From Gammaproteobacteria bacterium (GTDB taxonomy: Bacteria > Pseudomonadota > Gammaproteobacteria > Steroidobacterales > Steroidobacteraceae), in the NCBI GenBank assembly GCA_028293745.1, contig JAQGOF010000155.1:1-64000 (forward strand): a stretch of 64,000 nt of DNA. Reading direction: 5' to 3'. A program made the translations under genes and the position numbers. Positions 1 through 64,000 of the stretch are shown piece after piece. The notes beneath the pieces were generated by a model. That model did not search any database. It was not told the origin of the DNA and worked only from the letters and a program-made list of their open reading frames with translations. The stretch's first letter is position 1, and each line of letters opens with the position of its first letter.

Positions 1-441
1 CTCGAGTCCCACTGCGCGCGGCAGGCGTTGAGTGCCGCCAGCGCCGGGCACGAGGCCGATCTTCACCTCCGGAAGGCCGATCTGCGCGCCGCGTGCTGCG
101 ACGCGGTAGTGCGCGGCGAGCGCCATCTCCAGACCACCACCGAGTGTCAGTGAATGAATAGCCGCGACGACGGGTTTCGCGCTGCTCTCGATGACGTCCA
201 ACATCGTCCACAGCGTAGGCGCCTGCACGGCCTTGGGAGTGTTGAATTCGCGAATATCGGCGCCGGCGGAAAAAGTGCGCCCCGCGCCTGTGATCACGAT
301 TGCCGTAACCGCGGGGTCCCCCCGGGCACGATCGATACCCTCCACTATGCCGGTGCGCGTCGCGAGGCCCAACCCATTCACGGGCGGGTTGTCGAGAGTG
401 ATGACGGCCACGCCATCGCGAGTTTCATATCGGGCGGTCAT
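1..441 (-). CDS. Enoyl-CoA hydratase/isomerase family protein, N-terminal part (runs off the left edge)
   Basis: Crotonase-fold N-terminus starting MTARYETRDGVAV. It shows the oxyanion-hole segments SAGADIREF and LTLGGGLEMA, then the catalytic-Glu segment LPEVKIGLVPGAGGTQRLPRAVG, all in the expected order. The family hydrates trans-2-enoyl-CoA in fatty-acid beta-oxidation. The wording LDNPPVNGLG and LPEVKIGLVPGAGG resembles the N-terminal half of bifunctional hydratase/3-hydroxyacyl-CoA dehydrogenases (FadB/FadJ type), so the full protein may be bifunctional; the sequence ends before this can be seen. The start is the ATG at 441, with GAGGA about ten bases upstream. It is divergent from the GGDEF gene. 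Confidence 0.85.
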   Translation of the reverse strand, partial: MTARYETRDGVAVITLDNPPVNGLGLATRTGIVEGIDRARGDPAVTAIVITGAGRTFSAGADIREFNTPKAVQAPTLWTMLDVIESSAKPVVAAIHSLTLGGGLEMALAAHYRVAARGAQIGLPEVKIGLVPGAGGTQRLPRAVGLE

Positions 442-591
442 TGCGGGTCCATCCTCGGGTGAGCGAAAACTGATGCGCGCCGCAGCATGTTGCATCACAA
501 TGGCGACTTCCGTCCAGCCTGAGAACTGCCTCAGTGCCTGCGCGGGGCGATTCGCGTTACTCTTCGGCCGACAACGAGTTGCCGCGCCTCA

Positions 592-1623
592 ATGAGCCAC
601 GAACTCCTCAATAGCGTCGCCGCGACGACCATACATCGTGACCGTGATGAGCTGGACCGCGCCGTTGGACGCCTGCTGCTGCAGTTTCTCGAGTTGCATT
701 CAGTCACTGTACTGCGGCTGTCGGATGAGGGCGAGATCATCCGGATCGTGCATTGCGCGCGGGAGCAACCCGGAGAGGTGGGGCCTGTTTGCACTGCGGC
801 GACGTCAACACTACCCGCGCTCGCCGACTTCCCGGCGTGGCGGGAATGCGCCTTGCGCAATGAAGTCGTGCAATGCAATGGAGCCGACGGGCGCCCGATG
901 ACGGTCTTTCCAATCCACGGCGCGCGCGAAGGTGCGTCGCACGGGCTGCTCGTCATCGAAGCCGCGTCCCCGCTGGCTCCGCGCGAGACAGATCTCGTGC
1001 AGGGCATCCTGGGAATCCTGCGGAATCACCTCGCCCTGTTGGATTACGGCGAGCTCGACTCGTTGACGGGTCTCCTCAATCGAAAGACGCTCGAGAGTCA
1101 CTTCGACAAGCTGCGCCAGCGGATAGAGAGCCTGCAGCGGAGCCATCCTGACCGCGGTGCCAGCACTGCGGGTGAGCCCAGCTGGCTTGCCCTCATCGAT
1201 ATCGACCGCTTCAAATCGATCAACGACGGTTACGGGCATCTGTTCGGGGACGAGGTACTCCTGCTCGTAAGTCAGCTCATGAAACGCTCGTTCCGTGGCG
1301 CCGACCAGCTCTTTCGCTTCGGCGGCGAGGAATTCGTCGTGCTACTCGATCGGGCGAGCGAGCCGGGGGCACAGATTGTGCTGGAACGCCTGCGCGCCAC
1401 GATCGGGGAGTATGCGTTTCCACAGGTCGGGCAAGTCACAATCAGCGTGGGCTACACGCGGGTCGATTGGCGGGATGTGTCGACCACCTGCGTGGAACGG
1501 GCGGATGCGGCCCTGTATTACGCAAAGAGCCACGGCCGCAACAACGTGCAGAACTGCGAGGCCCTGATTGCCGCGGGCGCCATTACCGCGAAGTGCAACG
1601 ATGGAGACGTGGAGCTGTTTTAG
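592..1623 (+). CDS. Diguanylate cyclase (GGDEF domain) with an N-terminal GAF-like sensor region
   Basis: A 343-residue protein. Residues ~1-155 look like a GAF-type sensor (inferred from layout and hydrophobic pattern). Residues ~170-335 are a GGDEF domain with an intact GGEEF active-site loop and the substrate segment DIDRFKSINDGYGH. An RGAD sequence lies exactly five residues before GGEEF, matching the RxxD inhibitory site at which c-di-GMP feeds back on the enzyme. The expected product is c-di-GMP from two GTP. There is no membrane segment or signal peptide, so it should be cytosolic. No EAL domain is present. Confidence 0.9.
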   Translation: MSHELLNSVAATTIHRDRDELDRAVGRLLLQFLELHSVTVLRLSDEGEIIRIVHCAREQPGEVGPVCTAATSTLPALADFPAWRECALRNEVVQCNGADGRPMTVFPIHGAREGASHGLLVIEAASPLAPRETDLVQGILGILRNHLALLDYGELDSLTGLLNRKTLESHFDKLRQRIESLQRSHPDRGASTAGEPSWLALIDIDRFKSINDGYGHLFGDEVLLLVSQLMKRSFRGADQLFRFGGEEFVVLLDRASEPGAQIVLERLRATIGEYAFPQVGQVTISVGYTRVDWRDVSTTCVERADAALYYAKSHGRNNVQNCEALIAAGAITAKCNDGDVELF

Positions 1624-1695
1624 CCAACAAGGTGCGGCCTTCCGGCGAGGTAGAAAACAGATTCAAAAGATCGCGTAAGTCATTGAGCCCAATGG

Positions 1696-2907
1696 TCAGC
1701 GAGTGCGTCGCTCGATCTGTTTGGCCAGCTCGGCGAGGTCCGTGTCCTCCTGAATGGAAATCTCTCTCGGGCCTTCGCCCGCAGGCGTAGCGGCCGGTTG
1801 CTGCCGCGCGGTTGGTTTGGGCACCGGGGATCTGGGCGTTCCGAGGTTTGGGCGGCTCGGTCTCACAGCATGGATTGCCGGTTCGCTTTCCTCCCCGACC
1901 GTCACGGAGGGTGAGGCGCGCGCCCAATCTTTCTTCTGCTCGATCCAGCGCTGGTACCGGTCGAACGTCCACATTCCGTCCTCCCCGCCCGCCTGGATCA
2001 CGTTCGCGATCTGACTGAGCTGTCCTGAGCGAATCGTTCCCTTCGCCGCAATGTTTGACAACAGCACTTCGCAACGTGGAACCCGCAATTGGTGCGACTT
2101 GAGAAAATCCATGCGCTGACAGACCACACCGACCAGGCAGTCGGCGAGCTGGGCGCGGATGCTGCCCTGTATTTCCGCAGGAAAGGACATGCAGATCCGG
2201 CTCAGAGTCTCGATGCAGGTGGCAGAGTGCAAGGTCGCGAGCACCAGATGGCCGGTCTCTGCCGCGTTCAATGTCAGCCGGATTACTTCCGGGGTACGCA
2301 TCTCGCCGATGACCAGCACATCGGGGTTTTCGCGCAGTGCGTCGACAATAGCCTGCTCGTAGCTCGGCGAGTGTGTCGGAATTTCCCGCTGACGGATGAA
2401 AGAGCGGCGATTCGAAAAAACATACTCGAGGGGGCTCTCGAGCGTGATGACGTGGCGCGCACGCGAGGTGTTGATTTCCTCGATCAGCGCGGCGAGCGTC
2501 GTGGACTTTCCCGACCCGGTTGGACCCGATACTACAACCAGGCCGGTGGTCGCCTCGGTGAGTCTGCTCAAATCCGGATGAAGATTACACGCGCGCAACC
2601 CGCTGACGGAGGGCGTCAACAGTCGCGCGGCAATCGCGACTCCCCGAATGGTCCGGTACACATTGATCCGGCAACGGATACCGCCGACTGCCATTGAAAT
2701 ATCGGCAGAGCCGCGCTCGATAAACCCCTCCCACGCCTCCGGTCCCAGCAGGCCCTGCGAGACTTGCTCCACATACCCTGGCGGCAGGGCCTCTGCGATT
2801 GCGAGCAAGTCTCCCCGGACCCGCGCCACCGGCACGGTGCCCGCCTCCAGGTGCACATCACTCGCGCCTAGCTCGCGCCCCTTTTGAATCCAGGCCTTGA
2901 GAGTCAT
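1696..2907 (-). CDS. PilT/PilU-like type IV pilus retraction ATPase (orphan)
   Basis: The start is taken at the ATG at 2907 (MTLKAWIQKGRELGASDVHL), giving 403 residues. PilT-family features are the N-terminal GASDVHLEAG signature, Walker A GPTGSGKST, Walker B region PDVLVIGEMR and His-box-like ATLHSATC. The usual Asp-box (ITIEDPIE) reads ITLESPLEYVF, with Ser in place of Asp. A proline-rich tail of about 60 residues follows the ATPase core. The family hexamer powers pilus retraction, but no other pilus gene is in the window. The frame stays open upstream to 3183, but that part has no family similarity and overlaps the toxin remnant. Confidence 0.8.
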   Translation of the reverse strand: MTLKAWIQKGRELGASDVHLEAGTVPVARVRGDLLAIAEALPPGYVEQVSQGLLGPEAWEGFIERGSADISMAVGGIRCRINVYRTIRGVAIAARLLTPSVSGLRACNLHPDLSRLTEATTGLVVVSGPTGSGKSTTLAALIEEINTSRARHVITLESPLEYVFSNRRSFIRQREIPTHSPSYEQAIVDALRENPDVLVIGEMRTPEVIRLTLNAAETGHLVLATLHSATCIETLSRICMSFPAEIQGSIRAQLADCLVGVVCQRMDFLKSHQLRVPRCEVLLSNIAAKGTIRSGQLSQIANVIQAGGEDGMWTFDRYQRWIEQKKDWARASPSVTVGEESEPAIHAVRPSRPNLGTPRSPVPKPTARQQPAATPAGEGPREISIQEDTDLAELAKQIERRTR

Positions 2908-3082
2908 CCTGGAAGGACCCGTATCCGATCCAAATGGTTCCCACGAACGGCGAACTGCGCCCGCAATCGAGTACACAGGCGCCCGCGGGAGAGCTCGAAG
3001 GCGTAGTCCCGGCAAGCGTTGCGGTGACCTGGACGAACTCCAGTGCGTTCTGGCTACCCCGTACTTCGGATCGCGGAGGTGA

Positions 3083-3199
3083 TTACTTCGGGGCCCTGCC
3101 GATGCTCCCCACTTGGCTGCCGTCGCAGGCCCATTGCAGCCGATCAGAAGGGTCCGGCCGTATTTGTCGTCTTCGGTGGACATCGAGCAGATAGATCAC
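3083..3199 (-). pseudogene. Remnant of a PIN-domain toxin (VapC/FitB-like) downstream of the Phd antitoxin
   Basis: The antitoxin stop codon is fused to a GTG start in a GTGA overlap at 3196-3199, the usual coupling of antitoxin-toxin pairs. The new frame begins VIYLLDV, the typical first beta-strand and metal-binding Asp of PIN nucleases. It continues with an RPDP...LQW stretch like the early helix of the family, then stops after 38 residues. PIN toxins are normally about 130 residues. Sequence to about 2990 is open only in pieces in other frames, which suggests decay by frameshift or deletion. The family match rests on a short N-terminus, so the call is tentative. Confidence 0.42.
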
Positions 3200-3510
3200 G
3201 GGAATGTTCCTCGCAGCTCCTCATAGATCTCCTCGCTCGTGACCATTCTCTGGCCGGGCCTTGCATTGACTACCGGTAAGCCTGTGCGCTTGCTGTAGCT
3301 CACCCGCGGGTCTGAAGGCTCTTGAGCAGGGCCACTTGCACAATCCTGGGCGCTCACCTCTTTGGGGTCCGGACGGAAAGCCAGCGTCAGGTAAGCGAGC
3401 GGGCCCTCGCCGTCCTTGATGACGACATACTCGCGACGCTCGCGCATTCGGCGAATCAGGGTCGCGAGGTCCTGGGTCGCCTCTTCCATTGTGAGTACTA
3501 TGGTATTCAT
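3196..3510 (-). CDS. Phd/YefM-type antitoxin
   Basis: A 104-residue protein starting MNTIVLTMEEATQDLATLIRR. This is the compact DNA-binding fold of Phd/YefM antitoxins, which bind their own promoter and neutralise a partner toxin. A charged linker leads to a C-terminal SEEIYEELRGTFP tail of the kind that wraps the toxin. The following toxin frame is only a remnant, so this antitoxin looks orphaned. A palindrome covers its start codon, suggesting that self-repression is still possible. Confidence 0.72.
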   Translation of the reverse strand: MNTIVLTMEEATQDLATLIRRMRERREYVVIKDGEGPLAYLTLAFRPDPKEVSAQDCASGPAQEPSDPRVSYSKRTGLPVVNARPGQRMVTSEEIYEELRGTFP

Positions 3511-3518
3511 TCGAATAC
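3503..3518. promoter_or_regulatory. Palindrome over the antitoxin start codon (candidate operator)
   Basis: GTATTC-ATTC-GAATAC is a perfect 6-bp inverted repeat with a 4-base spacer. It overlaps the antitoxin ATG at 3508-3510. Phd/YefM proteins repress their own operons by binding short palindromes of this kind near the start. The role is inferred; the symmetry is directly visible. Confidence 0.5.
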
Positions 3519-3729
3519 TCTAACCATTGTCAATTTCAAATGCAACATCCAACCTGCTATTTGTTGGTGTTGTATTGGTGATAATTGATGACTGTCGGCA
3601 AGGCGGCTCTACCCGCACCATCACGGGTGTCTAGACGCCCGCGCGACGCGCGCAAGAGTCCGTGGTATTCCGCGTGCAGATGTGGACGTCCTTGCGGTGC
3701 GTACTGACAACGCGAATTTAGACCGTGGT

Positions 3730-4827
3730 TTACAAGCGTCCCAAATGCACTATCGATCGGCCGTGGGGTTGCGCGTAGGCCAACACGGATTCTTCGCCGG
3801 TGGGCCATAGTTTCAGCGTGAGGGTCGCACCCGGCGCCGTATCAACGAGCTCGAACCGGAGCCATGCCAGCGGCGTGTAGCTTCCCGCGCGCGCTCCGCA
3901 TCGCTCCATGTGCGCTTCGATGCGCTGCTGAGTTTCGGGCGAGAAATATCGCCACACCACTGAGTGGAACAGAACACGCACCTGACCAAGCTGCTCAGGA
4001 GTTTCACGGATTCTCTCCTCCACCCACCTGGCAGCTTCCATCCGCTCCAACCGCGGTGGATCGCGAAGTGCGGTCTCGACAGCTGTCTCGAGCCGAGACA
4101 GCCGATCCTTCTGGTCCGCCCATACGTATGAGGTGAGGCGGGCCCGTTCGGTGGCGATTGAGATATCCAAGGGTGCTACATCGCAGCCACGCCGTTCGAC
4201 CACGCGAAAACTGGCCTCGACAGGTGGCACGGGGCCCTGCCACTGCGGCTCGAGCAACAACGCAGCCTGCGGATCACCCCACTCCACATCTCCAAAGCGA
4301 TACCGGTATCGATCTGCGATGAGATTCAACCCCGCACTGGCGCCGATCTCGAACAGTTGCATCGGCAGGCCAACCCGTTTCACGATTTCCAGGAAACCGC
4401 ACATCAGGACCGCGGATCGTCCAACTTCGTTGGTCTGAGGCGCGGTCGCCAGGTAAGTCTCGAAGTGCGACGGGTTTCGCTCCAATGCGCCACGGACGGC
4501 GAGCCACAGATCGTTCGGACTGACTTGCGACGCTGCACCTGGATAGAGAGCGGTAAGGCCCGGCTCCTGGTTTGAGCGAGCCAGGCTATGGAGGGCTCCG
4601 CAAAGCCGAAGCGGCAGAGCGTCGCCTTGCGCCGTCGGATCGCCGCCCGGCCACGAGAGCACCCTGCTACCTATAGCCGTGCTCTCGTCGAGCCGTTCCG
4701 CCAGGGTGGAACAGAGGAGCGCGGTGAAGGGAGATCCGAGCTTCGCACACCAGCCTGCCTGCTCGTTGAACGCTTCGCGAACGCGGATCGCAACCGCTTG
4801 ATGGGGCGATGTTGACGAGGCTTCCAT
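3730..4827 (-). CDS. DUF2332 family protein
   Basis: A 365-residue protein matching the DUF2332 family. It has an N-terminal helix with FNEQAGWCAKLGSPFTALL, a central FEIGASAGLNLIADRY motif resembling the glycine-rich loop of SAM-dependent methyltransferases, and a late VLFHSVVWRYFSPE segment. The biochemical function of the family is not established; a methyltransferase-like fold is inferred from the motif only. The ATG at 4827 is chosen because a GGAGG lies 11 bases upstream; a GTG at 4845 is the alternative. No signal peptide or membrane segment is seen. Confidence 0.75.
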   Translation of the reverse strand: MEASSTSPHQAVAIRVREAFNEQAGWCAKLGSPFTALLCSTLAERLDESTAIGSRVLSWPGGDPTAQGDALPLRLCGALHSLARSNQEPGLTALYPGAASQVSPNDLWLAVRGALERNPSHFETYLATAPQTNEVGRSAVLMCGFLEIVKRVGLPMQLFEIGASAGLNLIADRYRYRFGDVEWGDPQAALLLEPQWQGPVPPVEASFRVVERRGCDVAPLDISIATERARLTSYVWADQKDRLSRLETAVETALRDPPRLERMEAARWVEERIRETPEQLGQVRVLFHSVVWRYFSPETQQRIEAHMERCGARAGSYTPLAWLRFELVDTAPGATLTLKLWPTGEESVLAYAQPHGRSIVHLGRL

Positions 4828-5138
4828 GTGGCCTAGTACCTCCACTGGTTCGGAGTCTTCCAGATACTACCAGAGCTACCACTTTGAGCTAAACGGCGAC
4901 GCTAACCGTTACGCCGGTTCATTAACCGTCCGTCGCCGCGTGCGGAACACCTTGCGCTATTTCGCGCGAACTGACGGACGCATTTGAACACGTGGTTGCG
5001 CGACGCATGACCCCCATTTGCCCACTTTAGAAATTGCCAGAAATGGCTGCTTTTATGGCATTCCGGACGACATGAATTGCTGTTTGAATATTCAAACCAG
5101 GCAACAGAACGAGTAGAGTTCGGTTGGAGGATGCAGCA
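4828..5138. other. Intergenic stretch with a palindrome near its right end
   Basis: This is the divergent space between the DUF2332 gene and the coiled-coil gene. No coding frame is convincing. The only clear structure is the palindrome at 5082-5097, listed separately. A weak inverted repeat AACCG...CGGTT lies around 4904-4919. Confidence 0.5.
5077..5104. promoter_or_regulatory. 16-bp perfect palindrome upstream of the coiled-coil gene
   Basis: GTTTGAATATTCAAAC at 5082-5097 is a perfect palindrome, flanked by a second matching pair TTGC (5077-5080) and GCAA (5101-5104). It ends about 20 bases before the Shine-Dalgarno sequence of the next gene. It is AT-rich in a GC-rich genome. That position fits an operator or an RNA hairpin in the 5' leader; the sequence cannot decide which. 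Confidence 0.45.
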
Positions 5139-5615
5139 GTGTCAGCGGTCTTGGAGGACGACGAGGTGGATGAGCGGATGGTGAGATTGGAGTCGGACGT
5201 CGCGCACATGCGGTCGGACATATCGGATATCAAAACCGACATCCGCGAATTACGTGCCGACGCGGGCGCCTTCAGGGAAGGACTGGGCGGCATCAGAGTT
5301 GAGATCGCAAAGCTGCGCGACGAGCTGCACAGCGGACTCGCAGACGTGCGCGCGGAGATGCACACCGGCCTCACGGAGTTGCGCGCGGAGATGCACGCCG
5401 GCCTTGGGGAGTTGCGCGCGGAGATGCACGCCGGCCTTGGGGAGTTGCGTACGGAAATGCTCGAGAGGGTTACGGAGTTGCGTTCCGAGATGCGCAGCGG
5501 CGACGAGCGCCTGCATCGGCTGATCATCCGAACCTCACTGTCCGACAAGGTCTGGATGCTGTTGCTGACCGGCACGATGCTGGCCGTCATGGCCCACGGA
5601 TTCAAGTGGATCTGA
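5139..5615 (+). CDS. Coiled-coil protein with hendecad repeats and a C-terminal membrane anchor
   Basis: The GTG at 5139 is chosen because GGAGG sits eight bases before it, giving 158 residues; an in-frame TTG at 5124 is the alternative. Most of the protein is a long alpha-helical coiled coil. It contains at least four 11-residue units of the form ELRAEMHAGLG, two of them identical at DNA level. The C-terminus has one hydrophobic helix, WMLLLTGTMLAVMAHGF, which probably anchors it in the membrane. It resembles short DUF1640/CCDC90-like membrane coiled-coil proteins in layout. Function is unknown. Confidence 0.7.
   Translation: MSAVLEDDEVDERMVRLESDVAHMRSDISDIKTDIRELRADAGAFREGLGGIRVEIAKLRDELHSGLADVRAEMHTGLTELRAEMHAGLGELRAEMHAGLGELRTEMLERVTELRSEMRSGDERLHRLIIRTSLSDKVWMLLLTGTMLAVMAHGFKWI
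5348..5479 (+). repeat. Four tandem 33-bp coding repeats
   Basis: Units start at 5348, 5381, 5414 and 5447. The units at 5381-5413 and 5414-5446 are identical over 33 bases; the first differs at a few positions and the last is diverged. Each encodes one 11-residue hendecad of the coiled coil. In-frame gain or loss of units would only lengthen or shorten the rod. Confidence 0.85.
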
Positions 5616-5622
5616 TCCGTGA

Positions 5623-5943
5623 ACCGAACACCTTTATGTCAAGAACCTGGACCCCTGGAGCGGCGGTCTGGAATACCGCTACCTCGGCAGGGAGCCGCTC
5701 TCGCCGGACAACCAGGTCCAGAGCGCGGGTTATGGGGAACGGAACGCGGACCTGCGCCTGGCTTTTGCGACGAACTGGAGCGCGGGTCTCGGGGTGTATA
5801 ACATTCTGAACCGCCACGCCAATGCGGCCGAGTTCTGGTACGTCGATCGGCTGCCCGGTGAACCCGTCGATGGCACCCCGGATCTGCACGTGCATCCGCT
5901 AGAGCCCATAGCCGTCCGTCTGACGCTGTCGAAGACCTTCTAA
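5623..5943 (+). pseudogene. C-terminal fragment of a TonB-dependent outer-membrane receptor
   Basis: An open frame without a start encodes about 106 residues: TEHLYVKNLDPWSGGLEY, then a region with RYLGREPLSPDN, GVYNILNRHANAAEFWYVDRLPGEPV, ending AVRLTLSKTF. The alternating beta-strands, the PLTPDN-like turn, the N-L-N turn before the last strands and the terminal Phe are typical of the last four to five barrel strands of TonB-dependent receptors. No signal, plug or earlier barrel precedes it; an unrelated gene ends at 5615. It is therefore a 3' relic left by deletion or recombination. Confidence 0.72.
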
Positions 5944-5960
5944 GGAGAGATTCCCAGCCC

Positions 5961-6524
5961 GTGGCAATGGCGCACAATCAGGGCATGGATACCCTCTTCG
6001 CGCCCAGCAGCGCCCCAAAGGTCTGGCACATGGCTTCCCCCCTCGCTGATAGCTTGCCTGAAGTTCTGAAGACTGTACGGACGCAGCCACTGTTCGTGAT
6101 GCGCCTGGATGTCCGGCCACTGATCATCGTGGGACCAACACCGGGCGGCTACCGCAAGATTGGCATAGTGCCCGGAGGGCGATTCGAGGGAGACCGCCTG
6201 TCGGGGGAGGTTCTCGATGGCGGCAGTGACTGGCAGACCGTGCGGGGCGACGGCGCAACGGCGCTCGATGTGCGGCTCAATCTGAAGACCGATGATGATG
6301 CGATCATCTCGATGACATACCGGGGCATACGCCACGGCCCGGTCGACGTGCTGCAGAGAATGGAGAAAGGCGAGGTCGTGGACGCGGCGAGCTACTACTT
6401 CCGTACGAATCCCCTGTTCGAGACGTCTGCCACCAAGTACGACTGGATCAACCGGGTGGTCGCGATCGGCGTGGGGCACCGTCGCGCGGAGGGACCGGTA
6501 TACAGTGTTTTCGAGGTGCTCTAG
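5961..6524 (+). CDS. DUF3237 family protein
   Basis: About 187 residues, with a DUF3237 pattern: an N-terminal hydrophobic strand (FVMRLDVRPLIIVGPTPGG), GGRFEGDRLSGEVLDGGSDWQ, a middle MTYRGIRHGP, and a C-terminal YYFRTNPLFETSATKYDWINRVVAIGVG. The family forms a small beta-barrel of unknown biochemical role, often found near catabolic genes. The GTG at 5961 is a weak start choice; an ATG at 5967 and another at 5985 are possible. It ends four bases inside the convergent MscS gene. Confidence 0.75.
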   Translation: MAMAHNQGMDTLFAPSSAPKVWHMASPLADSLPEVLKTVRTQPLFVMRLDVRPLIIVGPTPGGYRKIGIVPGGRFEGDRLSGEVLDGGSDWQTVRGDGATALDVRLNLKTDDDAIISMTYRGIRHGPVDVLQRMEKGEVVDAASYYFRTNPLFETSATKYDWINRVVAIGVGHRRAEGPVYSVFEVL

Positions 6525-7345
6525 GTACCTCCCACGAGCCGCACTTCGCGTTGCGGAAACGGCATGACGATCCCGCGATTGCGGAACATCTTCAACACCG
6601 CCTCGTTGATTTCACCCACGGTGGCGCGGTAATCCGCGACGCCCACCCAAGGCCGTATTCCGATACTGACCGACGAATCACCCAGAAACACAGGCTGAAC
6701 GACAGGCGCCGGGTCTCGCAACACCCGCGAGTTGGCCCGCAGTACGTCATCGATCGCAGCTACCGCGGTGTTGATGTCGGTATCGTATGCGACACCCACC
6801 ACGATATCGATCTGGCGGACAGTTCCGAAGTTATGGAGTATCTCGCCGACGATCTTGCGGTTGGGAATGACCACGCGTGAACGATCGGGATGTGCCAGGG
6901 TCGTGGTGAACAGAGTGATGGTCGCGACCTGCCCCTCCTCGCCCGCGATCGAAATATATTCTCCGACACGAAACGGCTTGGCGAAGATGATGGAGAGCCC
7001 GGCCACGAGATTGCCGAGCACACCCTGAGTGGCCAGGGCCAGGCCGGCGCCCGCGACACCCACGCCGGCGACCAGGGGCAGTAGCTCGACTCCGAGATTC
7101 TGCAGCGCCATGATCATGAAGAGCGTGAACGTCAGCAGCCAGCCGATGCGCGCCAGCAGCGCGCGCACGGGCGGTTCCAACTCGATTCGATTCAGCCCGC
7201 GCGCCAGCCACCGGCTTACCCAGCGGCTCGCCGTGAGCCCGACGAACAGGATCAGCATCGCAACCAGCACCCGCGGACCGAAGCGGATCGCGAGATCGAT
7301 GACCGTGTGCTTGATCTGCTCCAGGGACGTAACGGGTGTATTCAT
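6521..7345 (-). CDS. mscS: Small-conductance mechanosensitive channel, MscS family
   Basis: A 274-residue protein, close to the E. coli MscS length of 286. Three membrane helices occupy residues ~20-130. The third is the pore helix, with the glycine/alanine pattern VAGVGVAGAGLALATQGVLGNLVAG. The beta-domain signature (FAKPFRVGEYISI, then VVIPNRKI) follows. The protein opens on membrane tension and releases osmolytes during hypo-osmotic shock. A GGAG lies a few bases before the ATG. Confidence 0.93.
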   Translation of the reverse strand: MNTPVTSLEQIKHTVIDLAIRFGPRVLVAMLILFVGLTASRWVSRWLARGLNRIELEPPVRALLARIGWLLTFTLFMIMALQNLGVELLPLVAGVGVAGAGLALATQGVLGNLVAGLSIIFAKPFRVGEYISIAGEEGQVATITLFTTTLAHPDRSRVVIPNRKIVGEILHNFGTVRQIDIVVGVAYDTDINTAVAAIDDVLRANSRVLRDPAPVVQPVFLGDSSVSIGIRPWVGVADYRATVGEINEAVLKMFRNRGIVMPFPQREVRLVGGT

Positions 7346-7502
7346 GACACTTCTCCAGCTAGTTCATCAGCTTACCGCTTAAACATGCGAAGTTACATTA
7401 CACAACCGATGGGCCGTTATTTTGCTATTGTGAGGAAAAATCGGGGGCACCAGCCATCATGAGGCGAACTACTCGCATGCCTGCGTATCCATATCACCGC
7501 GC

Positions 7503-8819
7503 ATGAGTATCGAAGCCGTCAGGCTTGAATCCACTTCCGGCCAAAACGCCGCATCGGCCTTCGTTCGCTGGTACGTGCTGATAATGATGGTCCTGGTGTA
7601 CACCCTCAGTATCGCCGACCGCTACGTCGTATCCACAGTCCTCGAGCCCATCCGCGTCGACCTTCACCTGTCCGATTCCGGCATCGCGTTCCTGACCGGC
7701 GTATCCCTGGCACTGTTTTATGTGGTCTTTGGGTTTCCGATCTCGTGGCTCACTGACCGCAAGAGCCGCCGCAACATCCTCACCGTCTCGATCATCCTCT
7801 GGTCGGCGATGACTACGCTTTGCGGCCTGTCGGCGAACTACTGGCAACTGCTCGCTGCACGCATCGGCGTCGGCATCGGCGAAGCCGGCGGAACGCCTGC
7901 AGCGAATTCCATCATTTCCGATTACTTCCCCGCCGCACGGCGGCCCATGGCCTTGACCATCTTCTCGCTCGGCGCGCCCATCGGCGCCTGGGTCGGATAT
8001 AACATCGCGGGTGCCATCGCCGATCGTTTCGGGTGGCGCGACGTGTTCCTTGCGCTGGGACTGCCGGGCGTCATCGTAGGAGTCACGGTGTACCTCACCG
8101 TCCGGGAACCCAAGCGAGGTTGCCTGGATGCGGAGGACCACGCTACCGCCCCTTCGTTCATGCAGACCATGCGCTTCCTTTGGACGCAAAAATCCGCTGT
8201 GCACGTCATGGTCGCAAGTGCGATCTGCGCTCTGTGGGGGTGGGGTCTCACCTTTTGGACACCCATGTTTCTGATGCGCACCTACGGCATCACGGCGGGT
8301 GAAGCCGGCGCAATCACTGGCAATGCGCACTTGATAGGGGGCACCGCCGCTACGCTGTTGACGGGCTGGCTCATGGGGCAGCCCTACATGGCGGACTCGC
8401 GTCGGATTGTGAGACTGCTGGGCGTCGGCATCGGCCTCGCGACCATAGCCTCCGGCATCATCTTCTGGACTCACTCGCTGACACTTGCCAAGTGCATGTT
8501 CTGGGTATTCGTTCCCGCAATCTATTTCTACATCGGCCCGTGCTTCGGCCTGCTCAACAACCTGGCCCAATGCCGCATGCGGGCGCTGTTCTGTGCGATG
8601 ACCCTGTTTGTCGCCAACCTCGGTAATCTCGTCATCGCACCACAGGCGGTCGGGCTATTGAGTGACTGGTTTGCCCCGAGCTCCGGTCCAAATGCGCAGT
8701 CACTGCGGCTCGCGCTGCTGTGTCTCGTGCCCACAGGCCTGTGGGCAACCGTGCATTACTTCCTCGCGGCCCGCAATCTCATGGCCGACCAGCAACGGGC
8801 AATCGGCGCCGAGAGCTGA
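7503..8819 (+). CDS. MFS transporter, spinster-like
   Basis: A 438-residue protein with twelve predicted membrane helices. MFS signatures are present: GFPISWLTDRKSRRN as the loop 2-3 motif, and GIGEAGGTPAANSIISDYFP in the helix 4-5 region, which is typical of spinster-type carriers. Substrate unknown. The stop codon is ten bases before the polyamine-binding-protein gene, so the five plus-strand genes probably form one operon. A related onium compound is a reasonable guess from context only. Confidence 0.87.
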   Translation: MSIEAVRLESTSGQNAASAFVRWYVLIMMVLVYTLSIADRYVVSTVLEPIRVDLHLSDSGIAFLTGVSLALFYVVFGFPISWLTDRKSRRNILTVSIILWSAMTTLCGLSANYWQLLAARIGVGIGEAGGTPAANSIISDYFPAARRPMALTIFSLGAPIGAWVGYNIAGAIADRFGWRDVFLALGLPGVIVGVTVYLTVREPKRGCLDAEDHATAPSFMQTMRFLWTQKSAVHVMVASAICALWGWGLTFWTPMFLMRTYGITAGEAGAITGNAHLIGGTAATLLTGWLMGQPYMADSRRIVRLLGVGIGLATIASGIIFWTHSLTLAKCMFWVFVPAIYFYIGPCFGLLNNLAQCRMRALFCAMTLFVANLGNLVIAPQAVGLLSDWFAPSSGPNAQSLRLALLCLVPTGLWATVHYFLAARNLMADQQRAIGAES

Positions 8820-8829
8820 GCTTAAGAGC

Positions 8830-9894
8830 ATGCGAACTCTGATCGCCGGCGTATTGGCGCTCTTCCTGGTGCTGAGTGGTTGTTCCCGCTTGGACAATTC
8901 CAAGCGCTTGCGCATCATCACCTGGTCTGACTACGTGCCCGCCGATGTCGCGGCCGAGTTTGAAAAAGAGACGGGCATTCACGTCGAACTGACGCTGTCC
9001 AACAACGAGGAGATGATCTCCAAGCTGCATGCGACCGGCGGCGCCGGGTACGATCTCGCGCAGCCCTCGCAGGACCGTATCACCGGCGTGCAGCGGGAAT
9101 TCGGCCTGTACCGGCCCATGGACCTGAGCCAGGTCAAGCTGGAGCAATTCCGGCCCGAGATCCTCGCCATCACGCGCCGCATCGCAACGCTCGATGGCAA
9201 GTTATATGCACTGCCCTACCTGTGGGGATCCGAGGGCCTGGTGGTCAACAGCAAGTACACAACGGTGTCCGACTATGGCGACCTGTGCCGTGCGGATCTC
9301 AAGGGCAAGACATCGATGCGCCTGAGGCGGCCCACATTGATGGCCTTCGCCTTCGCATCAGGCAAGGATCCCTTCGCACTGTATGACAATCCCAAGGCCT
9401 ACGAGGCGCTCATGGAAGATGTTGGTAAGACACTCTCCGCGTGCAAGTCGAACGTGCGCTTCTTCTTCGACAACCGGGACCAGTTGTTGAACGGCATGCG
9501 CTCGGGCGAGGTCGTTGCCGCCATGATGTGGGACACCGGCGGCTGGACCCTCAACCGGGAGAATCCCGACATTCGCTACGTCGTGCCCAAATCCGGGGCC
9601 CTGGGCTGGCTCGACACGTTCGCATTGCCTTACAAGGGCCGGAACGACGCCGGCGCCTACAGGTGGATCAATTTCACCATGCGGCCGGACATCGCAGCCC
9701 GGATCACCCGCAAAGTAGGCAACTGGACTGCCGCCCGCGGCACCGAGGAGCTCGTCGATCAGACCATGCGCGCGCAATTCAACGCAAGCTTCCCCGGGGG
9801 CGCCTTCAGCGGGATCAACTGGTATCCGGCCATCCCTGCGGGTCTCGAGGCGCAGGAAGGCCGCATCCTCGATCGGGTCAAGGCGGCCAATTGA
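8830..9894 (+). CDS. Spermidine/putrescine-type ABC transporter substrate-binding lipoprotein (PotD/PotF family)
   Basis: A 354-residue protein with a lipoprotein signal peptide: hydrophobic LIAGVLALFLVLSGC, with Cys at about position 19 as the lipidation site. The mature part shows polyamine-binding family hallmarks: IITWSDYVPADVAAEFEKETG, NNEEMISKL, GAGYDLAQPS, and YALPYLWGSEGLVVN. The start is the ATG at 8830. It binds a cationic substrate outside the inner membrane and hands it to the two permeases encoded downstream. The exact ligand (spermidine, putrescine or a related amine) cannot be read from the sequence. Confidence 0.88.
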   Translation: MRTLIAGVLALFLVLSGCSRLDNSKRLRIITWSDYVPADVAAEFEKETGIHVELTLSNNEEMISKLHATGGAGYDLAQPSQDRITGVQREFGLYRPMDLSQVKLEQFRPEILAITRRIATLDGKLYALPYLWGSEGLVVNSKYTTVSDYGDLCRADLKGKTSMRLRRPTLMAFAFASGKDPFALYDNPKAYEALMEDVGKTLSACKSNVRFFFDNRDQLLNGMRSGEVVAAMMWDTGGWTLNRENPDIRYVVPKSGALGWLDTFALPYKGRNDAGAYRWINFTMRPDIAARITRKVGNWTAARGTEELVDQTMRAQFNASFPGGAFSGINWYPAIPAGLEAQEGRILDRVKAAN

Positions 9895-11018
9895 GCGCCG
9901 CACCGTCAGTGAGTACGCCGGACCTGTCCGTCCAGGACTTGCGCAAGGAGTTCGCCGGACATGTCGCGGTCCACAACCTGTCGTTCGCCGTTCAGCGCGG
10001 CAGCTTCTTCTCCATCCTTGGGCCGTCGGGTTGTGGCAAGACGACGTTGTTGCGAATGATCGCGGGGTTCATTGAGCCTGATAGTGGCGAGATCGTCATC
10101 GGGGGCCGCAGCATGCGCGCGGTTGCACCGAACAGGCGGCCCGTCAATATGGTGTTCCAACAGCTCGCCCTCTTTCCGATGATGTCGGTCGGCGAAAATG
10201 TCGCGTTCGGACTGGCCCGCCGTGGGGTTGGCAAACTGGAGCGAACGCGCCGTGCCGACGCAATGCTCGAGCGTGTCGGACTCGCCGGCGCCGGCTTGAA
10301 GCGCGTCGATCAGCTCTCGGGCGGCCAACGGCAGCGGGTGGCGATTGCCCGCAGCCTCGTCCTGGAGCCGACCCTTCTGCTGCTGGACGAGCCACTGGGC
10401 GCGCTGGACCTGAAGTTACGCGAGCACATGAAGATCGAGCTCAAGCAACTGCAGGCATCATTCGGCACCACCTTCGTCTACATCACACACGACCAGTCCG
10501 AGGCGCTGGTGCTGTCGGATCATGTCGCTGTCATGAATCACGGGCGCTTTGAGCAACTGGGTACGCCACAGCAGCTCTACTACGAGCCGGCGACGGCCTT
10601 CGTAGCGGGCTTCGTCGGCGCCAACAATCGTATCTTTGGACAACTGAAGAGCAGTGACGGGGATATTGCCGAAATCGAGACTTCTGACGGCTGGACCGTA
10701 CGCGCAAAAAAGAGCGGTCCAATAGCGGCAGGCGACCATGTCGAGGCGTTCGTGCGTCCCGAAGCGGCGATCCTGGAGCGGGACGCCTCCCAGCTGCCTG
10801 CAAATCAGGCGCACTACGTGGGATCGGTCCAGAGCTTGTTGTTTGACGGCGCCAACTCAGCGGTGCTGCTGCACGAAGATCTGACGCATTTCGAGTTTCG
10901 CGTCGCCTTGCCCCAGACCGGCCGGTTTGCAGACTTGAAAGTGGGCGAGCGCATCTACTTCAGCTTCGATCCCCGCCGGGCCATCTGCTTCCCCAGCCAC
11001 GGTGGTCCCCATGGTTGA
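9891..11018 (+). CDS. potA: Polyamine-type ABC transporter ATP-binding protein (PotA family)
   Basis: The TTG at 9891 overlaps the preceding stop and has AAGG seven bases upstream, giving 375 residues; a GTG at 9909 is the alternative. Walker A GPSGCGKTT, Q-loop region MVFQQLALFPMMSV, ABC signature LSGGQRQRVAIARSL, Walker B LLLLDEPLGALD and the H-loop ITHDQSEAL are intact. A C-terminal TOBE-like regulatory domain (residues ~265-375) is typical of PotA/MalK-class ATPases. It energises import through the next two gene products. Confidence 0.93.
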   Translation: MSAAPSVSTPDLSVQDLRKEFAGHVAVHNLSFAVQRGSFFSILGPSGCGKTTLLRMIAGFIEPDSGEIVIGGRSMRAVAPNRRPVNMVFQQLALFPMMSVGENVAFGLARRGVGKLERTRRADAMLERVGLAGAGLKRVDQLSGGQRQRVAIARSLVLEPTLLLLDEPLGALDLKLREHMKIELKQLQASFGTTFVYITHDQSEALVLSDHVAVMNHGRFEQLGTPQQLYYEPATAFVAGFVGANNRIFGQLKSSDGDIAEIETSDGWTVRAKKSGPIAAGDHVEAFVRPEAAILERDASQLPANQAHYVGSVQSLLFDGANSAVLLHEDLTHFEFRVALPQTGRFADLKVGERIYFSFDPRRAICFPSHGGPHG

Positions 11019-11904
11019 CATCGGCGATGCGACGCCGGTGCGTGCCTGGCAGCGGCGCCTGATCCTCATCCTGCTCCTCGCGCCGGCGCTGCTGTGGCTC
11101 TTTGCGCTAATCGTGCTGCCTCACGTACAACTGGCGTTGCTTTCCCTGCGTGAGCGTGTTGCACCACACGTATACCAACCGAGCCTCGCTCAATTCCACA
11201 CATTCTTCGCCGAGCCGCTCTATTGGCAGGTCTTCGTGCGCACGGCGCTTTTGTCCATCGTAGCGACAGCCCTCACGCTGCTGGTTGCATTTCCGATCGC
11301 CTGGGTCATCACCAAAGTGGCGCGTGGCCGGGCGAGCGCGCTGCTGTTCGTCGTGTGCCTGATACCATTCTGGGTCAGCGAGACCGTTCGTGCTCTGGGT
11401 TGGTTGATCCTGCTGCGCGAGTCGGGGGTGCTCCCCGCCCTTCTCGTCAAACTGGGTCTCACCGCCGTGCCCGTGGAGCTCCTGTATCACGACGCAACCA
11501 TATTGACAGGGCTCGTCTACACTTCGCTCCTGTTTATGGTCGTGCCACTCGTCAGCAGTCTCGAGAGCCTGGACAACTCGCTCATCGAGGCCGCTTATGA
11601 CCTCGGCGCCAGCGGCTTCGCCACCCTGAAGAACATCGTGATTCCGCACGCCGCACCCGGCATTACCGCAGGCTGCATCGTTGTCTTCATGCTCACCCTG
11701 GGAAACTATCTGACGCCCAACCTGTTGGGCGGCAAGAACTCCCAGTGGTTCACCGAGCTCATCTATACCCAGTTCATCGTGAGATTCAACTGGGAACAGG
11801 GTGCGGCATTTGGATTTCTGCTGCTGGGACTGTCGACCGCGATAGTGGCCGTGGGGTTGCGGCTGAGCGGGCAGCGTTTTGTCGACGTCATGAGGCGATC
11901 ATGA
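11011..11904 (+). CDS. potB: Polyamine-type ABC transporter permease 1 (PotB family)
   Basis: A 297-residue membrane protein of about six helices. It carries the EAA loop EAAYDLGASGFATLKNIVIPHAAPGI that docks on the ATPase. The ATG at 11011 overlaps the end of potA by eight bases; a GTG at 11002 is possible. The PotB-like early sequence, a short cytoplasmic tail and a long first helix, is seen. It overlaps potC by an ATGA. Confidence 0.92.
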   Translation: MVDIGDATPVRAWQRRLILILLLAPALLWLFALIVLPHVQLALLSLRERVAPHVYQPSLAQFHTFFAEPLYWQVFVRTALLSIVATALTLLVAFPIAWVITKVARGRASALLFVVCLIPFWVSETVRALGWLILLRESGVLPALLVKLGLTAVPVELLYHDATILTGLVYTSLLFMVVPLVSSLESLDNSLIEAAYDLGASGFATLKNIVIPHAAPGITAGCIVVFMLTLGNYLTPNLLGGKNSQWFTELIYTQFIVRFNWEQGAAFGFLLLGLSTAIVAVGLRLSGQRFVDVMRRS

Positions 11905-12782
11905 TTGCATCGCTGCCTCGTCCGGCCTGGCTGCGTACCGCAACGGTGCTGTATGTTGCTGCCTTCCTGGTCTTTCTGTTCCTACCGCTCGTCATTGTGG
12001 GTGTGTTCGCGTTCAATGATGCCAACTATCCGGCGCCGCCCTGGCGCGGGTTCACACTCGATTGGTTCACGGGCAGCGCTGCCACGGGCCGTGTAGGACT
12101 GTTTCACGACACCGAGCTGCTTGGCAGCATCTGGACCAGCCTCATCGTTGCGGTGTGGGTAACGATCCTGTCGGTCACGGTCGGCACGGCCAACGCTTTC
12201 CTCATGGAGCGCTATCGATTTCCCGGCAAACAAGTGTTGTCGGTACTGATGCTGACACCGCTCGTGATTCCGGGGGTGATACTCGGCATCTCCATCCTGT
12301 CTTTCTCCAGCAGAGTGGCCGAGCTTGCCGATGACCTGTTCGGCCTCGACCTTGATTTTCTGAGGCCTGGCTTGCCGCTCGTAGTGCTGGGGCAGTTCTC
12401 TTACATCGCCACCATCGCAACGTTGATGATCAGTGCCCGCCTGAAGCGCTTTGATTCTACGCTGGAAGAGGCCGCCTTGAACCTGGGAGCCTCGCATGCG
12501 GCGGTGTTGGGAACGATCACTCTGCCTTATCTGCGGCCCGCCTTGATTGGCTCGGCCGCCATATCCTTCCTGATGTCGTTTGAGAACTTCAATACGACGC
12601 TGATGCTGGTGGGCTCGGATGCGCCGCTCACGGTCATGATGTATGGGCGGATGCGCGAAGGAGCCAGTCCGGTGTTGAACGCGGTCAGCCTGTTCCTGAT
12701 GCTGGCGTCAGCGGCACTGGCGCTGACGATGATGCGCGGCGGGCCGCGCACCGAGGCCGCCAAATCCGCCGCCGCGCAATAG
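11901..12782 (+). CDS. potC: Polyamine-type ABC transporter permease 2 (PotC family)
   Basis: A 293-residue membrane permease starting at the ATG in an ATGA overlap with potB. PotC features are a first helix followed by VFAFNDANYPAPPWRGFTLDWF, and the EAA loop EEAALNLGASHAAVLGTITLPYLRPA. It pairs with PotB to form the channel. The operon ends six bases before the stop of the convergent dehydrogenase gene. Confidence 0.92.
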   Translation: MIASLPRPAWLRTATVLYVAAFLVFLFLPLVIVGVFAFNDANYPAPPWRGFTLDWFTGSAATGRVGLFHDTELLGSIWTSLIVAVWVTILSVTVGTANAFLMERYRFPGKQVLSVLMLTPLVIPGVILGISILSFSSRVAELADDLFGLDLDFLRPGLPLVVLGQFSYIATIATLMISARLKRFDSTLEEAALNLGASHAAVLGTITLPYLRPALIGSAAISFLMSFENFNTTLMLVGSDAPLTVMMYGRMREGASPVLNAVSLFLMLASAALALTMMRGGPRTEAAKSAAAQ

Positions 12783-12788
12783 CGGCCC

Positions 12789-14414
12789 TCACCACTGCCC
12801 CGCATCCTCCAATATCATCGCAGCGCCCTTTTCCGCCACCATCATGGTCGGCGCATTGATATTCCCCGACGTGACATTCGGAAAGATCGACGCATCCACA
12901 ACCCTGAGGTTGTCGATTCCGTGGACCTTCAGGCGATTCGAGACCACGGAGGTCGATGGATCCTGTCCCATGGCGCACGAGCCACACAGGTGATAGATCG
13001 AGCCGGCCTCCTCGCGGTAGTATTGCAACATCTGCGCATCGCTGCGCACCCGGTTGCCCGGCTTGGTTTCCTCCACGGTGATCGCTTTCAGCGGCTCGGA
13101 GGCCATGATCTTGCGAACGAGCCGGCTGGCCTCGACTGCCTCATCGACGTCTTTCCCGGTGGTCAGGTAGTTGGGTCGTATCAACGGCGCATCGTCCGCA
13201 TGCCTGGATGCGATCTCCACAGTTCCCCGGCTCGTCGGCCGGCACGGCGAGACTGCCAGCAGGAATCCCGAGTGGCCTGCCGGCCTCAGGGCCTGCGATC
13301 CGTCCTTTGGAATTTCATAGGACAAGGGATTGAAGTAGAGCTGCATGTTGGGATTTGCCTGGCTGGCGTCGCTCCTGAGAAAGCCCCCCGCCTGGTTGAC
13401 ACTGAGGGAGAGCGGACCGTTGCGCATCAGCAGGTACTGCAGTCCAGCCCGCGCCTTGCCCACCCAACTGCCAAACTCGTCGTTGAGCGTCCTGCGGTTG
13501 GCGCGGTAGAGGTAGCTCACGCAGGTGTGATCCTGCAGATTTCTGCCCACGGCCGGTAAATGGTGCGTCACAGTGACGCCCTGCCGGTGCAGTAACGCGC
13601 GATCGCCCACGCCTGAGAGTTGCAAGAGCTTGGGGGTATCCACCGCGCCGGCCGACAGAATGACCTCCTTCGCGGCATTGCATTGGCGGCGCTCGCCGTT
13701 GCAGCGATAGGAGACGCCCGTGGCCTTCCTCTGATCGTTGAGCAGGACCCGGTCTACCAGGCAATGATGCTCGACGGTCAGCTGGGTGCGATCCAGCGCC
13801 GGCTCCAGATAGGCGCGGCTGCTCGAATCCCGCAGTCCATCCCGGGTGTTGATGTCATATATGCCGGCGCCTTCCAGTGTTGCGCCGTTGAAATCATCAT
13901 TGAGCGGATAGCCAAGCTGCTCGCAGGCATCGAGAAACGCCGCACAGATAGGATGAGCGGCGCTCTTCATTTGCGTAATACGAACGCGCCCGTCGGCACG
14001 GTGATACTCGGTATTGCCGAGCGGATGTGATTCGAGCCGCTTGTAGTACGGCAACACGTCCTCGAACGCCCAGCCAGTATTTCCCTGCGCTGCCCAGTCA
14101 TCAAAGTCGCTCCTCTGGCCGCGGACGTAGATCAGGGCATTGATGGAGCCGCTGCCTCCTTGAACCTTGCCGCGAGGACAATAGAGCGTGCGATTGTTGA
14201 GCTCCCTCTCCGGTTGCAGCGAATACATCCAATTACTTCTGCGGTCGTAATAGGTGTAGACGTACCCGATAGGTACCTTGAAGCGCAGCGAGTCGTCCGT
14301 GCCGCCCGCCTCCAGCAACAACACGGAATACTTGCCCCCTTCGGTGAGCCGGTGCGCAAGGATGCAGCCGGCAGATCCTGCGCCGACAATGATGTAGTCG
14401 TAAGTGCGGTTCAC
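12789..14414 (-). CDS. betA: GMC-family oxidoreductase, choline dehydrogenase-like (BetA)
   Basis: A 541-residue FAD enzyme. It has the N-terminal dinucleotide fold DYIIVGAGSAGCILAHRL, the GMC signature CPRGKVQGGSGSINALIYVRGQ, the second signature GAVDTPKLLQLSGVG, and a C-terminal active-site region SIYHLCGSCAMG and NVTSGNINAPTMMVAEK. Choline dehydrogenase oxidises choline to betaine aldehyde. GMC enzymes have varied alcohol substrates, but the adjacent choline-sulfatase and betaine/choline transporter support choline here. No betaine aldehyde dehydrogenase gene is seen nearby. Confidence 0.82.
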   Translation of the reverse strand: MNRTYDYIIVGAGSAGCILAHRLTEGGKYSVLLLEAGGTDDSLRFKVPIGYVYTYYDRRSNWMYSLQPERELNNRTLYCPRGKVQGGSGSINALIYVRGQRSDFDDWAAQGNTGWAFEDVLPYYKRLESHPLGNTEYHRADGRVRITQMKSAAHPICAAFLDACEQLGYPLNDDFNGATLEGAGIYDINTRDGLRDSSSRAYLEPALDRTQLTVEHHCLVDRVLLNDQRKATGVSYRCNGERRQCNAAKEVILSAGAVDTPKLLQLSGVGDRALLHRQGVTVTHHLPAVGRNLQDHTCVSYLYRANRRTLNDEFGSWVGKARAGLQYLLMRNGPLSLSVNQAGGFLRSDASQANPNMQLYFNPLSYEIPKDGSQALRPAGHSGFLLAVSPCRPTSRGTVEIASRHADDAPLIRPNYLTTGKDVDEAVEASRLVRKIMASEPLKAITVEETKPGNRVRSDAQMLQYYREEAGSIYHLCGSCAMGQDPSTSVVSNRLKVHGIDNLRVVDASIFPNVTSGNINAPTMMVAEKGAAMILEDAGQW

Positions 14415-14446
14415 CAGGTGCCTGCGATCGTGCTGAGCGACTTCAT

Positions 14447-16294
14447 TTAAGAGGGGGATCCTTTGCGCGTTATCCTATCGAGGATCACCGCGAGCAGCAC
14501 TATTGCAATTCCCGCCTCCACACCCATCCCCACCTGCACGGAGTTGAGCGCGCGCACCACGGGCACCCCGAGTCCGCCGGCACCCACCAGCGCTGCAATG
14601 ACGACCATCGACAGACTCAACATGATGCATTGGCTGATCCCTGCAACAATCAGCGGTGCTGCGCTCGGCAGTTCCACCTTGACAAGCATCTGCCAGCGCG
14701 TGGCGCCAAAGGCCTGGCCGGCTTCGAGCAGCGCGCGCGGCACACCGGCGACCCCGAGTTGCGTCAGCCTGATGGGCGCGGGGAGCGCGAAAATCACCGT
14801 GGAAATGAGTGCAGGTACCACTCCAAGACCAAACAGCACCAGGGTCGGAATCAGATACACAAACGTCGGCAGGGTCTGCATCAGATCGAGAACCGGGCGC
14901 AGCCCAGCGGCCAGCGCCGGGCGATGCGCGCATGCAATCCCCAACGGAACCCCGATCGCCGTTGCGGCGAACGTGGAGACCAGGACGAGCGAGAGAGTCT
15001 CGAGCGTCTGCTGCCAGTAGCCTTGGTTCATGATGAGGAGCAAGGCTGCAACGACAAAGGCAGCCAACGCCCAGGAGCGCTGCATGCGCCAGGCGAATAC
15101 CCCCATAGCGAGAATGACGAGAACCGGCGGAACCGCACGCAACACCCGATACACAGCGGCTATCGCGCCCCCAACGGCCGTTCCCGTCACGCGAAACACA
15201 GCGGCCCCATGGAGTTTCACCCATTCGATTCCAACCGCGACCGCCGCGCCCACCGGAAGCTTGTGCAGCGTCAGCCAGTTCTCGAAGCGGATCGCTACAC
15301 CCGGATTTGGCTGCGCGCCGGATGGACCACCGGCAACCTTGCCGTCAAACGTGTGGACGCCCTGTAGCCAAGCCTCTCGGGCCGCTGGATTTGCAGCCAG
15401 CCACTCGCCAGCCGCCACCTCTGGTGTCTTATGTTCCGCGAGGATCGACCGCATGATTTCGCTTTCGCCATGCGTCGTGAATACCAGGTTCCGCAACAGC
15501 CTGCCGACATTGGGACACTGCTGCACGTAGCCCGTTCGCGCCAGCGTCAGCACTCTGGCGCCCCCATAGTTCGGACCGAAGGTGGTATCACCGCCGCTCA
15601 GATATCTCAGATCGAACTGCATGTTCATGGGATGAGGATCCCACGCGAGGAACACGATGGGCTTCGCCGACGCGTAGGCCCGTGCAACTTCCGCCAACAT
15701 GCCCTGTTCACTCGACTCGACCAGGTGAAAGCTGGCCAGGCCGTAATCGTTGTGTTGAATCATCGTCAGGATGTGGCGATTACCGTCGTTGCCGGCCTCG
15801 ATGCCGTAGATCGTGAAGTTGAGTGCCGTGCCAAAGCGCTGAATGTCGGAGAAATCCTTGATCCCGGTGGCGTAGGCGTACGACGGCACCGCCAGCGTGT
15901 ATTTGGCACCCGTCAGGTTTTCCCGGATGATTTCGATCGAGCCATCATCGATGTAAGGCTGGCGGTCGCGAGTCTGCGCCGGCATCCAGTTGCCGAGGAA
16001 GACATCGATGTTGCCACCCTTCATGACAGCAAAAGTCACCGGCACCGACAGCAGCGTCGTCTGGGGGTCGTAGCCAAGGCCACGCAATACCTGGCTGAGC
16101 ACGGCAGTGGTCGCCGTCACGTCAGTCCATCCGACATCGGCCAGCCTGACCGTGTGGCACGAGGCTGGTTCCAACGCGGGGCCGGCTCCCGAGGCTGCAC
16201 CCGCCGCGGCGAAGCCGAGAAGCCCTAAAGCGAGCGTCTCAGGCCAGGCGCGGAAACCGCGCCATGCTTTCGAGGTCGTTGAGTTCCTGGTCAT
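14447..16294 (-). CDS. Fused choline/glycine-betaine ABC transporter: periplasmic binding domain + permease
   Basis: 615 residues from the ATG at 16294, which lies inside the end of the upstream sulfatase gene (56-base overlap). A signal-like hydrophobic stretch, LALGLLGFAAAGAASGA, precedes an OpuAC/ProX-type binding domain (residues ~35-330: VRLADVGWTDVTATTAVL, VFLGNWMPAQ, WDPHPMN). A ProW-type permease follows (about six helices, ~370-610) with the EAA-like loop EAGQAFGATRWQMLVKVELPSAAPLI. Binding protein and permease are separate in E. coli ProU. No partner ATPase is visible nearby, so it must be supplied from elsewhere. Confidence 0.85.
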   Translation of the reverse strand: MTRNSTTSKAWRGFRAWPETLALGLLGFAAAGAASGAGPALEPASCHTVRLADVGWTDVTATTAVLSQVLRGLGYDPQTTLLSVPVTFAVMKGGNIDVFLGNWMPAQTRDRQPYIDDGSIEIIRENLTGAKYTLAVPSYAYATGIKDFSDIQRFGTALNFTIYGIEAGNDGNRHILTMIQHNDYGLASFHLVESSEQGMLAEVARAYASAKPIVFLAWDPHPMNMQFDLRYLSGGDTTFGPNYGGARVLTLARTGYVQQCPNVGRLLRNLVFTTHGESEIMRSILAEHKTPEVAAGEWLAANPAAREAWLQGVHTFDGKVAGGPSGAQPNPGVAIRFENWLTLHKLPVGAAVAVGIEWVKLHGAAVFRVTGTAVGGAIAAVYRVLRAVPPVLVILAMGVFAWRMQRSWALAAFVVAALLLIMNQGYWQQTLETLSLVLVSTFAATAIGVPLGIACAHRPALAAGLRPVLDLMQTLPTFVYLIPTLVLFGLGVVPALISTVIFALPAPIRLTQLGVAGVPRALLEAGQAFGATRWQMLVKVELPSAAPLIVAGISQCIMLSLSMVVIAALVGAGGLGVPVVRALNSVQVGMGVEAGIAIVLLAVILDRITRKGSPS

Positions 16295-17789
16295 TGCGGA
16301 TATAGAGACGGCTCGCATCGCGGATCGGCTGGAAATCCCACGGCTGGAAGCGTCCTTGCCGAAGCGCCGTGTAGACAAAGTGGCGGCGCTGCTGACTCGC
16401 AAGCACCGCCTCGTGGAGCTCTGTAAGCCCCCAGCGCCGTGCCACTTCCGCCCGGAAGTCGGCAACCGTCGCGGCTTGGTTTGCCTGGCCCGCCAGGTTG
16501 ACTCGCTCATCAGGGTCGGCCGCAACGTCATAGAGTTGGTCCGGGTCCGCTGGCGAGTGCACAAACTTGTAACGGCCCCGGCGGATCATGACGATCGGCG
16601 CAATGGCACCCTCCGCGAGATACTCGCCGATCACCTCATCACGCGCCTCACGGCCCTCGATCGCGGGCAGAAGATTCCGTCCACCGATGGGAGCCGCGTA
16701 CTCGGGTTCCATGCCATTGTTGGCCAGCGCCGCAAAGGTCGGCAGCAGGTCGAGCAGCGAAGCCGAGCCTGCCACGCGCCGCGGCGCGAAACGGCCCGGC
16801 GCATGCACGATCAGGGGAATGCGGCACGCGGGTTCGAAGAAGTTCATCTTGTACCAGAGGCCCCGCTCTCCCAGCATGTCGCCGTGATCGGCCAGGACCA
16901 CGATGACGGTGTTCCGATCCAGTGCCGCCTGCTCGAGGGTACCGACCAGCGTGCCGATCTGATCGTCGACGTAGGACACAGCTCCGTAGTATGCGCGACG
17001 GGCGGCGCGGACCTGCGGCTCGGTAGGCTTCGAAAGGTTGAGCCCGATGACGTAGCGCAGCCGCCGTGAATGAGGATCCTCGGCGCCGTTCCGGTCGAGG
17101 CCGCCGCCCTCGCCAGAGCCGGCGAGATCAGCAACCCTCGGCATGTCGATCTCGTCGTCGCGATAGCGGTTCCAGTACGCGCCAGGGATCACGTAGGGAT
17201 CGTGTGGATGCGTCATCGAGACGACGAGGCAGAACGGCCGTTTGTCTTTGCCGCGCGCAATGTCAAAAAGCTTCTGCCGGGCGGCCACCACCACTTCGTC
17301 ATCGAAATCGATCTGGTTGGTGCGCGTGCAAGAGCCCGCCTGTGTGACCGACTCCATCGTGTGATACCAGGTCGGGCGCGCCTCGAAATTGCGCCAATCG
17401 GGTGTCCACCCGAAGTCCGACGGATAGATATCGGTGGTCAGCCGCTCCTCGAAGCCATGCAGCTGGTCCGGACCGCAGAAGTGCATCTTGCCGCTCAGCG
17501 CCGTCTGGTAACCGGCACTGCGCAGGTAATGGGCGAAAGTCGGTACCTGCGCTGGGAACTCGGCGGCATTGTCATACGCGCCGATCCGGGACGGCAGTTG
17601 TCCCGCCATGAAGGAAAACCGCGAGGGCGCACACAGCGGGCTGTTGCAATAGAAGGAATCGAATACGACCCCCTCTTTCGCCAGCACATCGATATTCGGC
17701 GTTCGCGCGACCTGTCCGCCGTAGGCCTTGAGGACCCGCGGCGTGAGCTGGTCCGCCATGACAATCAGGAGATTCGGTTGATCAGCCAT
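16239..17789 (-). CDS. betC: Choline-sulfatase (BetC)
   Basis: A 516-residue sulfatase starting MADQPNLLIVMADQLTP, the usual start of choline-sulfatases. The C-A-P-S-R motif puts the formylglycine-forming Cys at residue 53. Other hallmarks are SGKMHFCGPDQLHGFEERLTTDIYPSDFGW and VVLADHGDMLGERGLW (metal-binding). It hydrolyses choline-O-sulfate to choline and sulfate. With the transporter and choline dehydrogenase that follow on the same strand, it makes a route from choline-O-sulfate towards the osmoprotectant glycine betaine. Confidence 0.92.
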   Translation of the reverse strand: MADQPNLLIVMADQLTPRVLKAYGGQVARTPNIDVLAKEGVVFDSFYCNSPLCAPSRFSFMAGQLPSRIGAYDNAAEFPAQVPTFAHYLRSAGYQTALSGKMHFCGPDQLHGFEERLTTDIYPSDFGWTPDWRNFEARPTWYHTMESVTQAGSCTRTNQIDFDDEVVVAARQKLFDIARGKDKRPFCLVVSMTHPHDPYVIPGAYWNRYRDDEIDMPRVADLAGSGEGGGLDRNGAEDPHSRRLRYVIGLNLSKPTEPQVRAARRAYYGAVSYVDDQIGTLVGTLEQAALDRNTVIVVLADHGDMLGERGLWYKMNFFEPACRIPLIVHAPGRFAPRRVAGSASLLDLLPTFAALANNGMEPEYAAPIGGRNLLPAIEGREARDEVIGEYLAEGAIAPIVMIRRGRYKFVHSPADPDQLYDVAADPDERVNLAGQANQAATVADFRAEVARRWGLTELHEAVLASQQRRHFVYTALRQGRFQPWDFQPIRDASRLYIRNDQELNDLESMARFPRLA

Positions 17790-17876
17790 AGTTGACGCTA
17801 TCGTGCAACGAACGGCGTGCGCTTGCACGTTCCCGACGCCCGCCGGGATGATTGCGCCGCAAGTCTGCCCTGGTTT

Positions 17877-20438
17877 TCAGGTCCGCCCGGGCACCAGCTT
17901 TTCGAGCTGCTGGGCCAGCAGGTCTCCCATCTCGACGATGGTCTGGGGCTTCCAGATGACTTCGCGGATTCCGATCGAGCGCGCCTGTTCCACATCCTCG
18001 TTGCGAACGTAGCCCGTGGCCAGCAGCACTGGAATATCCGGACGGATCTCGAGCATCCGGCGGGACACCTCCATGCCGCTCATCCCGGGCATCGACAGAT
18101 CCGTCAGGACCAGGTCAAAGTCCCCGGGAGCCGTCCTGAACGCCGCCAGCGCCTGCGCCGAGTCGTTGAAGCCCGTGACCTGATACCCCATCCGCTCGAG
18201 CAGGCGTTTGGCCAGGATGACCAGCGATTCCTCATCATCCAGGTACAGAATCCGCTCGCCCCGCCCCCGCTTTGGCTCGGCCCGTGCGGCTGCAGCCACG
18301 GCGCTGCTATCGGCCGCGACGGGAAAGTAGAGATGGAACCGGGCGCCCCGACCCGCCTCGCTGTACACGCTGATGGCGGCGTCATGGTTCTTGAGGATTC
18401 CCCTGACTACCGCCAGGCCGAGCCCGGTGCCTGCATTGGGGGCCTTGGTCGTGAAGAACGGCTCGAAGATACGGTCCAGGATGTCCCGTGGAATGCCGCT
18501 GCCGTTATCGCTGAATCGCAGGCGGACGTAGCGGCCCACCTTGAGGTCCGCTGAGCTGGATGCCAACTCCGCGTCAACCTGCAGCGCGTCGAGTTGAATC
18601 TCGATCAGGCCCTGGCGGCGGCCGATTGCGTGGCAGGCGTTGATTCCGAGGTTGGCGATGATCTGCTGGATCTGGTTTGAATCCGCGAGCACCGCGGGCA
18701 GCCCCGGGGCGTAGTGGGAACGGATCGCGATTTCCGCGGGAAGAGTTGCGCGCAACAGCTTCATCCCATCCGCGACGGCATCCTCGAGTTGGATCAGCTG
18801 GCGGTCGCGGTCGTGCCGGCTGCCGAATGTCAGGATCTGCCGCACGAGCGCGGTGGCGCGATTGCAGGCCCTCTCCATGTCGAGTACGGGAGGCATGATG
18901 CGGTGATCCACCGGGATCTCCGAGCGGATCAAAGACAGGTTGCCGCGTAACACCGCCAGTATGTTGTTGAAGTCGTGCGCAATGCCGCCTGCGAGTGTTC
19001 CGAGCGCGTCGAGCTTCTGCGACTGCCGCACCTGTGATTCGAGCCGCCGGGTCTGCGTTACATCCCGCACCACCCCGATGAAGCGGATGGCGCGTCCCTC
19101 CTTGTCATAGACAAAGATGCCGTTGGACGAGATCCAGCGCACCGCCTTGTCATTCGCCCGCACGATCCGATGCTCGGAACGAAATGGAGAGCGCGATGCC
19201 TTGGCCTGCGCAAGCGTGCGCTGCACCTGCTCGCAATCCTCGGGCGCGGTGTGCAGGTTGATCATCTCGGCAGTCACCGGCGTATCGCGGGGATAACCCA
19301 CCAGGGCGTACAGGCGACGATTCCAGACGGCCTCACCCGTTCGTAGATCGTGATCGACTGCGCCCAGCTCGGCGCCTTCGAGGGCGAGCCGCAATCGCTC
19401 CTCGCTTGCCTGCAAAGCCTGCTGCGCTGCGCGTGCCGCGGAGGCATCCTTGAAAACCATCACGACGCCGTTGATTTCGCCGCCATCACCCCGGATCGGC
19501 GCACCGCTGTCCTCGATCGGAAACTCGGCGCCGTCGCGGCGAATCAATACCGTCTGATTCGCACGCCCGGCAAGCGTGCCCTGCCGTAAGACTTGCGCGA
19601 CAGGGTTCTCGGCCGGCAGGCGGTCGGCCGCACCGACGATCCGAAAGACTTCATCGAGCGGCCTTCCCCGGGCATCGGCGTGTGACCACCCGGTCAGCTC
19701 TGCAGCAACCGGATTGACGAAGCGGATCGCTCCCGCGGCATCAGTGGCGATCACACCATCGCCGATGCTGCTCAACGTCGTAGCAAGCCATTGTTCGCTG
19801 CGGCGGATATCGTGGGCCGCGCGCCTCCCCACGAGTACGAGCAGCACGACGAGCGCCCCTGCTATTCCTGACATGCTTACGGTTGCAGTGAGCGCAGTAC
19901 TGCGGGCGTGGGAGGTGGCAACGACGCGACCGGCAAGCTGGGAGGCCTCTTCGGCCTGCATGGTGGCAACTAACTCCCGGAACGAATCCATCAGCCTCTT
20001 GGCTTCGCTCGTGGCAAGGGGTGCCTTGGGCATCACAAACGTACCCGCGCGGATGTCCGTGACGGCCTCATCCAGTCGATCGAGGCGGGCATGTGCGCGC
20101 CGGGCGAGCTCCTCGGCGCGTGCCAGCTGATCCGTACGCTCCGCCAGCAAGGATGTCAGGGAGCGCAGCTCGGCATCGAGTTGCACACGGGCTCCCGTGT
20201 ACGGCTCCAGGAAGGCATCCTCGCGGGATATCAGGTAGCCGCGCGCGGCCGACTCCGCATCCTGCAAAGTAGACAAAATGCGCTGCAGGGAGAATCGAAC
20301 ACGCTCGGTGCGATTGACCCATCCGGCGGCATCGCTCAGCAAGTGCACGCGCGAGTAGGTAATCGCGCCGGCGATGACGATAGCGACGATCGCGACTACG
20401 CCAACCCAGGTCACCCGCTCGAAGATCCGCCTTATCAT
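17877..20438 (-). CDS. Hybrid sensor histidine kinase with CHASE3, two PAS domains and a receiver
   Basis: 853 residues from the ATG at 20438, preceded by AAAGGAG. The order is membrane helix 1 (~10-30), a periplasmic CHASE3-like helical domain (~35-175), helix 2 (~180-205), a PAS domain (~210-330), a second PAS-like domain (~345-460), a HisKA dimerisation domain with GGIAHDFNN (His near residue 485), an HATPase domain with DNGSGI and GTGLGLAVVRGI, and a C-terminal receiver with phospho-acceptor Asp in LVLTDLSMPG (near 776). The GGIAHDFNN type is common in hybrid kinases that pass phosphate to their own receiver. No separate regulator gene is adjacent, and it is divergent from fdoG. Confidence 0.9.
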   Translation of the reverse strand: MIRRIFERVTWVGVVAIVAIVIAGAITYSRVHLLSDAAGWVNRTERVRFSLQRILSTLQDAESAARGYLISREDAFLEPYTGARVQLDAELRSLTSLLAERTDQLARAEELARRAHARLDRLDEAVTDIRAGTFVMPKAPLATSEAKRLMDSFRELVATMQAEEASQLAGRVVATSHARSTALTATVSMSGIAGALVVLLVLVGRRAAHDIRRSEQWLATTLSSIGDGVIATDAAGAIRFVNPVAAELTGWSHADARGRPLDEVFRIVGAADRLPAENPVAQVLRQGTLAGRANQTVLIRRDGAEFPIEDSGAPIRGDGGEINGVVMVFKDASAARAAQQALQASEERLRLALEGAELGAVDHDLRTGEAVWNRRLYALVGYPRDTPVTAEMINLHTAPEDCEQVQRTLAQAKASRSPFRSEHRIVRANDKAVRWISSNGIFVYDKEGRAIRFIGVVRDVTQTRRLESQVRQSQKLDALGTLAGGIAHDFNNILAVLRGNLSLIRSEIPVDHRIMPPVLDMERACNRATALVRQILTFGSRHDRDRQLIQLEDAVADGMKLLRATLPAEIAIRSHYAPGLPAVLADSNQIQQIIANLGINACHAIGRRQGLIEIQLDALQVDAELASSSADLKVGRYVRLRFSDNGSGIPRDILDRIFEPFFTTKAPNAGTGLGLAVVRGILKNHDAAISVYSEAGRGARFHLYFPVAADSSAVAAAARAEPKRGRGERILYLDDEESLVILAKRLLERMGYQVTGFNDSAQALAAFRTAPGDFDLVLTDLSMPGMSGMEVSRRMLEIRPDIPVLLATGYVRNEDVEQARSIGIREVIWKPQTIVEMGDLLAQQLEKLVPGRT

Positions 20439-20482
20439 CACACTCCTTTCCGGCGAGCGAGGCAGCTTACGCCGAAGCGCGC

Positions 20483-20510
20483 TTGTCGATAAATGGTCCG
20501 ATTTTAAAAT
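20483..20510 (+). promoter_or_regulatory. Possible sigma-70-type promoter for the formate dehydrogenase operon
   Basis: TTGTCG at 20483-20488 and TAAAAT at 20505-20510 are separated by 16 bases and point at fdoG. The predicted 5' leader would be about 105 bases. The elements are partial consensus matches in the only gap between the divergent kinase and fdoG. No FNR- or NarL-type site is evident to me. Confidence 0.35.
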
Positions 20511-20621
20511 TCCTGCAGAAACGCGCTGCGGCAAGCCCGCTCACCTTGTGGGCGGCGCACCAGCGGGCATAAACTGACTGCATTGCGGCGCTTGCCGCGC
20601 GCGTGCAACACAGGTGCTCGC

Positions 20622-23600
20622 ATGACCGATCTCACCCGGCGCCAATTCCTGAAAATAACCGGTGCAACGCTCGCCGGCTCGAGCCTGGCACTGCTAGGCT
20701 TCTCGGCCTCGGTAGCCATTGCCGAAGTCCGCGAATTCAAACTTTCACGTACCACCGAGACACGCAACACCTGCCCGTATTGCGCGGTCGCGTGTGGAAT
20801 CGTGATGTACTCGTTGGGCGATGGATCGAAGAACGCGAAAGCCAGCATCATTCACATCGAGGGCGATCCGGACCATCCTGTCAATCGCGGCACGCTGTGT
20901 CCGAAGGGCGCCGGCCTGCTGGATTTCGTGCACAGCCCGAGCCGTCTGCTGCGGCCCGAATACCGCGCTCCGGGCTCCGACAAGTGGCAGCCCATCTCCT
21001 GGGATGATGCGCTCGGGCGCATAGCCAAGCTGATGAAAGAGGATCGTGACGCCAATTTCGTCGCGAAGACGCCCACCGGCTTGACGGTAAACCGCTGGCT
21101 GACCACGGCCATGCTGGCAGCCTCGGCATCGAGCAACGAAGTGGGTTATCTCACCCACAAGGTGATGCGCAGCTTCGGCGTACTGGCGTTCGATAATCAG
21201 GCGCGTGTGTGACACGGCCCGACGGTGGCAGGTCTTGCCCCGACGTTTGGCCGTGGAGCGATGACGAATCACTGGGTCGACATCAAGAATGCCGATGTAG
21301 TCCTCGTCATGGGTGGCAACGCCGCCGAGGCCCATCCTTGCGGCTTCAAATGGGTCACCGAGGCCAAGGCGCATAACAAGGCGCGATTGATCGTCGTCGA
21401 TCCACGATTCACCCGCACGGCTTCCGTTGCGGACGTCTACGCGCCGATTCGAACCGGGACGGATATCGTGTTCCTGGGTGGCGTCGTCAACTATTTATTG
21501 ACGAATGACAAGATCCAGCACGAGTACGTCAACAACTACACGGATTTGACCTTCATCGTCCGCGAGGATTTCTCATTCACGAACGGCCTCTACTCCGGCT
21601 ACAACGCGGACACGCGCAGTTACCAGCGAGCCACGTGGGACTATGAGTTAGGTGGGGATGGCTTCGCGAAGACGGATCCTTCGCTCGCCCATCCGCGCTG
21701 CGTCTACCAGTTGATGAAACAACACTATGCCCGCTACACGCCGGAAATGGTGGCGCGCGTCTGCGGCACGCCGCAGGACAAGTTCCTCCAGATCTGCGAA
21801 ATGATGGCATCGACGGCGACCCCGACGCGGGCCATGACGATAATGTATGCGCTCGGCTGGACGCAGCATTCGGTCGGATCGCAGATGATCCGCACCGGAG
21901 CCATGGTGCAGCTCCTTCTGGGCAACATCGGTGTTGCCGGCGGCGGCATGAACGCGCTGCGCGGACATTCCAACATCCAGGGACTGACCGACCTGGGACT
22001 GATGTCCGACCTGTTGCCGGGCTATCTCAATCTGCCCGGCGAGAAAATGCAGACCTACAAGGACTTCCTCGCCTCGCACAACTTCAAGCCGCTGCGGCCG
22101 AACCAGCTGAGCTACTGGCAGAACTACGACAAGTTCTTCATCAGCCTGATGAAGGCCTGGTGGGGAGATGCCGCCACCGCGGACAACGACTGGGGATACG
22201 AGTACCTGCCGAAACTCGACAAGTTGTATGACATGCTGCAGTTCTTCGAGCTGATGAACCAGGGCCAGGTGCACGGCTTCATCTGCCAGGGATTCAACCC
22301 CCTTGCTGCGGCTCCGAACAAGGCGAAGTTGAACCTGAGCCTGGCGAAGCTCAAATTCCTGGTGGTCATGGACCCGCTGGCCACCGAAACGTCCGAGTTC
22401 TGGCACAACTTCGGCGAGCACAACGACGTGGATCCGTCCAAGATCCAAACCGAGGTCTTCCGGCTGCCCACCAACTGCTTTGCCGAGGAGAACGGCTCGC
22501 TGACGAACTCTTCGCGTTGGCTCCAATGGCATTGGAAGGGAGCCGAGCCCCCGGGCGATGCGCGCTCCGATCTGCAGATCATGGGCGAGATCTTCACGCG
22601 CATGCGAGCGATGTACCGGACCGACGGCGGCGCTTTCCCCGACCCCATAGTGAACCTGTCGTGGCCGTATGCGAACCCCAACAGCCCCTCTCCAGAGGAG
22701 CTCGCCCGGGAGTACTCCGGCAAGGCGCTCAAGGACCTCGCCGATCCAAAGGATCCGACCAAGGTGACGCGCAAGGCCGGCGAGCAGTTGGCCGGTTTCG
22801 CCGAGTTGCGTAATGACGGCAGCACGGCGAGCGGCTGTTGGATCTTTTGCGGCGCCTGGGGGCCGACCGGCAATCTCATGGCGCGCCGCGACAACTCCGA
22901 CCCGACGGGGATTGGCCAGACCCTCAACTGGGCCTTCTCCTGGCCCGCCAATCGCCGGGTGCTGTACAACCGCGCCTCCTGCGACCCGAGTGGCAAGCCG
23001 TTCAATCCGAGCCGCAAGCTCATATCCTGGAATGGGACGGCCTGGGCCGGCGCTGATGTTCCTGACTTCAAAGCTGACGAAGATCCCACGCATGGTATGG
23101 GACCGTTCATCATGAATGCCGAAGGAGTTGCCCGGTTCTTCTCGCGGATGTTCATGACGGATGGTCCGTTCCCCGAGCATTACGAGCCGATGGAGACCCC
23201 GCTCGCCAGCAACCCGCTCAGTCCGGGCGATCCGCGCACCCTGAACAACCCGGCCGCGCGCGTGTTCGACGATGATCGCAAGGCCTTCGGCAAGCCGGAT
23301 CAGTTCCCCCACGCGGCGACGACCTATCGGCTCACGGAACACTTCCACTATTGGACCAAACATGTACGCCTGAATGCGATCATCCAACCTGAGCAGTTCG
23401 TGGAGATCGGCGACGCGTTGGGCAAAGAGCTCGGCATCGCTTCCGGCGATCGCGTCAAGGTCTCCTCGAACCGTGGCTACATCGATGCAGTGGCCGTCGT
23501 CACCAAGAGATTGAGAGCGCTCCAGGTGGACGGCAAGACGCTGCACCACGTCGGCATTCCCATCCACTGGGGTTTCAAGGGCCTTGCGAAACCCGGCTTC

Positions 23601-23690
23601 ATCGCCAACACGCTGACGCCGTTCGTCGGTGATGCCAACACGCAGACGCCGGAGTTCAAATCGTTTCTCGTCAAGGTCGAGAAGTTGTAG
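20622..23690 (+). CDS. fdoG: Formate dehydrogenase alpha subunit, selenocysteine-containing (FdoG/FdnG)
   Basis: The reading frame runs through an in-frame TGA at 21210-21212, which encodes selenocysteine at residue 197; total length is 1022 residues. The sequence around it, DNQARV[24 protein letters not shown], is the classic Fdn/Fdo active site. A twin-arginine signal (TRRQFLK) and a 4Fe-4S motif (CPYCAVAC...GTLCPKG) precede it. The subunit binds bis-MGD molybdenum or tungsten and oxidises formate to CO2 in the periplasm. Followed by fdoH, fdoI and fdhE, as in E. coli fdoGHI-fdhE; N and O isoforms cannot be told apart here. The start is the ATG at 20622. Confidence 0.96.
21210..21242 (+). 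promoter_or_regulatory. Selenocysteine UGA codon with bacterial SECIS hairpin
   Basis: The TGA is followed by a hairpin at 21223-21242. The upper stem GGCA/TGCC closes a GGTCT loop; a lower CGG/CCG stem sits below, with T21226 bulged. The GGUCU loop and the bulged U on the 5' side are the SelB-recognition features of the E. coli fdhF element, at the same short distance from the UGA. It recruits SelB, encoded 6.4 kb downstream. Confidence 0.9.
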
Positions 23691-23700
23691 AGGGATCACC

Positions 23701-24627
23701 ATGGCGCTGCAATCACTCGACATCATCAGGCGCTCGGCGACCACCCTGCCGGAGCCCGAAATTCGCTCCGGCACGGGCGATGTCACCGTCGCGAAGCTCA
23801 TCGACACGACCAAGTGCATCGGCTGCAAGGCCTGCCAGGTCGCCTGCATGGAATGGAACGATCTGCGCGATGAGATCGGCACCAACGTTGGCGCTTACCA
23901 GAACCCGCCTGATTTGAGCGCCAGCTCATGGACCCTGATGCGGTTTGCCGAAGTGGAGAATACCAAGGGCGATCTGGAGTGGCTCATCCGCAAGGACGGG
24001 TGTATGCACTGCCAGGACCCGGGGTGCCTGAAGGCCTGCCCCGCGCCCGGCGCGATCGTGCAATACGCCAACGGCATCGTCGATTTCCACGAAGAAAATT
24101 GCATCGGCTGCGGCTATTGCATTGCCGGTTGCCCTTTCGACATACCCCGGATCTCGAAGAAGGATCACAAGGCCTACAAGTGCACGTTGTGTTCCGACCG
24201 GGTTGCCGTGGGCCTCGAGCCGGCCTGCATCAAGGCGTGTCCTACGGGCGCGCTCGTCTTCGGCACCAAGGAAGACATGAAGCTGCATGCTGCAGACCGG
24301 ATCGAAGACCTGAAATCACGCGGGTTTGAGAACGCCGGACTGTACGATCCGGCGGGCGTGAGCGGCACCCATGTCATGTATGTGTTGCATCATGCCGACA
24401 CGCCGCACATCTACAACGGGCTGCCTGGCAAGCCTCACATCAGTAATACCGTGCAGCTCTGGAAGGGTATTACGAAGCCGCTCGCGCTTGCCGCCATGGC
24501 CCTGGCCGCCCTTACCGGTTTCTTCCACTACATCCGTGTTGGGCCCAATGAGACCGACGAGGGCGATGAGGCCCGCGCGGCGGATGAGATGGCGAAGACG
24601 CTGAACAGTCCGGAGAAAAGGCCATGA
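23701..24627 (+). CDS. fdoH: Formate dehydrogenase beta subunit (iron-sulfur)
   Basis: 308 residues from the ATG at 23701, ten bases after fdoG, with AGAGGG upstream. Four ferredoxin-type cysteine clusters are visible: [37 protein letters not shown] and CTLCSDRV...ACIKACP. They carry electrons from the alpha subunit to the gamma subunit. A single hydrophobic helix near the C-terminus ([18 protein letters not shown]) anchors it to the membrane, as in E. coli FdnH. Confidence 0.95.
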
Positions 24628-25337
24628 CCGATTCGACTCGCATCACGGATGCGCCCGGGCACAGCACGGGCGAGGCTGGCCAGGGGTCCCCGAGGCGCCG
24701 CGATACGATCTTGCGGTACACGACGAGTGACCGCACCAATCATTGGCTGACCGCGATTGCCTTTGTATGCGCAGGACTGTCGGGACTCGCGATGTTTCAC
24801 CCCGCGGTGTTTTGGCTGAGCGGCCTGTTCGGCGGCGGCCCGTGGACGCGAATACTGCATCCGTACATCGGTTTGTTCATGGTGGTGGCGTTTGCATTGC
24901 TCGCCGTCCGGTTCTGGAGTCACAACTTCCTGCAGCCGGCGGACTGGAAATGGCTGCGCCAGATTCGGGACGTGGTGAACAACCGCGAGGACCGTTTGCC
25001 CGAAGTCGGCCGCTACAATGCCGGCCAGAAGCTGCTCTACTGGGTCATCGTGGTGTGCCTCGCCGGCCTGCTGCTGACCGGGATCGTCATCTGGCGGGCC
25101 TATTTTTCCGATTATTTTTCGATCCGGGTGGTTCGGCTCGCTGCGCTGCTGCATGCCTTCTGCGCGTTCGTCCTGATTACCTCGATCATCGTGCACATCT
25201 ACTCGGCCATCTGGGTCAAAGGCTCGGTGCATGCAATGACCCGGGGGACCGTGACACCGGGGTGGGCCTGGAAGCATCATCGGGCCTGGTTTCGCGAGAT
25301 GATCCATGCAGCGAATTCTAGATCCCGCCCGGATTGA
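24624..25337 (+). CDS. fdoI: Formate dehydrogenase gamma subunit (cytochrome b556)
   Basis: A 237-residue membrane protein starting in an ATGA overlap with fdoH. It has four membrane helices with conserved His residues ([42 protein letters not shown]) that bind b-type haem and pass electrons to quinone. The N-terminal ~30 residues are longer and more polar than in E. coli FdnI. Confidence 0.93.
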
Positions 25338-26250
25338 GGCGTTTGCGGCAACGTCCGTCCCGCGCATCCGATTGCCCGACCCGGCGAGCCTTTTCGCGCG
25401 CCGCGGGCAGCGCCTGCGCACGTTGGCCGAGGGGCACTCCCTGGGGGATTACCTTCGCCTGATGGCGGCCGTGGCCGACGGCCAGCAGGTGGCGCTCGAT
25501 GCTCTCAGGGCGGCCCTCGTAGCCGAGCAGTTTGCACAACAACTCGGCCGGCAGATCGAGCTTGCCCATGAGCACCGCATGCCCTTGTTGCAGGCAGCCG
25601 GCTTTCCGCGGCAGGAGCGCTGGCGAGCCATCCTCACTGAGCTGTGTACGTCGATTGCGGGTGCGCCCGGCTTTCCGGCGGGTGTTCGTTCGGTTTGCGA
25701 GCGCATCATCGCCAGCCCTGGGGCCGGGATTGAGACCCAGGCAGACCTGCTGATCGCAGCTCGCACCAGCGGTGTGGACGCTCAGGCAGCGCCATTCGTA
25801 ATGGCAGCATTGCAGGTGTACTGGGCAGCGATGACTTCATCCCTGCAGATGAGCGATGTCACGCAAATTGACGTTCCTGGTGTGTGTCCAACGTGCGGTA
25901 CCCTGCCGGTTTCCAGCATCGTCCGGTCGGACAAACGGTCGCAGGGGTATCGCTATCTGCATTGCGGACTTTGCGCCACTGAATGGCACCTGGTGCGGAT
26001 TACCTGTAGTCAGTGCCTCACGACCGAAGGGATCGTCTACCATTCCATCGAGGGCGGGTCGGCGGCGGTCCGTGCGGAGTCTTGTGGCCAATGCCATACG
26101 TACCGCAAGATTCTGTACCAGGAAAAGGATCCTGAGGTGGAGCCCGTGGCCGACGACCTCGCAAGCCTGGCACTCGATCTGCTGATGACGGAGGAAGGCT
26201 TGCACCGCGGCAGTGGCAACCCGCTCCTTTGGCAGAACACGGAAACCTGA
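25306..26250 (+). CDS. fdhE: Formate dehydrogenase accessory protein FdhE
   Basis: A 314-residue protein overlapping fdoI by 32 bases. The C-terminal half has four CxxC motifs (CPTC, CGLC, CSQC, CGQC), the rubredoxin-like metal site of FdhE. It is a cytosolic factor needed for activity or maturation of respiratory formate dehydrogenases. The position directly after fdoI matches E. coli. Confidence 0.93.
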   Translation: MQRILDPARIEAFAATSVPRIRLPDPASLFARRGQRLRTLAEGHSLGDYLRLMAAVADGQQVALDALRAALVAEQFAQQLGRQIELAHEHRMPLLQAAGFPRQERWRAILTELCTSIAGAPGFPAGVRSVCERIIASPGAGIETQADLLIAARTSGVDAQAAPFVMAALQVYWAAMTSSLQMSDVTQIDVPGVCPTCGTLPVSSIVRSDKRSQGYRYLHCGLCATEWHLVRITCSQCLTTEGIVYHSIEGGSAAVRAESCGQCHTYRKILYQEKDPEVEPVADDLASLALDLLMTEEGLHRGSGNPLLWQNTET

Positions 26251-27660
26251 GTGGGTGCACCGCGCGCCAGTCCAGCTAACATCCCCTCGGTCGACCGTTT
26301 ACTCAACAGTGCGGCGCTCGAATCCCTGCTCGCCCGTTATGGGCGTACCCGGGTCGTAACCGACCTGCGTGCCTGCCTCGACTCTCTGCGCCAGGCCGCC
26401 CTGGCGGGCACACTCGATGCTGTTTCCCTGTCCGATGAGGCAATCGGGTCGCATCTGCGGGCGAAGCTCGAGGCCGGTACGGCCCCGGCCCTGCGTGCGG
26501 TCTTCAATCTGACTGGAACGGTTTTACACACGAACCTGGGTCGCGCCGTGCTGCCCGAAGAAGCGGTCAGCGCAGTGCTGCAGTCCATGCGAGCACCGGT
26601 GAACCTCGAATACGACCTTGCGACCGGGCGGCGGGGCGAGCGCGATACTCTCGTCGAGAAGTTACTTTGTGAGCTGACGGGTGCCGAGGCCGCCACAGTC
26701 GTGAACAACAACGCCGCGGCGGTGTTGTTGATGCTCAGTGCCGTGGCTTCACGGCGCGATGTGATCGTGTCGCGTGGCGAGTTGATCGAGATCGGCGGCT
26801 CGTTCCGGATTCCGGATATCATGCGGCAGGCAGGCACGAAGCTCGTCGAAGTTGGCACAACCAACCGCACTCACCTGTCTGACTATGCGGCTGCCATCGG
26901 ACCGCGGACCGGGTTGCTCATGAAGGTGCATACCAGCAACTACGCTGTATCCGGGTTCACCCACAGTGTTTCGGTGTCCGAGCTTGCCGAGCTGGGACGC
27001 GCTCGGTCCGTGCCGGTTGCGGCTGACCTCGGAAGCGGGTCGCTGGTTGATATGACGCGCTGGAATCTTCCGAAGGAGCCGACAGTGCAGGAGACTGTGA
27101 CCCAGGGCGCCGACCTCGTCTCGTTCAGCGGGGACAAGCTTCTGGGCGGCCCCCAGGCGGGTCTCCTTGTGGGCCGCGCCGAGCTGATCGCGAAGATTCG
27201 CAAGCACCCTCTCAAGAGGGCACTCCGGGTGGGGAAACTGACGCTTGCCGCGCTTGAACCCGTGCTAGCGCTTTACCGTCATCCGGAGTCTCTTCCCGAG
27301 CGTTTGACTACGCTGAATCTGCTGACTCGGCCTTCTTCCGAAATTCAGGCGCAAGCAGTGCGACTGAGGCCGGTAGTGCAAGCGGCCATCGGACATGCGT
27401 ACGCGGTCACGGACGCACCGGTGGTGAGTCAGATTGGCAGCGGTGCGCTACCTATTGACACGTTACCTAGCCATGGCTTGGCCATACGAGTGATCAAGGG
27501 TAAACGGGGCAGCCTGGATCGGCTGGAGGGCTTGCTGCGGGGTTTGCCTCGGCCTGTGATTGGGCGCGTGAGCGATAAGACGTTGTGGCTGGACATGCGT
27601 TGTCTGAGTTCGGCGGACGAGGCTGCGTTTGTCGATCAGTGGGGTAAGCTTGCATCATGA
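26251..27660 (+). CDS. selA: L-seryl-tRNA(Sec) selenium transferase
   Basis: 469 residues starting at a GTG immediately after the fdhE stop. It is a PLP enzyme that converts seryl-tRNA(Sec) to selenocysteyl-tRNA(Sec). The PLP lysine lies in FSGDKLLGGPQAG, at residue 296, essentially the E. coli position. The N-terminal domain (NIPSVDRLLN) and the LHTNLGRAVLP segment are typical. It overlaps selB by an ATGA. Confidence 0.96.
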   Translation: MGAPRASPANIPSVDRLLNSAALESLLARYGRTRVVTDLRACLDSLRQAALAGTLDAVSLSDEAIGSHLRAKLEAGTAPALRAVFNLTGTVLHTNLGRAVLPEEAVSAVLQSMRAPVNLEYDLATGRRGERDTLVEKLLCELTGAEAATVVNNNAAAVLLMLSAVASRRDVIVSRGELIEIGGSFRIPDIMRQAGTKLVEVGTTNRTHLSDYAAAIGPRTGLLMKVHTSNYAVSGFTHSVSVSELAELGRARSVPVAADLGSGSLVDMTRWNLPKEPTVQETVTQGADLVSFSGDKLLGGPQAGLLVGRAELIAKIRKHPLKRALRVGKLTLAALEPVLALYRHPESLPERLTTLNLLTRPSSEIQAQAVRLRPVVQAAIGHAYAVTDAPVVSQIGSGALPIDTLPSHGLAIRVIKGKRGSLDRLEGLLRGLPRPVIGRVSDKTLWLDMRCLSSADEAAFVDQWGKLAS

Positions 27661-29618
27661 TCGTCGGCACTGCCGGCCACATCGATCACGGGAAGACCAC
27701 GCTCGTGCGCGCACTCACGGGCGTCGATACTGATCGGCTGAAGGAAGAGAAAGCGCGCGGCATTTCTATCGAGCTCGGATTCGCCTATACGCCATTGCGC
27801 AACGGCGATGTCCTTGGCTTTGTCGACGTGCCGGGTCACGAGCGACTGGTGCATACCATGGCCGCTGGCGCCTGCGGCATTGATTTTGCGTTGCTCGTAA
27901 TCGCTGCGGATGACGGCGTCATGCCGCAGACGCGCGAGCATGTCGCCATCCTTCAGTTGTTTGGGGTTACGCGAGGTGCGGTTGCTCTCACCAAGATCGA
28001 CCGCGTGGACGTAGCGCGAGCGTTAGCCGTCGAGGCTGAGGTTGAGGCGCTTCTTGCGGGGACGGCGCTCCGGGGTTCGCCGGTGTTTCGGGTCAACGCT
28101 ACTGTGCCTGGGGGTGTTGGGGCGCGGGTGTTGAAGGAGTATTTGGAGGGGGTTGCGGAGTGGTTTGGGCACGGGGCCGGGGTTGGCGCCGCCGGCGCGC
28201 ATGCGGGTGTTGCCATCCCCGGCACGGTCCCCCGTGACGCCCGACTCTTTCGGCTCGCTGTAGATCGCGTATTCACCCTCCCAGGGCACGGGACAGTAGT
28301 TGCCGGCACTGTGTTCTCCGGGAGCGTTCGCACCGGCGACACCGTCGCGGTCTTTCCATCAAACACACCTGTCCGTGTGCGCAGCATCCATTCGCAAAAT
28401 CGCCCTGCCGACGTCGGCCGTTCAGGTGAACGTTGCGCCTTGAACATCTCTGGCGTCGAGAAGAGCGCCCTGAAGCGAGGTGACTGGCTTGCTGATGCAC
28501 GCGCACTCGCGCCCACCACACGCATCGATGTGCGCTTCGAGCTGATCGCAGACACGCACAAAGCATTCAAGGCGTGGGCACCGGTTCACTTCCACCACGG
28601 CGCAGCGCACCTAACTGCACACGTGGTCCCGCTTGAGGGCTCCACGATCACACCGGGCTCGCCGTGCCTCGCGCAGATCGTATTCGAAACGCCGATCTGC
28701 GCGATCCCTGGCGATCGATTCATCGTTCGCGATGCGCAAGCAATCCACACGCTTGGCGGCGGAGTCGTTCTCGACCCGTTTGCACCATCGCGCAAGCGCC
28801 GATCGCCGGAGCGAATGCGCTACTTGCATGCACTGGAGCGTATGATCGAGGGTGAAGGCTTGGCCCCACTCCTCGCAGAGGCATCATATGGTGTCAAACA
28901 GTCCGACCTCATCCGTCTCACCGGACAGTCACCCGAGCGAATGGCTTTGCCAGATGGCGTTACCACGGTTGATGGCGCGCGCGAGCGGTACGTTCTGCTC
29001 TCGTCTTCCTGGCGCGGGCTTCGGGAGCAAGCGATACACGCGTTGCGCAAATTTCACGTCGAATCGCCCGACGAGCCTGGACCAGACGTTGGACGTCTCC
29101 GTCGAATTGCATTACCCCAGCTTGCGGATGATCTCTGGCGTGCCCTCATCGCGGAACTTGCTTCTGAGCGCACAATCCTCCGGAGCGGCCCGTGGCTGTA
29201 CTTCCCCGGGCACGCGGTAACCCTATCGGAGCGGGAAAAAACGTTGGCAAGGAAGCTTCAGCCTCTCATTGCTGCTGGACGCTTCAACCCGCCGTGGGTC
29301 CGTGATCTCGCAAGCGCGCTCCACGAGCCCGAGGACAGCGTGCGCCACGTGCTACGCAAACAAGTCACGCAGGGGATCGTGTATCAGGTGGTGCACGACC
29401 TCTTCTACGATGGCCAGTGCATTGACGAACTGGCGACTGTCGCTGCCACACTCGCGCGGGAGCACGGTACGGTTGAGGCAGCGCAGTATCGCGACGCCGT
29501 TGGCCTCGGTCGCAAGCGTGCAATCCAAATCCTCGAATTTTTCGACCGTGTCGGACATACGCGCCGCATGCGGGACTCGCGCGTTTTGCGCGCGGATAGC
29601 GGGTGGCGGGGCGCTTAG
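27657..29618 (+). CDS. selB: Selenocysteine-specific elongation factor SelB
   Basis: 653 residues (E. coli 614). GTPase motifs are [26 protein letters not shown] and TKID. The C-terminal half contains the winged-helix repeats that bind the SECIS hairpin. It delivers Sec-tRNA to the UGA codon of fdoG. The DNA around 28085-28200, encoding [17 protein letters not shown]..., is unusually G-rich with a Gly/Ala/Val-rich product, and may be a lineage-specific insertion in the GTPase domain. The stop is 51 bases before the selenocysteine tRNA. Confidence 0.95.
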
Positions 29619-29669
29619 CTCAGCGGGGCCGCGTGACTCAGCGAGGCCGCTGGCTTACCCTGTGCTTGT

Positions 29670-29766
29670 GGAAGGTACGCGTACCCGGTGGTGCGGCTGG
29701 GCTTCAAACCCGGTATGGGGGCGTCAGCCGCTTCCTGGTAGGTTCGACTCCTGCTGCCTTCCGCCA
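29670..29766 (+). tRNA. selC: tRNA-Sec (UCA anticodon)
   Basis: 97 bases including the encoded CCA. The anticodon TCA at 29704-29706 reads UGA. The 8-bp acceptor stem (GGAAGGTA with TGCCTTCC), discriminator G, long variable arm and TTCGACTCC T-arm match E. coli selC closely. It lies between selB and selD, so the carrier tRNA sits in the operon of its own enzymes. Confidence 0.97.
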
Positions 29767-29786
29767 GGATTCTCGAGGAACATCCC

Positions 29787-30845
29787 ATGACTCCCTTCCC
29801 CACCCCCACTCCTCGGCTGACCTCTCTCTCCCACGGTGGTGGTTGCGGCTGCAAGATTGCCCCTGGCGTGCTCGCCGATCTTCTTGCCCGCTCACCGTCA
29901 GCTGGCGCGTTCAGTCAATTGCTTGTCGGAACTGAGACCTCCGACGATGCCGCGGTCTATTGCCTGAACGATGAGCAGGCGGTGATTGCCACTACGGACT
30001 TCTTCATGCCCATCGTTGACGACCCGTTCGACTTCGGACGGATTGCAGCGACGAACGCTCTGTCTGACGTGTACGCCATGGGGGGAACACCGATTATGGC
30101 GCTGGCCATTCTCGCCATGCCCATCAAAGTGCTGCCGCCGGATGTCATCGGCGAAATCCTCCGCGGGGGCGAGAGCGTCTGCGCGCAAGCCAACATACCA
30201 ATAGCGGGTGGCCATAGCATCGACTCCGTCGAACCCATCTACGGTCTCGCCGCTATCGGCGTCGTCCACCCGCGCAATGTGAAGCGCAATTCCACTGCGA
30301 TCGCCGGCGACGTCCTGCTGCTCGGCAAACCCTTGGGCGTAGGTATTCTCTCAGCTGCTTTGAAGAAGGGTCAGCTGACCGATACGGACTATCGAGCCAT
30401 GATCGCCACGACCACGCTGCTCAATCGCGCGGGCGCAGACCTTGCCCAGGTGCCCGGGGTACACGCGATGACCGACGTGACCGGGTTTGGCCTGCTGGGC
30501 CACCTGCTCGAGATGTGCCGCGGCTCAAAACTAGCCGCACACGTATCGGCGGCCAAAGTCCCGTTGTTGGAGAATGTGCTTGCGCTGGCCGATGCCGGCG
30601 TCGTCACAGGTGCCTCCGACCGCAACCGGGCGTCGTACGGGGATCACGTACGCTTTGCTGAAGACCCGGGTAAGGCGATGAAATCGTTGCTGTGCGATCC
30701 GCAGACGTCCGGTGGACTCCTGGTGTCGTGCACACCTGAAGCCGTATCTGCGGCGCTGGACGTATTCAAGCGCCATGGCTGTGAACGCGCCACGAAGATC
30801 GGGGCAATGGTCGAGGGAGCACCCATTGTGGAGATTGGTGCCTGA
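29787..30845 (+). CDS. selD: Selenide, water dikinase (selenophosphate synthase)
   Basis: 352 residues. It makes the selenium donor monoselenophosphate from selenide and ATP. The catalytic pair is Cys20 and Lys23 in HGGGCGCKIAP; the active-site residue is Cys, so SelD itself is not a selenoprotein here. Glycine-rich ATP-binding segments (TDFFMPIVDDPFDFGRIAATNALSDVYAMGG) follow. It begins 20 bases after the tRNA and closes the selenocysteine module. Confidence 0.96.
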   Translation: MTPFPTPTPRLTSLSHGGGCGCKIAPGVLADLLARSPSAGAFSQLLVGTETSDDAAVYCLNDEQAVIATTDFFMPIVDDPFDFGRIAATNALSDVYAMGGTPIMALAILAMPIKVLPPDVIGEILRGGESVCAQANIPIAGGHSIDSVEPIYGLAAIGVVHPRNVKRNSTAIAGDVLLLGKPLGVGILSAALKKGQLTDTDYRAMIATTTLLNRAGADLAQVPGVHAMTDVTGFGLLGHLLEMCRGSKLAAHVSAAKVPLLENVLALADAGVVTGASDRNRASYGDHVRFAEDPGKAMKSLLCDPQTSGGLLVSCTPEAVSAALDVFKRHGCERATKIGAMVEGAPIVEIGA

Positions 30846-30868
30846 CCCGCGTTGAGCGGCCTCTATCC

Positions 30869-32371
30869 CTACGGCGGCGGGCCCTCGCGATTCCACCAAC
30901 CGCCCCCCAATGCCTGAAACAAGGCAGCTGTGTCGGTGTATCGATTGGCTTCGGCCTGGGCGAGATTCAATACGGCTTGCTGATATGTTTGCTGCGCATT
31001 CAGCAATGCCAGGTACCCCACGGACCCGAGTTCGACGTTGCGGCGGACCACCAACAGACTCTCCTTCGCGGCGTGTTCAGCACGTACGCTAGCGCTCAGC
31101 GTCTGTGCGTCGAGCTGCAGAGCGGTCAATGTATCCGCGACGTTTTGGAAAGCGGTCAGCACTGCGCTTCGATACTGCGCTCCTGCCTGGTCAAGCCCTG
31201 CCCGTGCGGCCCGCTCTTTGTGTAGCAACGCTCCGCCGGAGAACAACGTCTGCGTAAGACTTGCCCCACCGGCCCAGAAAGTGTTTCCAGCAGCGAACAG
31301 CTGACCGAATTGCGTCGATGCGCCGCCCTCATTTCCCGTGAGGGTGATCTGCGGCAGCATGTTTGCAACGGCCACGCCAACCTGGGCGGTTGCGGAATGC
31401 AATTGTGCCTCCGCCGCCAGCACGTCCGGCCTTTGGCGAACCAACTGAGCAGGGACCGTCACCGGAAGATCTTCCGGCAGGTGCAGGCTTTCCAAGTCGA
31501 AGTGCTCGTCCACCGGCTCACTGGGAAAGTGGCCCGTCAGCGTCGCCAGGGCGTGGCGCGACTGCTCGAGCTGCTTCTTGAGCGGCGGTACGGTCGCTTC
31601 CGCAGTTGCGAGTGCCGCTTCCTGCGCCATTACATCCGTCATGGCAATGGACCCGATCTCATTCTGCCGCCGCAGTATCTGGAGGGCTTCACGTTCGCTC
31701 TGGACAATGCCGTCGGTCGCTGCTAACTGGGCGCGTGCGGCAGCCTCTTCGATAGCGGTGGTGACCACGTTGGAGGCCAGTGTGAGATAGGTAGCCTCCA
31801 ACTGATACTGCTGTGACTCTGCCAGGGAGTGGAGCGACTCGACCTCGCGGCGAGTGCCGCCGAAGACATCGAGCACATAGGAGACGCTGACCTGTGCCGT
31901 GTGCAGGTTGAAAATCGATTCGCCCGAGTTCAACGTGGGCGCGAGCGTCCCAGTCGCATTACGGTTCCGCGAAAAGGAATAGTCGGCCTGGACACTCGGC
32001 AACAACGCGCCGCGTTGGGCGTAATAGTTCTCGTTGGCTTGACGGAGTGCAGCTTGAGCGCTCTGCACCGAGGGGTTGTTTTTGAACGCCTGTTGGATCA
32101 GGGCGTCCAGCGCAGGCGACTGAAACAATGTCCACCACTGCGCGGGGAGTTTCATCCCAGCGACGAAACGCTGCGCGTCTCCTCCCGTCACCGAGGCGGA
32201 CTCGGTATGCGCCGGCAACGGATCGGGCAGATAGGCCTGCACTGCAGGGGGTGCGGGCTGCTTGAAATTGGGCCCTACCGCGCAGCCGGAAGTGATCAGG
32301 ACAGTGCAGATCGACGAGGCTATGGTCGCACGGGTCCCCGCGATACCCGCCGCGCGCCAGCGTGCAGTCAT
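30869..32371 (-). CDS. RND efflux outer-membrane lipoprotein (NodT/CzcC family)
   Basis: 500 residues from the ATG at 32371, in an ATGA overlap with the RND pump gene. A lipoprotein signal (ICTVLITSGC) is followed by AVGPNFKQPAPP, the usual start of NodT/OprM-type factors. Two outer-membrane-efflux repeats follow, with PSVQADYSFSRN and LPQITLTGNEGG. It forms the TolC-like duct of the tripartite pump. Confidence 0.92.
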   Translation of the reverse strand: MTARWRAAGIAGTRATIASSICTVLITSGCAVGPNFKQPAPPAVQAYLPDPLPAHTESASVTGGDAQRFVAGMKLPAQWWTLFQSPALDALIQQAFKNNPSVQSAQAALRQANENYYAQRGALLPSVQADYSFSRNRNATGTLAPTLNSGESIFNLHTAQVSVSYVLDVFGGTRREVESLHSLAESQQYQLEATYLTLASNVVTTAIEEAAARAQLAATDGIVQSEREALQILRRQNEIGSIAMTDVMAQEAALATAEATVPPLKKQLEQSRHALATLTGHFPSEPVDEHFDLESLHLPEDLPVTVPAQLVRQRPDVLAAEAQLHSATAQVGVAVANMLPQITLTGNEGGASTQFGQLFAAGNTFWAGGASLTQTLFSGGALLHKERAARAGLDQAGAQYRSAVLTAFQNVADTLTALQLDAQTLSASVRAEHAAKESLLVVRRNVELGSVGYLALLNAQQTYQQAVLNLAQAEANRYTDTAALFQALGGGWWNREGPPP

Positions 32372-35300
32372 GTCGCCGCCTGCGCCGGCACGACACCCTC
32401 TGGCCCTGGCATACGCCGGGAGAAGAGAAGGATCAGTACAGGCAGCACCAGCAACACGAGTATCGGTGTGAGCAGCATGCCACCTACCACAACCAAGGCC
32501 AGTGGCCGCTGTACCTGCGACCCTATACCTGTGGACAGAGCGGCAGGCACAAGTCCCACGCACGCAACTACGCACGTCATCATCACAGGCCGCATCTGAA
32601 CCCTGCAGGTGTGCAGGATTGCGCTCACCCGGTCCATACCCTCTTCGATGTGCAGGTTGTAATAGGAAAGCACGATGATTCCATCCATCGTCGCAATCCC
32701 GAACAAAGCAACAAAGCCGATGGCGGCCGACACGCTGAACGGCGTGCCCGTGACGGCCAGCGCGAAGATACCGCCGACGAGCGCCATGGGAATCACGCTC
32801 GCAGCCAACAGCACATCGGTCAACGAACCGAAATTGACAAACAACAGTATGCAGATCAGCGCGATGCTGATGGGTACCGCCACTGCCAGCCTGTGCAGGG
32901 CGTCCTGCAGGTTGCCGAACTCGCCCACCCATTCGAGGCTGTAGCCGCCGGGAATCTGCACCTCGCGAGCCACCTTGCTCTGCGCTTCCAGCACTGCGCT
33001 CCCCAGGTCGCGGCCGCGCACGCTGAACTTGATCGGTACGTAACGCTCCTGGTGTTCCCGATAGATGAACGAGGGCCCCGAGATCAATTTAACGTCTGCG
33101 ACATCGCCCAGCGGAATCTGAACGGTTGCACCGCTGCCCGAGGGGTCCAGGACGCCTATGGGGATACGCCTGATGGCATCGGGATCGCCGCGATACTCGT
33201 GGGCAAGCCGAACGATCATGGGGAAGTGCCGATCGCTGCCGCTTTCGTAGAGGTCGCCCGCCGCCTGGCCGCCGATGGCAGCCTGCACAGTTGCGTTGAT
33301 GTCTCCGGGGAACAGCCCCAGTCGTGCCGCCCTCGTGCGGTCGATATCGATCCGGATCGTCGGCTGGCCCAAGGGCTTCAGAACGGCCAGATCCGTTATC
33401 CCCGCCACAGTCTGCAGCACACCGTGAATCTTCTGTGCAGTGCTCTCCAGAGTACCGAGGTCGTTACCGAACAGCTTTACCGAGTTCTCGCCCTTGACGC
33501 CCGACGCGGCCTCCTCGACGTTGTCCTGGATGTACTGCGAGAAGTTGAATTCAACTCCGGGGAATTGTGATTCCAGCGCCTGGGTGAGCTGCGCCGTCAA
33601 CTTCTCCTTGTCCATCCCCGCCGGCCAGGCATCGGCAGGCTTCAGCGGTACGAAGAATTCCGCATTGAAGAAGCCGGTGGCATCGGTACCGTCATCGGGC
33701 CGGCCCTGCTGGGAGATGGCCGTCTCGACTTCCGGAAAGCTGCGGATGGTGCGCCGCATCCGATTCACATAGGTGTTGCCCTCCTCCAGGGAGATCGACA
33801 GCGGCAACGTGGCGCGAATCCAGAAATTGCCCTCCTCCAGCTTCGGCAGAAACTCCAGGCCGAGGGCCCGCGTGGCTATACCCGCCATCACGATCAACAC
33901 CCCGAGGCCGCCGAGCGTAACCAGCTTGTTGGCGAGTGCGAATTCGACCACCGGCTCGTACACCCGGCGCAGCCCGCGAACCAACAGCGTTTCCGTTTCG
34001 GCGACAGTGTCTGGCAGGAGCAGCGCGCTCAGTGCGGGCGAAATCGTGAACGTCGCAATGAGACCCCCCGCAATGGCGTACCCGTAGGTTTTGGCCATGG
34101 GCCCGAAGATGTGCCCCTCTATGCCGCTCAACGTGAACAAAGGAACGAAGCCTGCAATGATGATGGCGGCGGCAAACAGGATGGCCTGGTTGACCTCGGT
34201 CGCGGCATTGGCGATGACAGCGAACTTGCCACGAAACATGCCGCTCCCGCGTACCAGGTGCATGAGCGGGCCGCCGGTGCGGCGCGCCTCCGCACTCTCG
34301 CTGAGATGGCGGAAGATGTTCTCGACCATGATCACGGAGGCATCGACGATCAGGCCAAAGTCGATTGCGCCCACGGACAGCAGGTTCGCCGACTCTCCCC
34401 GCAGAATCATCAGCCCGATCGCGAACGCGAGCGCGAACGGAATCGTGCACGCAACGATGAGCGCGCTGCGCAGATTCCCGAGGAACGCCCATTGCAACAG
34501 GAAGATCAACAACACCCCGGCCAGCACGTTGTGCAGCACCGTGCGCGTGGTCACCCTGATGAGATCCGAGCGATCATAGATCCTTTCGATCTTCACACCC
34601 GGGGGGAGAGCTCCCGATGCATTGATCGTTTCGACCTGCGCCTTCACGCGCTCGATGGTCGGCATGCTCTGCTCACCCCGGCGCATGAGCACAATCCCTT
34701 CGACGACATCGTCGTCTGCGTCATGCCCTGCGATTCCCAATCGGGGCGCATGCTCGATGCGAATCTCGGCAACATCGCCGACCACGACCGGGATTCCGCG
34801 AGTCGAGGTAACCATGGTCCTGCGGATGTCATCGATCGAATGGATGAGTCCGACACCTCGCACGACAGCCGACTGCGGTCCGATGTTGACGGTTTGCCCG
34901 CCCACGTTGACGTTACTGCTGTTGAGAGCTTGCAACACCTGCGAGAGTGACAGGCGGTACTGCACGAGGCGGCGCTGATCAACCGTGATCTCATAGGTCT
35001 TCGTTTTGCCGCCCCAACCGGTGACGTCGATGACCCCGGGAATCCCCTTGAAGCGCCTTTGCAGTACCCAGTCCTGCAGTGTCTTCAAATCGGTAACCGA
35101 ATACCCCGCCGGCCCGGTGATTCGATAGCGGTAGATTTCACCGATGGGGCTGGTCGCAGAGATCTGGGGCAGTGCGCCGTTGGGCAGAGCGGGCAACTGC
35201 GCCAGGCGGTTGATGACCCACTGCTCTGCCTGCTCGTAAGTGAAGTCGTAGGTAAATTGCACCTTGACGTCGGACAGGCCAAACAGCGAAATCGTGCGCA

Positions 35301-35541
35301 CGGTAGTCACGTGCGGGATCCCGGCCATCTGGATCTCGATGGGAATGGTGATGTAGCGCTCCATCTCCTGCGCGGACTGTCCGGCGCTTTGCGTGACGAT
35401 GTCCACGAGCGGCGGCACGGGATCCGGATAGGCCTCGATGTTGAGTTGCCGGAATCCTGCGAAGCCCGCGAGGAGCACCAGCGGCAGCGCAATGGCGATA
35501 AAAGTGCGCTGTTTCAGCGCGAAGGCAATGATCCCGTTCAT
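32368..35541 (-). CDS. czcA: Heavy-metal efflux RND pump, CzcA/CusA family
   Basis: A 1057-residue inner-membrane pump with twelve helices and two large periplasmic loops. Helix 4 reads DFGLIVDASVIMVEN, near the DFGxxxDGAVxxVEN motif of the CzcA (Co/Zn/Cd) class but with A-S in place of G-A. The first periplasmic loop begins NIEAYPDPVPPLVDIVTQ, as in HME-RND pumps. Metal specificity is inferred from this motif. It is encoded between the adaptor and the outer-membrane lipoprotein. Confidence 0.88.
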   Translation of the reverse strand: MNGIIAFALKQRTFIAIALPLVLLAGFAGFRQLNIEAYPDPVPPLVDIVTQSAGQSAQEMERYITIPIEIQMAGIPHVTTVRTISLFGLSDVKVQFTYDFTYEQAEQWVINRLAQLPALPNGALPQISATSPIGEIYRYRITGPAGYSVTDLKTLQDWVLQRRFKGIPGVIDVTGWGGKTKTYEITVDQRRLVQYRLSLSQVLQALNSSNVNVGGQTVNIGPQSAVVRGVGLIHSIDDIRRTMVTSTRGIPVVVGDVAEIRIEHAPRLGIAGHDADDDVVEGIVLMRRGEQSMPTIERVKAQVETINASGALPPGVKIERIYDRSDLIRVTTRTVLHNVLAGVLLIFLLQWAFLGNLRSALIVACTIPFALAFAIGLMILRGESANLLSVGAIDFGLIVDASVIMVENIFRHLSESAEARRTGGPLMHLVRGSGMFRGKFAVIANAATEVNQAILFAAAIIIAGFVPLFTLSGIEGHIFGPMAKTYGYAIAGGLIATFTISPALSALLLPDTVAETETLLVRGLRRVYEPVVEFALANKLVTLGGLGVLIVMAGIATRALGLEFLPKLEEGNFWIRATLPLSISLEEGNTYVNRMRRTIRSFPEVETAISQQGRPDDGTDATGFFNAEFFVPLKPADAWPAGMDKEKLTAQLTQALESQFPGVEFNFSQYIQDNVEEAASGVKGENSVKLFGNDLGTLESTAQKIHGVLQTVAGITDLAVLKPLGQPTIRIDIDRTRAARLGLFPGDINATVQAAIGGQAAGDLYESGSDRHFPMIVRLAHEYRGDPDAIRRIPIGVLDPSGSGATVQIPLGDVADVKLISGPSFIYREHQERYVPIKFSVRGRDLGSAVLEAQSKVAREVQIPGGYSLEWVGEFGNLQDALHRLAVAVPISIALICILLFVNFGSLTDVLLAASVIPMALVGGIFALAVTGTPFSVSAAIGFVALFGIATMDGIIVLSYYNLHIEEGMDRVSAILHTCRVQMRPVMMTCVVACVGLVPAALSTGIGSQVQRPLALVVVGGMLLTPILVLLVLPVLILLFSRRMPGPEGVVPAQAAT

Positions 35542-35569
35542 GAGAATGCGCGCCGGCGCGTGGCCGTGA

Positions 35570-36790
35570 TCACCCGGGTTGCGCGGCGCGATCGATGAAC
35601 AAGCTGCCGCGCGTCACGACTTTTTCGCCCGCTTTGAGACCTGCCAACACCTCGACCATGCCGTTGTTGCTGCGGCCCGTGCGGATCTGCCGAAGAGCGA
35701 GAGCGTCGCGTCCCTGCACGACCCAGACACGAGCTGCGTCACCCTCGCGCACGACTGCCTCTTCGGGAACGGCAAGGGCATGGGACTCACCGCCCGTAAT
35801 GATGCTGAAGCTGGCAAACATCTGCGGCTTGAGTTTGCCGTCAGGGTTCGTAATCGTCGCACGCACCGGGACGCGGTGAGTCACCGGGTCCACCGCGGAG
35901 GCGACTGAAGTGAGTTTTGCCTCGAAGACCTTGCCGGGCAGCGCCGGGACCCGCACTTCGACTGGCTGGCCGACCTCGACCAGGGGCGCATCGACCTCCC
36001 GCACGTCGGCCACCAGCCACACAGTGGCCAGGTCTCCAATCGTATAAATGGGTGTCGAATTGCCGGCCTGCAGGTACTGCCCCGGGCCCACCTGCCGGTC
36101 ACTGACCACACCCTCGATCGGTGCCGTGACGAAGGTCACGGGATTCGGTGTCTTCGCCCGCTCCAGCGCCGCGATTTGCTGGTCAGTCTGACCAAAGATC
36201 TTCAGTCGGTTGCGCACCGAATCCAACGCCGTCTGGGCGGCCGCCAGGTCAGCCTGCGCCTGTTGCCAGTCCTGCAGGGATCCGCCCTTGCTGTCAAAGG
36301 CCGCATGCCGGCGCTCTTCGGCAATCCGCGCAAGCTTCAGCTGCGTGAGTGCGTTCAACAGGTCACTCTGGGTCTGCGCAAATTCGGCGGCTTCGATGCT
36401 GAACAGGGGCGCGCCTTTTTTCACATGCTCGCCTATCCCGGCAATCACACGGATGACCCGTCCGGAATAAGGTGAGAAAACCTGTGTCGCCGTGTCGCTG
36501 TTCAGCGCGATCCGCCCATCGGCGGCCTGCTCCGAGCGAAACTGGAGCGTGGTAACGGTGTTGACGGTCAGACCGGACAGTTGCGAAGGTGTCAGGTGGA
36601 CTGCGGTGTCAGCCGGCCCATGGTCGGTTGCGGCTGGTGCTGGCGGTTCCGGTTGTGCTGCATGAAGTCGCGAGACGCCCCAGCCCACGGCGAGAATGCC
36701 TGCAGCTGACAAGGCCATCAGGAGTACGATCTGTGCTTGCCTGGCTCTCGGTAGCGCACGGCGCGCGAGGCCATTCGTCGTCTGGTCCAT
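35570..36790 (-). CDS. czcB: RND efflux periplasmic adaptor (CzcB/CusB family)
   Basis: 406 residues from the ATG at 36790. A signal-anchor helix (IVLLMALSAAGILAVGW) is followed by a barrel-sandwich half (VFSPYSGRVIRVIAGIGEHVKKGAPLF), an alpha-hairpin (~res 150-210), the second lipoyl half (VTFVTAPIEGVVSDRQVGPGQYL) and beta-barrel and membrane-proximal domains. It links the pump to the outer-membrane duct. First gene of the efflux operon; no metal-responsive regulator is adjacent. Confidence 0.9.
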   Translation of the reverse strand: MDQTTNGLARRALPRARQAQIVLLMALSAAGILAVGWGVSRLHAAQPEPPAPAATDHGPADTAVHLTPSQLSGLTVNTVTTLQFRSEQAADGRIALNSDTATQVFSPYSGRVIRVIAGIGEHVKKGAPLFSIEAAEFAQTQSDLLNALTQLKLARIAEERRHAAFDSKGGSLQDWQQAQADLAAAQTALDSVRNRLKIFGQTDQQIAALERAKTPNPVTFVTAPIEGVVSDRQVGPGQYLQAGNSTPIYTIGDLATVWLVADVREVDAPLVEVGQPVEVRVPALPGKVFEAKLTSVASAVDPVTHRVPVRATITNPDGKLKPQMFASFSIITGGESHALAVPEEAVVREGDAARVWVVQGRDALALRQIRTGRSNNGMVEVLAGLKAGEKVVTRGSLFIDRAAQPG

Positions 36791-36976
36791 ATCGTTTGAG
36801 TCCGGAACGGGTGTTCGCGTTGATTTCGGCGGGTGGCGCGCCAGTCCATTGCGCACGCGAGTCGACAGTGTAAAGGGGCAAGGTTTCGCCCGGCTTTCGA
36901 CTGCCTTTCGCGAACCTTGCGTGCGATCTCGCAGTTCACAGACAATGAAACCATGGGACAGCGGGAGAACCGGTTA

Positions 36977-37402
36977 GTGTCAACGTGGCTCGTCTGGGCG
37001 CTGTTATCAGCGTGTTTTGCTGCGCTCACGGCGGTGTTCGCGAAGGTCGGGGTGGCGAAAATAGAACCTGACGTCGCGACGCTCATCCGCACGGTCGTCA
37101 TTCTGATCGTGCTGTCTGGAATCGTCGTCGGGACCGGGCAATACAGGCTGATTGCCGCTACACCGCCCCGGACTTACCTGTTCCTCGTACTGTCGGGGCT
37201 CGCGACCGGCGCGTCTTGGTTATGTTACTTCCGGGCGCTGCACATTGGTGATGCGGCGCGTGTGGCTCCCGTCGACAAGTTGAGCGTCGTGCTCGTTGCC
37301 GCCTTCGGCGTCACCTTCCTGGGCGAGAGGCTGTCGGCAATCAACTGGCTGGGTGTGGCGCTGATTGCCGCCGGGGCCTGGCTGGTGACATTGCGACTTT
37401 AG
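36977..37402 (+). CDS. Small EamA/DMT-family transporter
   Basis: 141 residues with four to five membrane helices: WLVWALLSACFAALTAVFAKVGV, a middle TVVILIVLSGIVVG, and PVDKLSVVLVAAFGVTFLGERLS. It matches the half-size EamA proteins, which are thought to pair as dimers. The GTG at 36977 is preferred because GGGAG lies nine bases upstream; an ATG at 36953 is the alternative. Substrate unknown. Confidence 0.82.
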   Translation: MSTWLVWALLSACFAALTAVFAKVGVAKIEPDVATLIRTVVILIVLSGIVVGTGQYRLIAATPPRTYLFLVLSGLATGASWLCYFRALHIGDAARVAPVDKLSVVLVAAFGVTFLGERLSAINWLGVALIAAGAWLVTLRL

Positions 37403-37467
37403 CGGGGACTCCCTGCTGGCCCTCCACTGCAGTCTCCGTGGGGTGGGGCTTGGGTCCCGAGCCCGGA

Positions 37468-37499
37468 GGCCCGGGAGCCCAGCAAGCTCCCGAGGGGCC
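37468..37499. terminator. Possible bidirectional hairpin between convergent genes
   Basis: GGGAGC (37473-37478) and GCTCCC (37486-37491) pair perfectly, with an imperfect GC-rich extension on both sides. It lies between the DMT gene and tex, which converge here. There is no T-run on either strand, so rho-independent termination is uncertain. Confidence 0.35.
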
Positions 37500-37502
37500 T
37501 TC

Positions 37503-39995
37503 CTAGCGTCTCTTCAGGGCCTGCGCCCACGCTTCAGCCATTGCACCGTTGGATTGTGACTCACGCGGCGGCGCTGCGCCCCGCGAGCCATTGCGGTCTC
37601 GCTGGGACGATTCGCGACCGTCCCGCTGCTGACCACCCCGGTTATCACGCGGGTTGCCGCGGTTATCACGTGGCGGGCCGCCTCGACCATCGCGGGACTG
37701 TGCATTCCGATGGTCGCGCGCTGGCAGCCCACGCCCTTCCGGCCGCGTCGGCTCACCCGCGCCGTGAGCAGGTGGCGCATCCAACTTCATGGTCAGCGCG
37801 ATCCGCTTCCGCTGCAGGTCAACCTCCAGGACTTTCACCTTGAGCACATCGCCCGCCTTCACCAGCTCACGCGGGTCCTTGATGAACTTGTGCGACATCA
37901 TGGAGATGTGTACGAGACCATCCTGGTGCACGCCGATGTCAACGAAAGCTCCGAAGTTGGTCACGTTGGTGACCACGCCCTCGAGCAACATGCCGGGTGT
38001 CAGGTCCTTGAGATCCTCCACACCCTCCTGGAACGCCGCCGTCTTAAACTGCGGGCGCGGGTCCCTCCCGGGCTTCTCGAGCTCCTTGAGAATGTCGCGG
38101 ACGGTGGGCAGGCCGAACTGCTCGCTGGTATAACGGGCCGGATCCAGCTCCTTGAGCGCGCGGGCATCACCGGTCAGCTCGGTCAGGGGCTTGCCGAGAT
38201 CCGCGAGAATCCGTTCGACAACGGGATACGCCTCCGGGTGCACTGCAGAGGCATCGAGTGGGTTGTCGCCGCCCATGATCCGCAGAAATCCTGCCGCCTG
38301 CTCGAATGTCTTGGCCCCGAGGCGCGGGACCTTCTTGAGCCCTTCCCTGTTGGCGAATGCGCCGTGCTCGTCCCGATATCGCACCATGGCTTCGGCCAGG
38401 GTCGCCGATAGTCCCGAGATCCGCGCCAGAAGAGCGGGCGAGGCGGTGTTGACGTCGACACCCACCGCGTTGACGCAGTCCTCGACGACGGCGTCGAGCG
38501 AGCGGGCTAACTTTGTCTGACTCACATCATGTTGATACTGTCCGACGCCGATCGACTTCGGGTCGATTTTCACGAGCTCTGCCAGCGGGTCCTGCAGGCG
38601 CCGCGCAATGGATACGGCGCCCCGGAGGCTGACATCCAGGTTGGGAAACTCGCGCGACGCAAGCTCCGATGCCGAATACACCGATGCACCGGCTTCCGAA
38701 ACCACGATCTTTGTGAGTTTCAGCTCCGGATGCTTCTTGATCAGTTCAGCAGCCAGTTTATCGGTCTCGCGGGACGCTGTGCCATTACCAATACTGATGA
38801 GGTCCACGCTGTGAGTTTTCGCGAGCTGTGCGAGGGCATGCAGGGCGCCATCCCAGTCGTTGCGCGGTACGTGCGGATATACAGTGGCAGTGTCCAGCAC
38901 TTTGCCGGTTCGATCGACGACAGCGACCTTGACCCCGGTGCGCAAGCCCGGATCGAGTCCCATGGTGGCGCGTGGACCCGCAGGGGCTGCCAGCAGCAAG
39001 TCGTGGAGGTTGCGCGCGAACACACGAATCGCCTCCTCTTCCGCATGCTCGCGCAGCGCCGCGAACAGCTCACCCTCGATCTGCCACGCCAGTTTGACTT
39101 GCCACGTCCAGCGCGCGGTCTGCAGCAACCAGGCATCCGCGGGACGTCCCTGGTCGGCTATCCCGTTGCGCGTGCAAATTTTGCGCTCGCATGTATTAAA
39201 GGGTGCCTGCGAAGGTGTTGAATTCGTACCCTCCGCCTCAGCCAGCTCCTCCGGCAGCTTCAGGGCCACCTGCAGGACTTCCTCCTTGCGTCCGCGAAAC
39301 AGTGCCAGTGCCCTATGAGAGGGCACGGCGCCGATGGGCTCGCGATAGTCAAAGTAGTCGCGGAACTTCGCGCCGGCTTCCTCTTTTCCAACCGCGACCT
39401 TTGATACGAGCTGGCCCTGCTCTTTGACGTGCTCGCGCAGTGCGCCGACGAGCTCGGCGTCTTCGGCAAACTGCTCCATGAGAATCTGCCGCGCGCCCTC
39501 CAGCGCCGCTTTGACATCCGCGACTCCAGGGTTCTCGCCCTGCTCGGTCGTGAAGGGGGGCTTGAGAAACTTCAGGGCTTCTTTTTCCGGAGTGAGCGTC
39601 GCATCCGCGAGAAGGGTCACAGCGAGCGCATCGAGGCCCGCTTCGCGCGCAATCATTGCCTTGGTACGCCGTTTCGGCTTGTAAGGAAGATACAAGTCTT
39701 CGAGACGTTGTTTGGTATCGGCGGCATCGATGCTCGCCTGCAATTGCGGTGTGAGCTTGCCCTGTTCGCCGATGCTCTTGAGAATCGCCGCGCGGCGCTC
39801 TTCGAGCTCGCGCAGATAGCCGAGCCGCTCTTCGAGAGTGCGCAGCTGGGCATCATCCAGGCCATCGGTGGCTTCCTTTCGATAGCGCGCAATGAACGGA
39901 ACCGTGGATCCGGCATCGAGAAGGCAGACAGCGGCCGCAACCTGCCGGGGGCCCACCGCAAGTTCGGTGGCGATACGAGCTTCAATGGATTGCAT
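37503..39995 (-). CDS. tex: Tex family RNA-binding transcription accessory protein
   Basis: An 830-residue protein. The Tex order is visible: an N-terminal helical domain ([31 protein letters not shown]), a YqgF-like nuclease-fold domain ([18 protein letters not shown]), helix-hairpin-helix repeats ([30 protein letters not shown]), and an S1 domain ([31 protein letters not shown]). The tail after S1 (last ~85 residues) is an Arg/Gly/Asp/Asn-rich extension with repeated RDNRG-like units, probably disordered and RNA-binding. Confidence 0.95.
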
Positions 39996-40358
39996 CGGAA
40001 CGGAGGGACTCAGGTGAGACGGGCGCGCACTATGCAGAACATACCCAAGTGCAACAAGACTTGAGATTTCGGCGCGGTTGGCGCAAAGGGACCGCGCAGC
40101 CGCACCAGGGGTGGGCCGACGGCCGCCAATGCCTGCACTGACACGGGCCCGCGCAGTCGCGGCAAGAGACCCCGGGCAAATTCTGCAACGCCCAAGGTAA
40201 TCTTTGCAATTGCGAGCGCCCTCGGGAACGGTGTTCCGTACACTGCTCGCTCTCGAGGATCACAAGGGCTGCGTCCGTGCAGCCCGCGGCAGACTGCCTA
40301 TCGGCAGTCGCCCTGTCGTGATAGACAGCCGCCGCTACAGGATGGGCAGACCGCCCTC
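39996..40358. other. Gene-free stretch with two tandem hairpins
   Basis: No convincing gene. At the KGG-gene side two perfect hairpins stand next to each other: GGGCTGC/GCAGCCC at 40266-40285 (6-base loop) and GACTGCC/GGCAGTC at 40292-40309 (4-base loop). Both lie downstream of the KGG stop, so they may end its transcript or protect its 3' end. Neither has a T-run. Confidence 0.5.
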
Positions 40359-40760
40359 CTATTCCTGGTCTTGCTCCGGGGTCCGGGGCGCAGCCGCTTT
40401 GGCCTGACCGTCGGTGGCCCCGCCACCGTGACTGGCCTGTCCACCTTTGCGGCCTGCCTCGGCGGCAAGCTCCGGATTCTGCGAGAAGCTGCGCTTCTCA
40501 TCGGGCACGCTCTGGCCGCCCTTACGGCCCGCGACGGCCGCGAGCTGTCGATTTTGAGAAAAACTGCGCTTCGAGCCAGGGACGCTCTGGCCGCCTTTGC
40601 GGCCTGCCTCGGCGGCCAGACGCCGGTTCTGAGAGAAGCTGCGCTTCTCGTCCGGCACGGCCTTACCGCCCATGCTTGCTATCTGCCGCTGGCGCTCCTG
40701 ATTCATCGACGCGAATCCGCGATTCGACGTGCGGCCATCCTGAGTTGGTACGTGAGCCAT
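40359..40760 (-). CDS. KGG-repeat general stress protein (YciG/Con-10 type)
   Basis: 133 residues, start ATG at 40760 with AGGAG eight bases upstream. It begins with a GFASMNQERQRQIASMGGKAV unit, followed by three ~25-residue repeats built on RKGGQSVPDEKRSFSQN. The protein is very polar and probably unfolded. KGG-repeat proteins are associated with general stress, desiccation or sporulation in bacteria and fungi; the molecular role is unknown. Repeats are conserved at DNA level. Confidence 0.85.
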   Translation of the reverse strand: MAHVPTQDGRTSNRGFASMNQERQRQIASMGGKAVPDEKRSFSQNRRLAAEAGRKGGQSVPGSKRSFSQNRQLAAVAGRKGGQSVPDEKRSFSQNPELAAEAGRKGGQASHGGGATDGQAKAAAPRTPEQDQE

Positions 40761-40892
40761 TACTACTCTCCTACACAGTAACTAAATCGGGCTCGCGGTC
40801 AACTTCTGCGAGCAGATCAGTATCAGCAAGACCCATGCCGCGAGCCGCACTGCGGTCGTCGTGAAAGAAAACAGAAAGAAATCAGTAACAAA

Positions 40893-41780
40893 TCAATTCG
40901 TGCGCACCACGCTACCCAGCAAATGGCCGCGATCCGCCTGCCAATCGCGCAAGCTGAAACCCACGCGCTGGTCCGCCATCCAACTCTCCAGCACGATGCG
41001 GGCACAAAACGCAATGGGTCGCTTGAACGCCACATCCAGAGTGCAGGGACCGGAAAAGGCCGCCCCGCCGATTTCGGCGGCGCAGCGCGCAAGCGACCAC
41101 ATCCCGTGCGCAATGGCGCGTTTGAAACCGAAAAAACGGGCCGCGACATCCGCGATGTGGATGGGATTGAAATCACCGGATACGCGCGCGTATTGGCGTC
41201 CGACACCCGGAGCCACAATGAAGGTGCTCGTGGTCACGTCCTGGCGTGGGGGCACCTCCAGACTCGGAAGACCCGGCCCCCGCGTCCGGGCCCCTTTGCT
41301 TCGGTCGGGCCGCCGTGCAAGAAAGGTCGATGTCTCCGACCAAACCGTCCGTCCACCAACGCGCACCTGCGTCTGCAGATCGAGCTCCTGGCCCCGAACC
41401 GTGTCCCTGTGACCCTCGAGCCACGAATGAATTTGACCTGCGTCATCGATGTGTAGCGGACGATGCTGCACGATACGGTTGCGCGTATGGACAACACCCA
41501 GCAGGCTCACCGGAAAGGCCTCGCACGCAATCATCGCAAGGTGCAACGGTGTCGCCAATACGTGGGGATAAGTTATTGGCAGCTCTGCCGAGTCACGATC
41601 GCCGCAGACCTTGCGATAGCGCGCGAGATGTCGGCGGTCGACCGCAAAGCGCTCGAGTACCGCCTCGATGCGGGGCACTGTGTCAGTGGCGAATGCGGGT
41701 TTGCGGGCCAGCAGGATCTTCAGGTATGCCGGTGCAATCGCGGGCGCCGAGGTGAAATGCAGGCGGATCGGGCCAGCCAT
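40893..41780 (-). CDS. MaoC-like (hot-dog fold) dehydratase family protein
   Basis: 295 residues from the ATG at 41780; a GTG nine bases upstream is possible. The C-terminal half carries the hydratase-2 active-site pattern SGDFNPIHIADVAARFFGFKRAIAHGMW, with its Asp and His. The N-terminal half looks like a second, inactive hot-dog. The family hydrates enoyl-CoA or related thioesters; the precise substrate is not evident. No fatty-acid gene is adjacent. Confidence 0.8.
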   Translation of the reverse strand: MAGPIRLHFTSAPAIAPAYLKILLARKPAFATDTVPRIEAVLERFAVDRRHLARYRKVCGDRDSAELPITYPHVLATPLHLAMIACEAFPVSLLGVVHTRNRIVQHRPLHIDDAGQIHSWLEGHRDTVRGQELDLQTQVRVGGRTVWSETSTFLARRPDRSKGARTRGPGLPSLEVPPRQDVTTSTFIVAPGVGRQYARVSGDFNPIHIADVAARFFGFKRAIAHGMWSLARCAAEIGGAAFSGPCTLDVAFKRPIAFCARIVLESWMADQRVGFSLRDWQADRGHLLGSVVRTN

Positions 41781-41799
41781 GCACGCCACTGTATCAGGT

Positions 41800-42843
41800 C
41801 TAGGGTGTGACCCTGTCGATGACGATGTTGATCAGGCCATCGCGGCCGACCAGGTAAGCTGACTCGCCGAAAGGATCGCCGCTGGCGCCCACTGGATTGC
41901 CGGAGCGCGCGATCCGTGCAACTACCTGTACCTTCTGTCCTGCCGCAATCCCCCGGCCCGGCAGCATCGAATCCAGTGCCGTCAGCTCGACAGTCTGCGG
42001 GAAATGACTGTCGAGCCGCTTCACGGCCAGCGGCGGCCCGGGCCGCTGCGGATCTCTCACGAATACAAACAACGGCGAGGAGCCTGAAGCTGACTGCGCA
42101 AGATTGGGCGCCAGCATCACGTTGATGCGCACCTTTGCGCCCGAATCCGTCGCAGCTGCAACTTGTGGCTGCCCGGCCGCGCGCGCGCCGGCGTCCGGGG
42201 CAGGTCCAGCTGCGAGCCGCTGATCGATCGCCTCGATCTGCTTCTGCAGCAGGGGCTTGATGTTGTCCGGTGGATTCAAGCTCAGAAGTTTCGCGAACCG
42301 CGCGCGCGCCACGGGCAGCTCGCCCCGGCGCATTGCAGCCGCAGCGCCGAAGAAGAGCGCCTTGCCGGACTCCGGATCGAGCGCGAGCGCCTGCTCGACG
42401 AGGCGGCCGGCACGCCGGTCGAGCTCCGTTTCATCACCGAGGGTCAGCGCTTCCGCCTGTCCGATCAGTGCTTCGGCATTCTGGCCGCCGGCCAGCCGGT
42501 CCGCCCGTTGAAAGGCGCGCACCGCGAGTTGATATTGCTGTAATACCGTGTAGGAGCGACCCAGCATCAACCAGCCGTTGAGATCCGCGGGATTCTGCTC
42601 GAGCCTGCGCGCCAGATGGGCAACCATGGTCTGCGGACTGCCGTCAGCAATTTTTGTCTGCCAGGACCAGTTCGTCCACCGGACGTACAACACCGTTGAC
42701 CCGATGGCCAGAACACCGGCCGCTACCAGGGCTGCCCAGGGCGCCGGTGAGTATTCAACGGGCTTCGTTTTCAGAAGTGGAACGGCAACGAGCGCCACGC
42801 CGGCAACGGTCAGCACGGCTGCGAGCAGGACAAAGGTGATCAT
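41800..42843 (-). CDS. ccmI: Cytochrome c biogenesis protein CcmI (TPR)
   Basis: 347 residues. Two N-terminal membrane helices (FVLLAAVLTVAGVALVAVPLL and ALVAAGVLAIGSTVLYV) precede tetratricopeptide repeats (NPADLNGWLMLGRSYTVLQQYQLAVRAFQRA). A periplasmic C-terminal domain presents apocytochrome to the haem ligation complex. Last gene of the ccm operon; it overlaps ccmH by an ATGA. Confidence 0.92.
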   Translation of the reverse strand: MITFVLLAAVLTVAGVALVAVPLLKTKPVEYSPAPWAALVAAGVLAIGSTVLYVRWTNWSWQTKIADGSPQTMVAHLARRLEQNPADLNGWLMLGRSYTVLQQYQLAVRAFQRADRLAGGQNAEALIGQAEALTLGDETELDRRAGRLVEQALALDPESGKALFFGAAAAMRRGELPVARARFAKLLSLNPPDNIKPLLQKQIEAIDQRLAAGPAPDAGARAAGQPQVAAATDSGAKVRINVMLAPNLAQSASGSSPLFVFVRDPQRPGPPLAVKRLDSHFPQTVELTALDSMLPGRGIAAGQKVQVVARIARSGNPVGASGDPFGESAYLVGRDGLINIVIDRVTP

Positions 42844-43283
42844 GAGGAGCGGATGTCCTCTTCGACAGGCTCATTGTCCTGCTCGACCAGCTTTGCACGT
42901 TGTCTCGTGACACGCACGGCCACGGCGGCGCCGATCAGCAGCAACACGCCTGGCGCCGACCAAAGCCAGAGCGTACGCGGCGCAACGCGCGGCCTGAACA
43001 GGATAAAGTCACCGTAGCGTGCAACCATATAGTTGCGGACGTCATCGTCCGACTTCCCAGCAATCAACATCTCGCTAACTTGTCTGCGCAGGTCCGCTGC
43101 CAGGCTGACAGGCGAATCTGCTATTGCCTCGTTCTGACACTGCATACACCGCAGCTCATGTGTCAGGCCGTGATAGCGCTGTTGTAGCTCGGGAGTGGGC
43201 ATTTCGGTCGGATCGACCGCATACGTCGGGCCGCTTGCCAGCAGCACGGCCGCGAGCACGGCGATGAGCGCAAATGGACGCAT
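42840..43283 (-). CDS. ccmH: Cytochrome c maturation protein CcmH
   Basis: 147 residues from the ATG at 43283, which shares one base with the ccmG stop. A signal peptide (LIAVLAAVLLASGPTYA) is followed by the redox motif ELRCMQCQNEAIADS (LRCxxCQ), a three-helix periplasmic domain and one C-terminal membrane helix. It reduces the haem-binding cysteines of apocytochrome c. Confidence 0.94.
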   Translation of the reverse strand: MRPFALIAVLAAVLLASGPTYAVDPTEMPTPELQQRYHGLTHELRCMQCQNEAIADSPVSLAADLRRQVSEMLIAGKSDDDVRNYMVARYGDFILFRPRVAPRTLWLWSAPGVLLLIGAAVAVRVTRQRAKLVEQDNEPVEEDIRSS

Positions 43284-43822
43284 CACGACTTTGCAGCCTG
43301 TTGAGGCGGCAGGCGCGGCACGAATTGAGTCTGCCAGGCCTCGAGAGTCAGGGGACCGATGTATTTGTATACCACGATGCCCTGGGGATCGACGAGGAAT
43401 GTCTCCGGCGCGCCATACACGCCCCACTCGATCGCAATGCGGCCTTCGCGGTCGGCCGCAACGACTTCATACGGGTTGCCGAGCTCGGAGAGCCACTGCA
43501 GGGCCTGTGGGTCCTCGTCCTTCCAGTCGAGCCCGATGAGGGGCACCTGGGCCGTCTTGCGGATCTCCAGTAACGCACTGTGCTCTTCCCGGCAGCCGCC
43601 ACACCACGTGCCCCAGACGTTGAACACATACCAGCGACCCTTGAGATCCGCTGAGCGGAACGTCCGGTTGGTGTCGGTCAACACCGGAAGTGTGAACTGC
43701 GGTGCAGCCTTGCCGATCAGGGGCGATGGGATCGTGCCCTTCTCCGGCGAGTGCTTGATGCCTATGGCGAGAACGATTGCCAGCAGCGCAAAAATCCCCA
43801 GCGGCAGGATGAAACGATTCAT
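43283..43822 (-). CDS. ccmG: Thiol:disulfide interchange protein CcmG/DsbE
   Basis: A 179-residue membrane-tethered thioredoxin-fold protein with active site WGTWCGGCREEHS and the family insert and cis-Pro region GVYGAPETFLVD. It passes reducing power to CcmH and apocytochrome c. The CGGC active site differs from the CPTC of E. coli CcmG. Confidence 0.93.
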   Translation of the reverse strand: MNRFILPLGIFALLAIVLAIGIKHSPEKGTIPSPLIGKAAPQFTLPVLTDTNRTFRSADLKGRWYVFNVWGTWCGGCREEHSALLEIRKTAQVPLIGLDWKDEDPQALQWLSELGNPYEVVAADREGRIAIEWGVYGAPETFLVDPQGIVVYKYIGPLTLEAWQTQFVPRLPPQQAAKS

Positions 43823-45786
43823 CCGGCACCCTCTTCCGCTACTCCCGGAGTTGCAACCGGCGCAGCGGCTGCCTGTCGCGCTGTGCGATAACGCCGGTCA
43901 GTCGCTGCGATTGCGCCACCGACTGCCATGATGAAGGCACCCAGCCATAGGAAATTCACGAGCGGCCGGATCTGGAACCGCACGCTCCATTTGCCGGCTC
44001 CCAGCTCATCGCCCAGCGCGACGAACACATTGCTGCCGTGGTGCATTTCAATGGCCGCTTCGGTCGTCACCTGGCGCTGCACCCAATATTGCCGCTTCTG
44101 CGGATATACGACGGAAGTAGGTACGCCGTGCCGTGTGACCACGACCGTGCCTTCGACGCCGTTGTAGTTGGGGCCTTCAATGGGTTTGACGCCCGCGAAA
44201 CGAAACTCATAGTTGCCGACGACCGCGCGCTCGCCCTGCCCGAGCGCGACGTCACGCTCGAGCGTAAACGATTCCACTGTCGTTACGGAGAGTACGAAGA
44301 TTCCGAGTCCGATGTGAGCGACGGACATCCCGATGACGCTGCGCGGCAGGGACAGTTTCCTGCGTATCCGGTCGATCGGGTCGACCAGTGAGGACAGAAT
44401 GATCCAGGCGCCGAGCGTTGCCGCCACGGGACTCAGCACCTTGCCGTGGGAATAAACGCCAAACACGAGTATGACGCCGGCTATTGCCGCGATAACCAGT
44501 GTGGTGAGTATGGTTCGCTGCGCTGCGCCCAGGTGTCCCCTTTTCCAGTTGGCATGGATGCCCAGAGACAACAGCGCGAGCAGCGGCAACATCGACAACA
44601 TGAAGGTGGGATTGAAATACGGGGTTCCAACGGACAGCGTGCCGAGACCCAGCGCATCCGAGATCAGCGGCGCCATGGTGCCGCCGAATACGGTGGCCGC
44701 TCCAATCACCAGCAGGATGTTGTTGAAGAGCAGGAAGGACTCGCGCGATACGAGCTCGAATCCTGCCTGTGATTTCAACAGCGGCGCGCGCCACGCATAC
44801 AGTGTCAACGCTCCGCCGATCATCACGATCAGGAAGGCCAGGATGAAAATTCCGCGAGTCGGATCCGCAGCGAAGGAATGCACAGAAACGAGCACACCGG
44901 AGCGCACGAGGAAGGTGCCCAGCAGGCTGAGGGAGAACGCCAGCACGGCCAGCAACAGAGTCCAGCTCTTGAACAGCCCGCGCTTGTCAGTGACCGCAAG
45001 CGAGTGGATGAGCGCCGTCCCCACGAGCCAGGGCATGAACGAGGCGTTCTCGACCGGATCCCAGAACCAGTAGCCACCCCAGCCGAGCTCGTAATAGGCC
45101 CACCAGCTGCCGAGCGCGATCCCGATGCTCAGAAACGCCCAGGCCGAAGTCGTCCACGGCCGGGTCCAGCGTGCCCACATCTGGTCCATACGGCCTTCGA
45201 GCATCGCGGCGCAGGCAAATGCGAACGCCACCGCGAAACCAACGTACCCCGTGTAAAGAATAGGCGGATGAATGGCGAGGGCCGGATCCTGCAGGATGGG
45301 GTTCAGATCGCGTCCGTCCGGCGCCGGCGGATCGAGACGCAGAAACGGATTCGAGGTGGCCAGGGTGAACAACAGGAACCCGAAGCTCACCAGGCCCAAC
45401 ACACCGAGCACGCGGGCGGCGAACCGGGTTGGCAGCCTGGACACGCCGATTGTGACCGCAACGGTCCAGCAACCGAGGAGGAAAATCCACAGCAGCAGCG
45501 AGCCTTCGTGCGCACCCCACATCGCCGTTACGCGATAGAAGATCGGCAGCGCGGAGTTGGAATTCTCGGCTATGTACGTGACGGAGAAATCGTTGGCGAC
45601 GAACGAGGCGATCAGGCACGCCACCGCAGTCGAGACCATCACGAACTGACCGGCCACAGCCGGTGTTACGGCAGCGGTCCAGCGGTCGCGGCCCAGCGCC
45701 GGACCGGCAATCCCGAAGAACGCCTGCAGGGCCGCCAGCAACATGGCGAGGATGAGCGCGAAGTGTCCTAATTCGGGAAGCATCAC
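43819..45786 (-). CDS. ccmF: Cytochrome c haem lyase subunit CcmF
   Basis: A 655-residue protein with about 15 membrane helices. It has the tryptophan-rich WWD domain WGGYWFWDPVENASFMPWLVG, which handles haem transferred from CcmE, plus flanking conserved His residues. It ligates haem to apocytochrome c with CcmH and CcmI. It overlaps ccmE and ccmG by four bases each. Confidence 0.96.
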   Translation of the reverse strand: MMLPELGHFALILAMLLAALQAFFGIAGPALGRDRWTAAVTPAVAGQFVMVSTAVACLIASFVANDFSVTYIAENSNSALPIFYRVTAMWGAHEGSLLLWIFLLGCWTVAVTIGVSRLPTRFAARVLGVLGLVSFGFLLFTLATSNPFLRLDPPAPDGRDLNPILQDPALAIHPPILYTGYVGFAVAFAFACAAMLEGRMDQMWARWTRPWTTSAWAFLSIGIALGSWWAYYELGWGGYWFWDPVENASFMPWLVGTALIHSLAVTDKRGLFKSWTLLLAVLAFSLSLLGTFLVRSGVLVSVHSFAADPTRGIFILAFLIVMIGGALTLYAWRAPLLKSQAGFELVSRESFLLFNNILLVIGAATVFGGTMAPLISDALGLGTLSVGTPYFNPTFMLSMLPLLALLSLGIHANWKRGHLGAAQRTILTTLVIAAIAGVILVFGVYSHGKVLSPVAATLGAWIILSSLVDPIDRIRRKLSLPRSVIGMSVAHIGLGIFVLSVTTVESFTLERDVALGQGERAVVGNYEFRFAGVKPIEGPNYNGVEGTVVVTRHGVPTSVVYPQKRQYWVQRQVTTEAAIEMHHGSNVFVALGDELGAGKWSVRFQIRPLVNFLWLGAFIMAVGGAIAATDRRYRTARQAAAAPVATPGVAEEGAG

Positions 45787-46229
45787 GCACCTCCGGGTGT
45801 GGCTGATTCGGCCTGGCGCTTTTTGAGGGACTTCGCCACTTCCGGCGGCATGTATTTCTCGTCGTGTTTCGCGAGCACTTCGTCGGCCACGAACGTGGTA
45901 CCTGACATCTTCCCGTGCGCAACCACTCCCTGGCCCTCCCGGAACAGGTCGGGTAGCACGCCGGTGTAGCTCACGGGAACGTCATGTTTGAAATCGGTCA
46001 CCACGAAGTGCACTTCCAGGCTCCCGGGCGCCCGCTGCACGCTTCCCTTGGTGACCATTCCGCCGAGCCGAAAGCGCTCGCCGGTCGCCACAGCGCCGGA
46101 GGTAACCTGGGTGGGATCGAAAAAGAAGGTCACGTTCTGGCGGAAAGCGCTCAAGGCCAGCGCTCCGGCAACGCTCACGCCGGCGATGATTCCGAGCACG
46201 AGCACCAGGCGTTTGCGTCGTGGGGTCAT
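45783..46229 (-). CDS. ccmE: Haem chaperone CcmE
   Basis: 148 residues: an N-terminal membrane anchor (LVLVLGIIAGVSVAGALALSAF), the OB-fold core (FRLGGMVTKGSVQR), and the C-terminal motif LAKHDEKYMP containing the His that binds haem covalently and the following Tyr. It receives haem from CcmABCD and delivers it to CcmF. Confidence 0.95.
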   Translation of the reverse strand: MTPRRKRLVLVLGIIAGVSVAGALALSAFRQNVTFFFDPTQVTSGAVATGERFRLGGMVTKGSVQRAPGSLEVHFVVTDFKHDVPVSYTGVLPDLFREGQGVVAHGKMSGTTFVADEVLAKHDEKYMPPEVAKSLKKRQAESATPGGA

Positions 46230-46390
46230 GCCTGCTCTCCCCGCATGGCCAGGCGGCGGCGCGCGTCTTCACGCGACTTGGCCAGCAGTCGCCGCGCCCA
46301 GACGATGTTCAGAACAATAACGCCCAAGGTCAGCCCGTAGGATGGCCAGACATAGGCGGCGTACCCACCCATATTGAGGAATTCGCTCAT
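46226..46390 (-). CDS. ccmD: Haem exporter small membrane protein CcmD
   Basis: A 54-residue single-helix protein (MGGYAAYVWPSYGLTLGVIVLNIVWA) with a basic C-terminus. The YAAYVWPSYG motif is the CcmD hallmark. It stabilises the CcmABC-CcmE complex. It overlaps ccmC by four bases. Confidence 0.92.
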   Translation of the reverse strand: MSEFLNMGGYAAYVWPSYGLTLGVIVLNIVWARRLLAKSREDARRRLAMRGEQA

Positions 46391-47124
46391 TGGGTCACCG
46401 CTTCGCGGATCCAGCTCGCCGCACGCTCCCGGTTCAGGATCTCCGCGCGTAGCCGCACGAGCAGCAGCGCAACGAACAGCACCGTGAATCCAAACAGCAT
46501 CATGAGTAAGGGGATGAGCATTGATGGCGGCATCGTGGGCTTCGCCAATTGCATGACAGACGGCGCCTGGTGCAAGGAGTTCCACCACAACACGGAATAA
46601 TGGATGATGGGTACGTTGACTATACCCACTACGGCCAGTACGGCACTCGCCCGGTCGGCGCGCTGCATGTCGTCCATTGCGGACCGCAGGCCCATATAGC
46701 CCAGATACAGAAACAGCAGGATGAGCTCGGACGTCAGGCGCGGGTCCCACTCCCAGTACGTTCCCCACATGCGTTCGCCCCAGAGCGAGCCGGTGACGAG
46801 TGCCGCGAACGTGAAGGAGGCGCCGATTGGCGCGCAGCTGGCGGCAGCCGCATGCGCGATCTTGATCCGCCAGATCAATCCAACACCTGCGGAAATCGCC
46901 ATGGTCGAATACACCATGAGCGACATCCACGCGCTGGGGGCATGGACGTAGATGATGCGGAAGTCGTCGCCCTGTTGATAGTCAGGTGGCGCGAGGATCA
47001 ACCCGCCATACAGGCCGCCGATGATCAGCACGGCTGCAAGCCACGCGAACCACGGCGTCAAGCGGGCCGCAAGCCCATAGATATAGGGCGGAGAGCCGAG
47101 CCGATGAAACCAGGTCCAGGCCAT
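46387..47124 (-). CDS. ccmC: Haem exporter/handling protein CcmC
   Basis: 245 residues from the ATG at 47124, with six membrane helices. The WWD motif MWGTYWEWDPRLTSELILL, with conserved His residues either side, holds haem while it is attached to CcmE. It ends in an ATGA overlap with ccmD. Confidence 0.95.
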   Translation of the reverse strand: MAWTWFHRLGSPPYIYGLAARLTPWFAWLAAVLIIGGLYGGLILAPPDYQQGDDFRIIYVHAPSAWMSLMVYSTMAISAGVGLIWRIKIAHAAAASCAPIGASFTFAALVTGSLWGERMWGTYWEWDPRLTSELILLFLYLGYMGLRSAMDDMQRADRASAVLAVVGIVNVPIIHYSVLWWNSLHQAPSVMQLAKPTMPPSMLIPLLMMLFGFTVLFVALLLVRLRAEILNRERAASWIREAVTQ

Positions 47125-47126
47125 CT

Positions 47127-47837
47127 TCACTCCAGACTGATGCGCACGGCCGCGGCGGCCGCGAGTGGCGCAAGGGTTATGCCGAGAACCGCGAGTGCGC
47201 CGAGCAGGTACAGCGGCGGCGCGAACCCTGCGCCCCTTATCGCCAGCTCCGTGGCGCGCGCGCCGAATATCAACACCGGCATCGACAACGGCAGTGTCAG
47301 CAGCGACAACAGCGCACCGCTGCGCTTCACGCCGAGAGTCAACGCCGCGCCGATCGACCCGATCAAACTCAACGCCACACTGCCGATCGCAACCGACACG
47401 ACGATTCCGCTCAGCGCAGCCGCGGGAACACCGAGCGACAGTCCTGCCAGCGGTGCCATCACGGCCAGCGGCAGCCCAGTCAGCAGCCAATGCGCCACTG
47501 TCTTGGCAAACAGCAGCCACGTCAATGACTGTCCCGACAGAACGTGCTGCTCGAGCGTCCCATCCTGCGCGTCATCGCGAAACAGGAACTCGAGCGCAAG
47601 CAGCGAGGATAACAAGGCAGCGACCCACAACACACCCGGCGCAACGTCGCGCAGGCGCGACAACTCGGGGGAAATACCGAGAGGAAACAGCGTCGTGACG
47701 ATGGCAAAAAACGCCAATGGCTGAATGAGCTGACCGCGCTTGCGCAGGGCGAGACGTATATCCCGGGCAAGCACGAGGCGCGCGGCCTCGAGCGCGGAGG
47801 TGCCAGTGCTGCTCGTCTCGATGACAGAAGTGTTCAC
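47127..47837 (-). CDS. ccmB: Haem exporter permease CcmB
   Basis: 236 residues from a GTG at 47837, five bases after the ccmA stop. Six membrane helices; the N-terminus ARDIRLALRKRGQLIQPLAFFAIV and LFRDDAQDGTLEQHVLSG are typical of CcmB. It forms the membrane part of the ABC complex with CcmA. Confidence 0.92.
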   Translation of the reverse strand: MNTSVIETSSTGTSALEAARLVLARDIRLALRKRGQLIQPLAFFAIVTTLFPLGISPELSRLRDVAPGVLWVAALLSSLLALEFLFRDDAQDGTLEQHVLSGQSLTWLLFAKTVAHWLLTGLPLAVMAPLAGLSLGVPAAALSGIVVSVAIGSVALSLIGSIGAALTLGVKRSGALLSLLTLPLSMPVLIFGARATELAIRGAGFAPPLYLLGALAVLGITLAPLAAAAAVRISLE

Positions 47838-47841
47838 GAAT

Positions 47842-48471
47842 TCACTTGGAGGACAGCTCCAGGCGCCTGATGACAGCCGGAGAGATCGTGAGCTCGTGGT
47901 GGATGGCGGCCACCGCCAGTCCCCCGCGCGCCAGGTGCTCTTCAATGAGTGTGCCCACCAGACGTTGCCCTTCCGCGTCCAGATTGGTGGTGGGCTCATC
48001 TAGCAGCCACAGCGGTGCTGCGATCAAGAGCAAACCCGCCAGCGCCACGCGCCGCTTCTGCCCGGCTGATAAAGTCCTGATCGGCCGATTTCCCCACTGA
48101 TCGGCACCCAATCGCCCCAGTTCGCGATTCATGTCGTGAGTTGCGAGCTTTCGGCGCACACCCACCCAGTAGCGCAGGTTCTCCTCGGCCGTCAAATCCG
48201 GCTTTAGCGGAGGTTCGTGGCCGATGTAAGCAAGATCGGCGTGGAAGGCCTGCAGATCGCGGCGAATATTCTCCCCACCCCAGGTGATCGTGCCCTCTTC
48301 GGGGTACATCAGCCCACTTAACGTCCGCAGCAAGGTGGTTTTGCCGGCGCCATTGCCGCCCGTGATCTGCAGGCACTCCCCTGAATTCACGCAGAGCCTC
48401 ACGCCACGCAGCACGTGTCGATCGCCCCTCCACAGGTGCAGATTCTCGGCTTGCAGGCGGCGCTCGGGCAT
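47842..48471 (-). CDS. ccmA: Haem exporter ATP-binding protein CcmA
   Basis: 209 residues from the ATG at 48471, the usual CcmA length. Walker A GGNGAGKTTLLR, signature LSAGQKRRVALAGLLL and Walker B LWLLDEPTTNLD are intact. ATP hydrolysis releases haem-loaded CcmE from CcmC. First gene of the nine-gene ccm operon. Confidence 0.94.
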   Translation of the reverse strand: MPERRLQAENLHLWRGDRHVLRGVRLCVNSGECLQITGGNGAGKTTLLRTLSGLMYPEEGTITWGGENIRRDLQAFHADLAYIGHEPPLKPDLTAEENLRYWVGVRRKLATHDMNRELGRLGADQWGNRPIRTLSAGQKRRVALAGLLLIAAPLWLLDEPTTNLDAEGQRLVGTLIEEHLARGGLAVAAIHHELTISPAVIRRLELSSK

Positions 48472-48575
48472 GGGCTCTGTAGGGGGTGGAACAATGGCGC
48501 GCGAGTCTCGCAAATTCAGTAGCTTAGCGCCATAAGCACGGGTGTCTACGCGCAGCGTCAGTGACTGCGTTTTTA

Positions 48576-48607
48576 TTGAAACTGCGAGCCGGGACATGGA
48601 TTACAAT
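48576..48607 (+). promoter_or_regulatory. Possible promoter of the tRNA-Leu gene
   Basis: TACAAT at 48602-48607 is a good -10 box, 13 bases before the tRNA. TTGAAA at 48576-48581 could be the -35 box, but the 20-base spacer is long. The AT-rich block is distinct from its GC-rich surroundings. Confidence 0.45.
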
Positions 48608-48655
48608 CCCGCCGCCCGATGCCCGGGTGGCGAAATTGGTAGACGCAAGGGACTT

Positions 48656-49358
48656 GAGCAATTTGAGCACCCGGTTCGGAAACGGCCGGAGTGAATGGGG
48701 TCAAATTCGGGGAACCAGCCCCACCGCTTACCGCGGTGACTGCAATCCCGAGCTAAGCCCTTGGGAGCGTCTCTTACTCCGGTAAGTCGGAGTGAGGGCG
48801 TGGCAATTCGGACACAACAAGCGCAGGTTTTCGAGACGATTGTCCTTGTTGTTTCCGTTGACGTGGTCGAGTTCGAGCGGGATCGGCTGATCTAGCCAGA
48901 CCTGCAAGCCACAGCCGACACAGACCGGTGCCAACACACCTTGTTTGATGAGCCGGTTCTTGAGCTTGTAGGACTGAATGGGTCGAGCGCCCTCGAGATA
49001 CCGCTACAGCGGTGTTTTGGGCGAAAGTTGCCGATTACGACTCCATGCCCGGCCGAGGAAATGCGATGTATCGAATCCAAGGCTTTTGAGCTTGGTGCGA
49101 AGTACGTCGTAGTTGCCACCATACGGCGCGACGCTTAGTTTGGCGAGAACTTGCCGCATCGAGGTTGACGTTTGTACGGCCTCTTGCAGCTGTTCAGCCG
49201 TGTACTTCGGTCGTCGCATTTAGGCTCCTGGGAAAGTGTAGAGACTTGACGGCCCCTGCCTAACGTTCAGTGTTACATGGCACTTGGACCACGGCAAAGA
49301 GAAAGTCCAGACTCCAAATGAGTCGTAAGACCCAGCAGCGAAAGCTGTAGTGAGTACG
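48656..49358 (+). mobile_element. Group I intron in tRNA-Leu(UAA)
   Basis: 703 bases. The 5' exon ends in U and the intron ends in G, as group I splicing requires. Core elements are in order: P-like TCAAATTCGGGGAACC (48701-48716), Q-like GCAATCCCGAGCTAAGCC (48742-48759), R-like GTGTAGAGACTTGACGG (49236-49252) and S-like AAAGAGAAAGTCCAGAC (49296-49312). GACT in R can pair with AGTC in S to form P7. The wording is close to cyanobacterial tRNA-Leu introns (subgroup IC3, by comparison from memory). P1 can form between exon CTT and GAG at 48665-48667. The space between Q and R holds a reverse-strand HNH frame. Confidence 0.9.
48728..49219 (-). pseudogene. HNH homing endonuclease frame, antisense inside the intron, with one in-frame amber stop
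   Basis: A single frame of 163 codons plus stop is interrupted only by TAG at 49004-49006 (codon 72). The first part (MRRPKYTAEQLQEAVQTSTS, GGNYDVLRTKLKSLGFDTSHFLG) is the helix-turn-helix-like DNA-binding part of this family. The second (QSYKLKNRLIKQGV, CVGCGLQVW, PLELDHVNGNNKDNRLENLRLLCPNCHA) has an intact HNH/zinc core. Without suppression only the N-terminal 71 residues are made from its ATG. The end of the frame overlaps intron element Q on the opposite strand. Confidence 0.85.
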
Positions 49359-49523
49359 AAAATCCCTCGGAGGCGACTCCATGCCGGTTCGAGTCCGGCT
49401 CCGGGCACCATCAGGACTTATGACGACATCTGTCGAGTCCAATTCAACCGGGTTCGCTTGCCAGCAGCTCAGCCAACCTCTGCGTATTCGATGCGATTGC
49501 GCCCGGCGCACTTGCGCCGCGAA

Positions 49524-51128
49524 TCAGCTCGCTGGCGAACGCAGGACGCGGATCTCCCGCAGGGGCGATCTGACGAGGGTGCCCTCTGCTGCTCCCCTCG
49601 GTATGAGCTTCAAAGTCATTCCCGGTGCCAGGCCCGCCGGTGGCACGCTGCAGCCTGGATTCATTCGATAGCTCAAAGCTACAAACAACAGGCTCTCGTT
49701 CTGATCGCCCAATGCGTGCGTGAAGTCATCGTTGACCACGCAACCGGGTAACGTTGCGCTGCTTCCGCTGCTCGTGCTCATGGCCGTACTGGGAGTAAAG
49801 CCGTCCGGATAATCCCCGAAACTGCGCGCATTCACGCCGCTGAACTGAATGCTGAAATAAGTGGTCCCGCAGTTGTCGGCCGGATGGAATCCATAGGGCT
49901 TGCCGCAGGTCGTCGTCCCGATCTGAATGACCTGTACACCGACGCCTTGCAGGCCGTTGATGACCGACTCGCTGGCCGAGCAGGTGCCACCGGTCGTGAG
50001 CACGAAAACCCGTTGCAGGCCGAGATTCGGCAGCGGCTGGCCGCTGGCCACAGACAGGCCGAGCGTCGTGTTGTGAAATGCCGTTGGCGTAATGGCGCTG
50101 CCGGTTACCGGATCCGTGCTCGGATGCTTTGAATTGAACCGCAGCAGCTCAAATGTCTGCCCGCCGGTCATGTTGGTGTCGGCGATCATGTAGGCAAGCT
50201 CGCTGGCGATATCCAGGTAGCCGCCACCGTTATACCGAATGTCGAGCACGAGATCCTTCACCGCGGCTGCCTTCAAGTTGTTCACCGCGGTGACCAGCTC
50301 CGTTTCGGCCTGCGCAAGCTGATTGTTGAATAACAGGTAGCCCACTGTGCCGGTGGCGGTCGAAATCGTCTGCACGTTGGGAACCGATTTCGAGGTGACA
50401 CTGGCCGCCTGCAAGGTGACCATCCGCGGGGTCGTGGAGCCAAGGTCCTCGACCTGAAACGTGTGGGTCTCGCCGGCCGCCGTCGGCGTCAGTCCTGCAT
50501 TGAGCTTGTCGATGCCCGCGGTATCGGTAACGTTGATGTCCGTGCCGTCGACTGCCAGGATCGTGGTGCCACGCGCGAGGCTTGCGGGCGCCTGGCTGGC
50601 CGCGGATCCCGGCTCGGTGAATGCGATCACTACCCTCCTGGGCGGGCTTTTCTGGACAATGTCGAATTGCACTCCATAACCGACATCCGTATTGGATTGC
50701 GAAAGCGATTCCCACACGGAGGTCTGGTAGGTAAAGTGAAACTTGTCTTTGGCGCCACCCGAGGCCGTCGTTGCAGAGGTCTTCAGCAACGGGAAGTAGT
50801 TGCTGGTCGTGTACTGGGACGGGTTGAGGTCAGGGACCTCGCTGTACCACAGGTACGTGTCGTTGGTCCACGATCTCAGCCAGTTGTTCTCATCCGTGCT
50901 CGACCCCGCCATGTCGGGATACGCGCTGTGCGTGAGGGGATCCGTTCCTGACCGGGGGGATAGGCACTTTGCCGCGAAAGTGGCTGCTGGCATGTATACG
51001 CCCGCAGTGTAGGTGTTGCCGGTGGTTGATCCGCCGCCACCACCACCGCCGCCGCCGCAGGCGGAAATTCCAGCAAGAGTGACTGAGGTGAGTAACGTTA
51101 CCGCAACCAGGCTATTGCGCAGGATCAT
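49524..51128 (-). CDS. S41-family peptidase lipoprotein
   Basis: 534 residues from the ATG at 51128, with AAGGA eight bases upstream. A lipoprotein signal (TLLTSVTLAGISAC) is followed by nine glycines. Then come a tail-specific-protease N-terminal region (WLRSWTNDTYLWYSEVPD), a PDZ-like part with VVIAFTEPGSAASQAPASLARGTTILAVDGTD split across residues ~170-215, and the S41 core. The catalytic Ser is in TGGTCSASESVING and the Lys in TCGKPYGF. It is probably surface- or periplasm-anchored. The physiological substrate is unknown. Confidence 0.87.
   Translation of the reverse strand: MILRNSLVAVTLLTSVTLAGISACGGGGGGGGGSTTGNTYTAGVYMPAATFAAKCLSPRSGTDPLTHSAYPDMAGSSTDENNWLRSWTNDTYLWYSEVPDLNPSQYTTSNYFPLLKTSATTASGGAKDKFHFTYQTSVWESLSQSNTDVGYGVQFDIVQKSPPRRVVIAFTEPGSAASQAPASLARGTTILAVDGTDINVTDTAGIDKLNAGLTPTAAGETHTFQVEDLGSTTPRMVTLQAASVTSKSVPNVQTISTATGTVGYLLFNNQLAQAETELVTAVNNLKAAAVKDLVLDIRYNGGGYLDIASELAYMIADTNMTGGQTFELLRFNSKHPSTDPVTGSAITPTAFHNTTLGLSVASGQPLPNLGLQRVFVLTTGGTCSASESVINGLQGVGVQVIQIGTTTCGKPYGFHPADNCGTTYFSIQFSGVNARSFGDYPDGFTPSTAMSTSSGSSATLPGCVVNDDFTHALGDQNESLLFVALSYRMNPGCSVPPAGLAPGMTLKLIPRGAAEGTLVRSPLREIRVLRSPAS
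51031..51059 (-). repeat. GGN trinucleotide tract encoding a polyglycine linker
   Basis: On the coding strand this is a run of GGC/GGT codons directly after the lipidation Cys of the S41 peptidase. Triplet slippage would change linker length without changing the frame. Confidence 0.7.
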
Positions 51129-51272
51129 TGTTAGCTTCCTTGGCCCCCCCATTTGAGCCCGAGAGTGCATCCGAGCTTACAGTCAGGCCCACGCGTTCTG
51201 TCTCATCCACACAGTTCTTGAGGCCGCACAGGCCGAATCTGTGACGGCCATCACTCTTGGGCTATGGGCGCC

Positions 51273-52043
51273 CTACCGTCCAACCTGTACCTGGCCGAGC
51301 AGATCACGGGCCTGTCGCGACAGCATGGCAGCGAACAGTGGCTGCAACTCATCCAGCTGATCGCGGGGAATTGCCTTCGGGTCCGCGGGAAGCGTGTAGC
51401 TCTGCCATTGCGAGGTGTAGATGCCGCCCCATTGTCTGGCACGCAAGGTGGCGCCCTCGGGACTGATGCTGATCAGCAACAACTCGGTTTCGTTGAACAG
51501 AGTGGGTTTGTCTTTCGCGCCTGCGCGCGCGCTCGTCAGAAATCCCCACCCGCGCATCGCTTCCGTTACGTCTTTGTCACGATTGTTGCCCGCGTGGTCC
51601 GAGTTGTTGAGTCCCGGGGCCATCAGGATCAGATACTCAACGCCCGCGCTGGAAGCCTGCTCCACGAGGGTCGCTGAGCAGTGCTTGGGCAGTCCGTCGG
51701 CAAGCGCCGCATTTACGAAGCAACTCTCTCGCGCGCGCTCGAGTGAATCCGTCGGTGTGAGAGCCGTGAGCGTGAGTCCCAACTGGTCCAACTGACTCTT
51801 CAGCGCTTCGGTCAGCATGTCATCCACGGGCCAATGCACCACCTGGATCTTCAAAAAACTGTCTTTGGCTTCCCTGGCGGCGTGATAGTGCATCACCTCC
51901 GCATTCAGGAGATTGACGATGCCAATTCGTGCACCGCTGGCGATCACTTTGGGCGTGCGGTCTCGCGCCAGTCCTGTCGTGCTGGTTACTGCGAGACCGG
52001 CGATCACCAGGTGAGCCAGTCCAACCATCATCAGCCTCTTCAT
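51273..52043 (-). CDS. Secreted protein of unknown function
   Basis: 256 residues from the ATG at 52043, with GGAG just upstream. A signal peptide (LMMVGLAHLVIAGLAVTSTTGLA) is clear. The mature part has no motif I recognise. It starts with RIGIVNLLNAEVMHYHAAREAKDSF, contains a SATLVEQASSAGVEYLILMAPG segment, and ends in a Gln/Leu-rich helix. The alternation of strands and helices suggests a compact alpha/beta fold. It follows the S41 peptidase on the same strand but has a separate start. Confidence 0.6.
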   Translation of the reverse strand: MKRLMMVGLAHLVIAGLAVTSTTGLARDRTPKVIASGARIGIVNLLNAEVMHYHAAREAKDSFLKIQVVHWPVDDMLTEALKSQLDQLGLTLTALTPTDSLERARESCFVNAALADGLPKHCSATLVEQASSAGVEYLILMAPGLNNSDHAGNNRDKDVTEAMRGWGFLTSARAGAKDKPTLFNETELLLISISPEGATLRARQWGGIYTSQWQSYTLPADPKAIPRDQLDELQPLFAAMLSRQARDLLGQVQVGR

Positions 52044-52708
52044 ACTCTCCAACCGAAGTTTTTCCGGCTGGCACGGTCCGCCCGGCCATCCGTCATTTAT
52101 TTGGTTTCGCGCGCCATCCTCTGCACGCGGGGCCCGATGCAACCCCAACTTTCCCCCTTGCGCATGAGTCTAACGCGCAACATCGGATTTCAAACAGGGT
52201 GCGGCGGCTCTTTGGGCCCGTTATGCGAACAGGCCACGGAGCTGGTTCACATTTTCGGGAAACAGCCAACGGGTGCCGGAGGGCGGTGAATTTCGCTCAT
52301 GCCCTTATGAAAAATACTCATGCACCGGGCCCGGCGGCCTCCAGCATGCGCCCCAACAATTCCTTCAACGCGCTGAGCGCTCGCTACGCTACGTCGTTCC
52401 AATCGCCGCCCGGCGGTGTATTGCGTACCGGCTCTCGTTCCGACCCGGTCCGCGCCTTCTTGTCGGCATCGGCTATGCCCGGCTGCATTTCGCCTCGTTC
52501 ATGCATCCCGCCCGGTTGGGGTCCTGCGCCGGGCGCACGCGAAGGTGTGCGCTCGCCTTTCACCTTGCAGCCCTCCTCCTTACCCACTGATCCCATGATT
52601 GCGCTCCCGTCGATTACTCGCTGACGCAAGCGTATGGAGGCGATTCCCGATTGACCATCAACCGGAGCCGCAAGTGAGGGTCAGGCTTTTCCTACGAGGG
52701 TAGGCTTT
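52044..52708. other. Gene-free stretch of 665 bases ending in a plus-strand terminator
   Basis: Several frames are open but none has a plausible start, family similarity or codon pattern. A short plus-strand frame ending at about 52676 (YGGDSRLTINRSRK) could be the tail of a decayed gene. The hairpin-plus-T-run at 52691-52710 points rightwards, although no plus-strand gene precedes it. Either a plus-strand RNA or a lost gene would explain it. Confidence 0.5.
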
Positions 52709-52710
52709 TT
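52691..52710 (+). terminator. Rho-independent terminator, plus strand
   Basis: CCTAC-GAGG-GTAGG forms a 5-bp stem with a 4-base loop, followed directly by CTTTTT. It ends inside the stop codon of the leftward gene. It is a terminator only when read on the plus strand. Confidence 0.55.
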
Positions 52711-54616
52711 ACTGATAGCTCAGCGTCCAGCTGAGCTTTAAGGGAGACTGCACACTGCGGGCGGCGCTCTCACAGACCACTTTGGTGAGCAAAGGCCCTG
52801 TGGGGGTGTGATAGGCCACATCGTCTTGAACCGGAGCGGTGCCGCAGTGCTCGAAGCCGGACACCTCGAACTTACGTACCGCACCGTGTCCGAAAGTAGT
52901 TGTTCCACCCTTCTGCACCGGAGCGTCGGAGTAGGTGGCAAATTCCATCCGCAGACCGTTCAGCTCCACTGTTTCCTTCGGCGTGTAGACGTCTGTGCGA
53001 GTGATTCGGCCGGAGGACAGAACATACGTCGATGCGAGCGAAAACCGGTCATCACGGATCGGACTCTGGCTGCCCAACTTGTCCAGGCAAGGTTGTTGAA
53101 AAGTGATGATGGTCTCCTTGCCTCGTTCAGTTACTTTCACGTGTTGGAAGTACACGAGGGGGGCCAGAACTGAACCTTCGGACAAGCTGAACTGCGGGAT
53201 GAGTTGCGGGGAGTTACCGTCTGCGATGCCATCGAGCATGCCCGGGGAGAACGGAATTGGGAAATACGGGCTGTGCATATGCTGGCTCTGGCCACCATTG
53301 ATCAGTGGCAAGCCGATCACGTGCCCGCGATCGCGCAGGGTCAGCAGCATGCGATCGTATTCTCCACGCGCGAACCACGTGACCGTCCGCTTGGGAAGAT
53401 GCGCAAGGCCGGCCATGAAATCCGGGCTCGGTGGCTTGTCCTGGTAGCCGAGCTGATTCCAGGTTGCGCTGGTGTAGACGAACTGATGTGCCAGGGACAG
53501 GTTCTCGCCCAGGATGCGGAACTTCCCGCGATAGGCATCCGTCCGCCTGCCTTGATCCCACATGTCGACGGATCCGGTCTTCCTGTTCAGCCAGAAGTCA
53601 ACATAGTGCTGCCCTGCACGGCAAACGAAGGCATACGACAGAGCTTTCTCCTGCTCGTTCAGCACACCCAGAGCCGCTGCCGCGGTCAGCACTTCAACAA
53701 TTGCCGTAAGGCCGTACGGTCCCAGGCTTCGCCCATACTCAAAACCATCACCGTTGGGATTCAGGCGCTGGAGCATGACGTCGGCGGATTTGCGCACCCA
53801 GCCGCCGACCTCAGGCGGCGGCTGTGAGCCGGTTTCGATGAATCTCTGCGCGATCTCTGCGCTCAGCAGAACGCTGTAGCGGTCAAATCGGCCCTCCCCG
53901 TCGGTCTCGTCGGCGAAGCCATATTCGCCGGAGAACTGGCGGTAGTGCTCGAGCATTTTCTGCAGCAGCCGCTCGGAGCCGGAAGTGTCTTCCCAGCCCA
54001 TTTGCACACGCAGGCGTGCAATGCCGAACGCCACGCAGTAATAGTTGTTGGGATGGTCGATCAGCGCATGGGTGTCGACATCCACGAAGCTGCGCCAATC
54101 GAGCCACACCCTCAATTTGGCGAGTGTCAAGCGGTCCACGGCCGCACTCAACATCCCCGCCTCGTGCAGCTTGTTGAGCCCCGACATGTAGTAATAGATG
54201 CCCCAGGTGTCGTTGGCATCGTCGACCGTGAGTTTGGAGATGCGCCGGAAGCCCGCGATGTATTCGGAGCGGCGCGGATCGTCTGCGGGCACGGTGACCA
54301 GGAACTCTGCAAGACCGAGGGCGATCTTGCCGGGCAGGAACTTGTCGTCGCCGTTGAATACCGGCACGCCGTCAAGGGACAGTTCCCGCCCCTCCTTGGC
54401 CAGGCGAACCAGGAGCTCCCGCGACTGCGGCTGGATGCGCCCGCTGACGGTCTGGTTATAGGGGATAGCGGGCTCGATTGCAGCCCCCGCCGCGGCGGCC
54501 AGGACCGCCGCGGGGGAGCTGCGGCCCGCCGTGGGGGTCGGCGTGGCTGCGGCTGCGGTCGCCTGAGCGATCGCCGCCGCAGCGGCTATTCCAACAGCGA
54601 TGACGCGCGCCACCAT
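52709..54616 (-). CDS. Secreted protein, candidate polysaccharide-active enzyme (helical toroid type)
   Basis: 635 residues from the ATG at 54616 (signal VIAVGIAAAAAIAQATAAAA); an ATG at 54661 is the alternative. The first two thirds are helix-rich, with TWGIYYYMSGLNKL, NNYYCVAFGIARLR, FEYGRSLGPYG and QHYVDFWLNRKTG, reminiscent of the alpha/alpha toroid of heparinase-like lyases. The last third looks beta-rich (TSATWNQLGY onward). Family membership is not certain. It is encoded directly after an STN-type TonB receptor, an arrangement common for glycan capture and breakdown loci; the substrate is unknown. Confidence 0.55.
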   Translation of the reverse strand: MVARVIAVGIAAAAAIAQATAAAATPTPTAGRSSPAAVLAAAAGAAIEPAIPYNQTVSGRIQPQSRELLVRLAKEGRELSLDGVPVFNGDDKFLPGKIALGLAEFLVTVPADDPRRSEYIAGFRRISKLTVDDANDTWGIYYYMSGLNKLHEAGMLSAAVDRLTLAKLRVWLDWRSFVDVDTHALIDHPNNYYCVAFGIARLRVQMGWEDTSGSERLLQKMLEHYRQFSGEYGFADETDGEGRFDRYSVLLSAEIAQRFIETGSQPPPEVGGWVRKSADVMLQRLNPNGDGFEYGRSLGPYGLTAIVEVLTAAAALGVLNEQEKALSYAFVCRAGQHYVDFWLNRKTGSVDMWDQGRRTDAYRGKFRILGENLSLAHQFVYTSATWNQLGYQDKPPSPDFMAGLAHLPKRTVTWFARGEYDRMLLTLRDRGHVIGLPLINGGQSQHMHSPYFPIPFSPGMLDGIADGNSPQLIPQFSLSEGSVLAPLVYFQHVKVTERGKETIITFQQPCLDKLGSQSPIRDDRFSLASTYVLSSGRITRTDVYTPKETVELNGLRMEFATYSDAPVQKGGTTTFGHGAVRKFEVSGFEHCGTAPVQDDVAYHTPTGPLLTKVVCESAARSVQSPLKLSWTLSYQ

Positions 54617-54663
54617 CACCCTTCCCTGCGCGCCTGATCCCACAATCCTCCCTGCACTCATAC

Positions 54664-57456
54664 TCAGAAAGTCGCCCCCAAACGAATTCCGAAATAGCGC
54701 ACGCTGTCGCGCGCCGGCGTCCAGTTGATCGCATCCGTAGGAGGATTCGCCGTCTGGCTGATGTTGAATACGCCATTGCGGCCGCGCGTGAGTGCGTACC
54801 TCTTGTCGAATACGTTGTTGCAGAACGCGGTCAGCTTCCAGTGATCGTTCTGAGTACCGATTGAGAGGTCGAACAGGCTGTAAGCCGGCTGCACGGAGTC
54901 CGGATCCTGCAGCAGGTTGAACACAACCTGTGACTGCCAGCGAACGCTGCCTGAGACGAACGGGTGCCAATCGTGAAATGTCACCGGCACGTCGTACTGG
55001 CCATTGAAGCTGAAGTTCCACTTCGGCGCGTTGAACAGCGGCTTGCCGGACAGGTCCTGCTGGCCTCCCACGCAGCCCTGCGCCACCGTCTGCAGCGCAT
55101 AGCAGGTGGCATTCGGGAAGCGCTCCATCACTGCACGGTCATAGGCGCCGCCGCCGTTGAGCGTGAAGTCGCCGATCACTGCCGCCAACTCCGTTTCAAC
55201 TCCGCGGGAGGTGACCCGCCCGATGCTGTTGAGCAGGTTCTGGCCGGTGATCTCGTCGCGGCTCTGTGCCTGGAACCCCTGGAATTCCTCATCGAATGCC
55301 GTGACATTCCAGGTGAGCCGCCGATCGAAGAACGAGCTCTTGAAGCCGATTTCGTAGCTGTTCACCGTTTCCGCCGGGACCGGCTGCTTGGCCGCGACGG
55401 CGTCGGCGACCGGAACTCCCTTCAGTGGTCCGCTGGTCAGCGGTGAGCGTATGGTCAGGGTACTGGTCAGGTCATACGCAAGCCCTTTGTACCCTCGGGC
55501 ATAGCCGCCGAAAACCATGACATCGTCGGTGAGGTGGTACTGCAGGCTCGCCCGGCCGGTGACCGAGGTGGACTGGTTGCAGGTCGAGATGGGCAGAGTA
55601 GGCGACGCGGTCGAACACTCCGGGGCGCCGTAGGTGACGCGATTGGCGCGATCCACGAAGTTATAGCTGATCTTCTCGCGGTTCACCCGCAGGCCGGTGG
55701 TCAGCGACAGCTTCTCGACGATGTCGAAGGTTGACTGGCCGTAGATCGCAAAGTTCTTCGATACAGCATTCGAGACATAGCTCGAATAAGCCGTGCTGTT
55801 GGTCGTGGGCAGCGAGGTCAGGCTGCCGAACGGTCCGAGCGTGTTAGAGCCGCGCACGAAATCGCGCAAGGACCCGGTTCGACTGTAGTACAGGCCCGTC
55901 ACATAGCGGAACCGGCCCACGTCCCCCGAGGTCAATCGAAGCTCGTCTGTGACCGAGCTGATCCTGAAGAAACCGCCGTTGCCCGAGCCACCCGGTGGCG
56001 CGCCGGGAGCCACGGTGCTGAAGTCAAAGTCGCTGGAATCCGTGTCCTGCAGGTCATGCAGATCGTAGTGGTCGTAGGACGAGATCAACGCGAGAGTCAA
56101 GCTGCCCAATTCGCGCTCGATCTTCAGTCCGCTGCCGTAGTCGCGGCCATCACCTCTCGCTGCGACATCCAGACGTGCCGCCCGGTTATTCGGGCCGGGC
56201 GTGATGCCGTTGAGAATCACGGATTGGGGAATCGGGACCTTCGTTTTGCCAAACGTCACACCGGGACTGATGAAATAAACTGCCCCCGCGCAACATCCGG
56301 CAGGCGTATGGGTGAAGTAAGGCGACAGCGTCACCTTCCAGGAGTCCAGGGCCGTCCACACGAGCTTGCCCCGCATGGTCGTGTCCTGTTCGCCATTCAG
56401 CCATGTGCCCGTGGAGAGGTCATAGACGTTACCCTGGTATTCGCTGTGGTTCACCGAGAGACGGAAGTTGAGCCCGTCCACGATCGGCCCTGACACGCTC
56501 GCCTGGTAGCGCGACTCATCGTCAAAGGTATGCATCACCTCCGCGCGCCCGGTGAATGTGTCGGTCGGTGACTCGGTTGTAATGTTGACGACGCCCGCGG
56601 ACGCGGACTTGCCGAACAGTGTGTTCTGCGGCCCGCGCAACACTTCGACCTGGCGTACATCCACGAACGATGCAAAGGCCTCCGCCTGAAAGGCCTGCGG
56701 AATGTCGTCCACGACCACGGCCACGCTCGATTCCGTCGCGATTGAATAGGCGTACGTGCCGATGCCGCGGATGTTGATACTGTTGTTCGCCGGTTGGCTC
56801 GTCTTCGTGATGGTCAGAGACGGAGCGATCTTCACGAGGTCGTCAAAGTCGCGGATATTGGCCCGCTCCATGCTGGCAGCCGTCGCGACGAATACCGACG
56901 CCGGTACCGACTGAATGTTCTCGGCCCGCTTCGTGCCGGTTACGATGACTTCCTCCAGACCACCGGAGGTTGTCGGCGCAGCCGCCGCCGAGGCGGATCT
57001 GGCCGGTGCAGCATGCGCCGCGTCCGAGGCGGCAGCCTTCGTCGAGACGGCCGCGGTGTTGACCTGAAGAGCGGCCGCAGATGCGCTTCGCCCGAAGCTC
57101 ATGGGTGCCCGCACGTCCGTACCGGTTTCACGCAGCCGGCGGCGGATCATGATTGCGCCGGATGCCGAGCGTTCCGCGACGAGATTCGTATCCTTCAGCA
57201 GCCGATCCAACGCGGCCTGGACGGTGTACTCGCCCTTGAGCGAGGTCGCCTGTCCCGCGACCACCTCTTCGGTGAAAACCACTTCCTGGCCGCAGGTATG
57301 CGCAAAAGTCCGCAAAGCCTGCGACAGCGACTGCGTGGCTATGTCAAAGTGAAAACTGCGATCCTGTGTTTGCGCCACTGCCGTGCCGAGCACGCCGATA
57401 GCGCAAACAACCGCGAGACCGGATGCGCTACGCATCCGTTGCGTCCGAATGACCAT
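54664..57456 (-). CDS. TonB-dependent receptor with N-terminal STN signalling domain
   Basis: 930 residues. A signal peptide ends near VLGTAVAQ. An STN domain (residues ~33-105: FHFDIATQSLSQALRTFA...LKGEYTVQAALDRLL) is followed by an Ala/Ser-rich linker, a TonB box region (EEVIVTGTKRAENIQSVP), the plug (NNSINIRGIGTYAY, VEVLRGPQNTLFGKSASAGVVNI) and the 22-strand barrel ending in GIRLGATF. STN domains signal to a FecR-type anti-sigma regulator, which lies immediately upstream. The ligand is unknown. Confidence 0.93.
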   Translation of the reverse strand: MVIRTQRMRSASGLAVVCAIGVLGTAVAQTQDRSFHFDIATQSLSQALRTFAHTCGQEVVFTEEVVAGQATSLKGEYTVQAALDRLLKDTNLVAERSASGAIMIRRRLRETGTDVRAPMSFGRSASAAALQVNTAAVSTKAAASDAAHAAPARSASAAAAPTTSGGLEEVIVTGTKRAENIQSVPASVFVATAASMERANIRDFDDLVKIAPSLTITKTSQPANNSINIRGIGTYAYSIATESSVAVVVDDIPQAFQAEAFASFVDVRQVEVLRGPQNTLFGKSASAGVVNITTESPTDTFTGRAEVMHTFDDESRYQASVSGPIVDGLNFRLSVNHSEYQGNVYDLSTGTWLNGEQDTTMRGKLVWTALDSWKVTLSPYFTHTPAGCCAGAVYFISPGVTFGKTKVPIPQSVILNGITPGPNNRAARLDVAARGDGRDYGSGLKIERELGSLTLALISSYDHYDLHDLQDTDSSDFDFSTVAPGAPPGGSGNGGFFRISSVTDELRLTSGDVGRFRYVTGLYYSRTGSLRDFVRGSNTLGPFGSLTSLPTTNSTAYSSYVSNAVSKNFAIYGQSTFDIVEKLSLTTGLRVNREKISYNFVDRANRVTYGAPECSTASPTLPISTCNQSTSVTGRASLQYHLTDDVMVFGGYARGYKGLAYDLTSTLTIRSPLTSGPLKGVPVADAVAAKQPVPAETVNSYEIGFKSSFFDRRLTWNVTAFDEEFQGFQAQSRDEITGQNLLNSIGRVTSRGVETELAAVIGDFTLNGGGAYDRAVMERFPNATCYALQTVAQGCVGGQQDLSGKPLFNAPKWNFSFNGQYDVPVTFHDWHPFVSGSVRWQSQVVFNLLQDPDSVQPAYSLFDLSIGTQNDHWKLTAFCNNVFDKRYALTRGRNGVFNISQTANPPTDAINWTPARDSVRYFGIRLGATF

Positions 57457-57583
57457 TCCAACCCCCCTCTTTACTCATTGCGAGTTCGCAAAAATTCGCG
57501 CCTCACAATGAATACAGACGCCGGCTTTTCGAAAATCCTCCAACAGACCAGCCGGAAGCGGGCAGCATCGGCAGCCGCGGGCC

Positions 57584-58588
57584 TCAGCGATGTGTCAGAC
57601 GTGTCGTCCCATCGGCACTTTTGTCCGCACGCACAGGGAGATAGGCGGCGATCGTACTCACGAATCCATCAATGTCGCCAGTATGGAATACGCCACTGAT
57701 GCGTAGCTCTGAAGTCTGTGTGTCCGCGATGACTACTCCATGCCGGGCGTAGCGATTGATCCGCGCAACGACAATCGGCAACGGATCGTTCTCGAAAACG
57801 ACCTCACCGTTTTCCCACGCAGTGGCCTGCCCCAAGTTGACATGCGCAACGCTCGGAGGCGCCTGCGGCGAGAATACGACCTGCTCGCCGGCATCGAGAA
57901 TTATGCGGTCAATCTGACTATCTATATTCGCCGGCTGGCTGAATGTGGGCTCGGGCGCGACAACTATGTGGCCCTCGATCAATGTCACGAGCAGGCTCGG
58001 ACCGAACAGATCCACGTTGAAGGACGTCCCCGTCGCAATGACTCTGTGCCCGTCGGCAGTTACGGAAAACGGCCTCTCGAGGTCATGCGACACATCAAAA
58101 CGTGCCTGGCCGCTCGTCAAGGTCAGCTCGCGCGCGCGCGCAGAGTACCGTACCTTCACCTCGCTCCTCGAGTCGAGCGCCACTTGAGATCCGTCCGCCA
58201 ACGTCACGACGCGCCGCTCGCCTGCAAGAGTGCTGTAGACATCAGGTTGGTGAGTCCACACGAATAATCCGCCGATCGCCACGATGAGAATGCCGGCGGC
58301 AATTGCGAGCCTGTGCGCAATGGCGAACCGCTTGGAGCGCACCCAGCGCCCCCGCCCGGCTTCGTGAGCGTGCGCCAAGGCTCTGCAGCGCAGGTCGATG
58401 ATCTCGGGAGCGGTCGCATGCTCCCCAAAGAGAGTCCACTGATCCTGCACCCGTTTCCAGGCGGCTGCATTACCCGCGTCCGCGGCAATCCAGTCCGCGA
58501 GCTCCGGGCTGCTTTCCAGGTCGCCTTCGGCCAGGCGGGCGCGCCACGCGGCCGCTTCTGCCAGGCGAGATGTATCGATGTCGCTCAT
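57584..58588 (-). CDS. FecR-family anti-sigma regulator
   Basis: 334 residues. The N-terminal cytoplasmic domain (AAWRARLAEGDLESSPELADWIAADAGNAAAWKRVQDQW) is the DUF4880-type sigma-binding part. One membrane helix follows (LAIAAGILIVAIGGLFVW), then the periplasmic FecR domain (VVTLADGSQVALDSRSEVKVRYS, GQARFDVSHDLERPFSV). It receives the signal from the receptor and frees or activates the sigma factor. It starts in an ATGA overlap with the sigma gene. Confidence 0.93.
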   Translation of the reverse strand: MSDIDTSRLAEAAAWRARLAEGDLESSPELADWIAADAGNAAAWKRVQDQWTLFGEHATAPEIIDLRCRALAHAHEAGRGRWVRSKRFAIAHRLAIAAGILIVAIGGLFVWTHQPDVYSTLAGERRVVTLADGSQVALDSRSEVKVRYSARARELTLTSGQARFDVSHDLERPFSVTADGHRVIATGTSFNVDLFGPSLLVTLIEGHIVVAPEPTFSQPANIDSQIDRIILDAGEQVVFSPQAPPSVAHVNLGQATAWENGEVVFENDPLPIVVARINRYARHGVVIADTQTSELRISGVFHTGDIDGFVSTIAAYLPVRADKSADGTTRLTHR

Positions 58589-59130
58589 CGGCTGCCGCCG
58601 TACCGGTTTGCGAGATGAAGCACAGCTTTCACGACATGCTTCTCTACGGTGCTCTGCCCTATTCCATACAGGGCAGCGATGTCCTTCTGCTTCATATTCT
58701 CGAGCCGGAACAAAATGAAAATATTGCGCGTGAGCTCGCCGAGCTCTTCCAGGGAACGCAGCACATCGGCGAGAGAGTCCTCACTGAGTAAGACGCGCTC
58801 GGGCGAGATTGCCTCCACCAGCTGAGTTTCCAATTGCCCGTCGGAATCCTCTTCGATGGGCAGAAAGAGAGCAGGTCCCGCTCGCAGGGCCCGCCGCCGG
58901 TGATCGCGCAGCAGGTTGATCGCGACTTTGAATACGTAGCTGTCCGCCCGCTCGATCTGGCCCCGCTCCGAGGCGCGTATGACCTTCAGCAGCACGTCCT
59001 GGGTCAGGTCCTCTGCGAGCGACCTGTCCTTGATCCGGCGCAGGAAAAAGGTCACCAACGGCCGGCGGAAGCGTGCTGCCAGCTCGCTACGCAGCTGTTC
59101 GACCGGGGATTTGTCGGGGGCCGTTGCCAT
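58585..59130 (-). CDS. ECF sigma factor, FecI-like
   Basis: 181 residues from the ATG at 59130. Region 2 (AEDLTQDVLLKVIRA, SYVFKVAINLLRDHRRR) and region 4 (LRSLEELGELTRNIFILFRLENMKQKDIAALYGIGQSTVEKHVVKA) are clear. With FecR and the STN receptor it forms a cell-surface signalling cascade. The expected target is the receptor operon that follows. Confidence 0.93.
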   Translation of the reverse strand: MATAPDKSPVEQLRSELAARFRRPLVTFFLRRIKDRSLAEDLTQDVLLKVIRASERGQIERADSYVFKVAINLLRDHRRRALRAGPALFLPIEEDSDGQLETQLVEAISPERVLLSEDSLADVLRSLEELGELTRNIFILFRLENMKQKDIAALYGIGQSTVEKHVVKAVLHLANRYGGSR

Positions 59131-59366
59131 GGGATTGCGGTATATCCGCGCAAACGGTAGCACGCGTAATCCGGGAATCGAAGCACTGGAGGATTTGGCA
59201 GCTCGCGGCGTCTTACTTAACAAATGAGGCGCGAGCGATTCCCCGTCCGGTGGGGCCCTTCACGGTCGCCGGACTGTATCGAGGCCTGCTCGCTCACATG
59301 TTTCTGGTTGGGCTGCCGATCTCGATGAGCGTTCGATACCTGGCGAGGTAGCCTTCCGGCGCTGCG

Positions 59367-60251
59367 TCATTGAGCCTTTGCGGCCATGTAGCGGCCCAGG
59401 AAATCTCCGACGCGCTGTTCGTACTGCGCCTTCGCAAAGGCATGCAGGTCACCGTGCCCAGCGCCCTCCACCGCCCACAGTTCCTTCGGATTGGAAGCCG
59501 CCGCGAACAAAGCACGCGCATCTTCGATGGATGTGTAACTGTCCTGGGTCCCGTTGACGATCAGGACAGGAGCCCCGATCTGCCCCATCCGGTCGATGGG
59601 CCGCAGCCTGTTGGCGGGAATCTTGAGCCGCGCCTGCACCTGCACCATCAGCAAAGGGGCCAACACGGGCGCCACCGGCCCCAGGTACTGGCGCGCCCTG
59701 CCCGCCACAGCCTGTTGGATTGTTGGATACATCTGCTCGAGCACCACCGCGGCGACCGCCGGCCGTTCCTCAGCCAGCACGAACGCAGCGGCTCCGAGCG
59801 ATACCCCAATGACGCCCACCTGCTCGTTGGGCAGCTTGTGATGCAGGTATTGAATGGCTGCCGTCACATCCCGCGATTCGAGGTCACCGAAGGTGATTAG
59901 GCTGCCGCGGCTCTCCCCATGCCCCTGGAAGTCGAACAACAACACCGAGTAGCCGCGAGCGCGAAGGAATTCGGCGCGTGACACCATCTCCCGCCGGTCC
60001 CCACGCAGGCCGTGCAGCAGGATGACGGCTCCACGGCCCGGCTTGCCGGGTGACAGCCAACCGTGAATCAGCGATCCCGAGCCGCTCGCAAACGTAATGT
60101 TCGATGCTTCCAGATCGAGCGGGGGCCGACCGATGGTGATGTCGCGGTTGGTCGGTTTGGTCAGATCATCGCCCGCCACCCAGGTGAGCGCCAGGACGAC
60201 GACGACGATCACGGCGAGGCCGACAACCAGCCGAATCAGCAATTCTTTCAT
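59367..60251 (-). CDS. Membrane-anchored alpha/beta hydrolase
   Basis: 294 residues from the ATG at 60251. An N-terminal helix (LLIRLVVGLAVIVVVVLALTWVAG) is an anchor or uncleaved signal. The hydrolase core has the oxyanion HGLRGDRRE, nucleophile elbow GVSLGAA, acid NGTQDSYT and base GAGHGDL, so the catalytic triad is complete. The BEM46/Abhd13-like layout is suggested by order and length. Substrate unknown. Confidence 0.82.
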   Translation of the reverse strand: MKELLIRLVVGLAVIVVVVLALTWVAGDDLTKPTNRDITIGRPPLDLEASNITFASGSGSLIHGWLSPGKPGRGAVILLHGLRGDRREMVSRAEFLRARGYSVLLFDFQGHGESRGSLITFGDLESRDVTAAIQYLHHKLPNEQVGVIGVSLGAAAFVLAEERPAVAAVVLEQMYPTIQQAVAGRARQYLGPVAPVLAPLLMVQVQARLKIPANRLRPIDRMGQIGAPVLIVNGTQDSYTSIEDARALFAAASNPKELWAVEGAGHGDLHAFAKAQYEQRVGDFLGRYMAAKAQ

Positions 60252-60299
60252 ACGCAACGCGGAAGATCCGGCCGGTGAGACGCAGGCGATGGGCCGATC

Positions 60300-60794
60300 T
60301 TACTCGTCCTCCGCGCCGATCGGGGATTGACCGATCTGGGATTGACAATAGTTCTCGATGCCGATGCGGGTGATCAGGTCGAGTTGGGTTTCGAGATAGT
60401 CGATGTGCTCCTCCTCCGACTCGAGGATGGTCTCGAACAACTCGCGCGAGACGTAGTCACTGAGCGACTCGCTATCCGCGATGGCAGCCTTGAGATCAGC
60501 GCGCGCCGCCATCTCGAGCTTGAGGTCGCATTCGAGCGCTTCCTTGACATTCTCGCCGATGAGCAGCTTGCCGAGGTCCTGCAGGTTGGGCAGCCCATCG
60601 AGAAACAGGATGCGCTCGATCAGCTTGTCCGCGTGCTTCATCTCATCGATGGACTCGTCTTTCTCCACATCCTGCAGCTTGTCGAGTCCCCAGTGGCCGA
60701 ACATGCGGGCGTGCAGGAAATACTGATTGATGGCGGTCAGCTCGTTCTTCAGCACGAGATTCAGATGCTGCAGGATCTTGGGATCGCCCTTCAT
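60300..60794 (-). CDS. bfr: Bacterioferritin
   Basis: 164 residues from the ATG at 60794 (GGAG eight bases upstream). The ferroxidase helices are present: [49 protein letters not shown] (Met for haem axial binding), and [17 protein letters not shown]. It forms a 24-subunit iron store with haem at subunit interfaces. It is followed upstream by its ferredoxin partner gene, as in many proteobacteria. Confidence 0.95.
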
Positions 60795-60932
60795 GACGGC
60801 CGCTCCAGTGAATTGACAGCCCGCAATCTTGGAGGAGCCGCGTCCGGCGCGCAACGGAAGTTGGAAAAGAGCTCACGGTCCAGCGGCCGAGTGTGCGGCT
60901 GGACGAAAACAGGAATGACAGCGATTGTCGCT

Positions 60933-61142
60933 TCAGAGCGCGGGTTCGGGGACCCGGTGCAAGGCGCCGTTGCGGCGCGTGCTCAGATATTCGTCCACGA
61001 CGTTTCGGGCGGTGTCTTCGCAGCGGCCGCAGCAGCTTCCGACAGGCAGTTCGTTCTGTACATCGAAGAGCGAGCATGCGCCCCGATCGACAGCCTTGCA
61101 GATGTCTTTATCGGTTACGGCGTGGCAAAGGCAGACGTACAT
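60933..61142 (-). CDS. bfd: Bacterioferritin-associated ferredoxin
   Basis: 69 residues from the ATG at 61142. The four [2Fe-2S] ligands are in CLCHAVTD and GSCCGRCEDTA, spaced as in E. coli Bfd. It reduces the haem of bacterioferritin so stored iron can be released. A Fur-box-like site lies 51 bases upstream, as expected for a gene induced by iron starvation. Confidence 0.94.
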   Translation of the reverse strand: MYVCLCHAVTDKDICKAVDRGACSLFDVQNELPVGSCCGRCEDTARNVVDEYLSTRRNGALHRVPEPAL

Positions 61143-61192
61143 CGGAAGCCTCGGTGTGCAGCGCAATTGCGCCCAGTAGTGTAATCCTAAGT

Positions 61193-61211
61193 GGGAATGA
61201 GAATGATTGTC
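61193..61211 (-). promoter_or_regulatory. Fur box upstream of bfd
   Basis: GGGAATGAGAATGATTGTC matches the 19-bp Fur consensus at 14 positions. It sits in the bfd upstream region. Iron-loaded Fur would repress bfd. The AAA+ ATPase gene is transcribed towards this site, so it is not in that gene's promoter. Confidence 0.72.
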
Positions 61212-61268
61212 AATTACATCACCACCTGCAGCGGCAGCGCGGCATGGCACCCCTTTATACTCAACGAC

Positions 61269-62393
61269 TTAGATCTGGCGTCCTGACGCCACGGCGACGG
61301 CACACGCTCGGTATATAGCCGCCACGGAAGCCGTTCTCACGCCGTCCAGGAACACCGATGCCAGGGCCGCCTGCTCACGCGCCGTGTCTCCTTTGCAGAG
61401 GCGACCGGCGAGCCTTGCGCCCTCTTCCCGCGTCAGCGAGCGGGTGCGCACCGTCGCGAAGCATCGGCCCGGTCGCAACAGAGCCTCGTCGATGTCGCCA
61501 ACGTTTGGGAGGTTGGTGGTGAACAGGATCTTGCGTCCCTGGGCGCGGACAACTCCGTCCGCGATGGCGAGGAAGCGATGCAGATCCTGGTTACCACTGG
61601 CCCGCGCCGCCAGAAGATGATCGGCATCCTCGATTACGAACGCGTCGTGCGAGCCGGTGATGAATTCCACGAAGATCTCGTCGCTCTCCAGGGCGCGCCT
61701 GTCTCCTGTGTACATCACTTCTGCGCTATCTCCTTTGCGCCGTGACATTTCACCCAGGATGGCACGCACCAGTCGCGTCTTGCCGCTGCCTGGCTGCCCC
61801 AGAAGGATCAGCACGGTCTCCTCTGCATCAAGGTACCGCGTTATGAAGTCCCCGACGGGCGCGCCGAGACCCGGATAGGCCTCGTCATACAGTACGTCGC
61901 GCGCGATCTCCTCGAATGAGGTGCTCGAGAGCGAGCCGTGCATGCAGAAATGCCAATCAAGAACGAACATCTCATCCCGGATGCGCTGATCGCCGACGAT
62001 ACGGAAAATGCTCTCGCGGATCTCTTCAGCACGCGCGGGTGTTGCAGCCCAGACATTGAACGTACACGAACAATAGTCTGATTTCTGTTTGCCGCCGGCA
62101 CACACGAACGCACCGGGGCCGTCCAGCAGCAACGAACCGGTGTCGAGCCGCTGCGCGGTCAGGTTCATCTTCAAGGCGAGGTCGTCGAATACCCGTTCCA
62201 GCTTGCGATGCACCGCGCAACGGACAATCCGATGAATCGGATGGTTGCTGACGGCCATCTCGAAAGCCTGCAGAGCACGCGTGTTTACAACGGTATCCGC
62301 AAGGTTGTACAGCTCGTGCTGGAATGAGACGCCGACGTTGATATGCCGCGGTTCGGGCGGCTGGCGCTCGGGGGTCAATTTATGAAGAGTCAT
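61269..62393 (-). CDS. AAA+ ATPase of unknown role
   Basis: 374 residues from the ATG at 62393. The first ~190 residues are of unknown type (HINVGVSFQHELYNLADTVVN, GAFVCAGGKQKSDYCSCTFNVWA). The AAA core has Walker A LLGQPGSGKTRLV, Walker B AFVIEDADHLL, sensor 1 ILFTTNLPN and an arginine-finger region ALLRPGRC. It resembles stand-alone AAA proteins in phage and plasmid contexts as much as chromosomal ones. No partner gene is evident. Confidence 0.75.
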   Translation of the reverse strand: MTLHKLTPERQPPEPRHINVGVSFQHELYNLADTVVNTRALQAFEMAVSNHPIHRIVRCAVHRKLERVFDDLALKMNLTAQRLDTGSLLLDGPGAFVCAGGKQKSDYCSCTFNVWAATPARAEEIRESIFRIVGDQRIRDEMFVLDWHFCMHGSLSSTSFEEIARDVLYDEAYPGLGAPVGDFITRYLDAEETVLILLGQPGSGKTRLVRAILGEMSRRKGDSAEVMYTGDRRALESDEIFVEFITGSHDAFVIEDADHLLAARASGNQDLHRFLAIADGVVRAQGRKILFTTNLPNVGDIDEALLRPGRCFATVRTRSLTREEGARLAGRLCKGDTAREQAALASVFLDGVRTASVAAIYRACAVAVASGRQI

Positions 62394-62647
62394 ATCCGGC
62401 GTCTTTTTCGGAAGGTTGTGAGTATCAACCCTCCGCATGCAACGCAGGGTCAATGGGCGGTGGGCAGTTGCATCAGGTTTGAATACATAGGGGCGCGCAG
62501 TCTACCCGCCATGTTGGTATTGTCAAGGTCTCGCCGCGCATCGATGTTGTCTTACAGGCGGACACGGCTTGTTCCTACAGTGCGGCGGCACGCACCTGGT
62601 CACGATCGTGCAATCCCCCGCCGTGGGCGAATCCTGCAGGAGCATTC

Positions 62648-62866
62648 ATGGCACGCAAATACAGCAAGTCGGCTGGCCGCAAGGTCAAGAAGACCATGCA
62701 CGAGATGAAGCGCGGCCAGCTGCGCAGCGGCCGATCCGGCCAGAAGGTCAAGAGCCGCAAGCAGGCGATCGCGATCGGGCTGTCCGAGGCGCGCCGTGAG
62801 GGGAAGAAGGTTCCGCGCAAGAAGTCGGCGAAGCGCGCAAAGCGGGCCAAGCGCAAATCGAGCTGA
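62648..62866 (+). CDS. Small basic protein (DUF6496)
   Basis: 72 residues, AGGAG seven bases upstream. MARKYSKSAGRKVKKTMHEM is followed by GRSGQKVKSRKQAIAIGLSEAR, then a Lys/Arg/Ala tail. This is the DUF6496 pattern, highly basic and probably nucleic-acid binding. Function is not established. Confidence 0.82.
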   Translation: MARKYSKSAGRKVKKTMHEMKRGQLRSGRSGQKVKSRKQAIAIGLSEARREGKKVPRKKSAKRAKRAKRKSS

Positions 62867-62881
62867 GCGGCCGAAGGCCGC
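62867..62881. terminator. Short GC hairpin between convergent genes
   Basis: GCGGCC-GAA-GGCCGC immediately follows the DUF6496 stop and lies 20 bases before the stop of the acetyltransferase gene. A perfect 6-bp stem without a T-run. Confidence 0.35.
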
Positions 62882-62900
62882 CCCGCCCCACTGCACGCGG

Positions 62901-63389
62901 TCAAATTTCCCGCTGCACGGCCACCACACTCAACCACCGGTTGTGTAGTTGCGCGACCTCGCGCAACGTTCCGATAGTCGTGAATCCCAACTTCTCGTGC
63001 AGGCGAAGCGAAGCAGTGGCCGCCGAGTCGATATGGCCGATCATCATGTGCATGCCGAGGGCTGCCGCTCGCGGGAACAACACCTCGATCAGCGCCCGGC
63101 CAAACCCCCTGCCGCGACAGTCGGCCCGAACGTGCACCGAGTGCTCGACCGTGTAGCGGTAACCCCACCGCGAGCGCCATTCACCAAAACTGGAGAACCC
63201 GACAACTTCACGGTCCAACTCCGCCACCAGCACGGGCAGCCCGGCGCGGCCGCGCGCGTCGAACCAGGATTGCCGTTCATCGAGGGTAGACGGACGCTGG
63301 TCGTAGATCGCCGTGGTGTTGGTGACTACATCGTTGTAGATGGCAAGGATTGCCGGCAGGTCGGCATTCGTGGCATCGCGAATAAGCAT
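62901..63389 (-). CDS. GNAT N-acetyltransferase, Pat-like
   Basis: 162 residues: LIRDATNADLPAILAIYNDVV, SWFDARGRAGLPVLVAE, the acetyl-CoA loop VRADCRGRGFGRALIEVL, and MIGHIDSAATASLRLHEKLGF. This is the phosphinothricin N-acetyltransferase-like branch, many members of which act on amino acids. It is divergent from the XRE-cupin regulator, which may control it. Confidence 0.87.
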   Translation of the reverse strand: MLIRDATNADLPAILAIYNDVVTNTTAIYDQRPSTLDERQSWFDARGRAGLPVLVAELDREVVGFSSFGEWRSRWGYRYTVEHSVHVRADCRGRGFGRALIEVLFPRAAALGMHMMIGHIDSAATASLRLHEKLGFTTIGTLREVAQLHNRWLSVVAVQREI

Positions 63390-63425
63390 GAGAGCTCCCA
63401 GGTTGCGCGGACACAGATCGTCTCT

Positions 63426-63449
63426 TATAGTAGTGAAATGTCCACTATA
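63426..63449. promoter_or_regulatory. Inverted repeat at the regulator start (candidate operator)
   Basis: TATAGT (63426-63431) and ACTATA (63444-63449) are perfect inverted halves with a 12-base spacer that includes the regulator ATG. It lies between two divergent genes. XRE-cupin regulators often repress themselves and a neighbour from such a site; the role is inferred. Confidence 0.45.
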
Positions 63450-64000
63450 GTCAACGACCCCACGGAATCCCTGGCGGCTCGAATCGCCCTCGAGCGGGAG
63501 GCACGCGGCTGGTCGTTGGCCGAGCTCGCCGAAAGATCAGGTGTTTCGAAGGCCATGATCAGCAAGATCGAGCGGGGCGAGGCCAGCCCGACCGCCACTT
63601 TGCTGGGCCGCCTGTCCGGCGCTTTCGGCCTCACGCTCTCTGCTCTGCTGGCCCGCGCAGAGGACGCCGGCAGCCGGTTGGTACGCGCCGCCGACCAGCC
63701 GCAGTGGCAGGATCCAGCGAGCGGATACGTGCGCCGCCAAGTCTCACCGAGATCTGATCTTCCGCTCGAGTTGATCCGGGTCGAACTGCCGACGGGTGCT
63801 GCGGTGACGTTTCCGGCGTCCTCGTACACGTTCATCCGGCAGCTCATGTGGGTTTTGAAGGGGAAACTCACCTTCACCGAGGGGGAGACCGTTCACGACA
63901 TGGACCCCGGCGATTGCCTGCTGCTGGGACCGCCCATGGACTGCACGTTCAAGACACGCGGACGGGAGCCTTGCGTTTACCTCGTCGTGGTGATGCGGCA
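63438..64000 (+). CDS. XRE-family regulator with C-terminal cupin (runs off the right edge)
   Basis: 187 residues are visible. The helix-turn-helix (residues ~10-65: LAARIALEREARGWSLAELA, SGVSKAMISKIERGEASPTATLLGRLS) is followed by a linker and a cupin beta-barrel (from ~105: RQLMWVLKGKLTFTEGE, MDPGDCLLLGPPMDC). The cupin probably senses a small ligand. No Shine-Dalgarno sequence is obvious before the ATG, so translation may be leaderless. Partial: the frame is open to the window end. Confidence 0.88.
   Translation, partial: MSTIVNDPTESLAARIALEREARGWSLAELAERSGVSKAMISKIERGEASPTATLLGRLSGAFGLTLSALLARAEDAGSRLVRAADQPQWQDPASGYVRRQVSPRSDLPLELIRVELPTGAAVTFPASSYTFIRQLMWVLKGKLTFTEGETVHDMDPGDCLLLGPPMDCTFKTRGREPCVYLVVVMR

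Follow-up and report, generated by a model that had tools for sequence, protein, structure and literature searches.

A broken antisense HNH gene in the P6 loop of a group I intron that splits tRNA-Leu(UAA) in a gammaproteobacterium

A tRNA-Leu(UAA) gene of a gammaproteobacterium is split inside its anticodon by a group I intron of 703 nt; in the P6 loop of this intron, and antisense to it, lies an HNH endonuclease gene that is broken by one amber codon. The whole stretch of DNA that was analysed, 64,000 nucleotides long, is referred to below as the window. As far as its sequence can tell, we are dealing very probably with an old tRNA intron that harbours a decaying homing gene, which would most likely still be spliced and would have no mobility through an enzyme of its own. 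The intron as such belongs to a known class, and what is new is the antisense HNH arrangement at a fixed place of the ribozyme. The coordinates of the features are collected in Table 1.

Table 1. Features of the interrupted tRNA-Leu(UAA) gene in the window
Feature	Position	Strand	Basis
5' exon of tRNA-Leu(UAA), ending C32 U33 U34	48621..48655	+	ARAGORN (joined exons; window with introns allowed)
Group I intron of 703 nt, ending in G at 49358	48656..49358	+	ARAGORN, model R1, homologues
Guide triplet GAG, can pair with exon CUU (P1)	48665..48667	+	read in the sequence
P3 5' strand, pairs with 49251-49256	48697..48702	+	P3 changes in alignment A1
HNH endonuclease gene, 163 codons, one in-frame TAG	48728..49219	-	profile match, Pfam, PHROG
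Element Q, covering the P4 3' strand and the beginning of P6	48742..48757	+	
P6 stem-loop, enlarged by the insert	48758..49234	+	
Amber codon (codon 72) splitting the HNH gene	49004..49006	-	
Ribosome-site-like AGGAG, shortly before the HNH start codon	49225..49229	-	consensus resemblance only
Element R; P7 5' strand 49243-49247; P3 3' strand begins at 49251	49235..49252	+	
Element S; P7 3' strand 49303-49307	49302..49312	+	
3' exon of tRNA-Leu(UAA), CCA encoded	49359..49410	+	ARAGORN

A previous sequence-only reading of this DNA had proposed a leucine tRNA gene broken after U34 by a 703-nt group I intron. Its boundaries proved exact to the base, by reading of the sequence and by ARAGORN, which with introns allowed returns exactly 48621-49410 with a 703-nt intron. 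The joined exons do rebuild a leucine tRNA: they fold as an 87-nt molecule typed tRNA-Leu(TAA) by the same program. The ARAGORN boundaries likewise place the insertion inside the anticodon, between U34 and A35. The elements Q, R and S and the U and G ends described in that reading are present in the window sequence. The group I signature of a 5' exon U paired with a guide G and of an intron-terminal G is found here as CUU facing GAG and as G 49358, and in P1 of the window U34 forms a wobble pair with G at the 5' splice site. ARAGORN run without introns does not detect the tRNA-Leu(UAA) of the window, and a promoter scan of 48400-49700 gave no sigma-70-like promoter (0, with 0.4 expected in shuffles).

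The self-splicing route of group I introns consists of two transesterifications. Here, the ribozyme would dock the exon CUU on the guide triplet GAG after transcription, and guanosine would attack after U34. In the second step the freed U34 would attack behind the terminal G (49358), joining the exons into a normal tRNA-Leu(UAA), the reader of UUA codons. From the analysis as a whole we infer that the window intron would indeed be spliced in the cell. The window contains 30 TTA codons, in 14 of its 34 long ORFs (ORFs picked mechanically). It had been pointed out that a second, uninterrupted tRNA-Leu(UAA) gene would speak against this reading; none was found in the 91%-complete genome of the window (G000, 6.9 Mb), where a search for the exon-1 pattern that tolerated as many as 3 mismatches matches this place only. 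The isoacceptors CAA, UAG, GAG and CAG are present once each, uninterrupted. It would be conceivable that the interrupted gene is dead and that an intact copy sits among the sequence missing from the assembly, the genome being 91.01% complete and spread over 259 contigs. This is however very improbable, given that each of the five leucine isoacceptors was found once, that the exons and core of the window look undamaged, and that 28 orthologues in the genus are typed tRNA-Leu(UAA) by ARAGORN.

Recognition of the intron by general models is poor. The covariance search with the Rfam model Intron_gpI (RF00028), suggested as a check along with the sequence-only reading, gave no match in the window at the gathering score, and no group I match turned up in the Rfam search of 48400-49600 at E<=5 either. 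Such genomes seem to lack a tRNA, because both ARAGORN without introns and the Rfam gathering score miss the intron. The gathering score is a library threshold and not a feature of the class, and RF00028 suits this lineage badly even without the insert, since ORF-less relatives also score below it. A DNA search of 40 genomes, that of the window included, had yielded ORF-less introns in 11 of them, ten with both tRNA halves (229-334 nt, L002-L011) and one, L012, with the 3' tRNA half only, at a contig end. Against a gathering score of 50 bits, RF00028 reached 37.3 bits on L010 and 28.9 bits on L011, and found nothing in the other nine. As a side observation, a sub-threshold match to LOOT RNA (RF03000, 31.1 of 46.4 bits) covers the 3' half of the intron in L010 (1678-1798); LOOT RNA may be related to group I introns.

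A covariance model of the lineage itself, named R1, was built from alignment A1, which holds 37 of 55 ORF-less introns shorter than 262 nt after a likeness filter and leaves the window out. The core, for which scoring by a covariance model had been named as a check, is matched by R1 in both of its halves, at 49079-49367 (85.9 bits, E 9.4e-29) and at 48647-48847 (78.1 bits, E 4.6e-26), these E-values being rough. Each piece corresponds to one core half, and the insert supplies the rest of the match. The P6 stretch measures 8-49 nt in most ORF-less relatives, against 478 nt between Q and R in the window.

RNAalifold recovered P1, P2, P3, P4, P5, P6, P8 and P9 from A1, and P7 was added to give a tested structure of 60 pairs. 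Of 2186 cells, 96.8% are paired (82.4% in shuffles), both sides have changed in 40 of the 60 pairs (24.1 in shuffles), covariation is 0.410 (0.146 in shuffles), no shuffle out of 500 is as high on any of five measures, and structures slid along the alignment pair in 32.8-46.6% only; these controls flatter the structure, since it comes from the same alignment and since the shuffles do not keep relatedness. P1 (columns 7-9 with 38-40) is paired in all 37 relatives. P3, however, has all cells paired (100%) and both sides changed in 4 of 6 pairs, and entire pairs are flipped in the two rows with Bacteroidota titles (L024 and L101) relative to the gammaproteobacterial ones. The conserved core of P3, P4, P6, P7 and P8 is thus present across the 37 relatives with supporting pair changes, except that P7, being invariant, is neither backed nor contradicted by covariation. 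Most A1 rows have GAAA loops on P2 and P9.

The intron is widespread. When named genome contigs were scanned for a pattern of the R and S elements, at least 118 loci came out; among the 118 listed, all but 9 have titles that name Proteobacteria, Gammaproteobacteria or a taxon within them. ARAGORN typed 112 of the listed loci with an intron, 106 of them as Leu(UAA), and made no call in 6; L046, L119 and L138 have the same exon ends and are taken as tRNA-Leu(UAA) with shifted boundaries. The ORF-less intron is found in named strains, namely Steroidobacter agaridevorans, Peristeroidobacter soli and Peristeroidobacter agariperforans (L122, L032, L131). Related introns were also observed in Bacteroidota-titled contigs (L024, L026, L065, L084, L101). 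In a sample of the class (completeness of at least 90%), R1 matches 55 of 276 genomes and 49 of 216 genera, and weak matches may be lost there because the search filters are stricter above 40 genomes.

Within the genus, R1 matches 52 of 58 genomes at E<=0.001, in 100 places which fall, by hand count, into three score groups. The 28 places at 220-247 bits are all typed tRNA-Leu(UAA), so that 28 of the 58 genomes have the full-length intron in this gene. The 34 places at 122-145 bits include 7 distinct typed loci, all tRNA-Leu(CAA), and the 33 at 41-67 bits include 13 typed loci, all CAU tRNAs after recutting; three partial matches and the two window pieces make up the rest. The genome of the window has introns in Leu(UAA) and in a CAU tRNA, its tRNA-Leu(CAA) being uninterrupted.

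The introns of these other tRNAs deserve mention in their own right. Those of tRNA-Leu(CAA) follow C34 in 7 of 7 distinct typed loci, all of genus mates (L178, L179, L183-L187), and a C-G pair with the guide GAG would replace the usual U-G wobble at the 5' splice site; natural C-G pairs at this position are rare. For the third class, the ARAGORN label tRNA-Gln(CTG) was rejected, since a cut after CAU gives a CAU tRNA in 13 of 13 loci (12 cut initially, L196 recut). This tRNA is Met according to ARAGORN and is taken as Ile2 by its sequence and intron place, and the genus introns in tRNA-Ile2(CAU) lie after U36, with guide GUG. The second group I intron of the window's genome, 262 nt long, belongs here (L180, G000:C36:2303-3382). 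R1 also matches introns that ARAGORN places in Arg(CCU), Arg(UCU) and Tyr(GUA) tRNAs of the class (L217, L218, L221, L225, L228). Elsewhere in the window, a SECIS_3 element (21207-21265), a tRNA-Sec (29670-29762) and long ORFs between them perhaps form a selenocysteine locus.

Comparison of the same locus in relatives lacking the intron had also been proposed, and could be made. The heme exporter gene ccmA lies beside 26 of the 29 distinct filled loci of the genus other than the window (L150-L177 and L012, nine of which are repeated as L002-L010). It was not seen beside L159 and L175 despite full-length stretches, and L012 is cut by the contig end. The window locus adjoins ccmA too, and three intron-less sites occupy the same place beside this gene (L013-L015, in genomes G003, G013 and G021). 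The intron is therefore an optional resident of one orthologous gene, as both filled and empty sites adjoin ccmA.

An intron tree of 107 rows was computed with the P6 stretch left out; L026, L038, L065, L113 and L123 (unfit exon pattern) and L105 (length) were not included, and 14 of the 104 inner branches are starred. The window intron groups with L091 and L125, both from genus mates, on an unstarred branch of support 92, near the introns of Peristeroidobacter and Steroidobacter. This bears on the origin of the intron, for which the sequence-only reading, having rightly taken the host for a proteobacterium (it is a gammaproteobacterium of the Steroidobacteraceae type), had left two options, a transfer or an under-sampled proteobacterial branch. 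A recent horizontal acquisition by the host, for example from cyanobacteria, would fit with tRNA-Leu(UAA) also hosting the cyanobacterial and plastid intron (PMC4033280), and with the window being the sole HNH bearer among the 58 genomes of the genus. In its recent form it is nonetheless disfavoured, and we consider it highly unlikely: the nearest introns are those of the genus mates, then those of Peristeroidobacter and Steroidobacter, about half of the genus (28 of 58) has the intron, ccmA adjoins nearly all filled loci as it does the window, and related introns occur across the class sample. The branch option is the one that fits, given the at least 118 mostly proteobacterial loci and the 55 of 276 class genomes.

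The HNH gene accounts for the size of the window intron, to which the insert adds 0.47 kb; it lies in the P6 loop, antisense to the tRNA. The family profile matches it at E 1.5e-71 over 48761-49219 with one TAG, and past this homology the frame continues through Q, where it meets no stop. Both pieces match phrog_10822, and the C-terminal piece, which has the cysteine pairs and the HNH residues, exceeds the Pfam cut-offs of HNH and HNH_3. All NCBIfam matches stayed well short of that library's cut-offs, phmmer against solved structures returned no HNH homing enzyme (best E 0.022 for SPT6 and 0.36 for McrA), no kin of the N-terminal piece was found in viral contigs, and the genome holds no further HNH copy at E<=1e-20. 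With its in-frame TAG the reading frame is not intact and the window HNH is a decayed copy, although the amber codon, known from a single assembly, could be an assembly error. An open frame opposite a structured RNA, and a broken one at that, might raise the suspicion of chance. That explanation is already refuted by the strength of the family profile match, by the Pfam and PHROG matches of the two pieces, by 18 intact kin among the loci listed, and by the low dN/dS of the two usable kin pairs. The novelty had initially been sought in the host and in the internal ORF: the host turns out not to be unusual for such an intron, and the ORF fails as an intact sense frame but stands as an HNH gene with intact kin.

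An intact antisense HNH gene in P6 occurs in 18 of the 118 loci listed, always on the strand opposite the tRNA (18 of 18). It encodes 154 aa in 17 of these 18, and 17 of 18 also terminate with CTTAG, which is complementary to the CTAAG of core element Q; the exception in both respects is L124, on an Acidobacteria-titled contig. In these 17 kin, then, the strand complementary to the ribozyme core supplies the HNH stop codon. L047 has an ATC at the aligned start, which leaves its true start codon in doubt. Identity of the proteins to the first of them is 56-76%, with invariant HNH and cysteine residues, and the guide, both P3 strands, the S element and the terminal G are found in 18 of 18 HNH-bearing introns (the window counted in and L123 left out). 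Only two of 153 pairs have dS below 1.5, and their dN/dS is 0.07 and 0.14; on these sequence comparisons the gene looks to be kept by selection in the relatives. One intact kin matches the phrog_10822 profile over nearly its full length and finds 237 phage records, all below 60% identity, the best listed at 50%.

In the class sample, HNH was found at E<=1e-20 in 6 of 276 genomes (G000, G153, G181, G232, G285, G306), in all six antisense across the gap between two R1 pieces (coordinates compared by eye), intact in four and broken in G000 and G285. This sample overlaps the named loci, as G181, G153 and G232 resemble L021, L025 and L030 in intron length and first bases. Other two-piece R1 matches, in G159, G166, G178 and G272, are without HNH at this threshold, and other inserts may exist there. 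Decay is seen outside the window as well. Remnants with an internal deletion are present in L056, L099 and L094, and L105 has a near full-length but broken antisense HNH gene in P6 (nhmmer and hmmsearch, with 0 nhmmer matches in shuffled copies). Eight loci were further aligned with the window: L094 is clear (0 of 500 shuffles as high), L117 and L049 are weak (5 and 18 of 500), and L064, L111, L128, L103 and L055 are not significant. Some loci stand apart. L105, a 1099-nt intron on an Acidobacteria-titled contig, has in addition a sense HNH-like frame before Q, and in L065 (Bacteroidia-titled) an HNH-kin frame is also on the sense strand before Q. The antisense HNH frame of L038 is cut by a doubtful ARAGORN boundary, and an HNH-bearing intron (L051) lies in a contig titled as a Klebsiella pneumoniae MAG, a title that looks doubtful.

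How the HNH gene came to be in this intron can be approached by comparing the two histories. It may have descended with the intron and been lost elsewhere, or it may have entered P6 separately and late, to which we would give not quite an even chance. A late entry is suggested by the branch of 33 rows (support 98) to which the window intron belongs and where no other full HNH is found, by HNH being present in the window's genome only, out of 58 in the genus, and by the 14 changes in HNH presence over the 107-row intron tree, on which gains and losses are indistinguishable. The identical P6 position and strand of the 18 intact copies also suit an old descent followed by repeated loss, which is favoured by the internally deleted remnants and perhaps by the genus member L117, which is remnant-like at 5 of 500 shuffles, with eight loci tried. 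The intact copies are besides slightly clustered on the tree (13 changes for a shuffled mean of 16.0, 5 of 500 as low), and HNH and intron distances are weakly correlated over 17 sequences (Mantel r 0.40, 44 of 5000 permutations as high), the correlation falling to r 0.21 (437 of 5000) without one long branch. Co-inheritance of HNH and intron, as read from these sequences, is thus not firm.

Whichever way it arrived, an intact HNH enzyme would be expected to cut intron-less tRNA-Leu(UAA) alleles, and repair would then copy the intron in. We infer such homing, through HNH cleavage of the empty tRNA gene, from the position of the gene, its conservation, the few low dN/dS values and the empty sites. 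The HNH gene would probably have spread the intron at one time in this manner. Present mobility of its own is unlikely for the window intron, barring help in trans, because its HNH gene is broken. The HNH mRNA and the ribozyme are different RNAs, since the gene is on the opposite strand. One could go further and see in the antisense HNH gene a recurring module that enters and leaves P6, re-mobilises old immobile introns repeatedly and is interlocked with the core through its stop codon; this is a tentative proposal, which we would sooner doubt than accept. If it were true, the antisense placement would spare the ribosome and the ribozyme a competition for one RNA, and the window would be a copy whose function is lost and whose sequence is not yet lost. 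Broken, deleted, absent and intact HNH genes side by side make the cycle of homing-gene invasion, decay and loss testable, and this in bacterial chromosomes, at a single-copy tRNA gene.

Several known systems come close. The intron of Azoarcus tRNA-Ile(CAU), of subgroup IC3, is presumably similar, with GAAA loops on P2 and P9, a P1 of 3 bp and elements Q, R and S. Its host is tRNA-Ile(CAU), compared with tRNA-Leu(UAA) in the window, and we know of no endonuclease gene in it. The tRNA-Leu(UAA) intron of cyanobacteria and plastids is, we take it, also inserted after U34. Like the window intron, it is a group I intron of the same tRNA (PMC4033280); the window differs by its gammaproteobacterial host and by the antisense HNH gene in P6. 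The same review of tRNA gene diversity (PMC4033280) places most bacterial tRNA introns at 37/38 and names cyanobacteria, alpha- and beta-proteobacteria. According to the tRNAscan-SE 2.0 paper, the tRNA-Ile2 genes of Acidovorax and Burkholderia contain group I introns (PMC8450103). A review of bacterial group I introns gives reference titles on tRNA-Leu introns, and its main text, as far as accessible, contained none of the words HNH, antisense or proteobacteria (PMC3984707). Further sources on the subject are an intron database (PMC11835236) and a paper on I-PfoP3I (PMC3428280).

Other gammaproteobacterial hosts are the Beggiatoa-type bacteria. An interrupted tRNA-Leu-TAA gene with a putative group I intron, as in the window, is found in Thiomargarita and BOGUAY, and a tRNA-Arg-TCT intron occurs in these bacteria too (PMC4853749). 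The interrupted Leu gene is about 350 bases long, and the accessible part of that paper describes no HNH gene and leaves the intron type undetermined (PMC4853749). On the side of the endonucleases, those of phrog_10822 are phage genes, whereas the kin described here are intron-borne and antisense. The literature, searched by titles and abstract openings with few subscription papers, and hence weak as evidence of absence, yielded no paper on a bacterial tRNA intron with an HNH gene antisense to it. The arrangement as such has a counterpart in eukaryotes: according to PMC3679873, Didymium S956-2 and other nuclear rDNA group I introns have antisense endonuclease genes, on the strand opposite the ribozyme and with P6 among their places, as in the window. 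Those cases are nuclear and eukaryotic; here, the host gene is a bacterial tRNA, the endonuclease is of the HNH type, and its stop codon is supplied by the strand complementary to the ribozyme core.
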